Origin: a virus | Strand: one strand, 5' to 3' | DNA: 36,189 bases | Virus record (IMG/VR): IMGVR_UViG_3300028082_000004 | Coordinates: 1-36,189 of that record | Shown: piece after piece, positions 1-36,189 of the stretch | Layout: each line of letters opens with the position of its first letter | Position numbering within the stretch: the first letter of the stretch is position 1 | Made by a program: the position numbers and the translations under genes | Notes under the pieces: generated by a model | What the model was told of the DNA's origin: nothing | The model's input: the letters and a program-made list of their open reading frames with translations, nothing else | Databases searched by the model: none

Positions 1-101
1 GAACACGGCTTTCATGATACCGCCTTGAACAGTATTGAATGTAATCCTGTTGTGTTTAATAGGGGATTTTGAACGTTTTGGGACTATAAAAAACAAGTCA
101 T

Positions 102-121
102 TGGCGGAGAGACAGGGATTC
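102..121 (-). other. Candidate attachment core (attL): tRNA-Ser 3' end fragment
   Basis: Read on the minus strand, this 20-base stretch matches the end of a bacterial serine tRNA: the last part of the T-arm, the acceptor stem CTCTCCG, discriminator G and CCA-type end. Similarity stops inside the T-loop, as expected where phage DNA has replaced the tRNA 5' part. The integrase starts about 80 bases away. Positions 1-101 would then be host DNA downstream of the tRNA. No second core copy is in the window to prove it. Confidence 0.55.
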
Positions 122-204
122 TTAAAATGTAATTCATAAAGTATAGAAAATAAATATAGATAAAATATATTGTCGCGCTGTTGTCGCGCAATTATGATCA
201 AAGC
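122..204. other. AT-rich leader with a 9-bp direct repeat
   Basis: This stretch between the att core and the integrase is very AT-rich. It ends in two direct copies of TTGTCGCGC (170-178 and 181-189), 11 bases apart, about one helical turn. Such repeats near att are candidate arm-type integrase sites or a protein-binding site. No convincing promoter was picked out among the many AT-rich hexamers. Confidence 0.35.
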
Positions 205-1395
205 ATGGCAAATCTGTCAGTTTCGCTCTTGATCCGATACAAGGATTCGAACGGAAAATGGCGTCGGTCGCAGGCGGCGCGAGGCAAAAACGGTCGGGTT
301 CGGCCCGGATACGCGCAGGTGGGCGAGCAGCAAGTTGCCGTCTCGTCCTTCACTTACGATCTGCGGGTGCACGAGGGGCGGGTGTCGAAGTATGTATCCG
401 TGGGCGCGGTTGCTGCTGACGCCGACGCGGCCCGCGTGAAGCGTGAGAAGGTCATGGGCGCTCGCTCCTTTGCGGAAGATGCAGGGTTGAAGATTGAAGC
501 GGCCGAGACTCGGGAGGCGATTCGATCAGCAACATCCCGATACATCAAGGATGCGGAGGCACGCGGCGCAACCGAGGCGGCCATGCAGGCGCGCCTGGTC
601 CTCGATGAGTTTCAACTGGTCTGCCGGCGCAACTATGTCGACGAGATTGCGCGCGAGGACATTTTGCGTTTTCATGAGGCCCTGCGGAACCGGCGATGCG
701 CACCGCGCACCGTGGCCAACAAGCACAAGCGGCTGCGGTCGTTTCTGCTCTTCGTCAAGGTCGATCGGGAGATTATTCCGCCCGTGCCGCGCTACGACGT
801 GGAGTTGCCGACGATCTACAGCAAGCAGCAAGTTTCGGCGGCATTGCTGGCGGCAGACCCGTACATGCGGATTGTGATCGGCCTGGCGCTCAAGTGCGGC
901 CTACGGGATCAGGAGATTGCGCACCTTGAATGGAAGGACATCGACTGGCACGATGCCGTTCTGCGCGTGCGGAGCAAGGCGGCCTACGGTTTTCGCGTCA
1001 AAGACTCGGAAGAACGAGACATTCCGATCCCCGACGATCTTCTGAAAGAGCTCGACGCTTGGCGCGGCCAGAACGCAGACGCGGTTCTGGTTGTTGGTGG
1101 CAAGGGCGATAAGCCGAACCGTCACCTGCTGCGCGATCTGAAGCACATGGCGAAAAAGGCTGGGCTGAACTGCGGCGTATGCGATGGGTGCGCGTCACCC
1201 TTGCAGGAGTGCCGCGAGTGGACGTTGCACAAATTCCGGCGCACTTACTGCACCACCCTGCTTCGCTCCCGGATCGACCTGCGCACGGTGCAATCCTTCA
1301 TGGGCCATGCGGACATGGCCTCTACGATGCGTTACCTGCGACCAGCCTCCAGCAAGGAAGTACGGGAAAAGATGAACGCGGTCGATTTCGGGTAA
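205..1395 (+). CDS. int: Tyrosine recombinase (phage integrase)
   Basis: This is a site-specific integrase that would insert and excise the phage at the neighbouring att site. The 396-residue product has an N-terminal arm-binding region, a SAM-like core-binding region (about 115-200) and a C-terminal catalytic domain. The catalytic set is visible: Arg234 in GLRDQE, His342 and Arg345 in HKFR, His368 in MGHAD and nucleophile Tyr377 in MRYL. ATG 205 is preferred over an upstream in-frame TTG at 181 because MANLSVSLL looks like the natural N terminus and the TTG lies inside a direct repeat. The C-terminal tail KEVREKMNAVDFG reappears, diverged, at 2032-2076. The family assignment is secure. Confidence 0.93.
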   Translation: MANLSVSLLIRYKDSNGKWRRSQAARGKNGRVRPGYAQVGEQQVAVSSFTYDLRVHEGRVSKYVSVGAVAADADAARVKREKVMGARSFAEDAGLKIEAAETREAIRSATSRYIKDAEARGATEAAMQARLVLDEFQLVCRRNYVDEIAREDILRFHEALRNRRCAPRTVANKHKRLRSFLLFVKVDREIIPPVPRYDVELPTIYSKQQVSAALLAADPYMRIVIGLALKCGLRDQEIAHLEWKDIDWHDAVLRVRSKAAYGFRVKDSEERDIPIPDDLLKELDAWRGQNADAVLVVGGKGDKPNRHLLRDLKHMAKKAGLNCGVCDGCASPLQECREWTLHKFRRTYCTTLLRSRIDLRTVQSFMGHADMASTMRYLRPASSKEVREKMNAVDFG

Positions 1396-1425
1396 CCGAT
1401 CCTTGCCCACTTGGCAGGGGCCGAG

Positions 1426-1454
1426 TTGCTGTATGTGTGTACACATTGTATACT
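1426..1454 (+). promoter_or_regulatory. Promoter and palindromic operator of the relB-yafQ operon
   Basis: TTGCTG (1426-1431) and TATACT (1449-1454) are 17 bases apart and resemble -35 and -10 elements. The perfect palindrome TGTGTACACA (1436-1445) lies in the spacer, where antitoxin binding would block RNA polymerase. This fits the usual autoregulation of RelB/DinJ systems. The assignment is by inspection only. Confidence 0.6.
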
Positions 1455-1470
1455 CAATCAGGGTGAATAT

Positions 1471-1731
1471 ATGGCGACAGGGTTGGTACATATTCGTGTG
1501 GATGGAAAAGTGAAGGCCGAGGCCGCGAAGGCTTTGGCTTCAATGGGGATGACTGTTTCTGACGCTGTGCGAATTTTGCTGACTCGCGTGGCGGCCGAGA
1601 AGGTTTTTCCCTTCGAGCTTCGAAGCCCGAATCGTGAAACCGTGGCGGCAATGAAGGCAGGAAACCGTGGCGAGGTGTCCAAGGCCTCCAGCGTTGCGGC
1701 GATGATGGCGGCTCTGAATGCGGACGACTGA
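1471..1731 (+). CDS. RelB/DinJ-family antitoxin
   Basis: This 86-residue protein is the likely antitoxin for the adjacent YafQ-type toxin. Its N terminus (VHIRVDGKVKAEAAKALASMG) and the following MTVSDAVRILLTRVA segment are the ribbon-helix-helix DNA-binding fold of the RelB/DinJ family, whose C-terminal half wraps the toxin. The ATG at 1471 follows the GGGTGA ribosome site and starts exactly at the family N terminus. The gene overlaps the toxin start by 14 bases, so the two are translationally coupled. It lies directly downstream of the integrase, a common cargo position in prophages. Confidence 0.88.
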   Translation: MATGLVHIRVDGKVKAEAAKALASMGMTVSDAVRILLTRVAAEKVFPFELRSPNRETVAAMKAGNRGEVSKASSVAAMMAALNADD

Positions 1732-2002
1732 GTGGACAGCAGCTTTCAAGCGAGACTACAAGCGCACGAAGACAACACCACGGCACAAGGATATTGAAAC
1801 AGTGCTGCTTTCGGTTTCCAACAAGTTGGCAGCGGACGAGCTGCTCAAAGAGAAGTATCGCGATCACCCCCTGGGCGGTAACTGGAAAGATCATCGCGAG
1901 TGCCATTTAAAGCCTGACCTGCTGCTGATTTATAAAAAGCCCGATGATAAGACCCTGCGCTTTGTGCGCATGGGGTCACACAGCGAGTTGTTCAACCAAT
2001 AG
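1718..2002 (+). CDS. yafQ: YafQ-family mRNA interferase toxin
   Basis: This 94-residue RelE-superfamily toxin is predicted to cut mRNA on the ribosome. The residues needed in Escherichia coli YafQ are present at matching positions: His50, His63, Asp67 and the C-terminal His88 in GSHSELF, within the family hallmark GNWKDHRECHLKPD. The toxin therefore looks active. It is the second gene of the operon with the RelB/DinJ antitoxin, and its stop codon touches the stem of a rho-independent terminator. It probably serves as an addiction or abortive-infection cargo of the lysogen; that role is inferred. Confidence 0.92.
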   Translation: MRTTEWTAAFKRDYKRTKTTPRHKDIETVLLSVSNKLAADELLKEKYRDHPLGGNWKDHRECHLKPDLLLIYKKPDDKTLRFVRMGSHSELFNQ

Positions 2003-2023
2003 CCCGCATGAGCCGGGCTTTTT
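2001..2023 (+). terminator. Rho-independent terminator after yafQ
   Basis: The stem AGCCCG (2001-2006) pairs with CGGGCT (2014-2019), with a 7-base loop and a run of T from 2019 to 2023. It begins at the yafQ stop codon and would end the toxin-antitoxin transcript. Confidence 0.8.
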
Positions 2024-2031
2024 GCGTGTAG

Positions 2032-2076
2032 GTCAAGGAAGTGTGCGAAAAGGTCAATGCCGTTGACTTCGGATGA
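2032..2076 (+). pseudogene. Relic 3' end of a second integrase gene
   Basis: The frame reads VKEVCEKVNAVDFG followed by TGA. Eleven of 14 residues match the last 14 residues of the integrase at 205-1395 (SKEVREKMNAVDFG). Most nucleotide differences are third-position silent changes, so this is the tail of a diverged homologous integrase rather than a fresh duplication. No upstream integrase sequence is attached, because the terminator of the toxin-antitoxin operon lies directly before it. It looks like a scar from replacement of an older integrase by the present integrase-toxin-antitoxin block. Confidence 0.7.
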
Positions 2077-2085
2077 AACGAGAGG

Positions 2086-2502
2086 TTAGGCTACGCGGAT
2101 CTCCAGCGTTTTGTTCAGTGCTTTCAGTGCCGCAGCAATGCCGTCGATTTTCGAACCATAGCGTAGATCGGTCAGGCGAGTGACTTCTTGCGGTCTCACC
2201 TTCATACGGCGCGCCAGTTCTGCCGGCCGCACCTTCTGCAGTACCATTTCATTCAGCAGCAGGATCTTCGCGGACAACGATGAGGAAACTTCCACGCAGC
2301 GCTGTCCCCGCTTTGCCTGTGAAGGCGAAGGAACCTGATGCCGATCCTCGAAATAGAAATCCATGGCCGACTCCAAGGCATCCTTTGCATGATAGAGAGC
2401 GTCTTCAATGTTCTCTCCGTAGGTGATCGCCTCTGGAATGTCGGGAAACGTCACCGTATAGCCGCCTTCAGGTTCCTTCTTGAGCTTGACAGGATATTTC
2501 AT
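2086..2502 (-). CDS. hicB: HicB-family antitoxin
   Basis: This 138-residue antitoxin is predicted to neutralise HicA and repress the operon. Residues 1-50 (MKYPVKLKKEPEGGYTV, FPDIPEAITYGENIEDAL) form the partial RNase H-like HicB fold. Residues about 88-135 contain a Xre-type helix-turn-helix (RPAELARRMKVRPQEVTRL) for DNA binding. It lies 13 bases downstream of hicA and is co-transcribed with it on the minus strand. The likely operator is the palindrome at 2698-2723. Confidence 0.9.
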   Translation of the reverse strand: MKYPVKLKKEPEGGYTVTFPDIPEAITYGENIEDALYHAKDALESAMDFYFEDRHQVPSPSQAKRGQRCVEVSSSLSAKILLLNEMVLQKVRPAELARRMKVRPQEVTRLTDLRYGSKIDGIAAALKALNKTLEIRVA

Positions 2503-2515
2503 TGCGTTTCCTCCG

Positions 2516-2692
2516 TTACTTTAACCCGAGTTGCTTTTTGATGGCGTTCACGGTTCCGGCAGGCAATTCTTTTGCGTGCATCGGGATAATCGATTTCTTG
2601 CCGTTCAGAACCACGTGAAAGTGAGAGCCTTTCGCTGGCGTAAATGTTGCTCCCAACTTGACTAGCCACCGCTTCAGCTCGCTGCTCTTCAT
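2516..2692 (-). CDS. hicA: HicA-family mRNA interferase toxin
   Basis: This short gene encodes 58 residues beginning MKSSELKRWLVKLGA and ending IKKQLGLK. It has the double-stranded-RNA-binding-like fold of HicA toxins. The motif KGSHFHVVLNGKK carries the conserved catalytic histidine (His24), and PMHAKELPAGTVNAIKKQ is the typical second half. The toxin precedes its antitoxin, the usual hicAB order. HicA proteins cleave mRNA, and nothing here suggests inactivation. Confidence 0.9.
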   Translation of the reverse strand: MKSSELKRWLVKLGATFTPAKGSHFHVVLNGKKSIIPMHAKELPAGTVNAIKKQLGLK

Positions 2693-2697
2693 GGTTT

Positions 2698-2727
2698 AAA
2701 GATAAACGAAAACGTTTATCTTTGCAA
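2698..2727 (-). promoter_or_regulatory. hicAB promoter with perfect 11-bp palindromic operator
   Basis: AAAGATAAACG (2698-2708) and its exact reverse complement (2713-2723) flank a 4-base spacer, just upstream of the hicA start. On the minus strand TTGCAA (2722-2727) and TATCTT (2699-2704) are 17 bases apart, a plausible -35/-10 pair with the operator filling the promoter. HicB, which carries a helix-turn-helix, is the natural ligand. Confidence 0.7.
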
Positions 2728-2806
2728 GCCGGAATTTTGCCTGAGACTCGTTGATAAGTGCGATCACCTAAAATGATGAAAATCCAGATGTTTCACAGGG
2801 GAGTAT

Positions 2807-3493
2807 ATGGGCATGCTGTCATGGCTATTTGGTCGCAAGGATGCGGCTTTAGTTCAACCGTCCGTCAAGAGCATTTCCGCCAATTCGCCCGTCCCACGCA
2901 AGCGCATGGACGATCGAGATATAGCTTGGAGAAACTTCAATAAGGAACTGCTGAGGCACGCCACAGACAAGAACATGGGGTTGTATGTAAATGTCCTTTT
3001 GAATATGGGTATTCAACTCCGCAAAGAAGAAAAGCACGGTCAAGCTGTACGTAAGTTTCTAGAAGTTCTGTATTTAGATGCGAGCGGTCCTTGCAATTCC
3101 AATGGCGCCGTAAAGTGGACTCCTGAGACCACAATTATCGCTCCAGGCGTTGTTGAGTGGGCCTGTCGCTCTGCTCTCGAGGTCGGCTATGGTCTCGAAA
3201 AAATAGAGGAAGTTTTTATGCAGGCGGCAGAAGTGCAACGCAAGGCTGTGCAGCCGGTATTCGCTCCTGCCGGTGCATGGAAGAAGATAAAACCCGCCAT
3301 CAGCGTTGTCTATGAGGTCTGGAAGGCCAAACATGACGCTGCGATTATTAGGGCTGAAAAGCGAGAGCAAAAAGAAAAAGAGAAAGCTGGCAGAGCTGCT
3401 TTGAGAACCGAAAAAGCAGCCCTGAAGGCCATGCAATCAGCAGAGGCTCCCAAAACTCGCAAGAGGCGCAAAAAGCCAGAGCTTGAATCGTAG
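2807..3493 (+). CDS. Unknown accessory protein with basic, charged C terminus
   Basis: I do not recognise this 228-residue protein. It begins MGMLSWLFGRK, which could be a short amphipathic membrane-touching helix. Residues about 50-160 look alpha-helical and may form repeat-type helices (NMGIQLRKEEKHGQAVRKFLEVLYLDASG resembles a TPR-like pair). Residues about 175-228 are very rich in Lys, Arg, Glu and Ala, likely a coiled coil ending in a basic tail. A strong AGGGGAG ribosome site precedes ATG 2807. Base composition is more AT-rich than the phage core. The gene converges on the repressor gene with only 5 bases between stops. It is probably lysogen-expressed cargo; the function is unknown. 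Confidence 0.65.
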   Translation: MGMLSWLFGRKDAALVQPSVKSISANSPVPRKRMDDRDIAWRNFNKELLRHATDKNMGLYVNVLLNMGIQLRKEEKHGQAVRKFLEVLYLDASGPCNSNGAVKWTPETTIIAPGVVEWACRSALEVGYGLEKIEEVFMQAAEVQRKAVQPVFAPAGAWKKIKPAISVVYEVWKAKHDAAIIRAEKREQKEKEKAGRAALRTEKAALKAMQSAEAPKTRKRRKKPELES

Positions 3494-3498
3494 TCCTT

Positions 3499-4179
3499 TT
3501 ACTTCTTCGGTGACTCGCTGAACCAGCCGAGGACGCGGCCGACGATGCCGTCGCCGTCCAACTCGGAGAGCGGCATCACGTCGTAGCGCGGGCTGACGTG
3601 ATAGGCCACCAGAATGTACATCGACTTGGTGCGGCGCAGAAACTTGATGGTGATGCCCCCATCGACCCGCGCGGCCACCAGGGAGTTCACCAGCTTCTTG
3701 GGGTCGCGCTGACTCACATCAATAAAGACAACCGCTCCTGACAGAATCAACGGTTCCATAGAGCCACCCTTGACGCGGATGGCCACCACGTTGCCGTGGC
3801 CGTCGCGGAAGAGGCTGAGTGGCATGTCGAGCGTCGTCTCGATTTCTCTTTCGTCCACCATGCGCGGCGTGCCTGCGGCAGCCGGATCATGCAACAGGTT
3901 CACGCTCAATGCCGGACGACCGTCTGTTGACGAGTTTGGTTCGGATTGCGAGACGAAAGCGGACAGGCCCGAGGCATCTAGGAGCTGGCGTTTGAGGGTC
4001 TCATTGGTGGTAAGCGCTGCGATTTTAACGAGGTTATCGTTGCTGGGATTTTTCTTCCCGCTTTCCCAGGCGGCAATAATACCCTGTACAACTCCGATTT
4101 TCTCGGCAAACTGTATCTGAGTCATTCCAAGTGACTTGCGGATAGACCTAATCGGAGAGTCTAAACCAATATCTCTCAT
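3499..4179 (-). CDS. CI-like phage repressor (HTH plus S24 peptidase)
   Basis: This 226-residue protein should maintain lysogeny by repressing the divergent early promoter. Residues about 10-65 are a Xre-family helix-turn-helix (MTQIQFAEKIGVVQGIIAAWESGKK). Residues about 110-220 are an S24/LexA-like self-cleaving domain with nucleophile Ser140 in GGSMEP and general base Lys179. An Ala102-Gly103 pair in the linker is the probable autocleavage site, which would allow RecA-dependent induction. A good AAGGAG ribosome site lies before the ATG. An operator-like sequence overlaps the start codon, suggesting autoregulation. Confidence 0.92.
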   Translation of the reverse strand: MRDIGLDSPIRSIRKSLGMTQIQFAEKIGVVQGIIAAWESGKKNPSNDNLVKIAALTTNETLKRQLLDASGLSAFVSQSEPNSSTDGRPALSVNLLHDPAAAGTPRMVDEREIETTLDMPLSLFRDGHGNVVAIRVKGGSMEPLILSGAVVFIDVSQRDPKKLVNSLVAARVDGGITIKFLRRTKSMYILVAYHVSPRYDVMPLSELDGDGIVGRVLGWFSESPKK

Positions 4180-4244
4180 AGAGTTTTCTCCTTGAAAACT
4201 ATCTCTTCTAGAGATATTCTGTACTCACTCCCGTAAAGAGTGAG
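4171..4244. promoter_or_regulatory. Lysogeny switch: early promoter and paired operators
   Basis: The rightward promoter is TTGAAA (4192-4197) and TATTCT (4215-4220) with a 17-base spacer. Operator O1, ATCTCT-TCT-AGAGAT (4201-4215), fills the spacer. A second, partial copy, ATCTCT-CAT-AGAG (4171-4183), starts exactly 30 bases away and overlaps the repressor start codon, putting both on the same DNA face. A further inverted repeat, CTCACTC (4224-4230) with GAGTGAG (4238-4244), lies in the early leader and could be a third binding site or an RNA hairpin. Confidence 0.7.
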
Positions 4245-4250
4245 GTTCAA

Positions 4251-4499
4251 ATGCGAAGCAAATCCAATTTTAACGGCCAAACCTCAGAAGAGCGCCAGCT
4301 TATTGCTGAGCAGCAGTTTATCCGGCTGCGCAAGCTGAACTACCGCGCTATCGGTCGCCGATTGGGGTGCTCGTCCAACACGGTCAAGCAGGTGGCGCTG
4401 GGAATCAACCTGAACGAACGCGTGATGGAAGAGCTCCTCAAAGAGTGGCGAGAGGTCAAGGACCGCACGACTGACTACGAGTTCTGGAGGGCAGCATGA
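4251..4499 (+). CDS. Cro-like helix-turn-helix regulator
   Basis: This 82-residue protein is the first gene of the early operon, divergent from the repressor. The segment FIRLRKLNYRAIGRRLGCSSNTVKQVALG is a helix-turn-helix of the kind found in Cro/CII-type or sigma-like small regulators. By position it should be the Cro or CII equivalent. Its stop overlaps the next start (ATGA). The exact role in the switch cannot be read from sequence. Confidence 0.7.
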   Translation: MRSKSNFNGQTSEERQLIAEQQFIRLRKLNYRAIGRRLGCSSNTVKQVALGINLNERVMEELLKEWREVKDRTTDYEFWRAA

Positions 4500-4699
4500 C
4501 CGGCGATATTGCCTCCCTTATCGAACAGCATCGTGGCGGTATGACCGTCAAGTGCTTGAGCGAGATCACAGGCATTGCCTCGCCCACGCTCTACGCGATG
4601 GCCAGAGACAACCGCATTCCGGCGGTCAAGGTCAGCACCCGGGTGATTTTCGATCCGGCCAAGGTGGCCGCTTGGTGGCGCAGCAAAGAAGCCGCCTAA
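4496..4699 (+). CDS. Excisionase-like HTH protein
   Basis: This 67-residue protein has the MerR/excisionase-type winged-helix layout: VKCLSEITGIASPTLYAMARDNRIPAVKVSTRVIFDPAKVAAWW. Proteins of this type bind a recorded DNA site through the first helix pair and bend DNA, often as Xis. Alternatively it could be an early transcriptional regulator. It overlaps the preceding gene by four bases and is in the early operon, so it would be expressed on induction, as an excisionase should be. Confidence 0.7.
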   Translation: MTGDIASLIEQHRGGMTVKCLSEITGIASPTLYAMARDNRIPAVKVSTRVIFDPAKVAAWWRSKEAA

Positions 4700-4726
4700 A
4701 CCGCAACAGCAGCACTGGAGAATGAC

Positions 4727-5740
4727 ATGACACAGAGCATTGATCTAGAGACCGACCTTGTAACCCCAGCCTCGGAAGAGGAGCGCAAGGCCGCTTGGCT
4801 GGCCGAGCGCAAGACCTGCATCACGGGAACGGAGATCAGTGCGATCTTCGGCCTATCCCCGTGGATGAAGCCCATCGACGTGTGGGCCGACAAGAAAGGC
4901 TTTCGCGAGCCCATCCCCGAAACCCCTCAGCTCCGCGCAGGCAAGCGCTTCGAGCGCGCCATTCTTGAGGAGTATTCGGCGATCAACCAGATTCCCCTCG
5001 ATTTCGCTGATCACTACCAACTGATCAAAGTTCCCGGCTTCCCCTTGCTGGGCGCGACGCTGGATGCGCGCTGGACCATCGGGGACCGCCGCCCGGTCGA
5101 CGCCAAGAATCTGCGCTTCAAGGATGACGCGTGGGGCGACGACGGATCGAGCGAGTTCCCGGACTACTACCGCATGCAGCTCCACGTGCAGGCCATGGCC
5201 TGCACGACTCCTGCCGCCGAGCTGGCACCGTGCTTCAGTGGGCAGGACTTCTACCGCTACATCCTGCCGCACGATCCCGAGGTCGACGACCTGCTGAAGG
5301 AAGAGGCCGAGCGCTGGTGGAAGAAGCACATCATCGACGGCGTGCAGCCGGAACCGGATGGATCAGAGAGTTTCACCACCTACCTGAAGACGCGCTTCAA
5401 GCGGAACAAATTGGATCTGATCGAGGCCACGGACGAAGCCCGCGAAATCATCGACGGACTCAAGCTGGCCAAGGACGAGCTCGCACAGGCCGAGCAAAAG
5501 AAGGCCCTGGCCGAGCAGAATCTCAAGCTCCTCGTTGGCGACCACGAAGGCATTGCCGGCCTCTGCACTTGGAAGAGCAACAAGGACAGCGAGAAGACCG
5601 ACTACGAGGCCGTGACGATCAAACTGCGTGATCGGCTCGAGTCAGCCATCGGCATGAAGGACGCCTTTGACCTTTTCCAAGAATCCAAGCTGGACAACAC
5701 CAAGACCGCGCCGGGCGCCCGCGTCCTGCGGCTTAAGTAG
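4727..5740 (+). CDS. YqaJ-family viral recombinase exonuclease
   Basis: This 337-residue nuclease of the lambda-exonuclease/YqaJ group would resect double-stranded DNA for phage recombination. Motifs are in order: RKTCITGTEISAIFGLSPW (29-46), Glu76 in the G-R-FE segment, LGATLDARW with Asp113, and VDAKN with Asp125 and Lys127 as the PD-(D/E)xK core. The C-terminal third (about 225-275) is a charged coiled coil. It is followed 9 bases later by a probable single-strand annealing protein, giving the usual exonuclease-annealase pair. Confidence 0.88.
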   Translation: MTQSIDLETDLVTPASEEERKAAWLAERKTCITGTEISAIFGLSPWMKPIDVWADKKGFREPIPETPQLRAGKRFERAILEEYSAINQIPLDFADHYQLIKVPGFPLLGATLDARWTIGDRRPVDAKNLRFKDDAWGDDGSSEFPDYYRMQLHVQAMACTTPAAELAPCFSGQDFYRYILPHDPEVDDLLKEEAERWWKKHIIDGVQPEPDGSESFTTYLKTRFKRNKLDLIEATDEAREIIDGLKLAKDELAQAEQKKALAEQNLKLLVGDHEGIAGLCTWKSNKDSEKTDYEAVTIKLRDRLESAIGMKDAFDLFQESKLDNTKTAPGARVLRLK

Positions 5741-5749
5741 GAGGCTGTA

Positions 5750-6751
5750 ATGGCAGAACAAACCGCAGCATTGACGTATACGCCAAAAGAGACGGCCATC
5801 GCCAAGGTGACCGAGACGGCGTCAACCGCCCTGGCCGCGCAAGCCAAGGCTACCATCGAAGCCCGGTACATCATGGCCGAGCGTAACCCTCGTGACTTCG
5901 ACGTGGTCCGAGAAAAGCTTCTCAAGGATTGCAACCGTCCGAGTTTTGCGGCGGTGGCTATCTATCACAAGCCCATCGGCAACGGTGTTGAAGGACCGAG
6001 TATCCGGTTTGCTGAGGCCGCGCTTCGGGCCATGGGCAACGTGGATGTATCGACCCAGACGGTCTACGACGACGACGATCGGCGCATCGTGCGCGTGAGT
6101 GTTACCGATCTGGAAGCCAATCTCCCATACTCCCAAGACGTGACCATCACCAAAACGGTAGAGCGCCGCAAGCTGGCCAAGGGCGACACACCGCTCCGCA
6201 CCCGCCTCAACAGCTACGGCGACACGCTTTACATCCTGCCGGGCACCGATGACGACATTCTCAACAAGCAAGGCGCGTTGATTTCGAAGGCCGTTCGCAC
6301 CTTGGGTCTCCGCATCGTCCCAGGCGACTTGATTGATGAGGCCATGGCCGAGGTCCGCAGCACCCAGCGCCGCAAAGACGCTGAAGACCCAGACGCCGCA
6401 AAGCGCAACCTCTTCGACGCTTTCTCCGCGCAGGGAGTGACGTCGGAACAGCTTAAAGAGTATCTAGGGCACGCGGGCGCCACTCTTAACCCAAAAGAGC
6501 TTTCCGAGCTTCGGGGTCTGTTTGCAGCACTCAGGGATGGCGAGACGAGTTGGCGGGAAATCATGGATGCCAAGAAACCACCTGCATCGGGTACCGGTGC
6601 GCCCCAAACCGCAACCAGCGGCCAAGGCGGTGAGCATTCGCTCAAGGATGCGCTGAAAAGCGCCGCCGGACGCCAGCGAGCCGAGCAGCCTGCGGCGCAG
6701 CCGGAAGCTCATCACGCTGCTGGTTCCGAAGACGACCAATTCTTCAACTAA
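5750..6751 (+). CDS. Probable single-strand annealing protein (recombinase partner)
   Basis: This 333-residue protein directly follows the YqaJ exonuclease with a GGAGG ribosome site. The central part, with EGPSIRFAEAALRAMGNVDV and later GALISKAVRTLGLRIVPGDL, is conserved in phage proteins next to recombination exonucleases, where RecT, Erf or Rad52-like annealases sit. It is not clearly one of the classical families by eye. The last 60 residues are a low-complexity linker ending in an acidic tip (GSEDDQFFN). Such acidic tips in DNA-processing proteins can bind SSB-type partners. The annealing role is inferred mainly from synteny. Confidence 0.55.
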   Translation: MAEQTAALTYTPKETAIAKVTETASTALAAQAKATIEARYIMAERNPRDFDVVREKLLKDCNRPSFAAVAIYHKPIGNGVEGPSIRFAEAALRAMGNVDVSTQTVYDDDDRRIVRVSVTDLEANLPYSQDVTITKTVERRKLAKGDTPLRTRLNSYGDTLYILPGTDDDILNKQGALISKAVRTLGLRIVPGDLIDEAMAEVRSTQRRKDAEDPDAAKRNLFDAFSAQGVTSEQLKEYLGHAGATLNPKELSELRGLFAALRDGETSWREIMDAKKPPASGTGAPQTATSGQGGEHSLKDALKSAAGRQRAEQPAAQPEAHHAAGSEDDQFFN

Positions 6752-6810
6752 ACCGAACTGACAAGACGGGGCGGCCTTGCACTGCCCCGCGCCAAAGAAA
6801 CGAGGATGAC

Positions 6811-7968
6811 ATGGCAACAGCCGAGATAATTCCAAGCGAAACGGCCCTGGCGATTGTCGACAAGGGTGAACTGTTCGAGGCAACAATTCCCGCCGAGAAG
6901 GCACTCACGATCTTCACCGACGAGCGTGCGGCAGAAATCATCATCGAGGGCGTCCGCACGTTGGCCAACGAAGCGCCCGAGGCGGCAATCGTCGACCTCA
7001 CGCTGAAGAAGAACCGGGCGGCAATCAACTCGCTGGGCTACAAGGTCACGCGCTCCAAAACCGCCATCGACGAGATCGGCAAGAAGGTCGCTGCCGACCT
7101 GAAGGAGTTGCCGAAGCGCGTCGACGCCACGCGCAAGGCGATCAAGGAAGGCCTCGATGCGCTGGCGGCCGAGATAAAACAGCCAGTCGCTGCCTACGAG
7201 GCCCGCATTCAGGCATATCAGGATAGGCTCGACTGGATCTGGAATCGGCCGCTGACACTGACCAACGCAAACGCATCCAGCGCAGAGATCGAGGCCGAGC
7301 TGAAAAAGGTGAATGAACTGCCGACCTCTGCGGAAGAGTGGAAGGAGTTTCACGGCCAAGCGCTCAATGGCATTCAGGAAACCACCTCTGCTCTGGCTAA
7401 GATGCTGGGCAACAAGCAAAAGCAGGAAGCAGAAGCTGCCGAGCTGGCTCGGTTGCGCGCCGAAAAGGAAGAGCGCGAGAGCCGCGATGCTGCCGAGCGG
7501 CAGGTCCGCGAAGGAGCGGAGAAGGCCCGCAAAGAGGCTGAGGAGTCTGCGCGCCGTGAGCGTGAAGCGGCCGAAAGCCGAGAGCGTTCCGCGCGCCTTG
7601 CCGCCGAGAACGCTCAGCACGAAAAGGAACTGGCTGAGCAGCGAGAGCAACAGGCAAACGAGCAGCTTGCGCAGCTCAAAGCGCAGATGGAGGCCACGCA
7701 GCGCGCCATCGGCGTTCCCGCTCCCCACCAGACCCTGGCCGATCCCGAGCCGAAGGTCGAAGTCGTTGGTAAGAAGGCCATCACACCGACCACTATCGAC
7801 GGCCTTACCCACCGCAAACAGATCAACACCGAAGCCCTGGCCGACATCATGACGGTGCTGAACGAAGCAGACCTAAAAACGCCAAGCAACAGTTTCCATC
7901 CTTGGGCCAAGGCCATCGCCATCGCCATCATCAAGGGCCAGATCCGTCACGTTTCGATCGCTTACTAG
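6811..7968 (+). CDS. DUF1351-like coiled-coil phage protein
   Basis: This 385-residue protein has an N-terminal region (about 25-130) resembling DUF1351 proteins of phage recombination and replication modules (KKNRAAINSLGYKVTRSKTAIDEIG). A long, highly charged coiled coil follows, rich in Arg, Glu and Ala (about 195-290). The C-terminal domain (about 310-385) includes HRKQINTEALADIMTVL and a final KGQIRHVSIAY. It lies just downstream of the annealing protein. The biochemical function of this family is not established; a structural role in DNA processing is only inferred. A GC hairpin (6767-6772 with 6784-6789) lies in the leader between the two genes. Confidence 0.7.
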   Translation: MATAEIIPSETALAIVDKGELFEATIPAEKALTIFTDERAAEIIIEGVRTLANEAPEAAIVDLTLKKNRAAINSLGYKVTRSKTAIDEIGKKVAADLKELPKRVDATRKAIKEGLDALAAEIKQPVAAYEARIQAYQDRLDWIWNRPLTLTNANASSAEIEAELKKVNELPTSAEEWKEFHGQALNGIQETTSALAKMLGNKQKQEAEAAELARLRAEKEERESRDAAERQVREGAEKARKEAEESARREREAAESRERSARLAAENAQHEKELAEQREQQANEQLAQLKAQMEATQRAIGVPAPHQTLADPEPKVEVVGKKAITPTTIDGLTHRKQINTEALADIMTVLNEADLKTPSNSFHPWAKAIAIAIIKGQIRHVSIAY

Positions 7969-7982
7969 AAAGGAGCATTCCA

Positions 7983-8525
7983 TTGCATTTGTCACCGCTC
8001 AAGCCGCCCACACAGCGCGAAGAGATTGCCCGGCTAAAGGTTTCCTTGCGGTTGATTGCCACGCTCATGGACATCAGTCGCAAGGTCGAGGTCGAGCGGC
8101 CGGCAATCATGGTCACCTATGCCGCGTTCGGACTGCACTTCCCGGCCTCTGCGCCGAAGACGCCGGCGCAGCTCATGTGCTGCATCAACGTCCTCGAGGC
8201 TCAGCCCTGGATGCGCCGCAAGGCCTTCGAGTTTCTGTCGCGCCTTGCCGATTCCGACTGGCCCTACCTCATCGCGCAGTGGCACCGGCTTGAGCCGCAG
8301 GCAATCGAGGAACTGAACTGGGTTGCCGATCCCGACCTCTACGCGCCGAAGACGCACGCCATGTTGCAGGCAATCACCGCGCACCGGTGTACCAAACCTC
8401 ACTGCTCCCACCCGCGCGAGCTGCACGTTGCGCCGCCGCGCGGCAAGGGCGAGTACGGCAGATGCACCGTGGATGGCTGCAATTGCGAGTTTTTCAAAGA
8501 GCACGAGCTGGGCGGTGCGCAATGA
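7983..8525 (+). CDS. Phage protein of unknown function with Cys-rich C terminus
   Basis: This 180-residue product is read from a TTG start at 7983, because an AAAGGAG ribosome site (7969-7975) lies at ideal spacing and the upstream frame overlaps the previous gene. The N-terminal two-thirds are helical. The C-terminal part (about 132-172) has a Cys/His pattern, RCTKPHCSHPRELH then CTVDGCNCEFF, that could bind one or two zinc ions. Its position in the early operon, before nuclease genes, suggests a role in DNA metabolism, but no family was recognised. Confidence 0.7.
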   Translation: MHLSPLKPPTQREEIARLKVSLRLIATLMDISRKVEVERPAIMVTYAAFGLHFPASAPKTPAQLMCCINVLEAQPWMRRKAFEFLSRLADSDWPYLIAQWHRLEPQAIEELNWVADPDLYAPKTHAMLQAITAHRCTKPHCSHPRELHVAPPRGKGEYGRCTVDGCNCEFFKEHELGGAQ

Positions 8526-8701
8526 CAGCTTTCGAGAGTCCGCAGATACCGCTCAAAGAGGCTTACCTCTGCGCTGAGTGCAACACGATTGCCTCCGTCG
8601 CTGAGCACTGCCCGCACTGCGCAAGCAAGTCGGTGCTTCCGCTGCGCGCCGTATTGAACCGCACTCAGACGCCTGCACAAAACCCGAAAAGGAACCGATA
8701 G
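8522..8701 (+). CDS. Small zinc-ribbon protein
   Basis: This 59-residue protein overlaps the preceding stop (ATGA). It contains LCAEC and HCPHC pairs about 14 residues apart, a CxxC-CxxC zinc ribbon typical of small phage early proteins. Start ATG 8522 fits the coupled arrangement. Function is unknown; nucleic-acid or protein binding is likely. Confidence 0.65.
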   Translation: MTAFESPQIPLKEAYLCAECNTIASVAEHCPHCASKSVLPLRAVLNRTQTPAQNPKRNR

Positions 8702-8705
8702 AAAA

Positions 8706-9197
8706 ATGCGCTCTTATCCCTGGCAATTCGACCAAAAGAACTACACCGATGCGTATCTCCTTGGCTGCGTGAGCGAAGAATGCGTGCAGAACTCGATTTT
8801 GCAGCTTCTGACGGCTGAGCACATTCCGGCGCTTGCCACCGATGCCGGTGCAAAGAAGGTGCGCGGCGCTATCGCTCGGCGGCTGGCGGCGGCCGGCGCC
8901 AAAGAGGTCTTCAAGCTGGTCGCGGGAACGCAAGGCGCAGCCTACGCGGGTTTGCCCGACATCATCGGCACGCTTCCCGGCGGCCAGTCGCTCTACATCG
9001 AAGTCAAGGCTCCAGCTTGGTATCGGATCGGCTGCGGCAACCGGATGCGGTCCGCGCGCGAAGCCGGCGAACCCACCAAAGAGCAGCTTGCATTTCTCGA
9101 CACGATGGCCGAAGCCGGTGCCGTCTGCATGGTGGCTTGGTCAAGTCTCGACGTTGAAGACGTACTCTCGCGGCTCGTCGGCCAGACGTCGCGCTAA
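8706..9197 (+). CDS. VRR-NUC domain nuclease
   Basis: This 163-residue protein has the VRR-NUC core in the right order: GLPDIIG (Asp85), LYIEVKAP (Glu99, Lys101), then TKEQLAFLDTMAEAGAVCMVAWS. These are the metal-binding PD-(D/E)xK residues of phage VRR-NUC nucleases related to Holliday-junction resolvases. It would act as a structure-specific nuclease in phage recombination or replication. Length is usual for a stand-alone phage VRR-NUC protein, though the stretch between Lys101 and TKEQ is slightly longer than typical. Confidence 0.88.
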   Translation: MRSYPWQFDQKNYTDAYLLGCVSEECVQNSILQLLTAEHIPALATDAGAKKVRGAIARRLAAAGAKEVFKLVAGTQGAAYAGLPDIIGTLPGGQSLYIEVKAPAWYRIGCGNRMRSAREAGEPTKEQLAFLDTMAEAGAVCMVAWSSLDVEDVLSRLVGQTSR

Positions 9198-9240
9198 ACA
9201 GGTTTTTCTTACAACACACCACACGAAGGAGACAGAACAG

Positions 9241-9612
9241 ATGAAGCAACCAGAAGAGATGACCATTGCGAACCTCGACGGCGGTGGCTTGATGGAGCTG
9301 GCCACGCGCGAGTTCCACAAGATCTGCGACAACGTAGCCGACCCGAACGTGCGCACGGATGCCACGCGCAAGTTGACCATCAACATCGAAGTCAAGCCGG
9401 ACCGCAAAGGCCAGACGGCCGACGTGGCCTATTCGGTCAAAAGCACGCTGGTCGGCCCCGACAAGGCGAAGACCACGGCCTTCATCGCGCAGGCACCTGG
9501 CTCGCAGGACATTAGCCTGTTCGGCGTCGACGTGCGCCAGGGCGATCTTTTCCCAGAAGGCGAGGAGCAGGGCGGTCCCGTCGCGGTTCCTTCCAAGGCA
9601 GTCAACCAGTAG
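9241..9612 (+). CDS. Conserved phage protein, unknown function
   Basis: This 123-residue acidic protein starts at ATG 9241 behind a GAAGGAG ribosome site. Residues about 40-75 form a beta-rich core (RKLTINIEVKPDRKGQTADVAYSVKSTLVGP), and the C-terminal part contains DLFPEGEEQGG. Small proteins of this type commonly sit in phage early operons next to the gene that follows here. No function is known to me. Confidence 0.6.
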   Translation: MKQPEEMTIANLDGGGLMELATREFHKICDNVADPNVRTDATRKLTINIEVKPDRKGQTADVAYSVKSTLVGPDKAKTTAFIAQAPGSQDISLFGVDVRQGDLFPEGEEQGGPVAVPSKAVNQ

Positions 9613-9620
9613 CAGCAACC

Positions 9621-9636
9621 AGGAAACGAGTTTCCT
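9621..9636. promoter_or_regulatory. 16-bp palindrome between early genes
   Basis: AGGAAAC (9621-9627) and GTTTCCT (9630-9636) form perfect arms around GA, in the 42-base gap between two genes. It could be an operator-type protein site or a small RNA hairpin over the leader of the next gene. There is no T-run, so a terminator is unlikely. Confidence 0.4.
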
Positions 9637-9654
9637 AGAAATGGAGTTTGCAGC

Positions 9655-10419
9655 ATGAGCAGTTTGATTCAGGGCAGCGATGAATTGGTCAAGACACTGA
9701 CGGGCCTAGCCGAGGTAAAGACCTTCGACCTTACCGACACGCATGGCATCAAGGCTACATACACAAGCGAACAGGTGCACGAGGTCGAAGCCGAACCTCC
9801 TTCGCAGCTCTCCACCGTGTCAGTGCATACCCTTGACGGCTTTGTCGATCTGGTGAAGGAAAAGCTGGACGGCATCCAGAACGTAGATGGCACGTATCTG
9901 GTTCACGTCGTCGATCACAAAAACGTACAGCTCAAATCGCTCACTACCGATGCCTGGGGCCGTCGCTTGACGCTTATCGCAGCGTCACCTGTCGAGACCG
10001 ATCCATTTCCGTTCGGAAAATTTCTCGAACAGGAGCTTTTCGTGATTCAGGTCGCGGCGAAGTTTGCTGACGGTGGCGACAAGGACTATGTGCTCGATCT
10101 GGCTTCTTCGCTGACGGCCGAGGCTACAACAAACAACAGCGACAACGGTTTTGTGCAGGGAGCTACCGTCAAGCGTGGCATTCGCATGAAGGAAAACATC
10201 ACGCTGAAACCGCGCGTCAACCTCCTACCCTACCGCACATTCCCAGAAGTCGCGCAGCCAGCCAGCGATTTCGTTTTCCGTGCACGCTCAGTTGACGACC
10301 AGCAGCCGCCCGAGCTGTTGCTGATCGAAGCTGACGGCGGCAAGTGGAAGGTCGACGCGATCAATGAGGTCGCGCGCTACCTGCGCACTGCTGGCCTCGA
10401 AATCCCTGTCATTTCGTAA
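9655..10419 (+). CDS. Conserved phage early protein (LPYRTFPEV family)
   Basis: This 254-residue protein has a layout I have seen in many temperate phages of different hosts: an N-terminal region ending in a TLDGFVDLVKEKLDG helix, then a beta-rich middle, a Gln/Gly repeat-like FVQGATVKRGIRMKE strand, and the C-terminal signature LPYRTFPEVAQPASDFVFR followed by LIEADGGKWK. No enzyme motif is visible. It sits between recombination and replication genes, so an accessory DNA-metabolism role is possible but unproven. Confidence 0.7.
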   Translation: MSSLIQGSDELVKTLTGLAEVKTFDLTDTHGIKATYTSEQVHEVEAEPPSQLSTVSVHTLDGFVDLVKEKLDGIQNVDGTYLVHVVDHKNVQLKSLTTDAWGRRLTLIAASPVETDPFPFGKFLEQELFVIQVAAKFADGGDKDYVLDLASSLTAEATTNNSDNGFVQGATVKRGIRMKENITLKPRVNLLPYRTFPEVAQPASDFVFRARSVDDQQPPELLLIEADGGKWKVDAINEVARYLRTAGLEIPVIS

Positions 10420-10479
10420 TTCACAACCCAGTGCCGGCTTGCCGCCGCAGGCCCGCAAACCACCCAAAGGGAAAAATAG

Positions 10480-11484
10480 ATGGTAAACATGCCCTGGTTC
10501 CGCCTCTTCAACGAAATGCCCAACGATCCGAAATGGCGAGTAATCGCCCGTAAGTCGGGGCGCACTATCGCTGAGGTTCAGGCGGTCTACCTGCAGCTTC
10601 TGTCGTCGGCCAGCGCGAATGCAGATCGCGGAACCGCCAGCATCAGCAGCGAAGATATTGCCGCCGCATTGGACATTGAAATTGAAAACGTGGATAGCAT
10701 TCGCGAGGCAATGCAGGGACGAGTCTTAGAGGGTGACGAGGTGACTGGGTGGCGCAAGCGCAATCCGGCGCGAGAAGACGACAGCGCAGAACGCACGCGT
10801 GAATACCGCAAGCGCAAACAATATGTGACGCAATGTGACGCAGAGCAAAAACATGTGACGCAATGTGACGCTAGAGGAGAGGAGAGAAGAGAAGAATTAA
10901 GTACTTCCCCCTCTCGCGTGCGCGAGGCCGAGCGGCCATTTCCGGCCACCGGCCAAGACCCCGACGCTGGTGCGGAGCTCACGCTCGCCGCAGCGCTCTT
11001 CGACGAACTGGCCGTCCCGAGCGACTTCGGCACCCGCGATGTCGCAGCCGACGCCATTCGGCAGCACGCCAAGGCCACTGGCGGCGTCAAGCAGGCCTTC
11101 GAGCAGATCCTTGCAGCGGCTAGGTCCGCGAAGATCCGCGGTGAAACGATCAACCGCTTCTGGTTCACCGACCAGCGCTACAACCCAGCCGCGCAGGAGG
11201 GCGGTACGCATGGAAACAGTCAGCGAGGCGCAGCTCATGAGCGCGTTACAGCCAGCAAACGAGCTCTCGACCAGGCGCTTGCCAAACGCGGAATCGATTC
11301 GTCTGGCGGTGATGCTGGGCCAGATGGCGGACCGGTACCCGCACCAGGACCTGGCGGATTCGATGGAGGGCTACCTGTGGGACTTCGAGCAGTTGGCTAT
11401 GCGGTACTCGATGGCCGAGGTGGCACAGGCGTTGGCGGAATGGCGCATCACACCGGAGGCACGGTTCTTCCCGCGACCGGATGA
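10480..11484 (+). CDS. Phage replication initiator-like protein (winged helix), contains candidate origin
   Basis: The N terminus (MPWFRLFNEMPNDPKWRVIARKSGRTIAEVQAVYLQLL) and following ISSEDIAAALDIE segment resemble the DNA-binding front part of phage replication organiser proteins, followed by a basic RTREYRKRK segment. The middle encodes a duplicated VTQCDA peptide because the DNA carries iterons (10823-10871). A second helical domain follows (about 165-240). After about residue 244 the frame becomes Gly/Pro-rich and overlaps the next gene by 275 bases, so the open frame beyond that may be partly fortuitous or the real end may differ. Function is inferred from domain style and the origin-like repeats, as in lambda O. 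Confidence 0.65.
   Translation: MVNMPWFRLFNEMPNDPKWRVIARKSGRTIAEVQAVYLQLLSSASANADRGTASISSEDIAAALDIEIENVDSIREAMQGRVLEGDEVTGWRKRNPAREDDSAERTREYRKRKQYVTQCDAEQKHVTQCDARGEERREELSTSPSRVREAERPFPATGQDPDAGAELTLAAALFDELAVPSDFGTRDVAADAIRQHAKATGGVKQAFEQILAAARSAKIRGETINRFWFTDQRYNPAAQEGGTHGNSQRGAAHERVTASKRALDQALAKRGIDSSGGDAGPDGGPVPAPGPGGFDGGLPVGLRAVGYAVLDGRGGTGVGGMAHHTGGTVLPATG
10823..10896 (+). repeat. Four 10-bp-phased iterons plus purine tract: candidate replication origin
   Basis: Four copies of ATGTGACGC begin at 10823, 10833, 10853 and 10863, so all start on the same helical face with spacings of 10, 20 and 10. They form two tandem pairs in a 30-base unit, which keeps the reading frame and duplicates the VTQCDA peptide. 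An uninterrupted 24-base purine tract follows (10873-10896), then AATTAAG. Iterons followed by a strand-asymmetric easily melted segment inside the initiator gene is the arrangement of the lambda origin. Confidence 0.6.
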
Positions 11485-11695
11485 GATCGCCACGACCATC
11501 TGCACGCGGCGCAACGAGTGCGCCCGGCAGGCTGAGGCTGACGCAAGAGAGCGCCGCCGGCAGACTGAGCGAGAACGGCGCATTCAGAGATTTTGGCGTG
11601 ACATTTTGCCGGACCGGATGGCGCGGTTCGGATGGACCGAAGAAGAAACACTTACCCGCTTTCCAGAGTTTTGCGGAACGAAACCACGGAGATAG
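11210..11695 (+). CDS. Conserved phage early protein, unknown function
   Basis: This 161-residue protein starts at ATG 11210 behind a GGAGGGCGG ribosome site. It carries SMEGYLWDFEQLAMRYSMAEVAQALAEWRITPEARFFPRPDEIATT, a pattern I have seen in phage replication modules, followed by an Arg/Glu-rich coiled coil and a C-terminal WRDILPDRMARFGW segment. Its first 275 bases overlap the previous open frame; the protein-like character of this frame makes it the better gene in the overlap. A role helping replication, for example as a helicase-loader partner, is only a guess. Confidence 0.7.
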   Translation: METVSEAQLMSALQPANELSTRRLPNAESIRLAVMLGQMADRYPHQDLADSMEGYLWDFEQLAMRYSMAEVAQALAEWRITPEARFFPRPDEIATTICTRRNECARQAEADARERRRQTERERRIQRFWRDILPDRMARFGWTEEETLTRFPEFCGTKPRR

Positions 11696-11697
11696 AT

Positions 11698-11898
11698 ATG
11701 CAAGACGGAATTTACATCGACACGCACCGGAATCTGGTGCTTATGGGCTTCAAGAACGGAAGCCGAGAACTCACGGTCGAGATCGACGTTCGAGGCGCAC
11801 GGCTGGTGGCACTCCAGCTTATCACCGCCGCGAACAGCATCGACCACGCAGACGAGCGGAAGGAGGCGGCAGATGAACAGATCCCCGTTGCATCGTAA
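11698..11898 (+). CDS. Small conserved phage protein
   Basis: This 66-residue acidic protein begins MQDGIYIDTHRNLVLMGFKNGSR and ends in an Ala/Glu-rich helix. ATG 11698 is chosen over an in-frame upstream ATG because a GGAG ribosome site sits just before it and the previous gene ends at 11695. Its end overlaps the HNH gene start by 26 bases. Function unknown. Confidence 0.55.
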   Translation: MQDGIYIDTHRNLVLMGFKNGSRELTVEIDVRGARLVALQLITAANSIDHADERKEAADEQIPVAS

Positions 11899-12382
11899 AA
11901 CGCCCCTCCGCGCCAAGCGGTATCCCGAAAAGAAACCCCGTCCGCGCGGTCGGCGGCGCTTCCCGCGCAAGGTCGAGAAGGTGCCACGAGTTTGCATCGG
12001 CGACCGCCAGTTCGAGGGCGAGCTCGAAGACGCGAAGGGGCGCCCGTGGCTTCGCGTGATGCGCGACGGTCGCCACGTCCTCAACCAGCGAACCCATGCG
12101 GGCTGGCTCGAATATCGTGCGCGAGTTGAGCGCATGTGGATGCGTCAGGAAGGTATCTGCTGCCTGTACGGCATCGCCCCGGACTGTCCCGGCGCGCTTA
12201 CCATCAGCGAGGCCACCTTCGAGCACGAGCATTGCCGGGGCGCAGGTGGCGCGTGGAGAGATGATCGCACCGAGATCAACGGCCGGTGGCTCAACGGCGC
12301 GGCGCATTACGGCTGCAACTCATGGAAGGGATCGAGGCACATCACGTACAACGAGCAGATTCAGGAAAGGAGCAAGCGGTAA
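11873..12382 (+). CDS. HNH-type (NinG-like) nuclease protein
   Basis: This 169-residue protein opens with a very basic 40-residue tail. The C-terminal half has an HNH-like metal site: CCLYG and CPG cysteines (about 96-106), FEHEH (His118, His120), RGAGGAWRDDR, then NGAAHYGCNSWKGSR (His145, Cys148). The arrangement resembles NinG/Rap-type phage HNH proteins involved in recombination-branch cutting. Its position at the end of the early operon fits, as NinG lies there in lambdoid phages. The family-level call is good; the precise substrate is inferred. Confidence 0.75.
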   Translation: MNRSPLHRKTPLRAKRYPEKKPRPRGRRRFPRKVEKVPRVCIGDRQFEGELEDAKGRPWLRVMRDGRHVLNQRTHAGWLEYRARVERMWMRQEGICCLYGIAPDCPGALTISEATFEHEHCRGAGGAWRDDRTEINGRWLNGAAHYGCNSWKGSRHITYNEQIQERSKR

Positions 12383-12591
12383 TGCTTGAGACGCTCGACT
12401 TCGCCATCGGCACAAGAGGCGAGAAATGGCATGCGGTATGGCGCAACGCGCCCGACGGGCAAATGGAGGGGCCGGCGCGCGAAACAAAACAGGAAGCACT
12501 GCGGGACATCGATAACATCACATCTTTGGCAAAGCGGGTATTCCGCAAGCTGTTTCCGCACTGCATCATCAACGTCGGAAGGGTTCAATGA
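12382..12591 (+). CDS. Small phage protein, unknown function
   Basis: This 69-residue protein starts in a TAATG overlap with the HNH gene stop and ends in an ATGA overlap with the next frame, so it is tightly coupled in the early operon. The sequence MLETLDFAIGTRGEKWHAVWRNA is unremarkable and no family was recognised. Confidence 0.55.
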   Translation: MLETLDFAIGTRGEKWHAVWRNAPDGQMEGPARETKQEALRDIDNITSLAKRVFRKLFPHCIINVGRVQ

Positions 12592-12690
12592 GCGACCTGA
12601 TCCCGCATCTGCGCTCCTGCTACTTTCGCCAAGTCGCCGCCGGAACCAAAAAAGAAGAGTTTCGGCGCGTGACCCCGTACTGGGAAATTC
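12588..12690 (+). pseudogene. Truncated ASCH-domain gene (N-terminal remnant)
   Basis: The first 33 codons read as the start of a phage ASCH/PUA-like protein: LRSCYFRQVAAGTKKEEFRRVTPYWE, matching the usual YF..I..GTK..E.R..TPYW pattern. After PYWE (about 12687) the similarity stops, base composition turns AT-rich and the frame continues without a stop into the DUF4365-like gene. ASCH proteins normally run 100 residues or more, and no remaining ASCH strand pattern is seen up to 14700. The interpretation is that a cassette entered or replaced the 3' part of this gene. Confidence 0.6.
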
Positions 12691-12743
12691 TGATTTATCA
12701 TATACAGAAATCCGTATACCTACATTTTCGAGGAATCATAATA

Positions 12744-13292
12744 GTGCCTTTACCTGCAGGGGACCGAAAAGAGCTTATCTGCCGCGCGCACATTTCAGCA
12801 CTTGCCGCTATGGCAGGTGTAATGCTAGTTCCTCCAAGAGAATTTGACTTCGGAGTTGACGGAACCTTTCGCACAATGGAAGTACGACCAGAAGGGCGTC
12901 ATTGTGAAACAGGGTTTGCTCTAGATTTTCAGGCAAAAGCTTCGGTAAAGTGGATTCAGAAAGATGGGTTCATTATTTATGACTTGGAATGCAAGAATTA
13001 CAATGACCTCGTCAGTCGTAGCCATGCGGCGACCACGCTCATTTTAATTCTTCTCTGCCTTCCTAGGGACCAAAGAGATTGGCACGAAATTTGGCCAGGT
13101 AAGCAGAACGTGGCAGATGGAGCAACCCTTCTCCAGCACGCATGTTATTGGCTGCAGTTGGAGAAAGGGCCTACTGCCGATGGCAACACGAAGCGTGTGA
13201 GATTTTCTATTAAAAACTGTCTCACGCCAGCTGCTCTTTTAGAAATAATGGAAAATGATCGAGCTGAAAGAGAGGCGCGCTTTGAAGATTGA
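12744..13292 (+). CDS. DUF4365-like protein, possible PD-(D/E)xK-type fold
   Basis: A GTG at 12744 behind a GAGGA site (12730-12734) gives a 182-residue protein whose N terminus, PLPAGDRKELICRAHISALAAMAG, is what a DUF4365 protein should look like; the ATG at 12588 would fuse it to the ASCH remnant. Family features are FDFGVDGTFR (Asp39) and ALDFQAKAS (Gln63, Lys65), which resemble a D-(Q)xK variant of a nuclease-type core, then a YDLECKNYNDLVSRSH segment and a hydrophobic strand LILILLCLPRD. DUF4365 domains recur in mobile-element and defence settings; nuclease activity here is an inference. Its 3' end overlaps the next gene, so the two form a unit. Confidence 0.7.
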   Translation: MPLPAGDRKELICRAHISALAAMAGVMLVPPREFDFGVDGTFRTMEVRPEGRHCETGFALDFQAKASVKWIQKDGFIIYDLECKNYNDLVSRSHAATTLILILLCLPRDQRDWHEIWPGKQNVADGATLLQHACYWLQLEKGPTADGNTKRVRFSIKNCLTPAALLEIMENDRAEREARFED

Positions 13293-14484
13293 CGATATAG
13301 ATCTTCTAAAACTTGAGTCATTGCCGCTGAACTCAGTTCGCAGATTCCTTCAAGTTAAGGGATGGAGGAAAAGGCGTTTAAAAAACGATGTACTGCCGAA
13401 TGAACTCGGCGCTCATTCCTCATCGGATGCCCTGGACTTCTTTGTCCTGGAGAGTTGTGGGATACCAAGCTTGCAACTCGCTCTTCCGTCAAATCAAAAA
13501 AGTCCTGAACGAGTCATGAGACTTCGGGATGTTGTGCGAACACTGTCTCAACTGGAAGATCGATCTCCAGAAGAAGTGTTATCGGCCATCTTTACAGTTG
13601 GTTTTGATGTCGTGCGTTCTTCTATTCCATCGGAACTCGTATTCGATGATTCTATTCAGATGGAAATGGCAACAAGTTTTGTGCTGGGAATGAAGACGCT
13701 CTTAGCGTCAACTGCAACCACCGAGATTAACCCCACGCCATTTTTTCGGCGGCTGCGAAAAAATGGCGTAGCCTACGCCAATTCATGTCGGTTTGGGCAT
13801 ACGTATAGAGGCAGTTTCGGATTTACTTTAGAATCGCCTCTTGTCCCTCCGGCTGAGAATGATCTGTTTGATAAAGCTCCGGTTCCCTTCGAGCGAAAAG
13901 TTGTTATGAGGCTAATACAAGGGATGCGGCTTGCGTTCAAAGCTGCTGAAGAAGGAAACATCTCACCTATCGTTCAGGGCGTCGAATTGGGACTGTCAGC
14001 GAACGGCTGCGAAGATTTAGCAACTCTGATCGAGCAGGTCAGCCCCAAAGGATTATCGTTCGGATTCACTCTAAGTCCTGCAGTACCTACAAATATGCCA
14101 CCTGAGCGCATGGAATTCAAGGTGGCAGCTGAACATGCACAGCTTCTTCAAGAAGCAGCTAGAGAGCTTCGAAGAGAGGACTTTCAGATTCCAGTCCGAA
14201 TATCTGGTCGCGTTATCCGCCTGCAAAATGAATCTGATCCAACTGATCTTTCAGCAACTACCGGACTACATGAAATCGCAGTATTTTGGGAGAGTAAGGA
14301 CTTGGGAGATCTTTCCGTGAGCGTTGACCTCAGTCCAGAAGAATACTTGGCAGCTGTCTCAGCTCACGGTTCAGGGAGACCTGTGTACATTTCTGGCGAT
14401 CTTGCCAAAAGGGGACATCGGTGGAAACTTCTTCAACCAAAGGACTTTCGAATATATCAGCAGGGCGGACTTGATCTCACATAA
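13255..14484 (+). CDS. Unknown 400-residue partner of the DUF4365-like protein
   Basis: I do not recognise a named family. From ATG 13255 the product has 409 residues; a TTG at 13282 with a better-placed AAAGAGAGG site gives 400 residues starting MKIDDIDLLKLE, which may be the true start. The sequence looks like two halves: an alpha/beta N-terminal part with SCRFGHTYRGSFGFTLESP (about 180-200), and a C-terminal beta-rich part (about 310-400) with VRISGRVIRLQNESDP and VYISGDLAKRGHRWKLLQPKDF that may be an OB-like barrel. No catalytic motif or membrane segment is obvious. Composition is AT-richer than the phage. Overlap with the DUF4365 gene suggests joint function. A 14-bp perfect inverted repeat lies inside (13735-13769). 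Confidence 0.75.
   Translation: MIELKERRALKIDDIDLLKLESLPLNSVRRFLQVKGWRKRRLKNDVLPNELGAHSSSDALDFFVLESCGIPSLQLALPSNQKSPERVMRLRDVVRTLSQLEDRSPEEVLSAIFTVGFDVVRSSIPSELVFDDSIQMEMATSFVLGMKTLLASTATTEINPTPFFRRLRKNGVAYANSCRFGHTYRGSFGFTLESPLVPPAENDLFDKAPVPFERKVVMRLIQGMRLAFKAAEEGNISPIVQGVELGLSANGCEDLATLIEQVSPKGLSFGFTLSPAVPTNMPPERMEFKVAAEHAQLLQEAARELRREDFQIPVRISGRVIRLQNESDPTDLSATTGLHEIAVFWESKDLGDLSVSVDLSPEEYLAAVSAHGSGRPVYISGDLAKRGHRWKLLQPKDFRIYQQGGLDLT
13735..13769 (+). repeat. Perfect 14-bp inverted repeat within the unknown gene
   Basis: ACGCCATTTTTTCG (13735-13748) and its exact reverse complement (13756-13769) surround a 7-base loop. The right arm can instead pair with a third copy, TACGCCA (13774-13780), through TGGCGTA (13764-13770). 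Two mutually exclusive hairpins are therefore possible in the mRNA. Confidence 0.75.
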
Positions 14485-14694
14485 CTTTATCTGACGCATG
14501 ATGACGACGGCAGGCGAGAAAAGTCCAACTCGCATGCTCAGTACACTGATAATTGGTGGCACAATCAGTGCGTTCTGCTTTCGAAACAAGGGCCGCGCGA
14601 CGGAGGCAACCCTAAACCTGAACAAATGCACTTTCTCGGCATGGCCGGAGACGTGGGCGCTATGATAATACAAAACATCATCAATTGGAGGTAA
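14485..14694 (+). other. Orphan open stretch, possible 3' gene fragment
   Basis: This 210-base stretch has no obvious complete gene. However, the frame that continues directly after the stop at 14482-14484 stays open for 69 codons and looks protein-like near its end (HNQCVLLSKQGPRDGG, PEQMHFLGMAGDVGAM, IIQNIINWR). It has no early start codon, the first ATG being at 14626. It may be the 3' end of a gene that the inserted cassette displaced. It does not look like the missing part of the ASCH domain. Confidence 0.35.
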
Positions 14695-14698
14695 GTAA

Positions 14699-14908
14699 TT
14701 GAATATTAGCGATGTCACGGAATTCAAGACCGTAAATATTCCGCTCGGTGCGACGCCTGCGGAAAAAGCTCAGATCGCAGTGTTGAATCAAATCGTCGTT
14801 CAGATTGCACAGCTAAACAAAAACCTTGTCGGCATCGGACAGAGTGTCGCTAAATTGGGCAATGAAGTAGAGAGTGTCCGTATGCACGGAATCGCAAAGC
14901 GGCCGTAA
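14699..14908 (+). CDS. Small phage protein, unknown function
   Basis: A TTG start at 14699 follows a GGAGG site (14687-14691) at good spacing. The 69-residue product begins MNISDVTEFKTVNIPLGATPAEKAQIAVLNQ and is mostly one long helix with heptad-like hydrophobics (IVVQIAQLNKNLVGIGQSVAKLG), a likely coiled coil. It overlaps the next start (TAATG). Nothing more specific can be said. Confidence 0.55.
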   Translation: MNISDVTEFKTVNIPLGATPAEKAQIAVLNQIVVQIAQLNKNLVGIGQSVAKLGNEVESVRMHGIAKRP

Positions 14909-15090
14909 TGAAGACCTACGGCTTTAGCTGGAAACGCTTGCTCGGCATCACGGAGGCCCGCCAGAAGATCGCGCGGGCCACGGGCATCCCCACAACACGC
15001 GCGGGCCGCCGACGTAAGGCGGGAAACCTCCTGCTCAGCCTGTTGTTCGGCGCACCCAAGCGGGGCCGACGGAAGAAGTCTCTCTTCTAG
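14908..15090 (+). CDS. Small basic phage protein (SWKRLLGIT family)
   Basis: This 60-residue basic protein, MKTYGFSWKRLLGITEARQKIARATGIPTTRAGRRRKAGN, belongs to a group of short, Arg/Lys-rich phage proteins I have seen in other genomes; the role is unknown. Nucleic-acid binding is likely from charge. The start overlaps the previous stop. Confidence 0.6.
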   Translation: MKTYGFSWKRLLGITEARQKIARATGIPTTRAGRRRKAGNLLLSLLFGAPKRGRRKKSLF

Positions 15091-15142
15091 ATCGAGATTT
15101 TTACAGATCACCGTTTCACCCTCTTTACCTCTGAAAAATTGT

Positions 15143-15193
15143 GCGTTTTTCGCTCTAAACTGCCCTTGAAATGGCAAAAAGAGCGAAAAACGC
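15143..15193 (+). promoter_or_regulatory. 14-bp inverted repeat bracketing the start of the ParB-like gene
   Basis: GCGTTTTTCGCTCT (15143-15156) and AGAGCGAAAAACGC (15180-15193) are perfect complements. The start codon (15171) lies in the 23-base loop, where an inner TGCC (15161-15164) can pair with GGCA (15173-15176). The result is an RNA stem that would bury the start codon and weak ribosome site, or alternatively a DNA operator for the ParB-like product. Confidence 0.7.
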
Positions 15194-15809
15194 AACGCCT
15201 TGGCAGAATCGCATCGTCGCCCACACCGACGAAGATCCCGCGCAACTTCTTGCGCATCCTCTCAACTTCCGACGTCATCCCGGCGCACAGCGCAACGCAC
15301 TCCGCGGATCGCTGAACGAACTTGGCTGGCTCAAGAGCGTGCTGGTGAACAAGACCACCGGCCATGTCCTCGACGGTCATGCCCGCGTCGAAGAGGCGCT
15401 GAGCAAGGGCGGCACTGTGCCGGTCGATTGGGTAGAGCTGACGCCGGAAGAAGAGCGGCTGGCCCTGGCCGTGCTTGACCCGATCAGCGAGATGGCTACG
15501 CGTGACGATGAAGCGCTAGCCGGGCTATTGGCTGAGGTCGAAACACAGGATGAAGGTCTCGCTGAGCTGTTGCGCAGTATGGCAGACGAAGCGGCCGATG
15601 GCCTTCTTGGCGAAGAAAAGCCCGAGAAAGACAAGCTTGTCGACGAGATCGGTGTGGTGATTCCCTGCGCAGACGAAGCCGAGCAGATGACAATCCTTGC
15701 CAAGCTGCAGGCGGTCGGACTCCCGGCTTCACTGGCCACGATCAAGGGCAAGAAGGGCGCAAAGAAGCCCGGCACGGCCATGCGCTGCGAAAGTCAGATG
15801 GTGCAGTAA
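15171..15809 (+). CDS. ParB/Srx-like domain protein
   Basis: This 212-residue protein carries a ParB N-terminal-like fold (about 20-105): HPLNFRRHPGAQRNALRGSLNELGWLKSVLVNKTTGHVLDGHARVEEAL. The GHxR motif (GHAR) is the nucleotide-binding site in ParB-type CTPases and nuclease-like relatives. It lacks the usual helix-turn-helix and is followed by an acidic helical part and a basic tail. In phages such proteins often lie before DNA methyltransferases or terminases, as here before terminase. Exact activity cannot be decided. The start codon is enclosed in a perfect inverted repeat. Confidence 0.82.
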   Translation: MAKRAKNATPWQNRIVAHTDEDPAQLLAHPLNFRRHPGAQRNALRGSLNELGWLKSVLVNKTTGHVLDGHARVEEALSKGGTVPVDWVELTPEEERLALAVLDPISEMATRDDEALAGLLAEVETQDEGLAELLRSMADEAADGLLGEEKPEKDKLVDEIGVVIPCADEAEQMTILAKLQAVGLPASLATIKGKKGAKKPGTAMRCESQMVQ

Positions 15810-15834
15810 TCGAACCCCATAACAGGAGCGAACG

Positions 15835-16302
15835 ATGCAGAAACTCACAGGGGCAAAGCTCTCGAAGAAGGACAAGATCGTCAAGGCGCTCGGACTGCGG
15901 ACAGGCGGCGCGAGCTACAGCTCTATCGGTGATGTCCTCGGTATCTCGAAGACGCGAGCTTATGAGCTGGTCATGGAAGGTCTTGAGCAGATCGAGAAGC
16001 AGACACACGAGACGGCCGAGAAGGTGCGCGGTCTGGAGCTGGGGCGACTCGACGGCATCATCCTGTCGCACTGGCAGACGCGCGGCAACTGGAAGAGCGC
16101 CGAGGTTATCATCCGCGCCGGTGAGCGCCGCGCCAAGCTGCTCGGGCTGGACGCGCCGCAGAAAGTCGCCGAGACGGACCCGAACGGCGCTGCTCTGCTG
16201 CCCGCGCTGAACCTGGGTCTGCTCACGGATGCCGAGCTGAAGGAGATGGAGCGGATGTACGAGAAGGCTGGGGCGGTCCCGGCAGAAGGTGAGGCAAAGT
16301 GA
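15835..16302 (+). CDS. Terminase small subunit-like protein
   Basis: This 155-residue protein has an N-terminal helix-turn-helix (LGLRTGGASYSSIGDVLGISKTRAYELVMEGLEQI), a helical oligomerisation region, and a C-terminal segment rich in Leu/Ala that could contact the large subunit. Small terminase subunits bind phage DNA at the pac or cos site and feed it to the large subunit. Position just upstream of the large subunit supports the call. Sequence identity in this family is always low. Confidence 0.72.
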   Translation: MQKLTGAKLSKKDKIVKALGLRTGGASYSSIGDVLGISKTRAYELVMEGLEQIEKQTHETAEKVRGLELGRLDGIILSHWQTRGNWKSAEVIIRAGERRAKLLGLDAPQKVAETDPNGAALLPALNLGLLTDAELKEMERMYEKAGAVPAEGEAK

Positions 16303-16580
16303 TCTACGCACAGTGCAAGTGTGGAAACCTGAAGAGCTGGTCGAGCATGGGAATTGCCTCGTGCGAAGTCTGCGAAAAGTGTGGCTCAACCCTTGGAACT
16401 GGCCCCGATTCGCACCCGGAGCCTACTGCGCATGAAGTCTACGCGTCGCTTAACCATGGCGTTATCCGCGCTACATGTTGCCGTTGCCATCGCGAAAGGC
16501 CTCTCGGCGAAGCAAAGAACCTGCTCGCGCTCGGCGAAGAGCTGGAGGCATATCGGAAAGCTCTCATAGCCGTTGCCTGA
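16299..16580 (+). CDS. Zinc-ribbon phage protein between terminase genes
   Basis: A GTG start at 16299 overlaps the preceding stop (GTGA). The 93-residue product has three Cys clusters, CKCGN, CEVCEKCGS and CCRCHRE, enough to bind one or two zinc ions. Zinc-ribbon proteins of this type often sit directly before the large terminase gene. Function unknown; a DNA-packaging accessory is possible. It overlaps the terminase start by 8 bases. Confidence 0.65.
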   Translation: MIYAQCKCGNLKSWSSMGIASCEVCEKCGSTLGTGPDSHPEPTAHEVYASLNHGVIRATCCRCHRERPLGEAKNLLALGEELEAYRKALIAVA

Positions 16581-18168
16581 CGTCATACCCACACTCGCAG
16601 ACCTCCGTGCCGAACGCGCTCGCCGCAGCTTGGCCGAGTTCGTGCGCCAGGCGTGGTCGATCATCGAGCCATCGACGCCGCTGGTCTGGAACTGGCACAT
16701 CGATGCTATCTGCGACCATATCCAGGCGCTGATGGAGGGCCGCCTCGCCCACAACAACCTGATTATCAATGTGCCGCCGGGCTCGATGAAGTCGACGATC
16801 CTGAGCGTCTGCCTGACGCCGTGGATCTGGATTCAAGACCCGGCCAAGGGTCACGACCTCGGCCCCGGTTGGCGCGGCATTCTGGCATCCGGCGACGAAT
16901 CTATCGCGCTCCGCGACTCGATGAAGAGCCGCGACATCATCGAGAGTGAGTGGTATCAGAACAGCTTTCGGCCTCGATGGGGATTCGCGCGCGACCAGAA
17001 CGCCAAGGGGCACTACAAGAACACCTCGACCGGCTACAGACGCGCCATGTCGGCTGGTGCACGCGTCACAGGCAACCGGGCGCATTGCCTGATCGTCGAC
17101 GACCCGAACGATGCGCAATACGCCTACTCGAAGCCGCACCGCGACCAGATCACGCTTTGGTGGGACCAGGCCTTCGCCAACCGCCTCGCCGACATGCGCA
17201 CCGGCAAGCGCATCATTATCCAGCAGCGCCTGCACGAAGAAGACCTGACCGGCCATATTCTCTCGGTAGAGCCGGAAAATTGGGAAGTTCTGATCATTCG
17301 CGAGGAGTACGAACGTCCCAAGGATGGCAGCGACGGCACGAAACCGGACCCCGACTGCAAGCCCACCAGCCTCGGGTGGCGCGATCCACGCACAGTTGAG
17401 GGCGAGCTGTTCTTTCCTGCCAGATTCCCTGAAACGGTGCTCACCGGTGAGCGCAAGCGTCTCGGGTCCGCTGGCTATGCTGGCCAGCACCAGCAGCGTC
17501 CGGCACCAGCAGAGGGGCAGATTTTCAAGCGCAAGACGCCCGACGGTCGTCAGTGTACCGCGACGTTCTCGCTCGAAGACAGCAGGCGCCGTATGGCCGA
17601 GATTGATCCGAACACTAAGCAGCCGATCAAGGTCTACACGCGCATTATCTTGTCTGCCGATACCGCATTCAAGGAGAAGGAGGAGAACGACTTCAGTGTT
17701 ATTCTCGCTGTTGGTGAGCGCGCAGACGGCCGCGGCTGGGACTTGCTCGACCGCTGGAAGGAGAAGGCCAGCTATCCGGAGCTGAAGCTACAGGCGAAGG
17801 CCTTCAATTCAAAGTGGCACCCGCAGGCTTTCCTGATCGAGGACAAGGCCAGCGGCCAGAGCCTGATTCAAGAGCTTCGCCTGGACTCGGCGATTCCTCT
17901 GGTGCCGATCAAGGTTGACACCGACAAGGTAAGCCGCGCTCACGCGGTCGTTCCGACGTGGGAGGCTGGCACCGTCCACGTCGATCCCTCTTTGTCGTGG
18001 GTGTCCGACTTTCTCGAGCAGCTTTACGGGTTCCCGAAGCTGGCGCACGACGACGACGTGGACGCGTTCACGCAAGCGATGAACTACCTGCGCCACGGCT
18101 TCGAAGGCCAGGGCGTCTATGACCTCTATCGCCAGCAGTACGAGGCCATGATGGCAGGACAGAGCTAA
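16573..18168 (+). CDS. Terminase large subunit
   Basis: This 531-residue packaging motor and nuclease starts at TTG 16573; no better in-frame start is nearby. Walker A is VPPGSMKST (about 67-75) and Walker B is CLIVDDPND (about 171-179). The C-terminal nuclease has ILSADTAF (about 359), FLIEDKASG (about 421) and HDDDVDAF (about 492), each with the expected Asp. The motor hydrolyses ATP to pump DNA through the portal and cuts the concatemer. All expected motifs are present and the gene looks intact. Confidence 0.95.
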   Translation: MPDVIPTLADLRAERARRSLAEFVRQAWSIIEPSTPLVWNWHIDAICDHIQALMEGRLAHNNLIINVPPGSMKSTILSVCLTPWIWIQDPAKGHDLGPGWRGILASGDESIALRDSMKSRDIIESEWYQNSFRPRWGFARDQNAKGHYKNTSTGYRRAMSAGARVTGNRAHCLIVDDPNDAQYAYSKPHRDQITLWWDQAFANRLADMRTGKRIIIQQRLHEEDLTGHILSVEPENWEVLIIREEYERPKDGSDGTKPDPDCKPTSLGWRDPRTVEGELFFPARFPETVLTGERKRLGSAGYAGQHQQRPAPAEGQIFKRKTPDGRQCTATFSLEDSRRRMAEIDPNTKQPIKVYTRIILSADTAFKEKEENDFSVILAVGERADGRGWDLLDRWKEKASYPELKLQAKAFNSKWHPQAFLIEDKASGQSLIQELRLDSAIPLVPIKVDTDKVSRAHAVVPTWEAGTVHVDPSLSWVSDFLEQLYGFPKLAHDDDVDAFTQAMNYLRHGFEGQGVYDLYRQQYEAMMAGQS

Positions 18169-18240
18169 ATTTCTCCCGAAAACCTGTTTCATCCTCGCAG
18201 TAGCCGATTTTCCGCTCACCAGCGGCTTTACCGTGGGTTC

Positions 18241-18411
18241 ATGTTTGGTAAAGAGCCACGCCTGACCGTACCGCCTGACGTTGCCGCATCGCTCGACCTC
18301 TACGCCGCAAAGCTGTCGGCCAGCCTCAATATGCCGGTCACGCGGCAGCAAGCATTCGAGCGCATGGTGCGCCTCTTTGGCCCCAAGGAGGGCGCGACGA
18401 ATGGCCAGTAA
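18241..18411 (+). CDS. Small protein upstream of the portal
   Basis: This 56-residue frame reads MFGKEPRLTVPPDVAASLDLYAAKLSASLNMPVTRQQAFERMVRLFGPKEG. It starts at ATG 18241, has no overlap with terminase, and ends inside the portal start (shared bases 18401-18411), typical of coupled phage genes. The composition is normal coding sequence and helical. No family was recognised. It is too short to be found by length alone. Confidence 0.6.
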   Translation: MFGKEPRLTVPPDVAASLDLYAAKLSASLNMPVTRQQAFERMVRLFGPKEGATNGQ

Positions 18412-19570
18412 GCTATCGATCAGCACCGTGGGCGCGCTTGCTGGCGCAAAGCTCCTTCCGATTGAGATGGACATGCTGGCCCAGGCCACCGGCCAAAAGC
18501 AGCAGTTCACCGGCGGTTGGTTCGGCCCAGGCGAGCCGATGCAAACGCAAGGGCCGGCCGACGAGAAGGGCCGTCAGTTCGATTACTCGACGCTGATCAA
18601 TACCGGCCCGCGCCCGCGTGGCGAGGCTGGCGAGGATGCAATCGACTTCGAGACGTTGCGCCGACTGGCAGAACCGTCGCGCGGCGGCCTCGATCTGCTG
18701 CGCGGTGCGATCGAGACCTGCAAGGACCAGATGGCTGCGCAGAAGTGGACCATCAAGGGCAGGGACGGCAAAGACGGCGGCGACGAGGCCAAGCGTATCG
18801 CGGATCTACTTGAGCAGCCGGACGGCGTCAATGACTTCCAGACGTGGCAGCGCATGATTCTGGAGGATCACTACGTCATTGACCAGGTCTGCATCTTCCC
18901 GCGTAAGACCACGAAAGGCTATTTCCTCCCCCAGATCGTCGACGGCGGCAGGATCAAGCGCATCGTCGGCGAAGATGGCCGCGTGCCGCTGCCGCCGTTT
19001 CCCGCCTACCAACACCACATGCACGGCATGGCCGCATGGGACTACACAGCCGACGAGCTGATCGTGCGCAGCTACAACATGCGTTCGAACCGTATCTATG
19101 CGCTTGGCCCGGTCGAGCAGTCCGTGAATATCATCAACTTGGCACTGCGCCGGATGCTGCACCAGACCGAGTACTACACGTCTGGTTCGATCCCCGACGC
19201 GATTCTTGAGGCGGCTCCCGGCCTGAGCCCTGACCAGGTGAAAGACTTCCAGAACTGGTGGGATGCTTTGCTGGTAGGCCAGACAGCCATGCGGCGTCAT
19301 GGAATCTGGGTGCCTGCCGGTACGAAGGTGCAAAGCCCAAAGCAGGAAGACCTTACAGGCGCGGTCGATGAGTGGCTGGCGCGCTTGATCTGCTGGATCT
19401 TCAGTGTCGCGCCACAAGCCCTCATCAAGCAGCAGAATCGCGCCACGGCGCAGACTGCCAAGGAGACGGCAGAGCAGGAAGGCATCGAGCCACGCAAGCT
19501 CTGGTTTCAGGGCTTCATGAACACCGTCATTCGCCGCTGCTATGGCGCAAAAATTTCCGCGTTTGCGTAG
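18401..19570 (+). CDS. Portal protein, reading frame ends at an amber codon
   Basis: This 389-residue product starts at ATG 18401 (MASKLSISTVGAL), which overlaps the small gene before it. Sequence features such as FETLRRLAEPSRGGLDLLRGAIETCKDQ, ALGPVEQSVNIINLALRRM and EDLTGAVDEWLARLICWIFSVAP are those of HK97/SPP1-like portals, the dodecameric ring at the head vertex through which DNA passes. The frame stops at TAG (19568-19570), where many portals have a Trp in the FAWRDEE.DP region. Reading the TAG as a sense codon continues in the same frame into the next entry. The portal C terminus thus appears cut by a single nonsense codon. Confidence 0.85.
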   Translation: MASKLSISTVGALAGAKLLPIEMDMLAQATGQKQQFTGGWFGPGEPMQTQGPADEKGRQFDYSTLINTGPRPRGEAGEDAIDFETLRRLAEPSRGGLDLLRGAIETCKDQMAAQKWTIKGRDGKDGGDEAKRIADLLEQPDGVNDFQTWQRMILEDHYVIDQVCIFPRKTTKGYFLPQIVDGGRIKRIVGEDGRVPLPPFPAYQHHMHGMAAWDYTADELIVRSYNMRSNRIYALGPVEQSVNIINLALRRMLHQTEYYTSGSIPDAILEAAPGLSPDQVKDFQNWWDALLVGQTAMRRHGIWVPAGTKVQSPKQEDLTGAVDEWLARLICWIFSVAPQALIKQQNRATAQTAKETAEQEGIEPRKLWFQGFMNTVIRRCYGAKISAFA

Positions 19571-20680
19571 CGAGACGAAGAGATCACCGACCCGAAGACG
19601 AAAGCCGAGGTCTTTCAGATCATGCTCGGCGGCACTACGGGGACCGGAAGGGCGTGGATGACGCCCGATGAAGCTCGGCAGCAGGGGTATGGCATGGACC
19701 CGCTGACGGATGAGCAGAAGGAAGAGCTCAATCCGCCCGCGCCGGTTCCGCCCATGCTGTCCACAGGTCCGGAGGGCACCACACTGCCCGACGGAAAACC
19801 GGGGGCCGAAGGATTGGCCTCCTCTCAGAAGCCCCCGGCGAAAAAGCCCACGACCGTACCAGCGGCCGGACAGAAGAAGTCAAAAGGCTTGACGGTTCAA
19901 AAAAAAAAGAATGTGGTGACGCCCATCGACCGGGACCGGCCTTCGGTTACTGAGGCTGTCGCGGCAATTCGCGCAACCATGCTGGCGCACTTCGGCCAAC
20001 AGAAGAAGGCGGCGCTTGCGGCTGTGGGCAGTGTATCGAAGGCCGACGGCCCCTTCGATGTGCTATCCAGCGACGACCAACTCAAGAAGTTGCAGAAGAA
20101 GCTACAGGAGCAGATCGACAAAATGGCCCAGGATGGCGCGCAGGCTGGTCTCTATCAGGTCGCGCATCTGATCATGCCGTCTGACGACGATGTCGACGAG
20201 GCGCTCGATAAGATGCTCTCACAGGCCAACGATAAGGCGGTCGAATACGCCAAGAGTCGCGCGGCCGAGTTGGTGACGCAGGTCGATGACACGACGCGCG
20301 ACCGCCTGCGCACGTTGACGGCCCGGGCGGAAGAAGAGGGCTGGAGTAACGACCAACTGGCCGACGAGATCGAGGCCTTTAGCGGCTTCAGTGCCGACCG
20401 CGCTGAGATGATAGCGCGCACGGAAACTGCATTCGCGGACGTTCAAGGTAACTTGGCCGGATGGCAGGAGTCCGGCGTGGTCAAGGGCAAGCGCTGGCTG
20501 GTGGGCGCAGGATGCTGCGAGGACTGCGAAAAGCTCGATGGCCAGGTGGTTGCGCTCGACGAGCAATTCGAGCCGGAGGACGACGCCCCAATCGACGGAC
20601 CACCTTATCACCCAAATTGCCGCTGCGACGTGGCGCCGGGCGTGATGACCGACGAAGAGCTTGATGAAGGAGACGAATAA
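19571..20680 (+). CDS. Continuation of portal frame: MuF-type head morphogenesis domain
   Basis: In frame with the portal, the codons after the amber read RDEEITDPKTKAEVFQIMLGG, then TPDEARQQGYGMDPLTDEQKEELNPP, which is the usual portal C-terminal end. A Pro/Lys linker follows (with a run of ten A at 19899-19908) and then a MuF-like domain with MIARTETAFADVQ, CCEDCEKLDGQVV and HPNCRC. MuF proteins are minor head proteins often made near or fused to portals. If the amber is not read through, the first usable start is ATG 19622, giving a 352-residue protein lacking a proper portal end. Total fused length would be 759 residues. Confidence 0.75.
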   Translation, partial: RDEEITDPKTKAEVFQIMLGGTTGTGRAWMTPDEARQQGYGMDPLTDEQKEELNPPAPVPPMLSTGPEGTTLPDGKPGAEGLASSQKPPAKKPTTVPAAGQKKSKGLTVQKKKNVVTPIDRDRPSVTEAVAAIRATMLAHFGQQKKAALAAVGSVSKADGPFDVLSSDDQLKKLQKKLQEQIDKMAQDGAQAGLYQVAHLIMPSDDDVDEALDKMLSQANDKAVEYAKSRAAELVTQVDDTTRDRLRTLTARAEEEGWSNDQLADEIEAFSGFSADRAEMIARTETAFADVQGNLAGWQESGVVKGKRWLVGAGCCEDCEKLDGQVVALDEQFEPEDDAPIDGPPYHPNCRCDVAPGVMTDEELDEGDE

Positions 20681-20681
20681 C

Positions 20682-20888
20682 ATGCAATTTTATGCGGATG
20701 GAAGTTGCCCTCTTCACGGCTGCGAGCAGCGCGGCCACACTGTTTGTGAGAAGGCGAAAGACTGGATCGACCGGCTTGTCGCGCAGGCCGACGCGGTACT
20801 CGCCAACGCCAAGAACGTCATCGACGCCGATCAGGCCGCCGAGCTGAAAGCCACCCTCATCGAAGAGCACAGAACGCAGGCCGGATAA
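20682..20888 (+). CDS. Small Cys-rich phage protein
   Basis: ATG 20682 follows an AGGAG site and gives 68 residues beginning MQFYADGSCPLHGCEQRGHTVCEKAKDWIDRL; two earlier in-frame ATGs at 20661 and 20664 overlap the MuF gene. CPLHGCEQRGHTVC could bind zinc, followed by a long helix. It is the last gene before a terminator. No function known. Confidence 0.55.
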   Translation: MQFYADGSCPLHGCEQRGHTVCEKAKDWIDRLVAQADAVLANAKNVIDADQAAELKATLIEEHRTQAG

Positions 20889-20975
20889 TGCCGTTTCGAC
20901 CTCGGGCGTGAGGTTGCAATCTTTCCGCTTCGCACTACACTGTCCCTGTCACTCATTCTCGTTTGGTGCTTACAT

Positions 20976-21007
20976 GGCCTCCGTTCTCATGCGGAGGCCT
21001 TCTTTTT
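20976..21007 (+). terminator. Rho-independent terminator between portal and capsid operons
   Basis: GGCCTCCG (20976-20983) pairs perfectly with CGGAGGCC (20992-20999) over an 8-base loop, followed by TTCTTTTT. It separates the terminase-portal transcript from protease-capsid. Between 20889 and 21133 no gene is convincing. A TTGACA (21053-21058) is present but lacks a good -10 partner. Confidence 0.8.
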
Positions 21008-21133
21008 GCCCGCACCAGCTTACCTTTTTTCGAAAATGCCTTTTCAACCTCCTTGACAGCGCTTTTTTGATTTGCGCCGGTCTTACGCTTGCCTCTGAAC
21101 AGCCACGAAGTGTGGCCAAAGGAGAGAAGCGGC

Positions 21134-22321
21134 ATGGCGAAGTTCCGCTTGTTTGGCGAGATCAGCAAGGTCGACGAGCAGCCCGACGGCACGCTCCTTG
21201 TCTACGGCGTGGCCTCTACGCCGGCCAAGGACTCTGACGGCGAAGTCATCACGGCCGAAGCAATGAAGGGCGCAATCCCCGAGTACATGGAGAAGCGCCG
21301 CGCCGTGCGTGAGATGCACCAGTCGATCGCTGCGGGCGTTACCAAGGCCCTGACGGTGGACGACGACGGTAAGACTCACATTATCGCGCACATTGTCGAT
21401 CCGGTCACCGTGAAGAAAGTCCAGACCGGCGTACTCAAGCAGTGGTCCGTGGGCGGCAAAGCCATCAAGCGTGACCCCCAGGACCTCAGTAAGATCGACA
21501 AGCTCTGGTTGCGCGAAGTGTCTCTTGTTGACATCGGTGCAAATGGTGGTTCCGATGTCGAAGGGTTCGAGGTCTGCAAGCTCGATGGAGATCCTGATGC
21601 GGCTATCGTACTTAGCACGTCGGCCGTTGACGAGCTGAAGAAGTATGACGGTTGCGAGGCCTACGACGCACAGACGGCGATTAACTGCATCACCAGTCTT
21701 CAGGGATTGCTCAACGTCGAATCCGGCGAAGACGAGCCGCCCGAGCAGGCCGAGGCCATCAAGGCGGCGCTTGAAAAGCTGAAGCAGTTTGTTGCCTCCG
21801 AGATCCTCGAGAAGCCCACTGACGAAGCTGCGAAGGCCGCAAAGGCATCTGGTGGCGCGGACGAACTCGCCAAGGCTGGTGCGACGCACTCGGCCGAGAC
21901 CAAGAAAAAGCTTAAGGAAGCCGCCGACCATCTCAAGGCCGCGCATGACAGTCTCTCCGGCATGATCGGCGACGACGGCGCTAGCGACGGCGACACGAAG
22001 AAGGTCGACAGTGGCGCGCAGACGGAAGATGCCATCGCAAAGGTGGCCGGTTTGACGGATGAGCTGACCAAGGCACAGACCGAGCTTACTTCGACCAAGA
22101 CCGAACGCGACGAGCTGAAGGGAGAACTCGCGAAGGCCGAAGGCGCAGCCAAAGTTTTCAAGGATGAGCTCTTCAAACGCGGCGTGCTGAAGGCCGTCGA
22201 CAAGGGCACGGACGGTGCCGGCATCGAAAAGGCGCAGACGGACGAGGGGGCCAACACCAAAGACCCGCTTGAGCTGGTCAAGGTTGCCCAGCGCAACGGA
22301 GTCATAATCCCTCGCCGCTAA
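21134..22321 (+). CDS. Prohead protease (XkdF-like) with scaffold-like C terminus
   Basis: This 395-residue protein starts at ATG 21134 behind AAGGAG. Residues about 1-135 have the XkdF-type phage protease layout (VYGVASTPAKDSDGEVITAEAMK, AVREMHQSIAAGV, LKQWSVGGKAIKRD), with a candidate His and Ser from the MHQ and SVGG segments. The C-terminal half (about 200-370) is an acidic, Ala/Lys/Glu-rich coiled coil, as expected for a scaffold that is digested during maturation, and the last 30 residues resemble a capsid-binding tail. It directly precedes the major capsid gene, the normal place for a protease-scaffold fusion. Confidence 0.8.
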   Translation: MAKFRLFGEISKVDEQPDGTLLVYGVASTPAKDSDGEVITAEAMKGAIPEYMEKRRAVREMHQSIAAGVTKALTVDDDGKTHIIAHIVDPVTVKKVQTGVLKQWSVGGKAIKRDPQDLSKIDKLWLREVSLVDIGANGGSDVEGFEVCKLDGDPDAAIVLSTSAVDELKKYDGCEAYDAQTAINCITSLQGLLNVESGEDEPPEQAEAIKAALEKLKQFVASEILEKPTDEAAKAAKASGGADELAKAGATHSAETKKKLKEAADHLKAAHDSLSGMIGDDGASDGDTKKVDSGAQTEDAIAKVAGLTDELTKAQTELTSTKTERDELKGELAKAEGAAKVFKDELFKRGVLKAVDKGTDGAGIEKAQTDEGANTKDPLELVKVAQRNGVIIPRR

Positions 22322-22360
22322 GCGAGGCAGTAGCAGCACATGAAAGGGAGGCTCATTTTT

Positions 22361-23833
22361 ATGAGCGTTGTTGACACTTTGGACGAAGTAAAGAAGGCGC
22401 TTTCCTCGCGGGCGCCGGACGACATTCAGAAGGCGATCACGCAGGGCACTGGCCTCGTTGCCTACGACCTGCAAGCACCCGCCAAGAACGTGTACCCGAT
22501 CACCACGCCGATCCGCAATAAGGTCCCGCGCGTGGGTGGTGGCACCGGCACGGCGACCAACTGGAAGGTGGTCTCGGCGATCATCGGCTCGGGTTTCAGT
22601 TCGATGCCGTGGGTGCCGGAAGGCCAGCGCTCGGCCGCCATGAGCTACGTGACTGCGAACAAGGCAGCCAGCTACGTGACGCTGGGCGAGGAAGACTACA
22701 TCACCCGCGAGGCAATCAACGCCGCCAAAAACTTCGAAGACGCCAAGGCTCGCATGGTCATGCGCTTGCTTCAGAAGACCATGGACAAGGAAGAGTCGGC
22801 TATTTTGTTTGGCAACAACTCGCTAGCTCTCGGTACTACGCCGACGCCGACACTGACGGCCTCCGGTACGAGCGGCACGTTGGCTGCGGCCACCTACTAC
22901 ATCGCCGCCGTGGCCATCACCTACGAGGGCTATCAGCAGCAGAGCTCCATAGCTGGTCTTGCACAGACCAAAACCATCACTGGCATGGACGGGCAGACCT
23001 TCACGCTGAACGGTGGCACGGCCGCACCGAGCGCACAGGCGTCCTTGGCTGTCACTGCTGGTCAGTCACTTACTGCGACGGTCACGCCGGTGCGCGGCGC
23101 GGGCGCGTATGCGTGGTATGCGGGTTCCAGCGCCGCGACCGCGTGCCTCCAGGGCATCACCACGACCAACACGATTTCGTTCTCCGCGCAGCTCTCGACC
23201 GGAACACAGTTGTCGACGGCTCTTACCGCTACCGACAACTCGACGAACTCTCTGGCCTTCGATGGTTTGTTCGCCGCCGGCCTGAACTCCTCGAGCGGTG
23301 CGTACTACAACCCCCTCGGTGCGCAGTTGACCTCTGGCGGAAATGGCAACGTCAACGAGATCGATGCAATGCTGCTGGCCATGTGGAACCAGTACCAGGT
23401 GTCGCCGACCGTGCTGTATGTCAATGCGCAGCAGGCCAAGGACGTCAAGAACAAGGTGCTCAACGGATCGAGCGCGCCCCTGCTTCGCTATACGCAGAAC
23501 GGCACGTCCGATCAGGCCTTCGGCATCGTGGCCAACGGGTCTATCAAGAGCTACTTCAACCCGTTTGCACTTGATGGCGGCATGGAAATCCCGATCAAGA
23601 TCCATCCGAAGCTGCCGGCTGGTGCAATCCTGGGCTACTGCGACAACCTGCCGGTGCAGTACCAGAGCACTGAGGTTCCCAACCTGATCGAGATGAAGAC
23701 GCGCGCCGACTACTACCAGATCGATTGGCCGATGCGCACCCGTCGCGAGGAAGTTGGCGTCTACGCCGAAGAAGTTCCGGCGATCTATGCGCCGTTCGCG
23801 TTGGGCTTCATAACCAACATCTACGCGGGATAA
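22361..23833 (+). CDS. Major capsid protein (HK97-type) with an inserted beta-rich domain
   Basis: This 490-residue protein starts at ATG 22361 after a strong AAAGGGAGG site. The N-terminal arm and the MPWVPEG..SAAMSYVTANKAASYVTLGEEDYITREA segment, then helical spine and C-terminal EIPIKIHPKLPAGAILGYCDNLPVQY and EVGVYAEEVPAIYAPFALGFITNIYAG fit an HK97-fold capsid. Residues about 158-300 are Thr/Ser/Gly/Ala-rich and beta-like (YYIAAVAITYEGYQQQSS, GAYAWYAGSS) and probably form an exposed inserted domain. The protein would assemble the head after cleavage by the upstream protease. Upstream of the insertion the protein is rather unvarying in character. Confidence 0.82.
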   Translation: MSVVDTLDEVKKALSSRAPDDIQKAITQGTGLVAYDLQAPAKNVYPITTPIRNKVPRVGGGTGTATNWKVVSAIIGSGFSSMPWVPEGQRSAAMSYVTANKAASYVTLGEEDYITREAINAAKNFEDAKARMVMRLLQKTMDKEESAILFGNNSLALGTTPTPTLTASGTSGTLAAATYYIAAVAITYEGYQQQSSIAGLAQTKTITGMDGQTFTLNGGTAAPSAQASLAVTAGQSLTATVTPVRGAGAYAWYAGSSAATACLQGITTTNTISFSAQLSTGTQLSTALTATDNSTNSLAFDGLFAAGLNSSSGAYYNPLGAQLTSGGNGNVNEIDAMLLAMWNQYQVSPTVLYVNAQQAKDVKNKVLNGSSAPLLRYTQNGTSDQAFGIVANGSIKSYFNPFALDGGMEIPIKIHPKLPAGAILGYCDNLPVQYQSTEVPNLIEMKTRADYYQIDWPMRTRREEVGVYAEEVPAIYAPFALGFITNIYAG

Positions 23834-23852
23834 ATTCCGCGAGATAACTCAT

Positions 23853-23875
23853 GGAGCGGCCATCCTGACCGCTCC
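23853..23875 (+). other. Hairpin after the capsid gene
   Basis: GGAGCGG (23853-23859) pairs with CCGCTCC (23869-23875) around a 9-base loop. There is no T-run, so it is not a standard terminator; it may stabilise the abundant capsid mRNA 3' end. Confidence 0.5.
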
Positions 23876-23902
23876 CCTCAACCAAGTTCTACAGGAGAAA
23901 AG

Positions 23903-24163
23903 ATGAGCGTGAAAATCATCATCGAAGCTGAGTCCGTCGACGAACTGAAGAAGGACGTGCAGGAAGTTCTGGCTCTGACTCCGGGCGCCTTCGATCCGGC
24001 CAACGTGAATGCGCAGACGGCCACCGTTGCGAGTGCCGCTACCCCGGCCACCACGGTGACCTCTACCGACTCGACTTCGTTGACCTCGGACGCGGCATCC
24101 ACCACCACGGCTGCGACGACCTCGACCGATTCGGCCTCGACTACCGCGCCCACGGCGGCCTGA
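23903..24163 (+). CDS. Small Thr/Ser/Ala-rich protein after the capsid
   Basis: This 86-residue protein begins MSVKIIIEAESVDELKKDVQEVLALTPG, a beta-helix start, and then is almost entirely Thr, Ser and Ala (TDSTSLTSDAASTTTAATTSTDS). The low-complexity tail is encoded by near-repeats such as ACCTCGACCGATTCGG. The position next to the capsid suggests a small virion or decoration protein, but this is a guess. Confidence 0.5.
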   Translation: MSVKIIIEAESVDELKKDVQEVLALTPGAFDPANVNAQTATVASAATPATTVTSTDSTSLTSDAASTTTAATTSTDSASTTAPTAA

Positions 24164-24225
24164 CTACAAGCGGGGCCGGTAAACGCCGACCTCGCACAAC
24201 CTTCCACCGATGAGAGGAGTGGCCC

Positions 24226-24456
24226 ATGGCCAAGCTCTACCACAAGAACGCCACCGCGATCAGTTTTCAAGGTTCGATTATCGAGCCTGATGAAGACGGT
24301 GCTTTCGATGTTCCAGAAGAAGCCGGAAGCGAGCTGATGCATCCGACGCATGGATTCAGCGCCGAACCCATTGAAGCGGACCAGCCCAAGCGCCGCGGTC
24401 GAAAGTCGAAGACTGACGACGATGGCAACAACAACGAAGAAGACCCGAAGGAATAA
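24226..24456 (+). CDS. Small acidic phage protein
   Basis: This 76-residue protein starts at ATG 24226 behind a GAGAGGAG site. It begins MAKLYHKNATAISFQGSIIEPDEDGAFDVPEEAGSELMHPTHG, a beta-rich pattern, and ends in a mixed basic-acidic tail (KRRGRKSKTDDDGNNNEEDPKE). Short proteins like this lie between capsid and connector genes in many siphoviruses. Function unknown. Confidence 0.6.
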   Translation: MAKLYHKNATAISFQGSIIEPDEDGAFDVPEEAGSELMHPTHGFSAEPIEADQPKRRGRKSKTDDDGNNNEEDPKE

Positions 24457-24462
24457 GCGAAC

Positions 24463-25020
24463 ATGGCAGCTGGCGATCTGACAACTCTTGAAAACGTACA
24501 GGCGTGGGGCGGCGCGACTGTCTCCGGCAATGACGCCAAGACGCAGCTCGCCATCACGGCCTGCTCGGCGTGGATCGCCAGCTACCTGAACCGCAACATC
24601 CTCACCGCCACCTACACGCAGCGGCTCAACGGCAACGGTTCACAGATGCTGCTGGTGGACAACTATCCGGTCCAGTCTATCGCCGCGCTATCGATCAACG
24701 GTTTCGACGTAACCAAGTGGGCGACATGCGACGGGCGTCGTACTGTCTTGCTCGGACCGGACCAGAACAATATTCCATGTCCGTTCCGCTTTGAGCATGG
24801 CCTGGCCAATGTGTCGATCACCTATACGGCTGGATTCGACGCTACGCCTGCCGACCTGGAGTTAACCGTCATCCGGCTGGTGCAGTGGGCTATGGCGGAA
24901 AGCCAGCGGCCCGCGCAAAACTCCAAGTCGCTCGGCGGCGGTGAGACAGTCAGCTTCTCGACGGCCACCGCGCCGAAGTGGGCGCTCGACGATTTGCAAC
25001 AGTTCAAGAGGGCCGTGTAA
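24463..25020 (+). CDS. Head-tail connector protein (gp6-like)
   Basis: This 185-residue protein has the layout of head-tail connector proteins: a helical N terminus (LTTLENVQAWGG, AITACSAWIASYLNRNIL), a beta segment with VDNYPVQSIAALSINGFDV, VSITYTAGFDATPADLELTVIRLVQWAMAE, and a C-terminal helix. Such proteins form a ring under the portal. Its position after capsid and before gp10-type tail proteins matches. It ends in a TAATG overlap with the next gene. Confidence 0.72.
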   Translation: MAAGDLTTLENVQAWGGATVSGNDAKTQLAITACSAWIASYLNRNILTATYTQRLNGNGSQMLLVDNYPVQSIAALSINGFDVTKWATCDGRRTVLLGPDQNNIPCPFRFEHGLANVSITYTAGFDATPADLELTVIRLVQWAMAESQRPAQNSKSLGGGETVSFSTATAPKWALDDLQQFKRAV

Positions 25021-25508
25021 TGGCCGCGCCTGTCGAAATCACAGGTACCATCGTCGGTCTCGAAAAGGTCGTTGCCAATTTCACCGAGGCCGGTGCTGCC
25101 TATTCACTGCGCGTGAGCAAAGCAGTGCACGCCGGAGGCCTCGACGTTCTCGCGCGGGTCAAAGATACCTATCTGAACGGTGACGCGCTGAACGTGCGCT
25201 CCGGTCGGTTGCGCCGTTCGACCAATGAGAAGTTTTACGACGGCGGCAATAGCTTTACGTCGACGGTTGGTACCAATGTGAGCTATGGCCGTGCTTGGGA
25301 GTTGGGCTTCGATCGCAAGATCGGCGCCGGTGCACGAGGCGGTCCGCGAACGCTCAAGACGGCCAAGGCGATTGCTCGGTACCAGCAGAAGCACCCTGTG
25401 GGCGTGAAGCATTACGACGCGCGAGCTTTTTTGCAGCCGTCGCTTGCTGACATGAAGGACAAGATTCACGCCAGGATCGCAGCGGCGTTGAGCGGAAAGG
25501 AAGCGTAG
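25020..25508 (+). CDS. HK97 gp10-like tail-completion protein
   Basis: This 162-residue protein starts in a TAATG overlap at 25020. It has the gp10-type pattern: GLEKVVANFTEAGAAYSLRVSKAVHAGG helix, LNVRSGRLRRSTNEKF, NVSYGRAWELGF and RAFLQPSLADMKDKIHARI. These proteins sit between connector and tail tube. The signature VRSGRLR-GRAWELG and C-terminal PSL make this a good family call. Confidence 0.82.
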   Translation: MAAPVEITGTIVGLEKVVANFTEAGAAYSLRVSKAVHAGGLDVLARVKDTYLNGDALNVRSGRLRRSTNEKFYDGGNSFTSTVGTNVSYGRAWELGFDRKIGAGARGGPRTLKTAKAIARYQQKHPVGVKHYDARAFLQPSLADMKDKIHARIAAALSGKEA

Positions 25509-25966
25509 TGGCTCTTGATCGTGAATCAATCTATGAGGCTCTCTGCACTCGTCTACAGACTCTGACAGGCCTGACGACGCCATGCTCGCGCAACTGGAGG
25601 CACTGGGCGGACGTTCCAGCCGAGCAGCAGCCGGCGCTTTTCATTCTTGCCGGGAATGAGCTGGCCTCGGGAAATCCAAAGCTGCCGACCGTCTGGAAGA
25701 TGGTGCCAAAACTTTTCCTCTACACGACGCACGGAGCGGAAGACGCGGCGCCGCGCGGCACGACGCAGAACCAGCTCCTTACGGCCATCGAGCAGGCGTT
25801 GGAGCTTCAACCGGCCGAGACGACACCGTTCGCCGATTCGGAGCACACGTCGCTCGGCGGCCTGGTGCAGTATTGCCGGATCGAAGGGACTGTCGAGAAA
25901 GACGAAGGGCTTTTTGGTTCGCAGGAAATCACAGAGATCCCGCTCGAAATTTTGACTACGGCTTAA
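25508..25966 (+). CDS. Tail terminator / minor tail protein-like
   Basis: GTG 25508 overlaps the previous stop (TAGTG). The 152-residue product begins MALDRESIYEALCTRLQTLTGL and shows the alternating helix and beta pattern of tail terminator proteins (IEQALELQPAETTPFADSEHTSLGGLVQYCRIEGTVEKDEGL). By position before the tail tube it should be the tail-end capping protein. Similarity is only at the level of fold style and context. Confidence 0.62.
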   Translation: MALDRESIYEALCTRLQTLTGLTTPCSRNWRHWADVPAEQQPALFILAGNELASGNPKLPTVWKMVPKLFLYTTHGAEDAAPRGTTQNQLLTAIEQALELQPAETTPFADSEHTSLGGLVQYCRIEGTVEKDEGLFGSQEITEIPLEILTTA

Positions 25967-25981
25967 AGGAGGCCGGGAAGC

Positions 25982-26176
25982 ATGGCAGACGAACAAAACA
26001 CCGCGGCAACGCCGGAAAAAACGGCAGGGGAGGTACTCCCTCTCATCATGCAGAAGATAGACGAATGGTGGCTCGACGCGCGCCAGCACGTCGCCGGGTT
26101 GGATGTGCAGATCCACAACAAACTGTATGCGGCCACGCAGGACCTGAAGAACAGCGTGCGCAGCGTGATTCGATAA
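25982..26176 (+). CDS. Small phage protein before the tail tube
   Basis: This 64-residue protein starts at ATG 25982, 15 bases after the previous stop, behind AAAGGAGG. It is mainly helical (GEVLPLIMQKIDEWWLDARQHVAGLDVQIHNKLYAAT). It could be an assembly accessory, but nothing specific is recognised. Confidence 0.5.
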   Translation: MADEQNTAATPEKTAGEVLPLIMQKIDEWWLDARQHVAGLDVQIHNKLYAATQDLKNSVRSVIR

Positions 26177-26215
26177 CAACTCCGCAACCGGGAGGCCAGA
26201 AAGCGATAACGGACC

Positions 26216-26953
26216 ATGGCACAGTACAACTTTGGCGTAGGCCAACTTTTCATCACGCCTAGCGGTTCAGGCGTAACTCCGATCAATGTCGGCACGCTCA
26301 AAGACGTGTCACTCGACATCAGCCGCGATGTGAAAGAGCTGACTGGCGCGAACGCCTTTCCCGAAGACATTGCGCTCGGTAAGGGGAAGATCACCGGCAA
26401 AGCGAAGGTGGGACGTCTCATGTCCAGCCTGATTGCCTCTCTGCTGGCTGGCTCGACCACTACCGCCGGCCAAATCTCCGGCGTGAACGGCGAAGCAGCT
26501 ACGATTCCCTCGGAAGCCTTCACTTATACCGTGGCCAACGGCGCGACCTTTGTGGCCGACGGTGGCGTGTACGACGTTGCGGCTGGAAAGTGGATGACGT
26601 ATGCAGCCACGCCTTCGGCGGCCGACCAGTACAGCGTGAACACGAGCACTGGACAGTACACCTTCTACTCGACCGATGCCGGCAAGAGCGTGCTCATCTA
26701 CTACAGCTACAAGCAGGCGAGCACGGGTACTCAGATCAGTTACACCAACCAGCTCATGGGCTCGGCGGTGCAGTTCAGCCTGAATGTGTTCAACACCTAC
26801 AAGGGGGTCAACAGCGGCTGGAAGTTGTATGCGGTTGTTTTCCCCAAGCTGCAGTGGGACAACAAGCAGGACGACTACACCGAGTATGACGTGGAGTTCC
26901 AGGCGTTCGCCGACTCCAACAGCCGAGTAATGGACGTCTACACCAACCAGTAA
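26216..26953 (+). CDS. Major tail (tube) protein
   Basis: This 245-residue beta-rich protein fits a siphovirus tail tube subunit: GVGQLFITPSGSG, TPINVGTLKDVSLDISRDVKELTGANAFPEDIALGKGKITGKAKVGRLMSSLIASLL and a long Ig-like middle. The final part, LKLQ-like WKLYAVVFPKLQWDNKQDDYTEYDVEFQAFADS, is typical of tube proteins of this type. It is followed by a frameshifted chaperone pair and the tape measure, the standard tail order. A GC hairpin (26967-26973 with 26979-26985) lies after the stop, without a T-run. Confidence 0.82.
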   Translation: MAQYNFGVGQLFITPSGSGVTPINVGTLKDVSLDISRDVKELTGANAFPEDIALGKGKITGKAKVGRLMSSLIASLLAGSTTTAGQISGVNGEAATIPSEAFTYTVANGATFVADGGVYDVAAGKWMTYAATPSAADQYSVNTSTGQYTFYSTDAGKSVLIYYSYKQASTGTQISYTNQLMGSAVQFSLNVFNTYKGVNSGWKLYAVVFPKLQWDNKQDDYTEYDVEFQAFADSNSRVMDVYTNQ

Positions 26954-27009
26954 TCGAACCATGCCGGGGCCGCTGCGTGCGGCCCTGTGCATTCGGAGGA
27001 GGCTATCAG

Positions 27010-27294
27010 ATGGCAGCAAGCATCATTAAACTCGGTGGCGAGGAATACGCCCTTTCTGGTCTTACCGTGGGGCAACTGCGTGAGCACAGCTCCGAAGACA
27101 ACCAAGACAAGTCAGAGGAAGACAAGGCGCTCAGCTTGATCGAGATGAGCATCCGCCGCAAGCATCCCGCTTTCGATGGCGCGCTGCTCTATGAGCTGAC
27201 GCCGGGAGATTGCGAGGAGATTGCGCTCGAAATCGCGCGGCTGAGCAAGCTGCCGGGGGAAGCGACGGCCCGGCTCCGGGTGAAGAAGGCCTAG
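27010..27294 (+). CDS. Tail assembly chaperone, short form (G-like)
   Basis: This 94-residue protein starts at ATG 27010 after GGAGGAGG. Sequence AASIIKLGGEEYALSGLTVGQLREHS is a typical tail-chaperone start, then helical. Its position between tube and tape measure is that of lambda gpG. The gene ends at TAG 27292-27294, but a second frame (-1) stays open to 27542 and would extend it by programmed frameshifting, see the next entry. Confidence 0.8.
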   Translation: MAASIIKLGGEEYALSGLTVGQLREHSSEDNQDKSEEDKALSLIEMSIRRKHPAFDGALLYELTPGDCEEIALEIARLSKLPGEATARLRVKKA

Positions 27295-27542
27295 GCTGGG
27301 CAGACTTTTACGGATTGGTGATCACCGGGACCCACTGGACGGTCCAGCAGCTTGAAGCAACGGACTACGCCGTCGTGATGGATATCGTGAAGCACTGGGA
27401 AGAGTGGCCACCGATCCACATCCTTGCTCGTTCGTTCTTTGGGAACGAGGGCGGCAAGAAACGCAGAAGCACCAGCCGTGGGCGCGAGCTCACGCTTGAC
27501 GAACTAAAGGCTATCGCCGGAGAGTTCCGGCCAACCCCATAG
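27258..27542 (+). CDS. Tail chaperone extension (T-like), joined by -1 frameshift
   Basis: This frame lies -1 relative to the G-like gene and is open from well before its stop to TAG 27540-27542. It encodes GWADFYGLVITGTHWTVQQLEATDYAVVMDIVKHWEEWPPIHILARSFFG. It lacks a proper start of its own. A five-G run (27255-27259, CCG GGG GAA) sits before the overlap; slippage there would give a 177-residue GT-type fusion with a Gly/Pro linker. The site is not a classical heptamer, so the slip point is uncertain; other runs in the overlap are less convincing. Confidence 0.7.
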   Translation, partial: GSDGPAPGEEGLGWADFYGLVITGTHWTVQQLEATDYAVVMDIVKHWEEWPPIHILARSFFGNEGGKKRRSTSRGRELTLDELKAIAGEFRPTP

Positions 27543-27551
27543 GAGCATACC

Positions 27552-30206
27552 GTGGCCGACGACCAGGAAATCAAAGTATCGATCACCGCGCAGGTTAAAG
27601 GCTTGCTCGACGGCCTGGCCACGGCCACCAGCAGCGTGAAGGCCGCGACGTCTGAAATGTCGTCGGCTTTCACTGGGCTTTCCGGTATGATGTCCAACTT
27701 GGCCGCGCCGATTGCGGCCATCTCCGGCCTCCTTGCAGGCGGCGCGCTGTTCAAGTCCTCGATTGATTCCACTGTGCAGTGGGCCGGCGAAGTCAAGCGG
27801 CTATCGATGGCCATGTCGACCGATATGGAAACGGCGTCGACCTGGGCGGTTATGCTGCATACCTTGGGCATCAGTGCAGACACCATGCAAGGCGTAATGC
27901 AGCGCTTGCAGGTGCGCATCATGTCTGGCGGCAAGAATTTTGAGGCTTACGGCATCGCGGTCAAGAGCGCAAACGGAGCCATGAAGCCGTCGTCGGAAGT
28001 GTTGAACGAGGTCATCGCCAAGTACAATTCGCTCGGATCGCAGAGCGAAAAGAACGCCATGCTAGCTACCATGTTTGGCCGCGCGTGGATGACAGTCGCA
28101 CCGATCATGCGCGCCACGGCTGAACGCATGGAAGAAGCCAAGAAAGAGGCGCAGGAACTGCACCTCGAAGTTGGTCCGGATGGCGTAGCAAAGACGCGCG
28201 CATACCAAGAGGCCATGCGGAAGCTCGGCCTGATCGGCATGAGTTTCAAAAACATCATCGGCAACGAGCTACTTCCAGTGCTGACCTCGCTGGCCCAGTG
28301 GCTTGGCAAGACTGGTCCATCAATGGCCGAGGGGTGTGGGATTTCCGTCAAGGCCCTCGCGAGCATCTTTATGGGCCTGTGGGGCACTGTCAAGATCGCA
28401 GTCACCGGAATTGAGGGCGCTTTGTGGGCGCTATGGGATGTGCTTTCTACTGTCGTAAAGACGATCTATCAGGCCGCTACGGGCGATTTCAAGGGCGCAT
28501 GGAGCACCATCAAAGAGGGGTTTAGCGATGTGGCCACGCATGTCTCGGCCACGGCGTCCGTAATCAAGGACGACTATGCCAACGCCGCCAACTTCATTAA
28601 GGGCCAGTGGGCAGATGCAAAGATCCCAGCGGCCGAGCCTGATATGCCGGGAATGCCTGGGCCAAACCTTGGAAAGCAAAAGAAGACAAAGACCAAAGAC
28701 CCTTCGTCAGACCAGATGGAGGCCTTCCGCCAAGAGCTTGAGGCCAAGAAGGACGAGGAGCAAAACTGGTTTACTTGGTCGGCAGAAAAAGAGAAGGCCT
28801 TTTGGCAGGAAAAAGCTAAGACAGCCGGCCTCGGCGCAAAGGCGGTTGCCGAAATCACCACCGAGATCCACAAGCTCGATCGTAAAGAAGCCGAAGACGC
28901 CGAGCGCGAAAAGGAAAAAGATTCCGAGCGATCAATTCAGGCCGCGCGCGAAGGGTCCGTCACTCGTGTGGCACCAGCCAACGCCGAGACCGAACGCGTT
29001 AAGAGCATCTACGGCGAGCAGAGCGAGCAGTACAAGACGGCCACTGCAAAGGTAGGTGCCGCTGCCAGAGCACATAGTGACGCAATGCTAGAAGCCGCCG
29101 AGAAAGCGGCTTCCGAACAAGCAAAAAAGACAGAGGATGCTGCCAGCGAATCAGTCAGGCTCGTGCAGGAAGGAGCCGAGCAGGAGCTCCATGGCGTCGA
29201 GTCTCTTGTCTCTCAAGGGTTAATCACGCGGGAAGCCGCATATCAACAGAAAAAGTCCATTCTCGCCAGAGAACAGGCAGATGTGATGGCGACTTATGAG
29301 CAAGAGCGGTCCTCCCTGTCAGTACCGCTCGCTGCGTCACAGGTCAAGCTCGCGTCAATGAGTCCTGACGATTCTCAATACGAAAAGGTGGCGCAGGGCA
29401 TTCAGCGAATCAAGGACGCGCTCGACAAGGTGACGAAGTCAGAGACCGAGTTCGGCGCCAGGATGAATGGCTCCCTTCAGCAGATAGACAACGACACCAA
29501 AACGAGCCAGACGACCTGGGCGCAGTATTTCCAGAAGATGAACGTGAACGTGCAGCAGACATCTTCGTCTTTGCGTACCTCGTTCCAGCAGTCTTTAACT
29601 CAAATCAACACCGGAACGGCAAATGCTTTTTCCCAGATGATCGTTTACGGCAGGAGCTTTGGCCAGTCGATGCGGGAAGTCGTCGGACAGATACTATCCA
29701 GTTTCCTGTCTATGCTTACCGAGATCGGGCTTCAGTGGGTCGAAACCCATTTGCTCATGGCGCTGACAGGGAAAAGCACTCAGACCACTACGGCCGTAAG
29801 CGAGGTTATGAGCAATGCTGCGGTTGCAGCGTCAGCAGCCTTTGCATCTACGGCAGCTATTCCGATCACTGGTCCGGCGCTTGCCCCGGCCGTCGCCGCT
29901 GCGGCCTACACGTCAGTGATGGGTTATGCTGGCCTTGCCGCATTCGACAACGGCGGTATTGTCCAGAGCACGGGCCTATCTTTGGTGCATCAATCCGAAG
30001 GCGTGCTGACGGCACCGACCACTAAGATGCTGCAAAGAGTCAACTCGGCAATCAATGGCGGTGGCCTTGCGGCAGCTTCCGGAACTGCGGGCGTTACGCA
30101 GCACATCAGCTTCAATGGAGCCATTGACGCCAAAAGTTTTTTCAATAAAAACCAAGGCGCAATCTTAAGCGTGCTCAGCGATGCCGCTAAAAATCGACGT
30201 ATCTAG
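27552..30206 (+). CDS. Tail tape measure protein
   Basis: This 884-residue protein sets tail length. It begins at GTG 27552 (MADDQEIKVSITAQVKGLLDGLATATSSVKAATSEM), with the usual N-terminal amphipathic helical repeats, a central region of long charged coiled coils (about 390-600), and a hydrophobic Ala-rich segment near the C terminus (about 755-805). Its position after the chaperones and before distal tail genes is decisive. It lacks an obvious lytic domain. Length 884 would correspond to a tail of about 130 nm by the usual residue-to-length rule, an inference only. Confidence 0.9.
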   Translation: MADDQEIKVSITAQVKGLLDGLATATSSVKAATSEMSSAFTGLSGMMSNLAAPIAAISGLLAGGALFKSSIDSTVQWAGEVKRLSMAMSTDMETASTWAVMLHTLGISADTMQGVMQRLQVRIMSGGKNFEAYGIAVKSANGAMKPSSEVLNEVIAKYNSLGSQSEKNAMLATMFGRAWMTVAPIMRATAERMEEAKKEAQELHLEVGPDGVAKTRAYQEAMRKLGLIGMSFKNIIGNELLPVLTSLAQWLGKTGPSMAEGCGISVKALASIFMGLWGTVKIAVTGIEGALWALWDVLSTVVKTIYQAATGDFKGAWSTIKEGFSDVATHVSATASVIKDDYANAANFIKGQWADAKIPAAEPDMPGMPGPNLGKQKKTKTKDPSSDQMEAFRQELEAKKDEEQNWFTWSAEKEKAFWQEKAKTAGLGAKAVAEITTEIHKLDRKEAEDAEREKEKDSERSIQAAREGSVTRVAPANAETERVKSIYGEQSEQYKTATAKVGAAARAHSDAMLEAAEKAASEQAKKTEDAASESVRLVQEGAEQELHGVESLVSQGLITREAAYQQKKSILAREQADVMATYEQERSSLSVPLAASQVKLASMSPDDSQYEKVAQGIQRIKDALDKVTKSETEFGARMNGSLQQIDNDTKTSQTTWAQYFQKMNVNVQQTSSSLRTSFQQSLTQINTGTANAFSQMIVYGRSFGQSMREVVGQILSSFLSMLTEIGLQWVETHLLMALTGKSTQTTTAVSEVMSNAAVAASAAFASTAAIPITGPALAPAVAAAAYTSVMGYAGLAAFDNGGIVQSTGLSLVHQSEGVLTAPTTKMLQRVNSAINGGGLAAASGTAGVTQHISFNGAIDAKSFFNKNQGAILSVLSDAAKNRRI

Positions 30207-30238
30207 CACAAAACAGTGCGTCATGGTAGAGTGTTGGC

Positions 30239-30826
30239 ATGAAAACCATCAAAATCATCGGTGGAGTATTTGCTGTTCTAGTGGCCGTTCCTATTGCTTG
30301 CGGAATCTATCAGGGAGTAACTCAATCCGGCAAGGGGCAGGCACCTTCATCCGAGCAAAACCGCTCTCCGCAGGGAAATGAAACCGCAAGTGACGGCCAA
30401 GAGAGCAAAAAGTCTGATTGGGAATACAGCTCGTTTGTGACAAATGCCGGGACGAAAACCGTTAGAGTCGGCTGCGTAGCTTCGATCAACGATGTCCATC
30501 TTGGATCTCCATATAGCGACACTGGAGCGGACCTTTGCATAAGATCCACGGGAGACACCTCGGTTTCTCTGCACGCAGAAGGGCAGATTTTATCTGGGTT
30601 TGATCATACCGCGCTTGTGCGCATTGACAACGGAAAGCCGTTTCGGGTGGGCACGGAGTCGCCAAGTGATGGCAGTTCTAAAACCGCATTTCTTGATTCC
30701 AGTAAGGCAATAATCGGTGCGGCCAGAAGCGGTAAAAGAATAGCGATAGAGTTTGAGTATTTCCAGGCTGGGACGCAAACTTTAACATTTATTCCTTCCA
30801 CCGCGATCCACCCCGCGCTGCAATAG
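30239..30826 (+). CDS. Membrane-anchored accessory protein (lysogenic conversion candidate)
   Basis: This 195-residue protein has an N-terminal membrane segment (IKIIGGVFAVLVAVPIACGIY, about 4-24), a hydrophilic linker (30-60), then an extracytoplasmic beta-rich domain with two Cys residues (GCVASIND, ADLCIRSTG) and ending FEYFQAGTQTLTFIP. The domain resembles small beta-sandwich exported proteins (VRIDNGKPFRVGTESPSDGS) but no exact family is recognised. It lies between the tape measure and distal tail genes, is AT-richer, and has its own terminator 29 bases downstream, so it behaves like a moron inserted in the tail operon. Superinfection exclusion or surface modification are possible roles. 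Confidence 0.6.
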   Translation: MKTIKIIGGVFAVLVAVPIACGIYQGVTQSGKGQAPSSEQNRSPQGNETASDGQESKKSDWEYSSFVTNAGTKTVRVGCVASINDVHLGSPYSDTGADLCIRSTGDTSVSLHAEGQILSGFDHTALVRIDNGKPFRVGTESPSDGSSKTAFLDSSKAIIGAARSGKRIAIEFEYFQAGTQTLTFIPSTAIHPALQ

Positions 30827-30854
30827 CTCGCGCTAAAAGCAAACCGCCGTTTCA

Positions 30855-30876
30855 GCCTCCTCCGGGAGGCTTTTTT
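30855..30876 (+). terminator. Rho-independent terminator after the membrane-protein gene
   Basis: GCCTCC (30855-30860) pairs with GGAGGC (30865-30870) across a TCCG loop, followed by six T. It would end the transcript of the accessory gene, and it lies inside the late tail gene cluster, so late transcription must read through or restart. The distal tail genes begin at 30939. Confidence 0.85.
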
Positions 30877-30938
30877 ATGCCATTTTGACAGTAATCTGAG
30901 CCAAGAATGCAGCTTCGAGCTGCTGAAAAGGCGCAGCG

Positions 30939-31541
30939 ATGAGCACAGCTCTTTTCCCTTCCAGTCTGAAGGGCTTCGACATCAAGGTAAAGCGCCAGAC
31001 GATCTGGAGCACGCTGGTGCAGACCTCGGCCAGTGGCAAGGAACAGCGCGCCCGCTTCTGGACGACGCCGCGCTGGTACTGGGAACTGACAGTCAATTTC
31101 TTGCGCCAGTCCGGCTTTTCCGCGAATACGACCTACGATGAGCTGGCCAAACTTCAGACCTTTTTCAATTCAGTCTGCGGCCAATGGGATAGCTTCCTTT
31201 TCGTGGACCCCGTCAACGGGACGCCCTCCAATGTCTCGTTCGGAACCGGCGATGCCGCGACGACCAGCTTCCAGCTCGTCGACAACGAGGGCTGGCTGGC
31301 GACCTACATCCAGGGAACGCCGACGGTTTACGTTGCGGGCACGGCTACCAGTGCATTCACGCTTAACTCCACAACGGGCATCGTCACCTTCGGGTCTGCA
31401 CCGGCCGAGGGCGCGACGCTGACGTGGTCTGGAACCTTTGCACGTGTTGTCCGCTTCGACGACGACACGATGGACTTTGACAGATTTCTGCAACTCGCCT
31501 GGGAGGGCGGCGAGGTGATCAAGATCAGGAGCGTGAAATGA
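30939..31541 (+). CDS. DUF2460 distal tail protein (GTA gp12-like)
   Basis: This 200-residue protein belongs to the DUF2460 group, equivalent to gp12 of the Rhodobacter capsulatus gene transfer agent. Pattern: FPSSLKGFDIKVKRQTIWSTLVQTSASGKEQRARFWTTPRWYWEL, then ELAKLQTFFNSVCGQWDSFLFVDP, and a C-terminal FDRFLQLAWEGGEVIKIRSVK. It forms the distal tail ring below the tape measure. The next three genes follow the GTA order gp13-gp14-gp15, supporting the assignment. Confidence 0.88.
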   Translation: MSTALFPSSLKGFDIKVKRQTIWSTLVQTSASGKEQRARFWTTPRWYWELTVNFLRQSGFSANTTYDELAKLQTFFNSVCGQWDSFLFVDPVNGTPSNVSFGTGDAATTSFQLVDNEGWLATYIQGTPTVYVAGTATSAFTLNSTTGIVTFGSAPAEGATLTWSGTFARVVRFDDDTMDFDRFLQLAWEGGEVIKIRSVK

Positions 31542-32410
31542 AGTACGCATCGGATGCGCTGATCAGCTTTCTGGATTCCGGCTCTACGTTCTTGATGGCA
31601 GACCTGTACGCGATTACGCTGCGCGGCAGCAGCTCGGTCATCTACCTGACCAACTCCGACCGAAACATCACTTACGGCGGGAATATCTACTTAGCCCCGA
31701 CTGATAGCGGCTCAGTGGTAGGCGTGAGCCGCGGCAGCATCCGTCACGCTCGCGGCACCGAAGTGGCAACCGTAGACGTCACGCTTCAGTCGGCCATGCT
31801 TGGGAAGATTCTCAGCGCGAACGCGGCGCTGGCCGCCATCAACGGAGCCTTTGACGCGGCGCGCGTCCGCATTGACCGGCTTTTCATGGAGTACGCGGGC
31901 GACACGTCGCTCGGCACCGTGTGCCTGTTTGAGGGCAACTGCGCCGGCGTCGATCCCTACTCGACCAAAGTGGTTCTCCACGTCAAGAGCGATATGGAGA
32001 TTCTGCAGCTTGACTGGCCGCGCATTGTCTGCCAAGCCGGATGCGCCAACATCTTCGGCGATGCGGGTTGCGGAATCGACCTTTCCTCTTTGGCTATAAG
32101 CAGCGTGCTGACCGGTACACCCACCGCCACCAGCTTGCCTACCGGACTCACGCAGGCTACGGACTACTTCACTAACGGCTGGATCTTGATGACAAGCGGT
32201 GCCGCATCAGGCTCGCGCCGCGTCGTGAGCGCATTTTCCAGCGAGACGGTGACGGTGTCCGTGCAGCTTCCGGAGACGCCTGCCGCAGGCGACACCTTCA
32301 CGATCTATCCGGGATGTGCGCGGACGGTGGCCAGTTGCAAGGCGTGGAGCAACATCAACAATTACGCGGGATTTCCCTACGTCCCGGAATCGAGCACAAC
32401 CGTTGGATAG
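31538..32410 (+). CDS. DUF2163 tail protein (GTA gp13-like)
   Basis: This 290-residue protein carries DUF2163-type features: N-terminal ALISFLDSGSTFLMADLYAITLRGSS, the middle KSDMEILQLDWPRIVCQAGCANIFGDAGCGID and C-terminal YPGCARTVASCKAWSNINNYAGFPYVPE. It starts in an ATGA overlap with the preceding gene. The equivalent GTA protein is part of the tail hub. The Cys residues here may bind an iron-sulfur cluster, as known for the homologous hub. Confidence 0.88.
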   Translation: MKYASDALISFLDSGSTFLMADLYAITLRGSSSVIYLTNSDRNITYGGNIYLAPTDSGSVVGVSRGSIRHARGTEVATVDVTLQSAMLGKILSANAALAAINGAFDAARVRIDRLFMEYAGDTSLGTVCLFEGNCAGVDPYSTKVVLHVKSDMEILQLDWPRIVCQAGCANIFGDAGCGIDLSSLAISSVLTGTPTATSLPTGLTQATDYFTNGWILMTSGAASGSRRVVSAFSSETVTVSVQLPETPAAGDTFTIYPGCARTVASCKAWSNINNYAGFPYVPESSTTVG

Positions 32411-32873
32411 CAAAGAGCAGCAGGAACGCGAGGCAGTTGTCGCCGAGGCCATGAGTTGGCACCGGACGCCATACCATCACGCGGCGCGCATCAAGGGCGC
32501 CGGAGTGGACTGCGGCATGATCCTTGCCGAGGTCTATCACAACGCCGGGATAGTGAAAGAGCGCATCGAGCCGGCCGCGTATGTTGCCGACTGGCACATG
32601 CACCGCGACTCACCTGTCTACCTCAAAACTCTCGAAACCTACGCCACGCGCGTTGAAGATCCCGACTACGTGCCGCAGCCAGGTGACATTGCCATGTATC
32701 GCTACGGGCGACAGCCGGCACACGGCGCCATCGTTATTGCGTGGCCCGAGGTCATACATGCCTACATGTCAGCCGGAATGGTTGTCCTCGACAACGCCGT
32801 CGCCAACTACGATTTAGCCTCACGCTTCGTTGGCATCTGGTCGCCATGGGCCGAGAGGAGGAGCCAGCAATGA
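32403..32873 (+). CDS. NlpC/P60-family tail peptidase (GTA gp14-like)
   Basis: TTG 32403 overlaps the previous stop and gives 156 residues starting MDSKEQQEREAVVAEAMSW; a longer frame from 32316 runs inside the previous gene. The catalytic Cys is Cys37 in GVDCGM and the likely His is His106 in PAHGAIVIAW. It would cut peptidoglycan stems during DNA entry. Together with its neighbours it fits the GTA-like tail-tip operon. Confidence 0.88.
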   Translation: MDSKEQQEREAVVAEAMSWHRTPYHHAARIKGAGVDCGMILAEVYHNAGIVKERIEPAAYVADWHMHRDSPVYLKTLETYATRVEDPDYVPQPGDIAMYRYGRQPAHGAIVIAWPEVIHAYMSAGMVVLDNAVANYDLASRFVGIWSPWAERRSQQ

Positions 32874-35233
32874 GCGGACTCTTCGGAAGCGGATCGACGG
32901 CCTCAAAGCTTGAGAAGTACGCCGGCATTCAGGTGGACACGTCGGTCTATGGCCACGTAAAGGTGATCCTGTACGGCACCAACCGGATCAGCGCGAACCT
33001 GATCGACTACGCCGGTTTCAAGCGCACATCGGTGTCGAGTGGCGGCAAGGGCGGTAGCGCGTCGTCGTATGACTACTCGGCCGACGTCATCCTTGCGCTC
33101 TGCGACGGCGGCGCGTCTGGTATTGGCGGCGTGCTGCGCGTCTGGAGCGGGTCCGACTGCTATGACTTGAGCCACTACAGCCTTACGCTGCTCAAGGGCA
33201 CGCGCCCACAGTCTCCATGGTCGACATGGACATCGAAATACCCGTCGCGCGCGATTGGTTATTCCGGCACGGCCTTGATCTGCAAGACCAGCATGGACCT
33301 GGGTAGCTCGGCTACGCTCCCGAACTACAACTTTGAGACCAAAGGCCTACTGGCGACCGAACTCGATTCGGGCTGGACCGAGGATTACGCCGACACCTAC
33401 AACATGACATGGGAAGGCAGCGCCTACGACGCCCTCCCGCACGCCGTCATCACCGACATGCTGACGAACACCTACTACGGCATGCTCTGGACGGCGGCGC
33501 GGCTTGGTACGCTCTCGGGATCAAGCGGCGACGACAGTTACCAAACCTACTGTGCGGCCTGTGGATTCGTCATCAGCCCGTCCTTCGACACACAAAAAGC
33601 CGCGGCGGACCATCTGGAAGACGTGATGACCGCGACCAATTCGGAGCTGGTATGGTCTGCCGGCGAGTCCGGCATGATTCTGAAGGTCATCCCTTACGGC
33701 GATACCGCGATCACCGCGAATGGCGTCACCTATACACCGAACACAACGCCCCTCTATTCTCTGAGCTACGACGATTACATCGTCTCGGCAGATGGCGCCG
33801 AAGATCCTGTCGAGGTGCAACGCACCAGCACGCAGGACGTGAAAAACAGCGTTCCGGTCGAGTACGGCGACCGGTTGAACTACTACAACACCGCGCTGGT
33901 GGACGTGCCGGAAGCCGCCGACGTGTCGCTGAACGGCTACAAGAAAGACTCGTCGCAGAGCTACTCGATGATCACGCGCGCCGCGCACGCGCAAAAGATC
34001 AGTACCATCCTTGCCCAGAAGAACGTCTACATCCGCAACACCTACACCTTCAAGGTTGGCTGGAAGTTTATTCTGCTCGAGCCGATGGACCTGATTGAGA
34101 TCACCGACACGATCACCGGCCTCAACAAAACGGTGCGCATCGTCTCGATCGAGATGCCGGAGGAGACGAGCGAAGCGGACGGCATCACGATCGAGGCCGA
34201 AGAATGGCCCTTTGGCGTGGCCTCGGCCGTTGAGTATGCCACGCAGATTCCGACCGGCAACAACGCCAGCGGCAGCGTGGCACCGGCGGCTGCAATCCCG
34301 GTCATCTTCGAGCCACCCGCGCAGCTCTCCTCGTCCGGCGGCGACGAGGTCTGGATAGGGACGAATGGCGACCCGAGCGAATGGGGCGGCACTTACGTCT
34401 GGGTCTCGGTCGACGGCGGCAACAGCTATGGCTCGACTCCAGCGGGCACGATCACGGAATCTTCTCGCATCGGCACGCAGACTGCCGCGCTGGCCACGTC
34501 CAGCACATCGACAGATACTGCCAACACGCTGGCTGTGACACTCTCGGGGAGCGACGAGGGGACGCTGACCACGGCCAGTGCGACGGCAGCCGCAGCCAAC
34601 GCGACGGCCTGCTATGTCGATGGCGAAATCATCTGCTACGAGACGGCCACCCTAACGGGCGGACGAGCTTACGATTTGACCACCCTATTGCGTGGCCGGT
34701 ACGGCTCGACCATCGGCGCGCACGCTTCCGGCGCGAGTTTCATGTTTCTCGACGATGCCGTTCTCAAACTCGAATACGACTCGTCGCTCGTCGGCAAGAC
34801 GCTCTACGTGAAGCTGCAGAGCTTCAACCCGAAGGGCACCGGCGTGCAGGACTTGAGCGAGTGCACGGCTTACAGCTTTACGCCGGCAGGCCTGAACTAC
34901 CTGGCACCTCCTATCGTGGCGATCACGGAAAGCTCCAGCAACTCGTCGGGAAGCGGCAGCACCAGTGTAGCTACGGACTCGGTCACGCTGACATCTGAGG
35001 GCGCAACGGTCACGCAAAAGGTGTGGCTCACCGTCTCGTGGACTTGGCCAAGCAACTACCCGACCCCGACAAAATTCGAAGTCTTGGCCTTCACCGGATC
35101 AGATCCGACGAACGCTTCGAATTACGTTATTCCGGTCACGGACGTGGATGAAAGCCAGCGCAGCTACACGGTGGCCATCACCCCTGTCTCCAATCTCACC
35201 ATCAATGCATCTGTAAGGGCCGTGTATGCCTAA
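32870..35233 (+). CDS. Tail hub / host-specificity protein (GTA gp15-like or J-like)
   Basis: This 787-residue protein starts at ATG 32870 (ATGA overlap). The front (YAGIQVDTSVYGHVKVILYGTNRISANLIDY, YSADVILALCDGG, SHYSLTLLKGTRPQSPW) and hub region (LSYDDYIV.ADGAEDPVEVQRTS, NSVPVEYGDRLNYYN) match tail hub proteins of this operon type. The rear half is repeated, Ser/Thr/Gly-rich, beta-type, with a fibronectin-like segment about 690-780. It would form the tail tip that binds the cell. Confidence 0.8.
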   Translation: MSGLFGSGSTASKLEKYAGIQVDTSVYGHVKVILYGTNRISANLIDYAGFKRTSVSSGGKGGSASSYDYSADVILALCDGGASGIGGVLRVWSGSDCYDLSHYSLTLLKGTRPQSPWSTWTSKYPSRAIGYSGTALICKTSMDLGSSATLPNYNFETKGLLATELDSGWTEDYADTYNMTWEGSAYDALPHAVITDMLTNTYYGMLWTAARLGTLSGSSGDDSYQTYCAACGFVISPSFDTQKAAADHLEDVMTATNSELVWSAGESGMILKVIPYGDTAITANGVTYTPNTTPLYSLSYDDYIVSADGAEDPVEVQRTSTQDVKNSVPVEYGDRLNYYNTALVDVPEAADVSLNGYKKDSSQSYSMITRAAHAQKISTILAQKNVYIRNTYTFKVGWKFILLEPMDLIEITDTITGLNKTVRIVSIEMPEETSEADGITIEAEEWPFGVASAVEYATQIPTGNNASGSVAPAAAIPVIFEPPAQLSSSGGDEVWIGTNGDPSEWGGTYVWVSVDGGNSYGSTPAGTITESSRIGTQTAALATSSTSTDTANTLAVTLSGSDEGTLTTASATAAAANATACYVDGEIICYETATLTGGRAYDLTTLLRGRYGSTIGAHASGASFMFLDDAVLKLEYDSSLVGKTLYVKLQSFNPKGTGVQDLSECTAYSFTPAGLNYLAPPIVAITESSSNSSGSGSTSVATDSVTLTSEGATVTQKVWLTVSWTWPSNYPTPTKFEVLAFTGSDPTNASNYVIPVTDVDESQRSYTVAITPVSNLTINASVRAVYA

Positions 35234-36122
35234 TTCTGCATGGACAATCTCCGGTAACACTGTCACCGTCTCGGTCACTGCGTCGTCGATCGACAACAGC
35301 AGTGCAAGCGTCGATTACCTTTCGAATGCAGACAAGATCAGCCTGTTAGCCCAATACGCATCCGAGTTGTCGACGAAATCCAGCCTTGACACCACGGCGG
35401 CCAGCCTGTCATGCAGCACTACGGCTTACGATGCGGCAGTCGCCGCCATCAACACGACGCTTGTCAACGCGGGTGCACCGGCTAACTGGGCCACCATCTG
35501 GCCGGATAACACATCGTTCGGCCCTGTGGTCGGAATTGAGACTTTGCTCGCGCAGGACTGGGCGACGGTGGCCACCACGCGGACGGCATTGCAGTCTGCC
35601 ATCTCGGCGGCCAATGCCGCTGTGGCTGAAACGGCAGCGGTGTCTTCTGCCGCAACGGATGCGCTCAACAAAACAAATGCAGCTGTTTTATGTAGTCAAC
35701 CACATCAGGTAACGTGGGCTTACGCATCTAAGCCCACGTTGCCATCATCAAGCTATCCCGCTGGATACTATGCGATTACATCCGATAGCCGTACCGTGCA
35801 GGTTAGCACTGATGGGTCAACATGGGATGATGTCTTGGTCGCTACAACAGGGCTGTTCGGTCAAGTCATCGCCTCGCAAATTACTGTGATTGACACAACA
35901 AATTTGTGCAAGAACCCAACGTGGGCAGATGGGCTCAGTTCGTGCTGGACGTATGATATTGGCGGACGAGGGGCGGTGCTACCAGGATACGGAAAAACCG
36001 GCGGAACGGCCCTTGAAGTAGAACCATACACGGTCACGGCATATGAAATTAGAAATGCCAATCTATTGCTCCGGCCCTTAATTATTGCTACGCGGCGGCA
36101 TAACAGACGTCTTCCTTTCTGA
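35226..36122 (+). pseudogene. Tail-fibre-like gene with a frameshifting 19-bp insertion, continues past window
   Basis: ATG 35226 overlaps the previous stop by 8 bases. The frame encodes 298 residues: a Thr/Ser/Ala-rich N-terminal part (about 30-155), then a segment with STDGSTWDDVLVATTGLFGQVIASQITVI as in phage J-type tail proteins and a CBM-like NPTWADGLSSCW part. The last 27 residues look out of frame. TATTGCT occurs at 36064-36070 and again at 36083-36089; deleting the 19 bases between restores an open frame NANLLLRGGITDVFLSEV to the window end. The gene thus seems frameshifted; or the sequence has an error. Composition turns AT-rich at about 35690. Confidence 0.65.
35711..35740 (+). repeat. 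Perfect 12-bp inverted repeat in the fibre gene
   Basis: AACGTGGGCTTA (35711-35722) and TAAGCCCACGTT (35729-35740) are perfect arms around a 6-base loop. It lies in the coding region about 20 bases after the switch from GC-rich to AT-rich sequence, so it may mark a recombination boundary in the fibre gene. No T-run follows. Confidence 0.7.
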
Positions 36123-36189
36123 AGTAATTTTCTATCCGTTGGGGCTGTTTTTGAATGCTGCGCAGAGATCTGACCGCTGTTCTGGTCAG

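What the first reader, a model, noticed from the sequence alone, without database searches (positions are those of the whole stretch)
12588..14694. Two-gene DUF4365-like cassette inserted into a broken ASCH gene
A DUF4365-like protein (GTG start 12744) and a 400-residue protein of no recognised family overlap by 38 bases and form a unit of AT-richer composition. The unit follows a 33-codon ASCH remnant that ends abruptly at PYWE. This is a prophage cargo slot between early genes and terminase. The DUF4365 core (Asp39, QxK at 63-65) may be nuclease-like, and the partner could be a sensor or effector. Together they may be an uncharacterised anti-phage or host-interaction system.
Basis: partly seen in the sequence, partly recalled or inferred. 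Interest (0 to 1): 0.78.

Follow-up and report, generated by a model that had tools for sequence, protein, structure and literature searches.

The report
Prophage-borne nuclease–OB-fold defence pair
A temperate phage carries, pasted over the end of one of its small genes, a two-gene module (a DNA-cutting enzyme plus a partner with a nucleic-acid-binding-type fold) that turns up together in scattered bacteria, plasmids and phages and is already listed, untested, as a candidate anti-phage defence system called PDC-M02.

Summary
ORF 12744–13292 is a true DUF4365 protein and ORF 13282–14484 its partner. PADLOC-DB models both, as PDC-M02A (E 3e-51) and PDC-M02B (E 8e-114), so the pair is a catalogued phage-defence candidate, not an unnamed system. 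I found no paper in the held library that names or tests it. Of 55 loci with M02B from many phyla, phages and plasmids, 51 carry M02A directly upstream on the same strand; the exceptions are a contig edge, an IS insertion, a frameshifted M02A and an M02B fragment. Neighbours include type IIG restriction, Druantia and AbiD genes. The M02A model matches the SPARDA DREN nuclease domain best (Z 13.6); its invariant D39/Q63/K65 correspond to the DREN catalytic D/Q/K. M02B ends in an OB fold of the ssDNA-binding type; its N-terminal 300 residues match nothing known here. The unit (46.8% GC in a 59% phage) replaces the last 58 codons of an ASCH-like gene that is intact in two syntenic phages; identity stops exactly after PYWE (12686). 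Most likely function: nuclease effector controlled by a nucleic-acid-sensing partner, defending against competing phages or plasmids. Activity is untested. New member of a known kind.

The parts
12588..12686 (+). 5' remnant (33 codons) of an ASCH-like gene, ends at ...TPYWE
   Evidence: 61% and 67% aa identity over residues 1-33 to intact genes L009:750-1025 and L017:2581-2859; phrog_625 residues 2-36 E 1.3e-5
12686..12687 (.). left junction: homology to syntenic phages stops; last 58 codons of the ASCH-like gene absent from the window
   Evidence: DNA identity in 20-nt steps drops from 16 to 5 and then 3-4 of 20
12730..12734 (+). ribosome-binding-like GAGGA before GTG 12744
12744..13292 (+). 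PDC-M02A, DUF4365 nuclease, 182 aa; D39 (12858-12860), Q63 (12930-12932), K65 (12936-12938)
   Evidence: Pfam PF14280 E 1.2e-13; PADLOC PDC-M02A E 3.3e-51; model pLDDT 88; SPARDA DREN fold Z 13.6
13272..13275 (+). ribosome-binding-like GAGG before TTG 13282
13282..14484 (+). PDC-M02B partner, 400 aa from TTG 13282 (409 aa if ATG 13255)
   Evidence: PADLOC PDC-M02B E 8.1e-114, E 7.1e-114 for the 400-aa form; model pLDDT 86
14185..14460 (+). C-terminal OB-fold domain of M02B (about residues 302-393)
   Evidence: Foldseek and VIA-align hits to SilF, SSB, PriB, RPA
14485..14698 (.). stretch without assigned gene between the cassette and the small ORF 14699-14908; right boundary of the cassette lies somewhere in 14485 to about 14900
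   Evidence: GC 49.5%, then 55.6% at 14699-15090; first backbone gene with syntenic homologues is the ParB-like ORF 15171-15809

Best explanation
The cassette is a complete PDC-M02 pair carried as cargo by a temperate phage. M02A is a single-domain PD-(D/E)XK nuclease of the SPARDA DREN type with an intact D39/Q63/K65 site (fold and residues shown by comparison; activity inferred). M02B is the controlling partner: its C-terminal OB fold probably binds nucleic acid, most likely single-stranded or otherwise exposed DNA of an invading phage or plasmid, and it holds M02A off until such DNA appears, then brings M02A copies together or delivers them so that they cut DNA (inferred). The result would be exclusion of competing phages and plasmids from the lysogen, by degrading invader DNA or by killing or stalling the infected cell (inferred). 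The module reached this phage by horizontal transfer and replaced the end of an ASCH-like gene (composition and comparison shown; route of transfer inferred).
For: Both proteins hit PADLOC PDC-M02A and B models with no other system competing in the lists shown. M02A lies directly upstream of M02B on the same strand in 51 of 55 loci, across Alpha- and Betaproteobacteria, Acidobacteriota, Actinomycetota, Spirochaetota, Chlamydiae, Opitutaceae and Chloroflexi MAGs, phages and plasmids. In 385 genomes of one class DUF4365 occurs in 9 and M02B in 5; all 4 assessable M02B genomes have DUF4365 adjacent. Patchy (5/385, 6/297) and usually AT-richer than its flanks. Neighbours: MmeI-type IIG restriction enzyme in Leptospira phage LE1, DruH on a Rhizobium plasmid, AbiD and GmrSD-type genes on an Entomospira plasmid. 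D39/Q63/K65 invariant. M02A model: the 13 best PDB matches are all SPARDA chains, Z 13.6. DREN D41/Q60/K62 are catalytic; DREN alone is an inactive monomer activated by partner-driven tetramerisation (PMC12205087); TmuRE Q62/K64 likewise (PMC10810196). M02B residues 300-398 match OB folds.
Against: No experiment; [quoted passage not shown] OB folds also bind proteins, metals and sugars; the best Z row is SilF, a metal-binding protein, so ssDNA sensing is a guess. The N-terminal 300 residues of M02B have no identified fold (not searched alone). No sigma-70-like promoter on the + strand was found upstream, so expression in the lysogen is not shown. Several copies sit next to housekeeping genes, not defence genes.
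Confidence: 0.6

Rival explanations
1. A phage DNA-metabolism module: M02A is a resolvase-like nuclease and M02B an SSB- or RecO-like OB protein used for the phage's own recombination or replication.
For: M02A also resembles archaeal Holliday-junction resolvases (Hjc, Z 10.2); M02B OB domain resembles SSB, PriB and RecO; the cassette lies between early genes and terminase.
Against: Present in only about 1-2% of genomes sampled and on bacterial chromosomes and plasmids. Found at different places in different phages: between primase and terminase, beside the integrase, after tail genes. Not seen in syntenic relatives. Much AT-richer than the phage.
Confidence: 0.1
2. A toxin-antitoxin type addiction module: M02A is a toxic nuclease neutralised by M02B, kept for prophage or plasmid stability, defence being secondary.
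For: Two tightly coupled, usually overlapping genes on plasmids and prophages; nuclease effector.
Against: Partner is 380-400 aa with two or more domains, larger than usual antitoxins; nuclease gene comes first; M02A alone may be inactive, as DREN alone is (PMC12205087). Not excluded by sequence.
Confidence: 0.15
3. A restriction-like system: M02B recognises a modification or sequence on incoming DNA and M02A cuts there directly, without abortive infection.
For: PD-(D/E)XK nuclease; neighbours include restriction genes.
Against: No methyltransferase in the cassette; M02A resembles the non-specific DREN nuclease most.
Confidence: 0.15

Closest known systems
PDC-M02 (PADLOC-DB 2.0.0 phage defence candidate)
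   Same: Both proteins match the M02A and M02B models; same order and strand as relatives
   Different: Nothing that separates it from the family; it is one more member, at most 42% identical in M02B to the nearest relatives found
SPARDA (short pAgo + DREN-APAZ nuclease)
   Same: Nuclease domain fold and D/Q/K catalytic residues; DUF4365 effector paired with a partner protein
   Different: No APAZ domain on the nuclease (182 aa only), no Piwi protein found in the record; the partner carries an OB fold instead
Archaeal Holliday junction resolvase Hjc
   Same: PD-(D/E)XK fold (Z 10.2)
   Different: Lower score than DREN; different genomic setting; no OB-fold partner gene known to me
SSB / RPA / PriB OB-fold proteins
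   Same: Fold of the last about 95 residues of M02B
   Different: M02B has 300 further residues with a conserved RxGxTxxGS motif (R170, G172, T174, G177, S178), not found in SSBs to my knowledge

Membership tests
PDC-M02 (PADLOC) | first protein matches PDC-M02A | tested here: met
   PDLC04290 E 3.3e-51 over residues 7-176
PDC-M02 (PADLOC) | second protein matches PDC-M02B | tested here: met
   PDLC04301 E 8.1e-114 over nearly full length
PDC-M02 (PADLOC) | genes adjacent, same strand | tested here: met
   overlapping ORFs 12744-13292 and 13282-14484
PDC-M02 (PADLOC) | anti-phage activity | not testable with these tools
   needs plaque assays
Pfam DUF4365 (PF14280) | profile score over gathering cut-off | tested here: met
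   51.7 bits against 24.3
PD-(D/E)XK nucleases, SPARDA DREN type | fold | tested here: met
   Foldseek E 1.3e-6 and VIA Z 13.6 over 143 residues, rmsd 3.6 to SPARDA chains, DREN part
PD-(D/E)XK nucleases, SPARDA DREN type | catalytic D, Q, K | tested here: met
   D39, Q63, K65 invariant in 12 and 21 sequences; DREN D41/Q60/K62 per PMC12205087. Correspondence rests on order and spacing in the fold, not on inspected coordinates
SPARDA | short pAgo (MID-PIWI) partner | tested here: not met
   Piwi model PF02171 no match anywhere in the record at E<=1; M02B no Pfam match
SPARDA | APAZ domain fused to the nuclease | tested here: not met
   M02A is 182 aa and the DREN domain takes it all (model residues 1-182 against residues 3-155 of about 400 in the SPARDA chain)
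ASCH (PF04266) | Pfam ASCH profile on the remnant or its intact homologues | tested here: not met
   no match at E<=10 in window, L009, L017. A RefSeq record annotates a homologue, in Salmonella phage AG11, as ASCH domain-containing, and phmmer gives 1xne at E 0.1, so 'ASCH-like' only

The most novel reading that the evidence does not exclude
PDC-M02 is an Argonaute-free sibling of SPARDA: the same collateral DREN nuclease, but triggered not by a guide RNA but by an OB-fold partner that senses single-stranded DNA of replicating phage or plasmids and drives nuclease oligomerisation.
Probability: 0.3. Interest if true: 0.65.

Novelty: new member of a known kind. Interest (0 to 1): 0.43.

Why it matters
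It gives an unvalidated, widely scattered defence candidate a concrete mechanism to test: a DREN-type nuclease without Argonaute, governed by a partner with an OB fold. If active, it would show how one nuclease effector is reused with different sensors, and it documents such a system as temperate-phage cargo replacing part of a phage gene.

Tried and rejected
Single-protein searches of viral and genome contigs with M02B found nothing: too divergent; alignments were needed. Megablast of the region against phage records: no match. No PDB sequence relatives for either protein. 'One normal phage protein with no cassette' rejected: the ORF fusing the ASCH remnant to DUF4365 exists, but relatives of M02A start at the GTG and relatives of the ASCH-like gene continue differently. 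Insertion with the 3' half kept downstream rejected: that half is not in the window. Flanking direct repeats marking a transposition event: none convincing. An apparent effector swap in L093 was only a frameshifted M02A. Matches of the OB domain to toxin B-subunits are common-fold matches and were not pursued. A known fold for M02B residues 1-300 was not found, but that part was not predicted or searched alone, so this is no evidence of a new fold.

Full report
What is there. The window is one 36,189-base virus record. It has an integrase (181-1395), a CI-like repressor on the opposite strand (3499-4179), a RecE-like exonuclease, large terminase and portal genes, so it is a temperate phage. 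Between the early genes and the packaging genes lies a 1.8-kb unit of two overlapping + strand ORFs. The first, 12744-13292, starts at GTG with GAGGA 9 nt upstream. The second most likely starts at TTG 13282 (GAGG 6 nt upstream, and the N-terminus then aligns with relatives), giving 400 aa and an 11-nt overlap; the ATG at 13255 that gives the 38-nt overlap has a poor ribosome-binding site.

Composition. 12687-14484 has 46.8% GC; other windows of that length average 58.9%, sd 2.6, lowest 50.7. Third-position GC is 0.40-0.41 against 0.67-0.84 for most of the neighbouring genes compared, the exception being the small ORF 14699-14908 at 0.53. Homologous pairs elsewhere are also AT-richer than their flanks in most of the loci compared.

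The broken gene. Residues 1-33 of the frame at 12588 match intact 91- and 92-residue genes in two contigs that share the phage backbone (terminase 70-72% identical): L009 750-1025 and L017 2581-2859. DNA identity stops exactly after codon 33 (PYWE, 12686), and the remaining 58 codons are nowhere in the window. In L009 the intact gene is followed by what reads as a single-strand-binding-protein gene and then the ParB-like gene; in L017 it is followed by a different small gene that looks like an acetyltransferase (both names by reading only). A third relative, L006, keeps only the last 15 codons after an unrelated stretch, so this spot has been cut more than once. The name ASCH is reasonable but soft: Pfam's ASCH model does not score the remnant or the intact genes, while a RefSeq record labels a homologue in Salmonella phage AG11 an ASCH domain-containing protein; 214 phage records hold relatives, and phmmer gives 1xne at E 0.1. 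The event is a replacement, not a clean insertion. The right boundary lies somewhere between 14485 and about 14900; the first gene downstream with homologues in the syntenic phages is the ParB-like one at 15171.

Identity. Pfam DUF4365 matches the first protein at E 1.2e-13. PADLOC-DB 2.0.0 matches the first to PDC-M02A (E 3.3e-51) and the second to PDC-M02B (E 8.1e-114), with no other system in the lists shown. So this is a catalogued phage defence candidate. No paper in the held library names it; [quoted passage not shown]

Co-occurrence. M02B relatives were found on plasmids and in phages, in IMG/VR contigs, in GTDB genome contigs and in two even samples of genomes (5 of 385 in the class of a Pontixanthobacter genome; 6 of 297 in the phylum of an Acidobacteriaceae genome). 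M02A lies directly upstream, same strand, in 51 of 55 loci. The exceptions are L089 (contig edge), L050 (an IS6-like fragment in its place), L093 (frameshifted M02A) and L068 (an M02B fragment). Three of the 55 are repeats of the same locus (L082 of L058, L090 of L075, L094 of L073). The M02A profile was trained on 11 of these loci, but Pfam and the records' own DUF4365 annotations are independent: in the 385-genome sample DUF4365 is rare (9 genomes), yet all 4 assessable M02B genomes have it next door.

Setting elsewhere. In other phages the pair sits at different cargo positions: between primase and terminase (L058), between a tail/lipase gene and the integrase (L064), after tail genes (L067, L070). 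On other elements it neighbours an MmeI-type IIG restriction enzyme (Leptospira phage LE1), DruH of Druantia III (Rhizobium plasmid), and AbiD and GmrSD-type genes (Entomospira plasmid). Elsewhere it stands beside housekeeping genes such as a uvrB-, lepA- or 6-phosphogluconate-dehydrogenase-type gene.

Structure. The M02A model (pLDDT 88) finds SPARDA chains as its 13 best PDB matches, Z 13.6 over 143 residues, rmsd 3.6; Holliday junction resolvases follow at Z 10.2. D39, Q63 and K65 are invariant. In NbaSPARDA DREN, D41, Q60 and K62 are the catalytic residues; DREN alone is an inactive monomer that becomes a collateral nuclease on partner-driven tetramerisation (PMC12205087). In TmuRE the QxK pair was likewise named as the active site (PMC10810196). 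The M02B model (pLDDT 86) has a C-terminal OB fold, residues about 302-393, similar to SilF, SSB, PriB and RPA. The Z values of 7-10 are enough for the fold, not for the ligand. The first 300 residues carry much of the strongest conservation (W28, D109, R170-G172-T174-G177-S178, R205) and have no assigned fold here.

Mechanism. Shown: a nuclease fold with intact catalytic residues, near-obligate pairing with an OB-fold partner, horizontal spread, company of defence genes at some loci. Inferred: the partner senses DNA or another sign of infection and switches the nuclease on, protecting the lysogen from competitors. The rivals are an addiction module, a restriction-like system, and a phage recombination module; the last is least likely because the pair is patchy and not tied to phage genes.

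Verdict. The pair is a new member of a known but uncharacterised kind. What this adds is the identification with PDC-M02, the corrected start, the replacement rather than insertion, the SPARDA-DREN likeness of the nuclease, and the OB fold in the partner.

Noticed in passing
window 15142-15194: Perfect 15-nt inverted repeat (TGCGTTTTTCGCTCT / AGAGCGAAAAACGCA, 23 nt apart) straddling the ATG (15171) of the ParB-like gene; looks like an operator or translational control site.
   Followed up: no
window 13735-13769: Perfect 14-nt inverted repeat with a 7-nt loop inside the M02B coding sequence.
   Followed up: no
L006:1-540: A syntenic relative keeps only the last 15 codons of the ASCH-like gene after a stretch that in L009 lies downstream of the ssb-like gene: a second, independent break of the same gene.
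   Followed up: partly
L085:5286-6969: In Chenggangzhangella the pair looks decayed: M02A split over frames and M02B shortened.
   Followed up: no
L050:4480-4812: Pigmentibacter ruber plasmid M02B has an IS6-like transposase fragment in place of M02A.
   Followed up: no
window 12588-13292: The ASCH remnant frame runs open through the junction into the DUF4365 frame, so a 234-aa fusion could be made besides the GTG-started protein.
   Followed up: partly

What the first reader, a model, noticed from the sequence alone, without database searches (positions are those of the whole stretch)
19568..19570. Amber codon splits a portal-MuF reading frame
After the portal stop TAG, the same frame stays open to 20680 and reads as the expected portal C terminus (RDEEITDP..., TPDEARQQGYGMDPLTDEQKEELNPP) followed by a MuF domain. 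The TAG sits where portals usually have a Trp (FAW). It is either a fresh nonsense mutation (TGG to TAG), an error, programmed readthrough, or a host or phage amber suppressor.
Basis: partly seen in the sequence, partly recalled or inferred. Interest (0 to 1): 0.7.

Follow-up and report, generated by a model that had tools for sequence, protein, structure and literature searches.

The report
Nonsense mutation in a phage portal gene
A single stop codon interrupts a phage gene that relatives keep open at this point and that often makes one joined portal-and-head protein; it is most simply a recent one-base nonsense change or a sequence error, and nothing found points to a special decoding trick.

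Summary
An in-frame TAG (19568-19570) interrupts a frame otherwise open from ATG 18401 to TAA 20678-20680: 389 codons of portal (PF04860), the TAG, then 369 codons with the rest of the portal and a MuF domain (PF04233). One portal-MuF family, phrog_2662, runs across the break. In 109 relatives (one locus per contig) none stops at this codon: 89 Trp, 10 Tyr, 7 Phe, 2 Asp, 1 Cys. The closest are unbroken fusions with TGG. In 40 of 104 relatives with closed frames the frame ends early, consistent with a separate MuF gene, but 45-208 codons further downstream. In the predicted fold the stop removes the portal's last three helices as well as MuF. Two collinear relatives show no other real in-frame stop in the genes compared. 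TAG ends five other genes just where relatives' genes end, the record has no tRNA, and no unusual RNA structure follows: no evidence for recoding or programmed readthrough. Best reading: a recent single-base nonsense allele in one temperate-phage genome; a consensus error is the main rival. A 99.94% identical contig starts 174 bases past the stop and cannot decide. Ordinary; low interest.

The parts
18385..18392 (+). ribosome-binding site AAGGAGGG of the portal gene
   Evidence: sequence
18401..19567 (+). portal protein, codons 1-389 (before the stop)
   Evidence: PF04860; phrog_2662 positions 31-359; portal fold, VIA-align Z up to 21 over model residues 54-461
19568..19570 (+). in-frame amber codon TAG, codon 390; Trp in 89 of 109 relatives, a stop in none
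19571..19735 (+). C-terminal end of the portal domain, about residues 391-445, with predicted helices 398-408, 422-430 and 437-443
   Evidence: model from the alignment A2 with TAG read as Trp; solved portals such as HK97 align to residue 437
19736..19939 (+). linker, about residues 446-513, mostly low confidence in the model
19940..20677 (+). MuF-containing region, about residues 514-759
   Evidence: PF04233 on P0002 residues 246-354; phrog_2662 and head morphogenesis families
20678..20680 (+). TAA that ends the whole frame
19622..19624 (+). first in-frame ATG after the stop (51 bases on), GAGG 11 bases upstream; possible weak restart; Met is not conserved here
19694..19696 (+). further in-frame ATG with AGGGG at 19683-19687, 6 bases upstream; possible restart
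   Evidence: read from the sequence; not tested

Best explanation
The gene is a fused portal-MuF gene of a temperate tailed phage that has taken a recent single-base nonsense change at a conserved Trp codon. Shown: the frame, the homology across it, the Trp in the closest relatives and the absence of any stop at this codon in relatives. Inferred: the change is in the sampled DNA and not only in the consensus; ribosomes stop at codon 390; the product lacks the last portal helices and MuF, so this copy is probably unable to make normal heads (a defective prophage, or one variant in a mixed population) unless the cell happens to suppress amber codons. The downstream part has not yet decayed, which fits a recent event.
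For: Closest relatives are unbroken at this codon with TGG: L005/L037 (one contig), L040, L038. In 109 relatives, one locus per contig, W 89, Y 10, F 7, D 2, C 1, stop 0; two further loci (L034, L036) are cut by contig ends before the site and were dropped. Eight more loci from genomes (L118-L124, L126) have Trp TGG, and the isolate Brevundimonas phage Polewnik has a 774-aa unbroken gene with TGG. In two collinear relatives the only in-frame stop in a correctly framed gene of the window is 19568. The predicted fold puts residue 390 at the end of strand 386-390 with three portal helices after it. TAG ends five other window genes (5740, 7968, 25508, 30206, 32410) within 0-7 residues of where the relatives' genes end.
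Against: No reads were available, so a consensus error is not excluded. The 369 codons after the stop carry no second lesion, which is also what readthrough or restart would give. The near-identical contig L004 does not reach the codon.
Confidence: 0.65

Rival explanations
1. Consensus or assembly error: the molecules sampled mostly have a sense codon and the TAG is a wrong base call or a rare variant chosen by the assembler.
For: One base separates TAG from the codon of the closest relatives. The only near-identical contig, L004, breaks 174 bases downstream, which can happen where strains differ; its three differences from the window (19754, 19768, 20238) all lie in this gene and none in the remaining 3,997 of 4,934 bases, so the stretch may be assembled from a mixture.
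Against: No other in-frame stop or frame break was found in the genes compared with two relatives, so the record is not error-rich. L004 agrees with the window at 99.94%.
Confidence: 0.2
2. Host or phage amber suppression, or lineage-specific readthrough: the stop is read as an amino acid at some rate, so both a 389-aa and a 759-aa protein are made.
For: The frame after the stop is intact for 369 codons. Tyr, which some known natural suppressors insert (recalled), is found at this position in 10 of 109 relatives.
Against: No tRNA or tmRNA gene in the record. TAG is the normal end of other genes. No relative has a stop here, so it is not a conserved programmed site. The RNA after the stop folds no better than shuffles (z 0.41). 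The host is unknown, so a host suppressor was not tested.
Confidence: 0.08
3. Functional split: the stop turns the fusion into two genes, a short portal and a MuF protein restarted at ATG 19622 or 19694, as in relatives with separate genes.
For: Relatives with early-ending frames are common: 40 of 104 closed frames end within 220 codons of the site. In-frame ATGs with purine-rich stretches upstream exist at 19622 and 19694. SPP1 gp7, a MuF protein, is a separate and dispensable virion component (passage read in PMC6316719).
Against: Where relatives' frames end early they end 45-208 codons downstream of this codon, never at it. The split here would cut off three predicted portal helices that other portals keep. 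Met at 19622 is not conserved. The upstream GAGG is 11 bases away, a poor spacing.
Confidence: 0.06

Closest known systems
Fused portal-MuF proteins, PHROG phrog_2662; isolates Brevundimonas phage vB_BpoS-Polewnik/Strzyga and Arthrobacter phage Sonali; Microbacterium phage clusters EA3, EA5, EA8 and EB
   Same: Portal domain, linker and MuF domain in one frame; Polewnik's gene is a 774-aa unbroken frame; Sonali's is annotated 'portal and MuF-like fusion protein'; Microbacterium fusions are described in PMC7302621 (passages read).
   Different: All of these are unbroken. The window copy has a stop at codon 390.
Separate portal and MuF genes (SPP1 gp6 and gp7 type)
   Same: Same two domains in the same order.
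   Different: Early-ending relatives end after the whole portal, 45-208 codons downstream; the window's stop lies inside the portal fold.
Phages that read TAG as an amino acid (translation table 15, Crassvirales and others; PMC11210395, passages read)
   Same: An in-frame TAG within a structural gene.
   Different: One gene only, TAG is a working terminator elsewhere in the same record, and there is no suppressor tRNA.

Membership tests
Fused portal-MuF protein (phrog_2662) | Portal domain | tested here: met
   PF04860 and phrog_2662 on P0001; portal structures, Z up to 21.3
Fused portal-MuF protein (phrog_2662) | MuF domain downstream in the same frame | tested here: met
   PF04233 and phrog_2662 positions 387-713 on P0002
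Fused portal-MuF protein (phrog_2662) | One uninterrupted open frame | tested here: not met
   TAG at codon 390; so a broken copy of the family and not an intact member
TAG-recoding phage (table 15) | In-frame TAG in many genes | tested here: not met
   Only the portal-MuF gene in the genes compared with two relatives
TAG-recoding phage (table 15) | TAG not used to end genes | tested here: not met
   TAG ends at least five genes where relatives' genes end
TAG-recoding phage (table 15) | Amber suppressor tRNA (present in about half of such phages in PMC11210395) | tested here: not met
   ARAGORN finds no tRNA in the record; the record may be a fragment and the host is unknown
Programmed stop-codon readthrough | Stop conserved among relatives | tested here: not met
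   0 of 109 relatives
Programmed stop-codon readthrough | Stimulatory RNA downstream | tested here: not met
   No structure beyond shuffles in 19560-19700, z 0.41; not every readthrough site needs one
Programmed stop-codon readthrough | Extended product detected | not testable with these tools
   needs proteomics or a reporter
Split portal and MuF genes | Portal complete before its stop | tested here: not met
   Three predicted portal helices lie after the stop; solved portals align to about residue 430-448

The most novel reading that the evidence does not exclude
The amber codon is kept on purpose in this lineage: partial suppression in its host gives a mix of a short portal without the C-terminal helices and MuF and a few full-length portal-MuF chains, so that only some of the twelve portal subunits carry a MuF domain.
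Probability: 0.04. Interest if true: 0.55.

Novelty: new member of a known kind. Interest (0 to 1): 0.15.

Why it matters
Little as it stands: it adds a portal-MuF fusion gene with a nonsense allele, and it is a useful caution that gene callers will report this contig as having a 389-429-aa portal and a separate MuF protein. If the stop proved to be read through, it would show a way to set the number of MuF domains per portal ring.

Tried and rejected
Recoding of TAG: rejected, because TAG ends other genes in step with relatives and no tRNA is present. Programmed readthrough: no conservation and no structure. A real gene boundary as in split relatives: position does not fit. General decay of the prophage: not supported; the main head, tail, recombination and lysogeny genes look whole; the in-frame stops other than 19568 fall in antisense frames or, at 16290, upstream of the start of the small gene 16299-16580 inside an overlapping gene.

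Searches that led nowhere: an exact pattern around the codon with the middle base free found no contig; a degenerate pattern for F-A-(W or stop)-R-D-E-E-I-T-D-P found only the contig of L005; near-identical prophages in 398 genomes of the family of G004 and 233 of the family of G005 were not found, best 46% identity; the nucleotide search of phages gave only short terminase matches; a literature search on premature stops and sequence errors in assembled viral genomes returned nothing, and one on portal crown truncation nothing of use.

Weak hint, not used: all three differences between window and L004 lie in the 937 bases of this gene that they share, out of 4,934 (about 0.007 by chance if evenly spread; two of the three lie within 25 bases of L004's contig end, where errors are common).

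Full report
What is there. The window is a virus record of 36,189 bases, G+C 58%, with an integrase, a CI-like repressor, a RecE-like exonuclease, a large terminase, head and tail genes, so a temperate tailed phage. The portal gene starts at ATG 18401 behind AAGGAGGG. Codon 390 is TAG at 19568-19570, and the frame continues for 369 codons to TAA at 20678-20680. The first piece is a portal by Pfam and the second holds a MuF domain. A single PHROG family, phrog_2662, matches the first piece at positions 31-359 and the second at 387-713 of 717, so the two pieces are halves of one protein.

Relatives. Searches of viral contigs and of bacterial and archaeal genomes gave 111 relatives, one locus per contig, apart from L004, which lacks the site. 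Two of these (L034, L036) are cut by a contig end before the site and were dropped. For each of the other 109 the best portal frame was aligned to the window protein and the residue at codon 390 read: Trp 89, Tyr 10, Phe 7, Asp 2, Cys 1, stop 0. Counting identical 22-residue surroundings once leaves 96: Trp 77, Tyr 10, Phe 7, Cys 1, Asp 1. The Asp and Cys rows are distant, and their alignment is unsure. The viral search kept only the best 80 of 377 relatives, so this is a sample that favours close and full-length ones. The four closest loci (L005 and L037 from one contig, L040, L038) are unbroken fusions with TGG at 55-60% identity. Eight further loci from genome searches, L118-L124 and L126, all have TGG; L117 and L125 repeat L006 and L012. 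Among isolates, Brevundimonas phage Polewnik has a 774-aa unbroken gene with TGG at the site; Arthrobacter phage Sonali also has an unbroken fusion, but its alignment at the site is unsure (an Arg falls there).

Split genes. Of the 104 frames that close within their locus, 64 run 220 or more codons past the site, as fusions do, and 40 end 45-208 codons past it. I take the second group as phages with a separate MuF gene, although I did not check each for one. So a split of portal and MuF is common, but not at this codon.

Structure. A model from 56 aligned sequences with the TAG read as Trp (mean pLDDT 82.8, pTM 0.52) shows a portal domain to about residue 445, a low-confidence linker to about 513, and a helical MuF region. 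Residue 390 ends strand 386-390. Helices 398-408, 422-430 and 437-443 follow it and belong to the portal: solved portals such as those of phage 812, HK97 and the GTA align to residues 434-461 of the model (Z 16-21), while some, such as lambda and T4, align only to about 393-425. A protein ending at 389 would therefore be a portal without its last helices. Whether such a form can still make rings was not tested.

Is it the only lesion? Frames from two collinear relatives (records of L040 and L037, fetched as L132-L135) were compared with the window. In genes read in the right frame, the only stop inside a match is 19568, seen with both relatives. Other stops fall in antisense frames, or at 16290 just upstream of the small gene 16299-16580.

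Is TAG a stop for this phage? Ten of the 31 gene ends tallied are TAG, the portal included. Five of the TAG-ended genes (ends 5740, 7968, 25508, 30206, 32410) finish within 0-7 residues of the ends of the relatives' frames. The record has no tRNA gene. The 141 bases around and after the stop fold no better than shuffled sequence (z 0.41). This speaks against recoding and against a structured readthrough site. A suppressor in the host cannot be judged: the host is unknown. The best match among the organisms' genomes searched is an Acidobacteriaceae MAG at 42-46% identity, too far to name a host.

Real or error? The only near-identical public contig found, L004 (IMGVR_UViG_3300047650_000005), covers window 19744-24677 with 3 differences in 4,934 bases and begins 174 bases after the TAG, so it gives no second reading. 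The clean state of the other genes argues against an error-rich record. A single wrong consensus base stays possible.

Mechanism and verdict. The simplest account is one base change at a conserved Trp codon that ends translation inside the portal. The gene would yield a 389-residue portal fragment (steps inferred), and the phage copy would be defective or a minority variant unless suppressed. Restart at ATG 19622 or 19694 could make some MuF protein (inferred). The MuF partner may not be essential: SPP1 gp7 is dispensable for assembly, though only about 25% of virions without it are infectious (PMC6316719, passage read). The lost portal helices are the more serious loss. Fusions of portal and MuF are known (PMC7302621, passages read; PMC5512222, passages read, mentions fusions of further domains to MuF or portal). 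The find is ordinary.

Noticed in passing
window 26977-27542 and 27552: Two overlapping ORFs (26977-27294 and 27210-27542) just before the tape measure gene look like a tail assembly chaperone pair that could be joined by frameshifting; the second shares the frame of the tape measure gene and ends in TAG ten bases before its GTG start.
   Followed up: no
window 10480-11695: ORF 10480-11484 matches replication initiation families only in its first 136 residues and overlaps another ORF (10970-11695, with an internal ATG near 11213) whose 11207-11686 part is conserved in a relative; the gene boundary is unclear.
   Followed up: partly
window 19754, 19768, 20238: All three differences from the near-identical contig L004 lie in the MuF part of this gene (two change the protein, one is silent), none in the other 3,997 shared bases; two are close to L004's end.
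   Followed up: partly
window 22340-23833: The likely major capsid protein matches phrog_13692, which has no function assigned, over its full length (10-490 of 491).
   Followed up: no
L073 4839-8090 and L104 972-3743: Portal frames that run on 673 and 515 codons past the site, much longer than usual; possible extra C-terminal domains on MuF.
   Followed up: no
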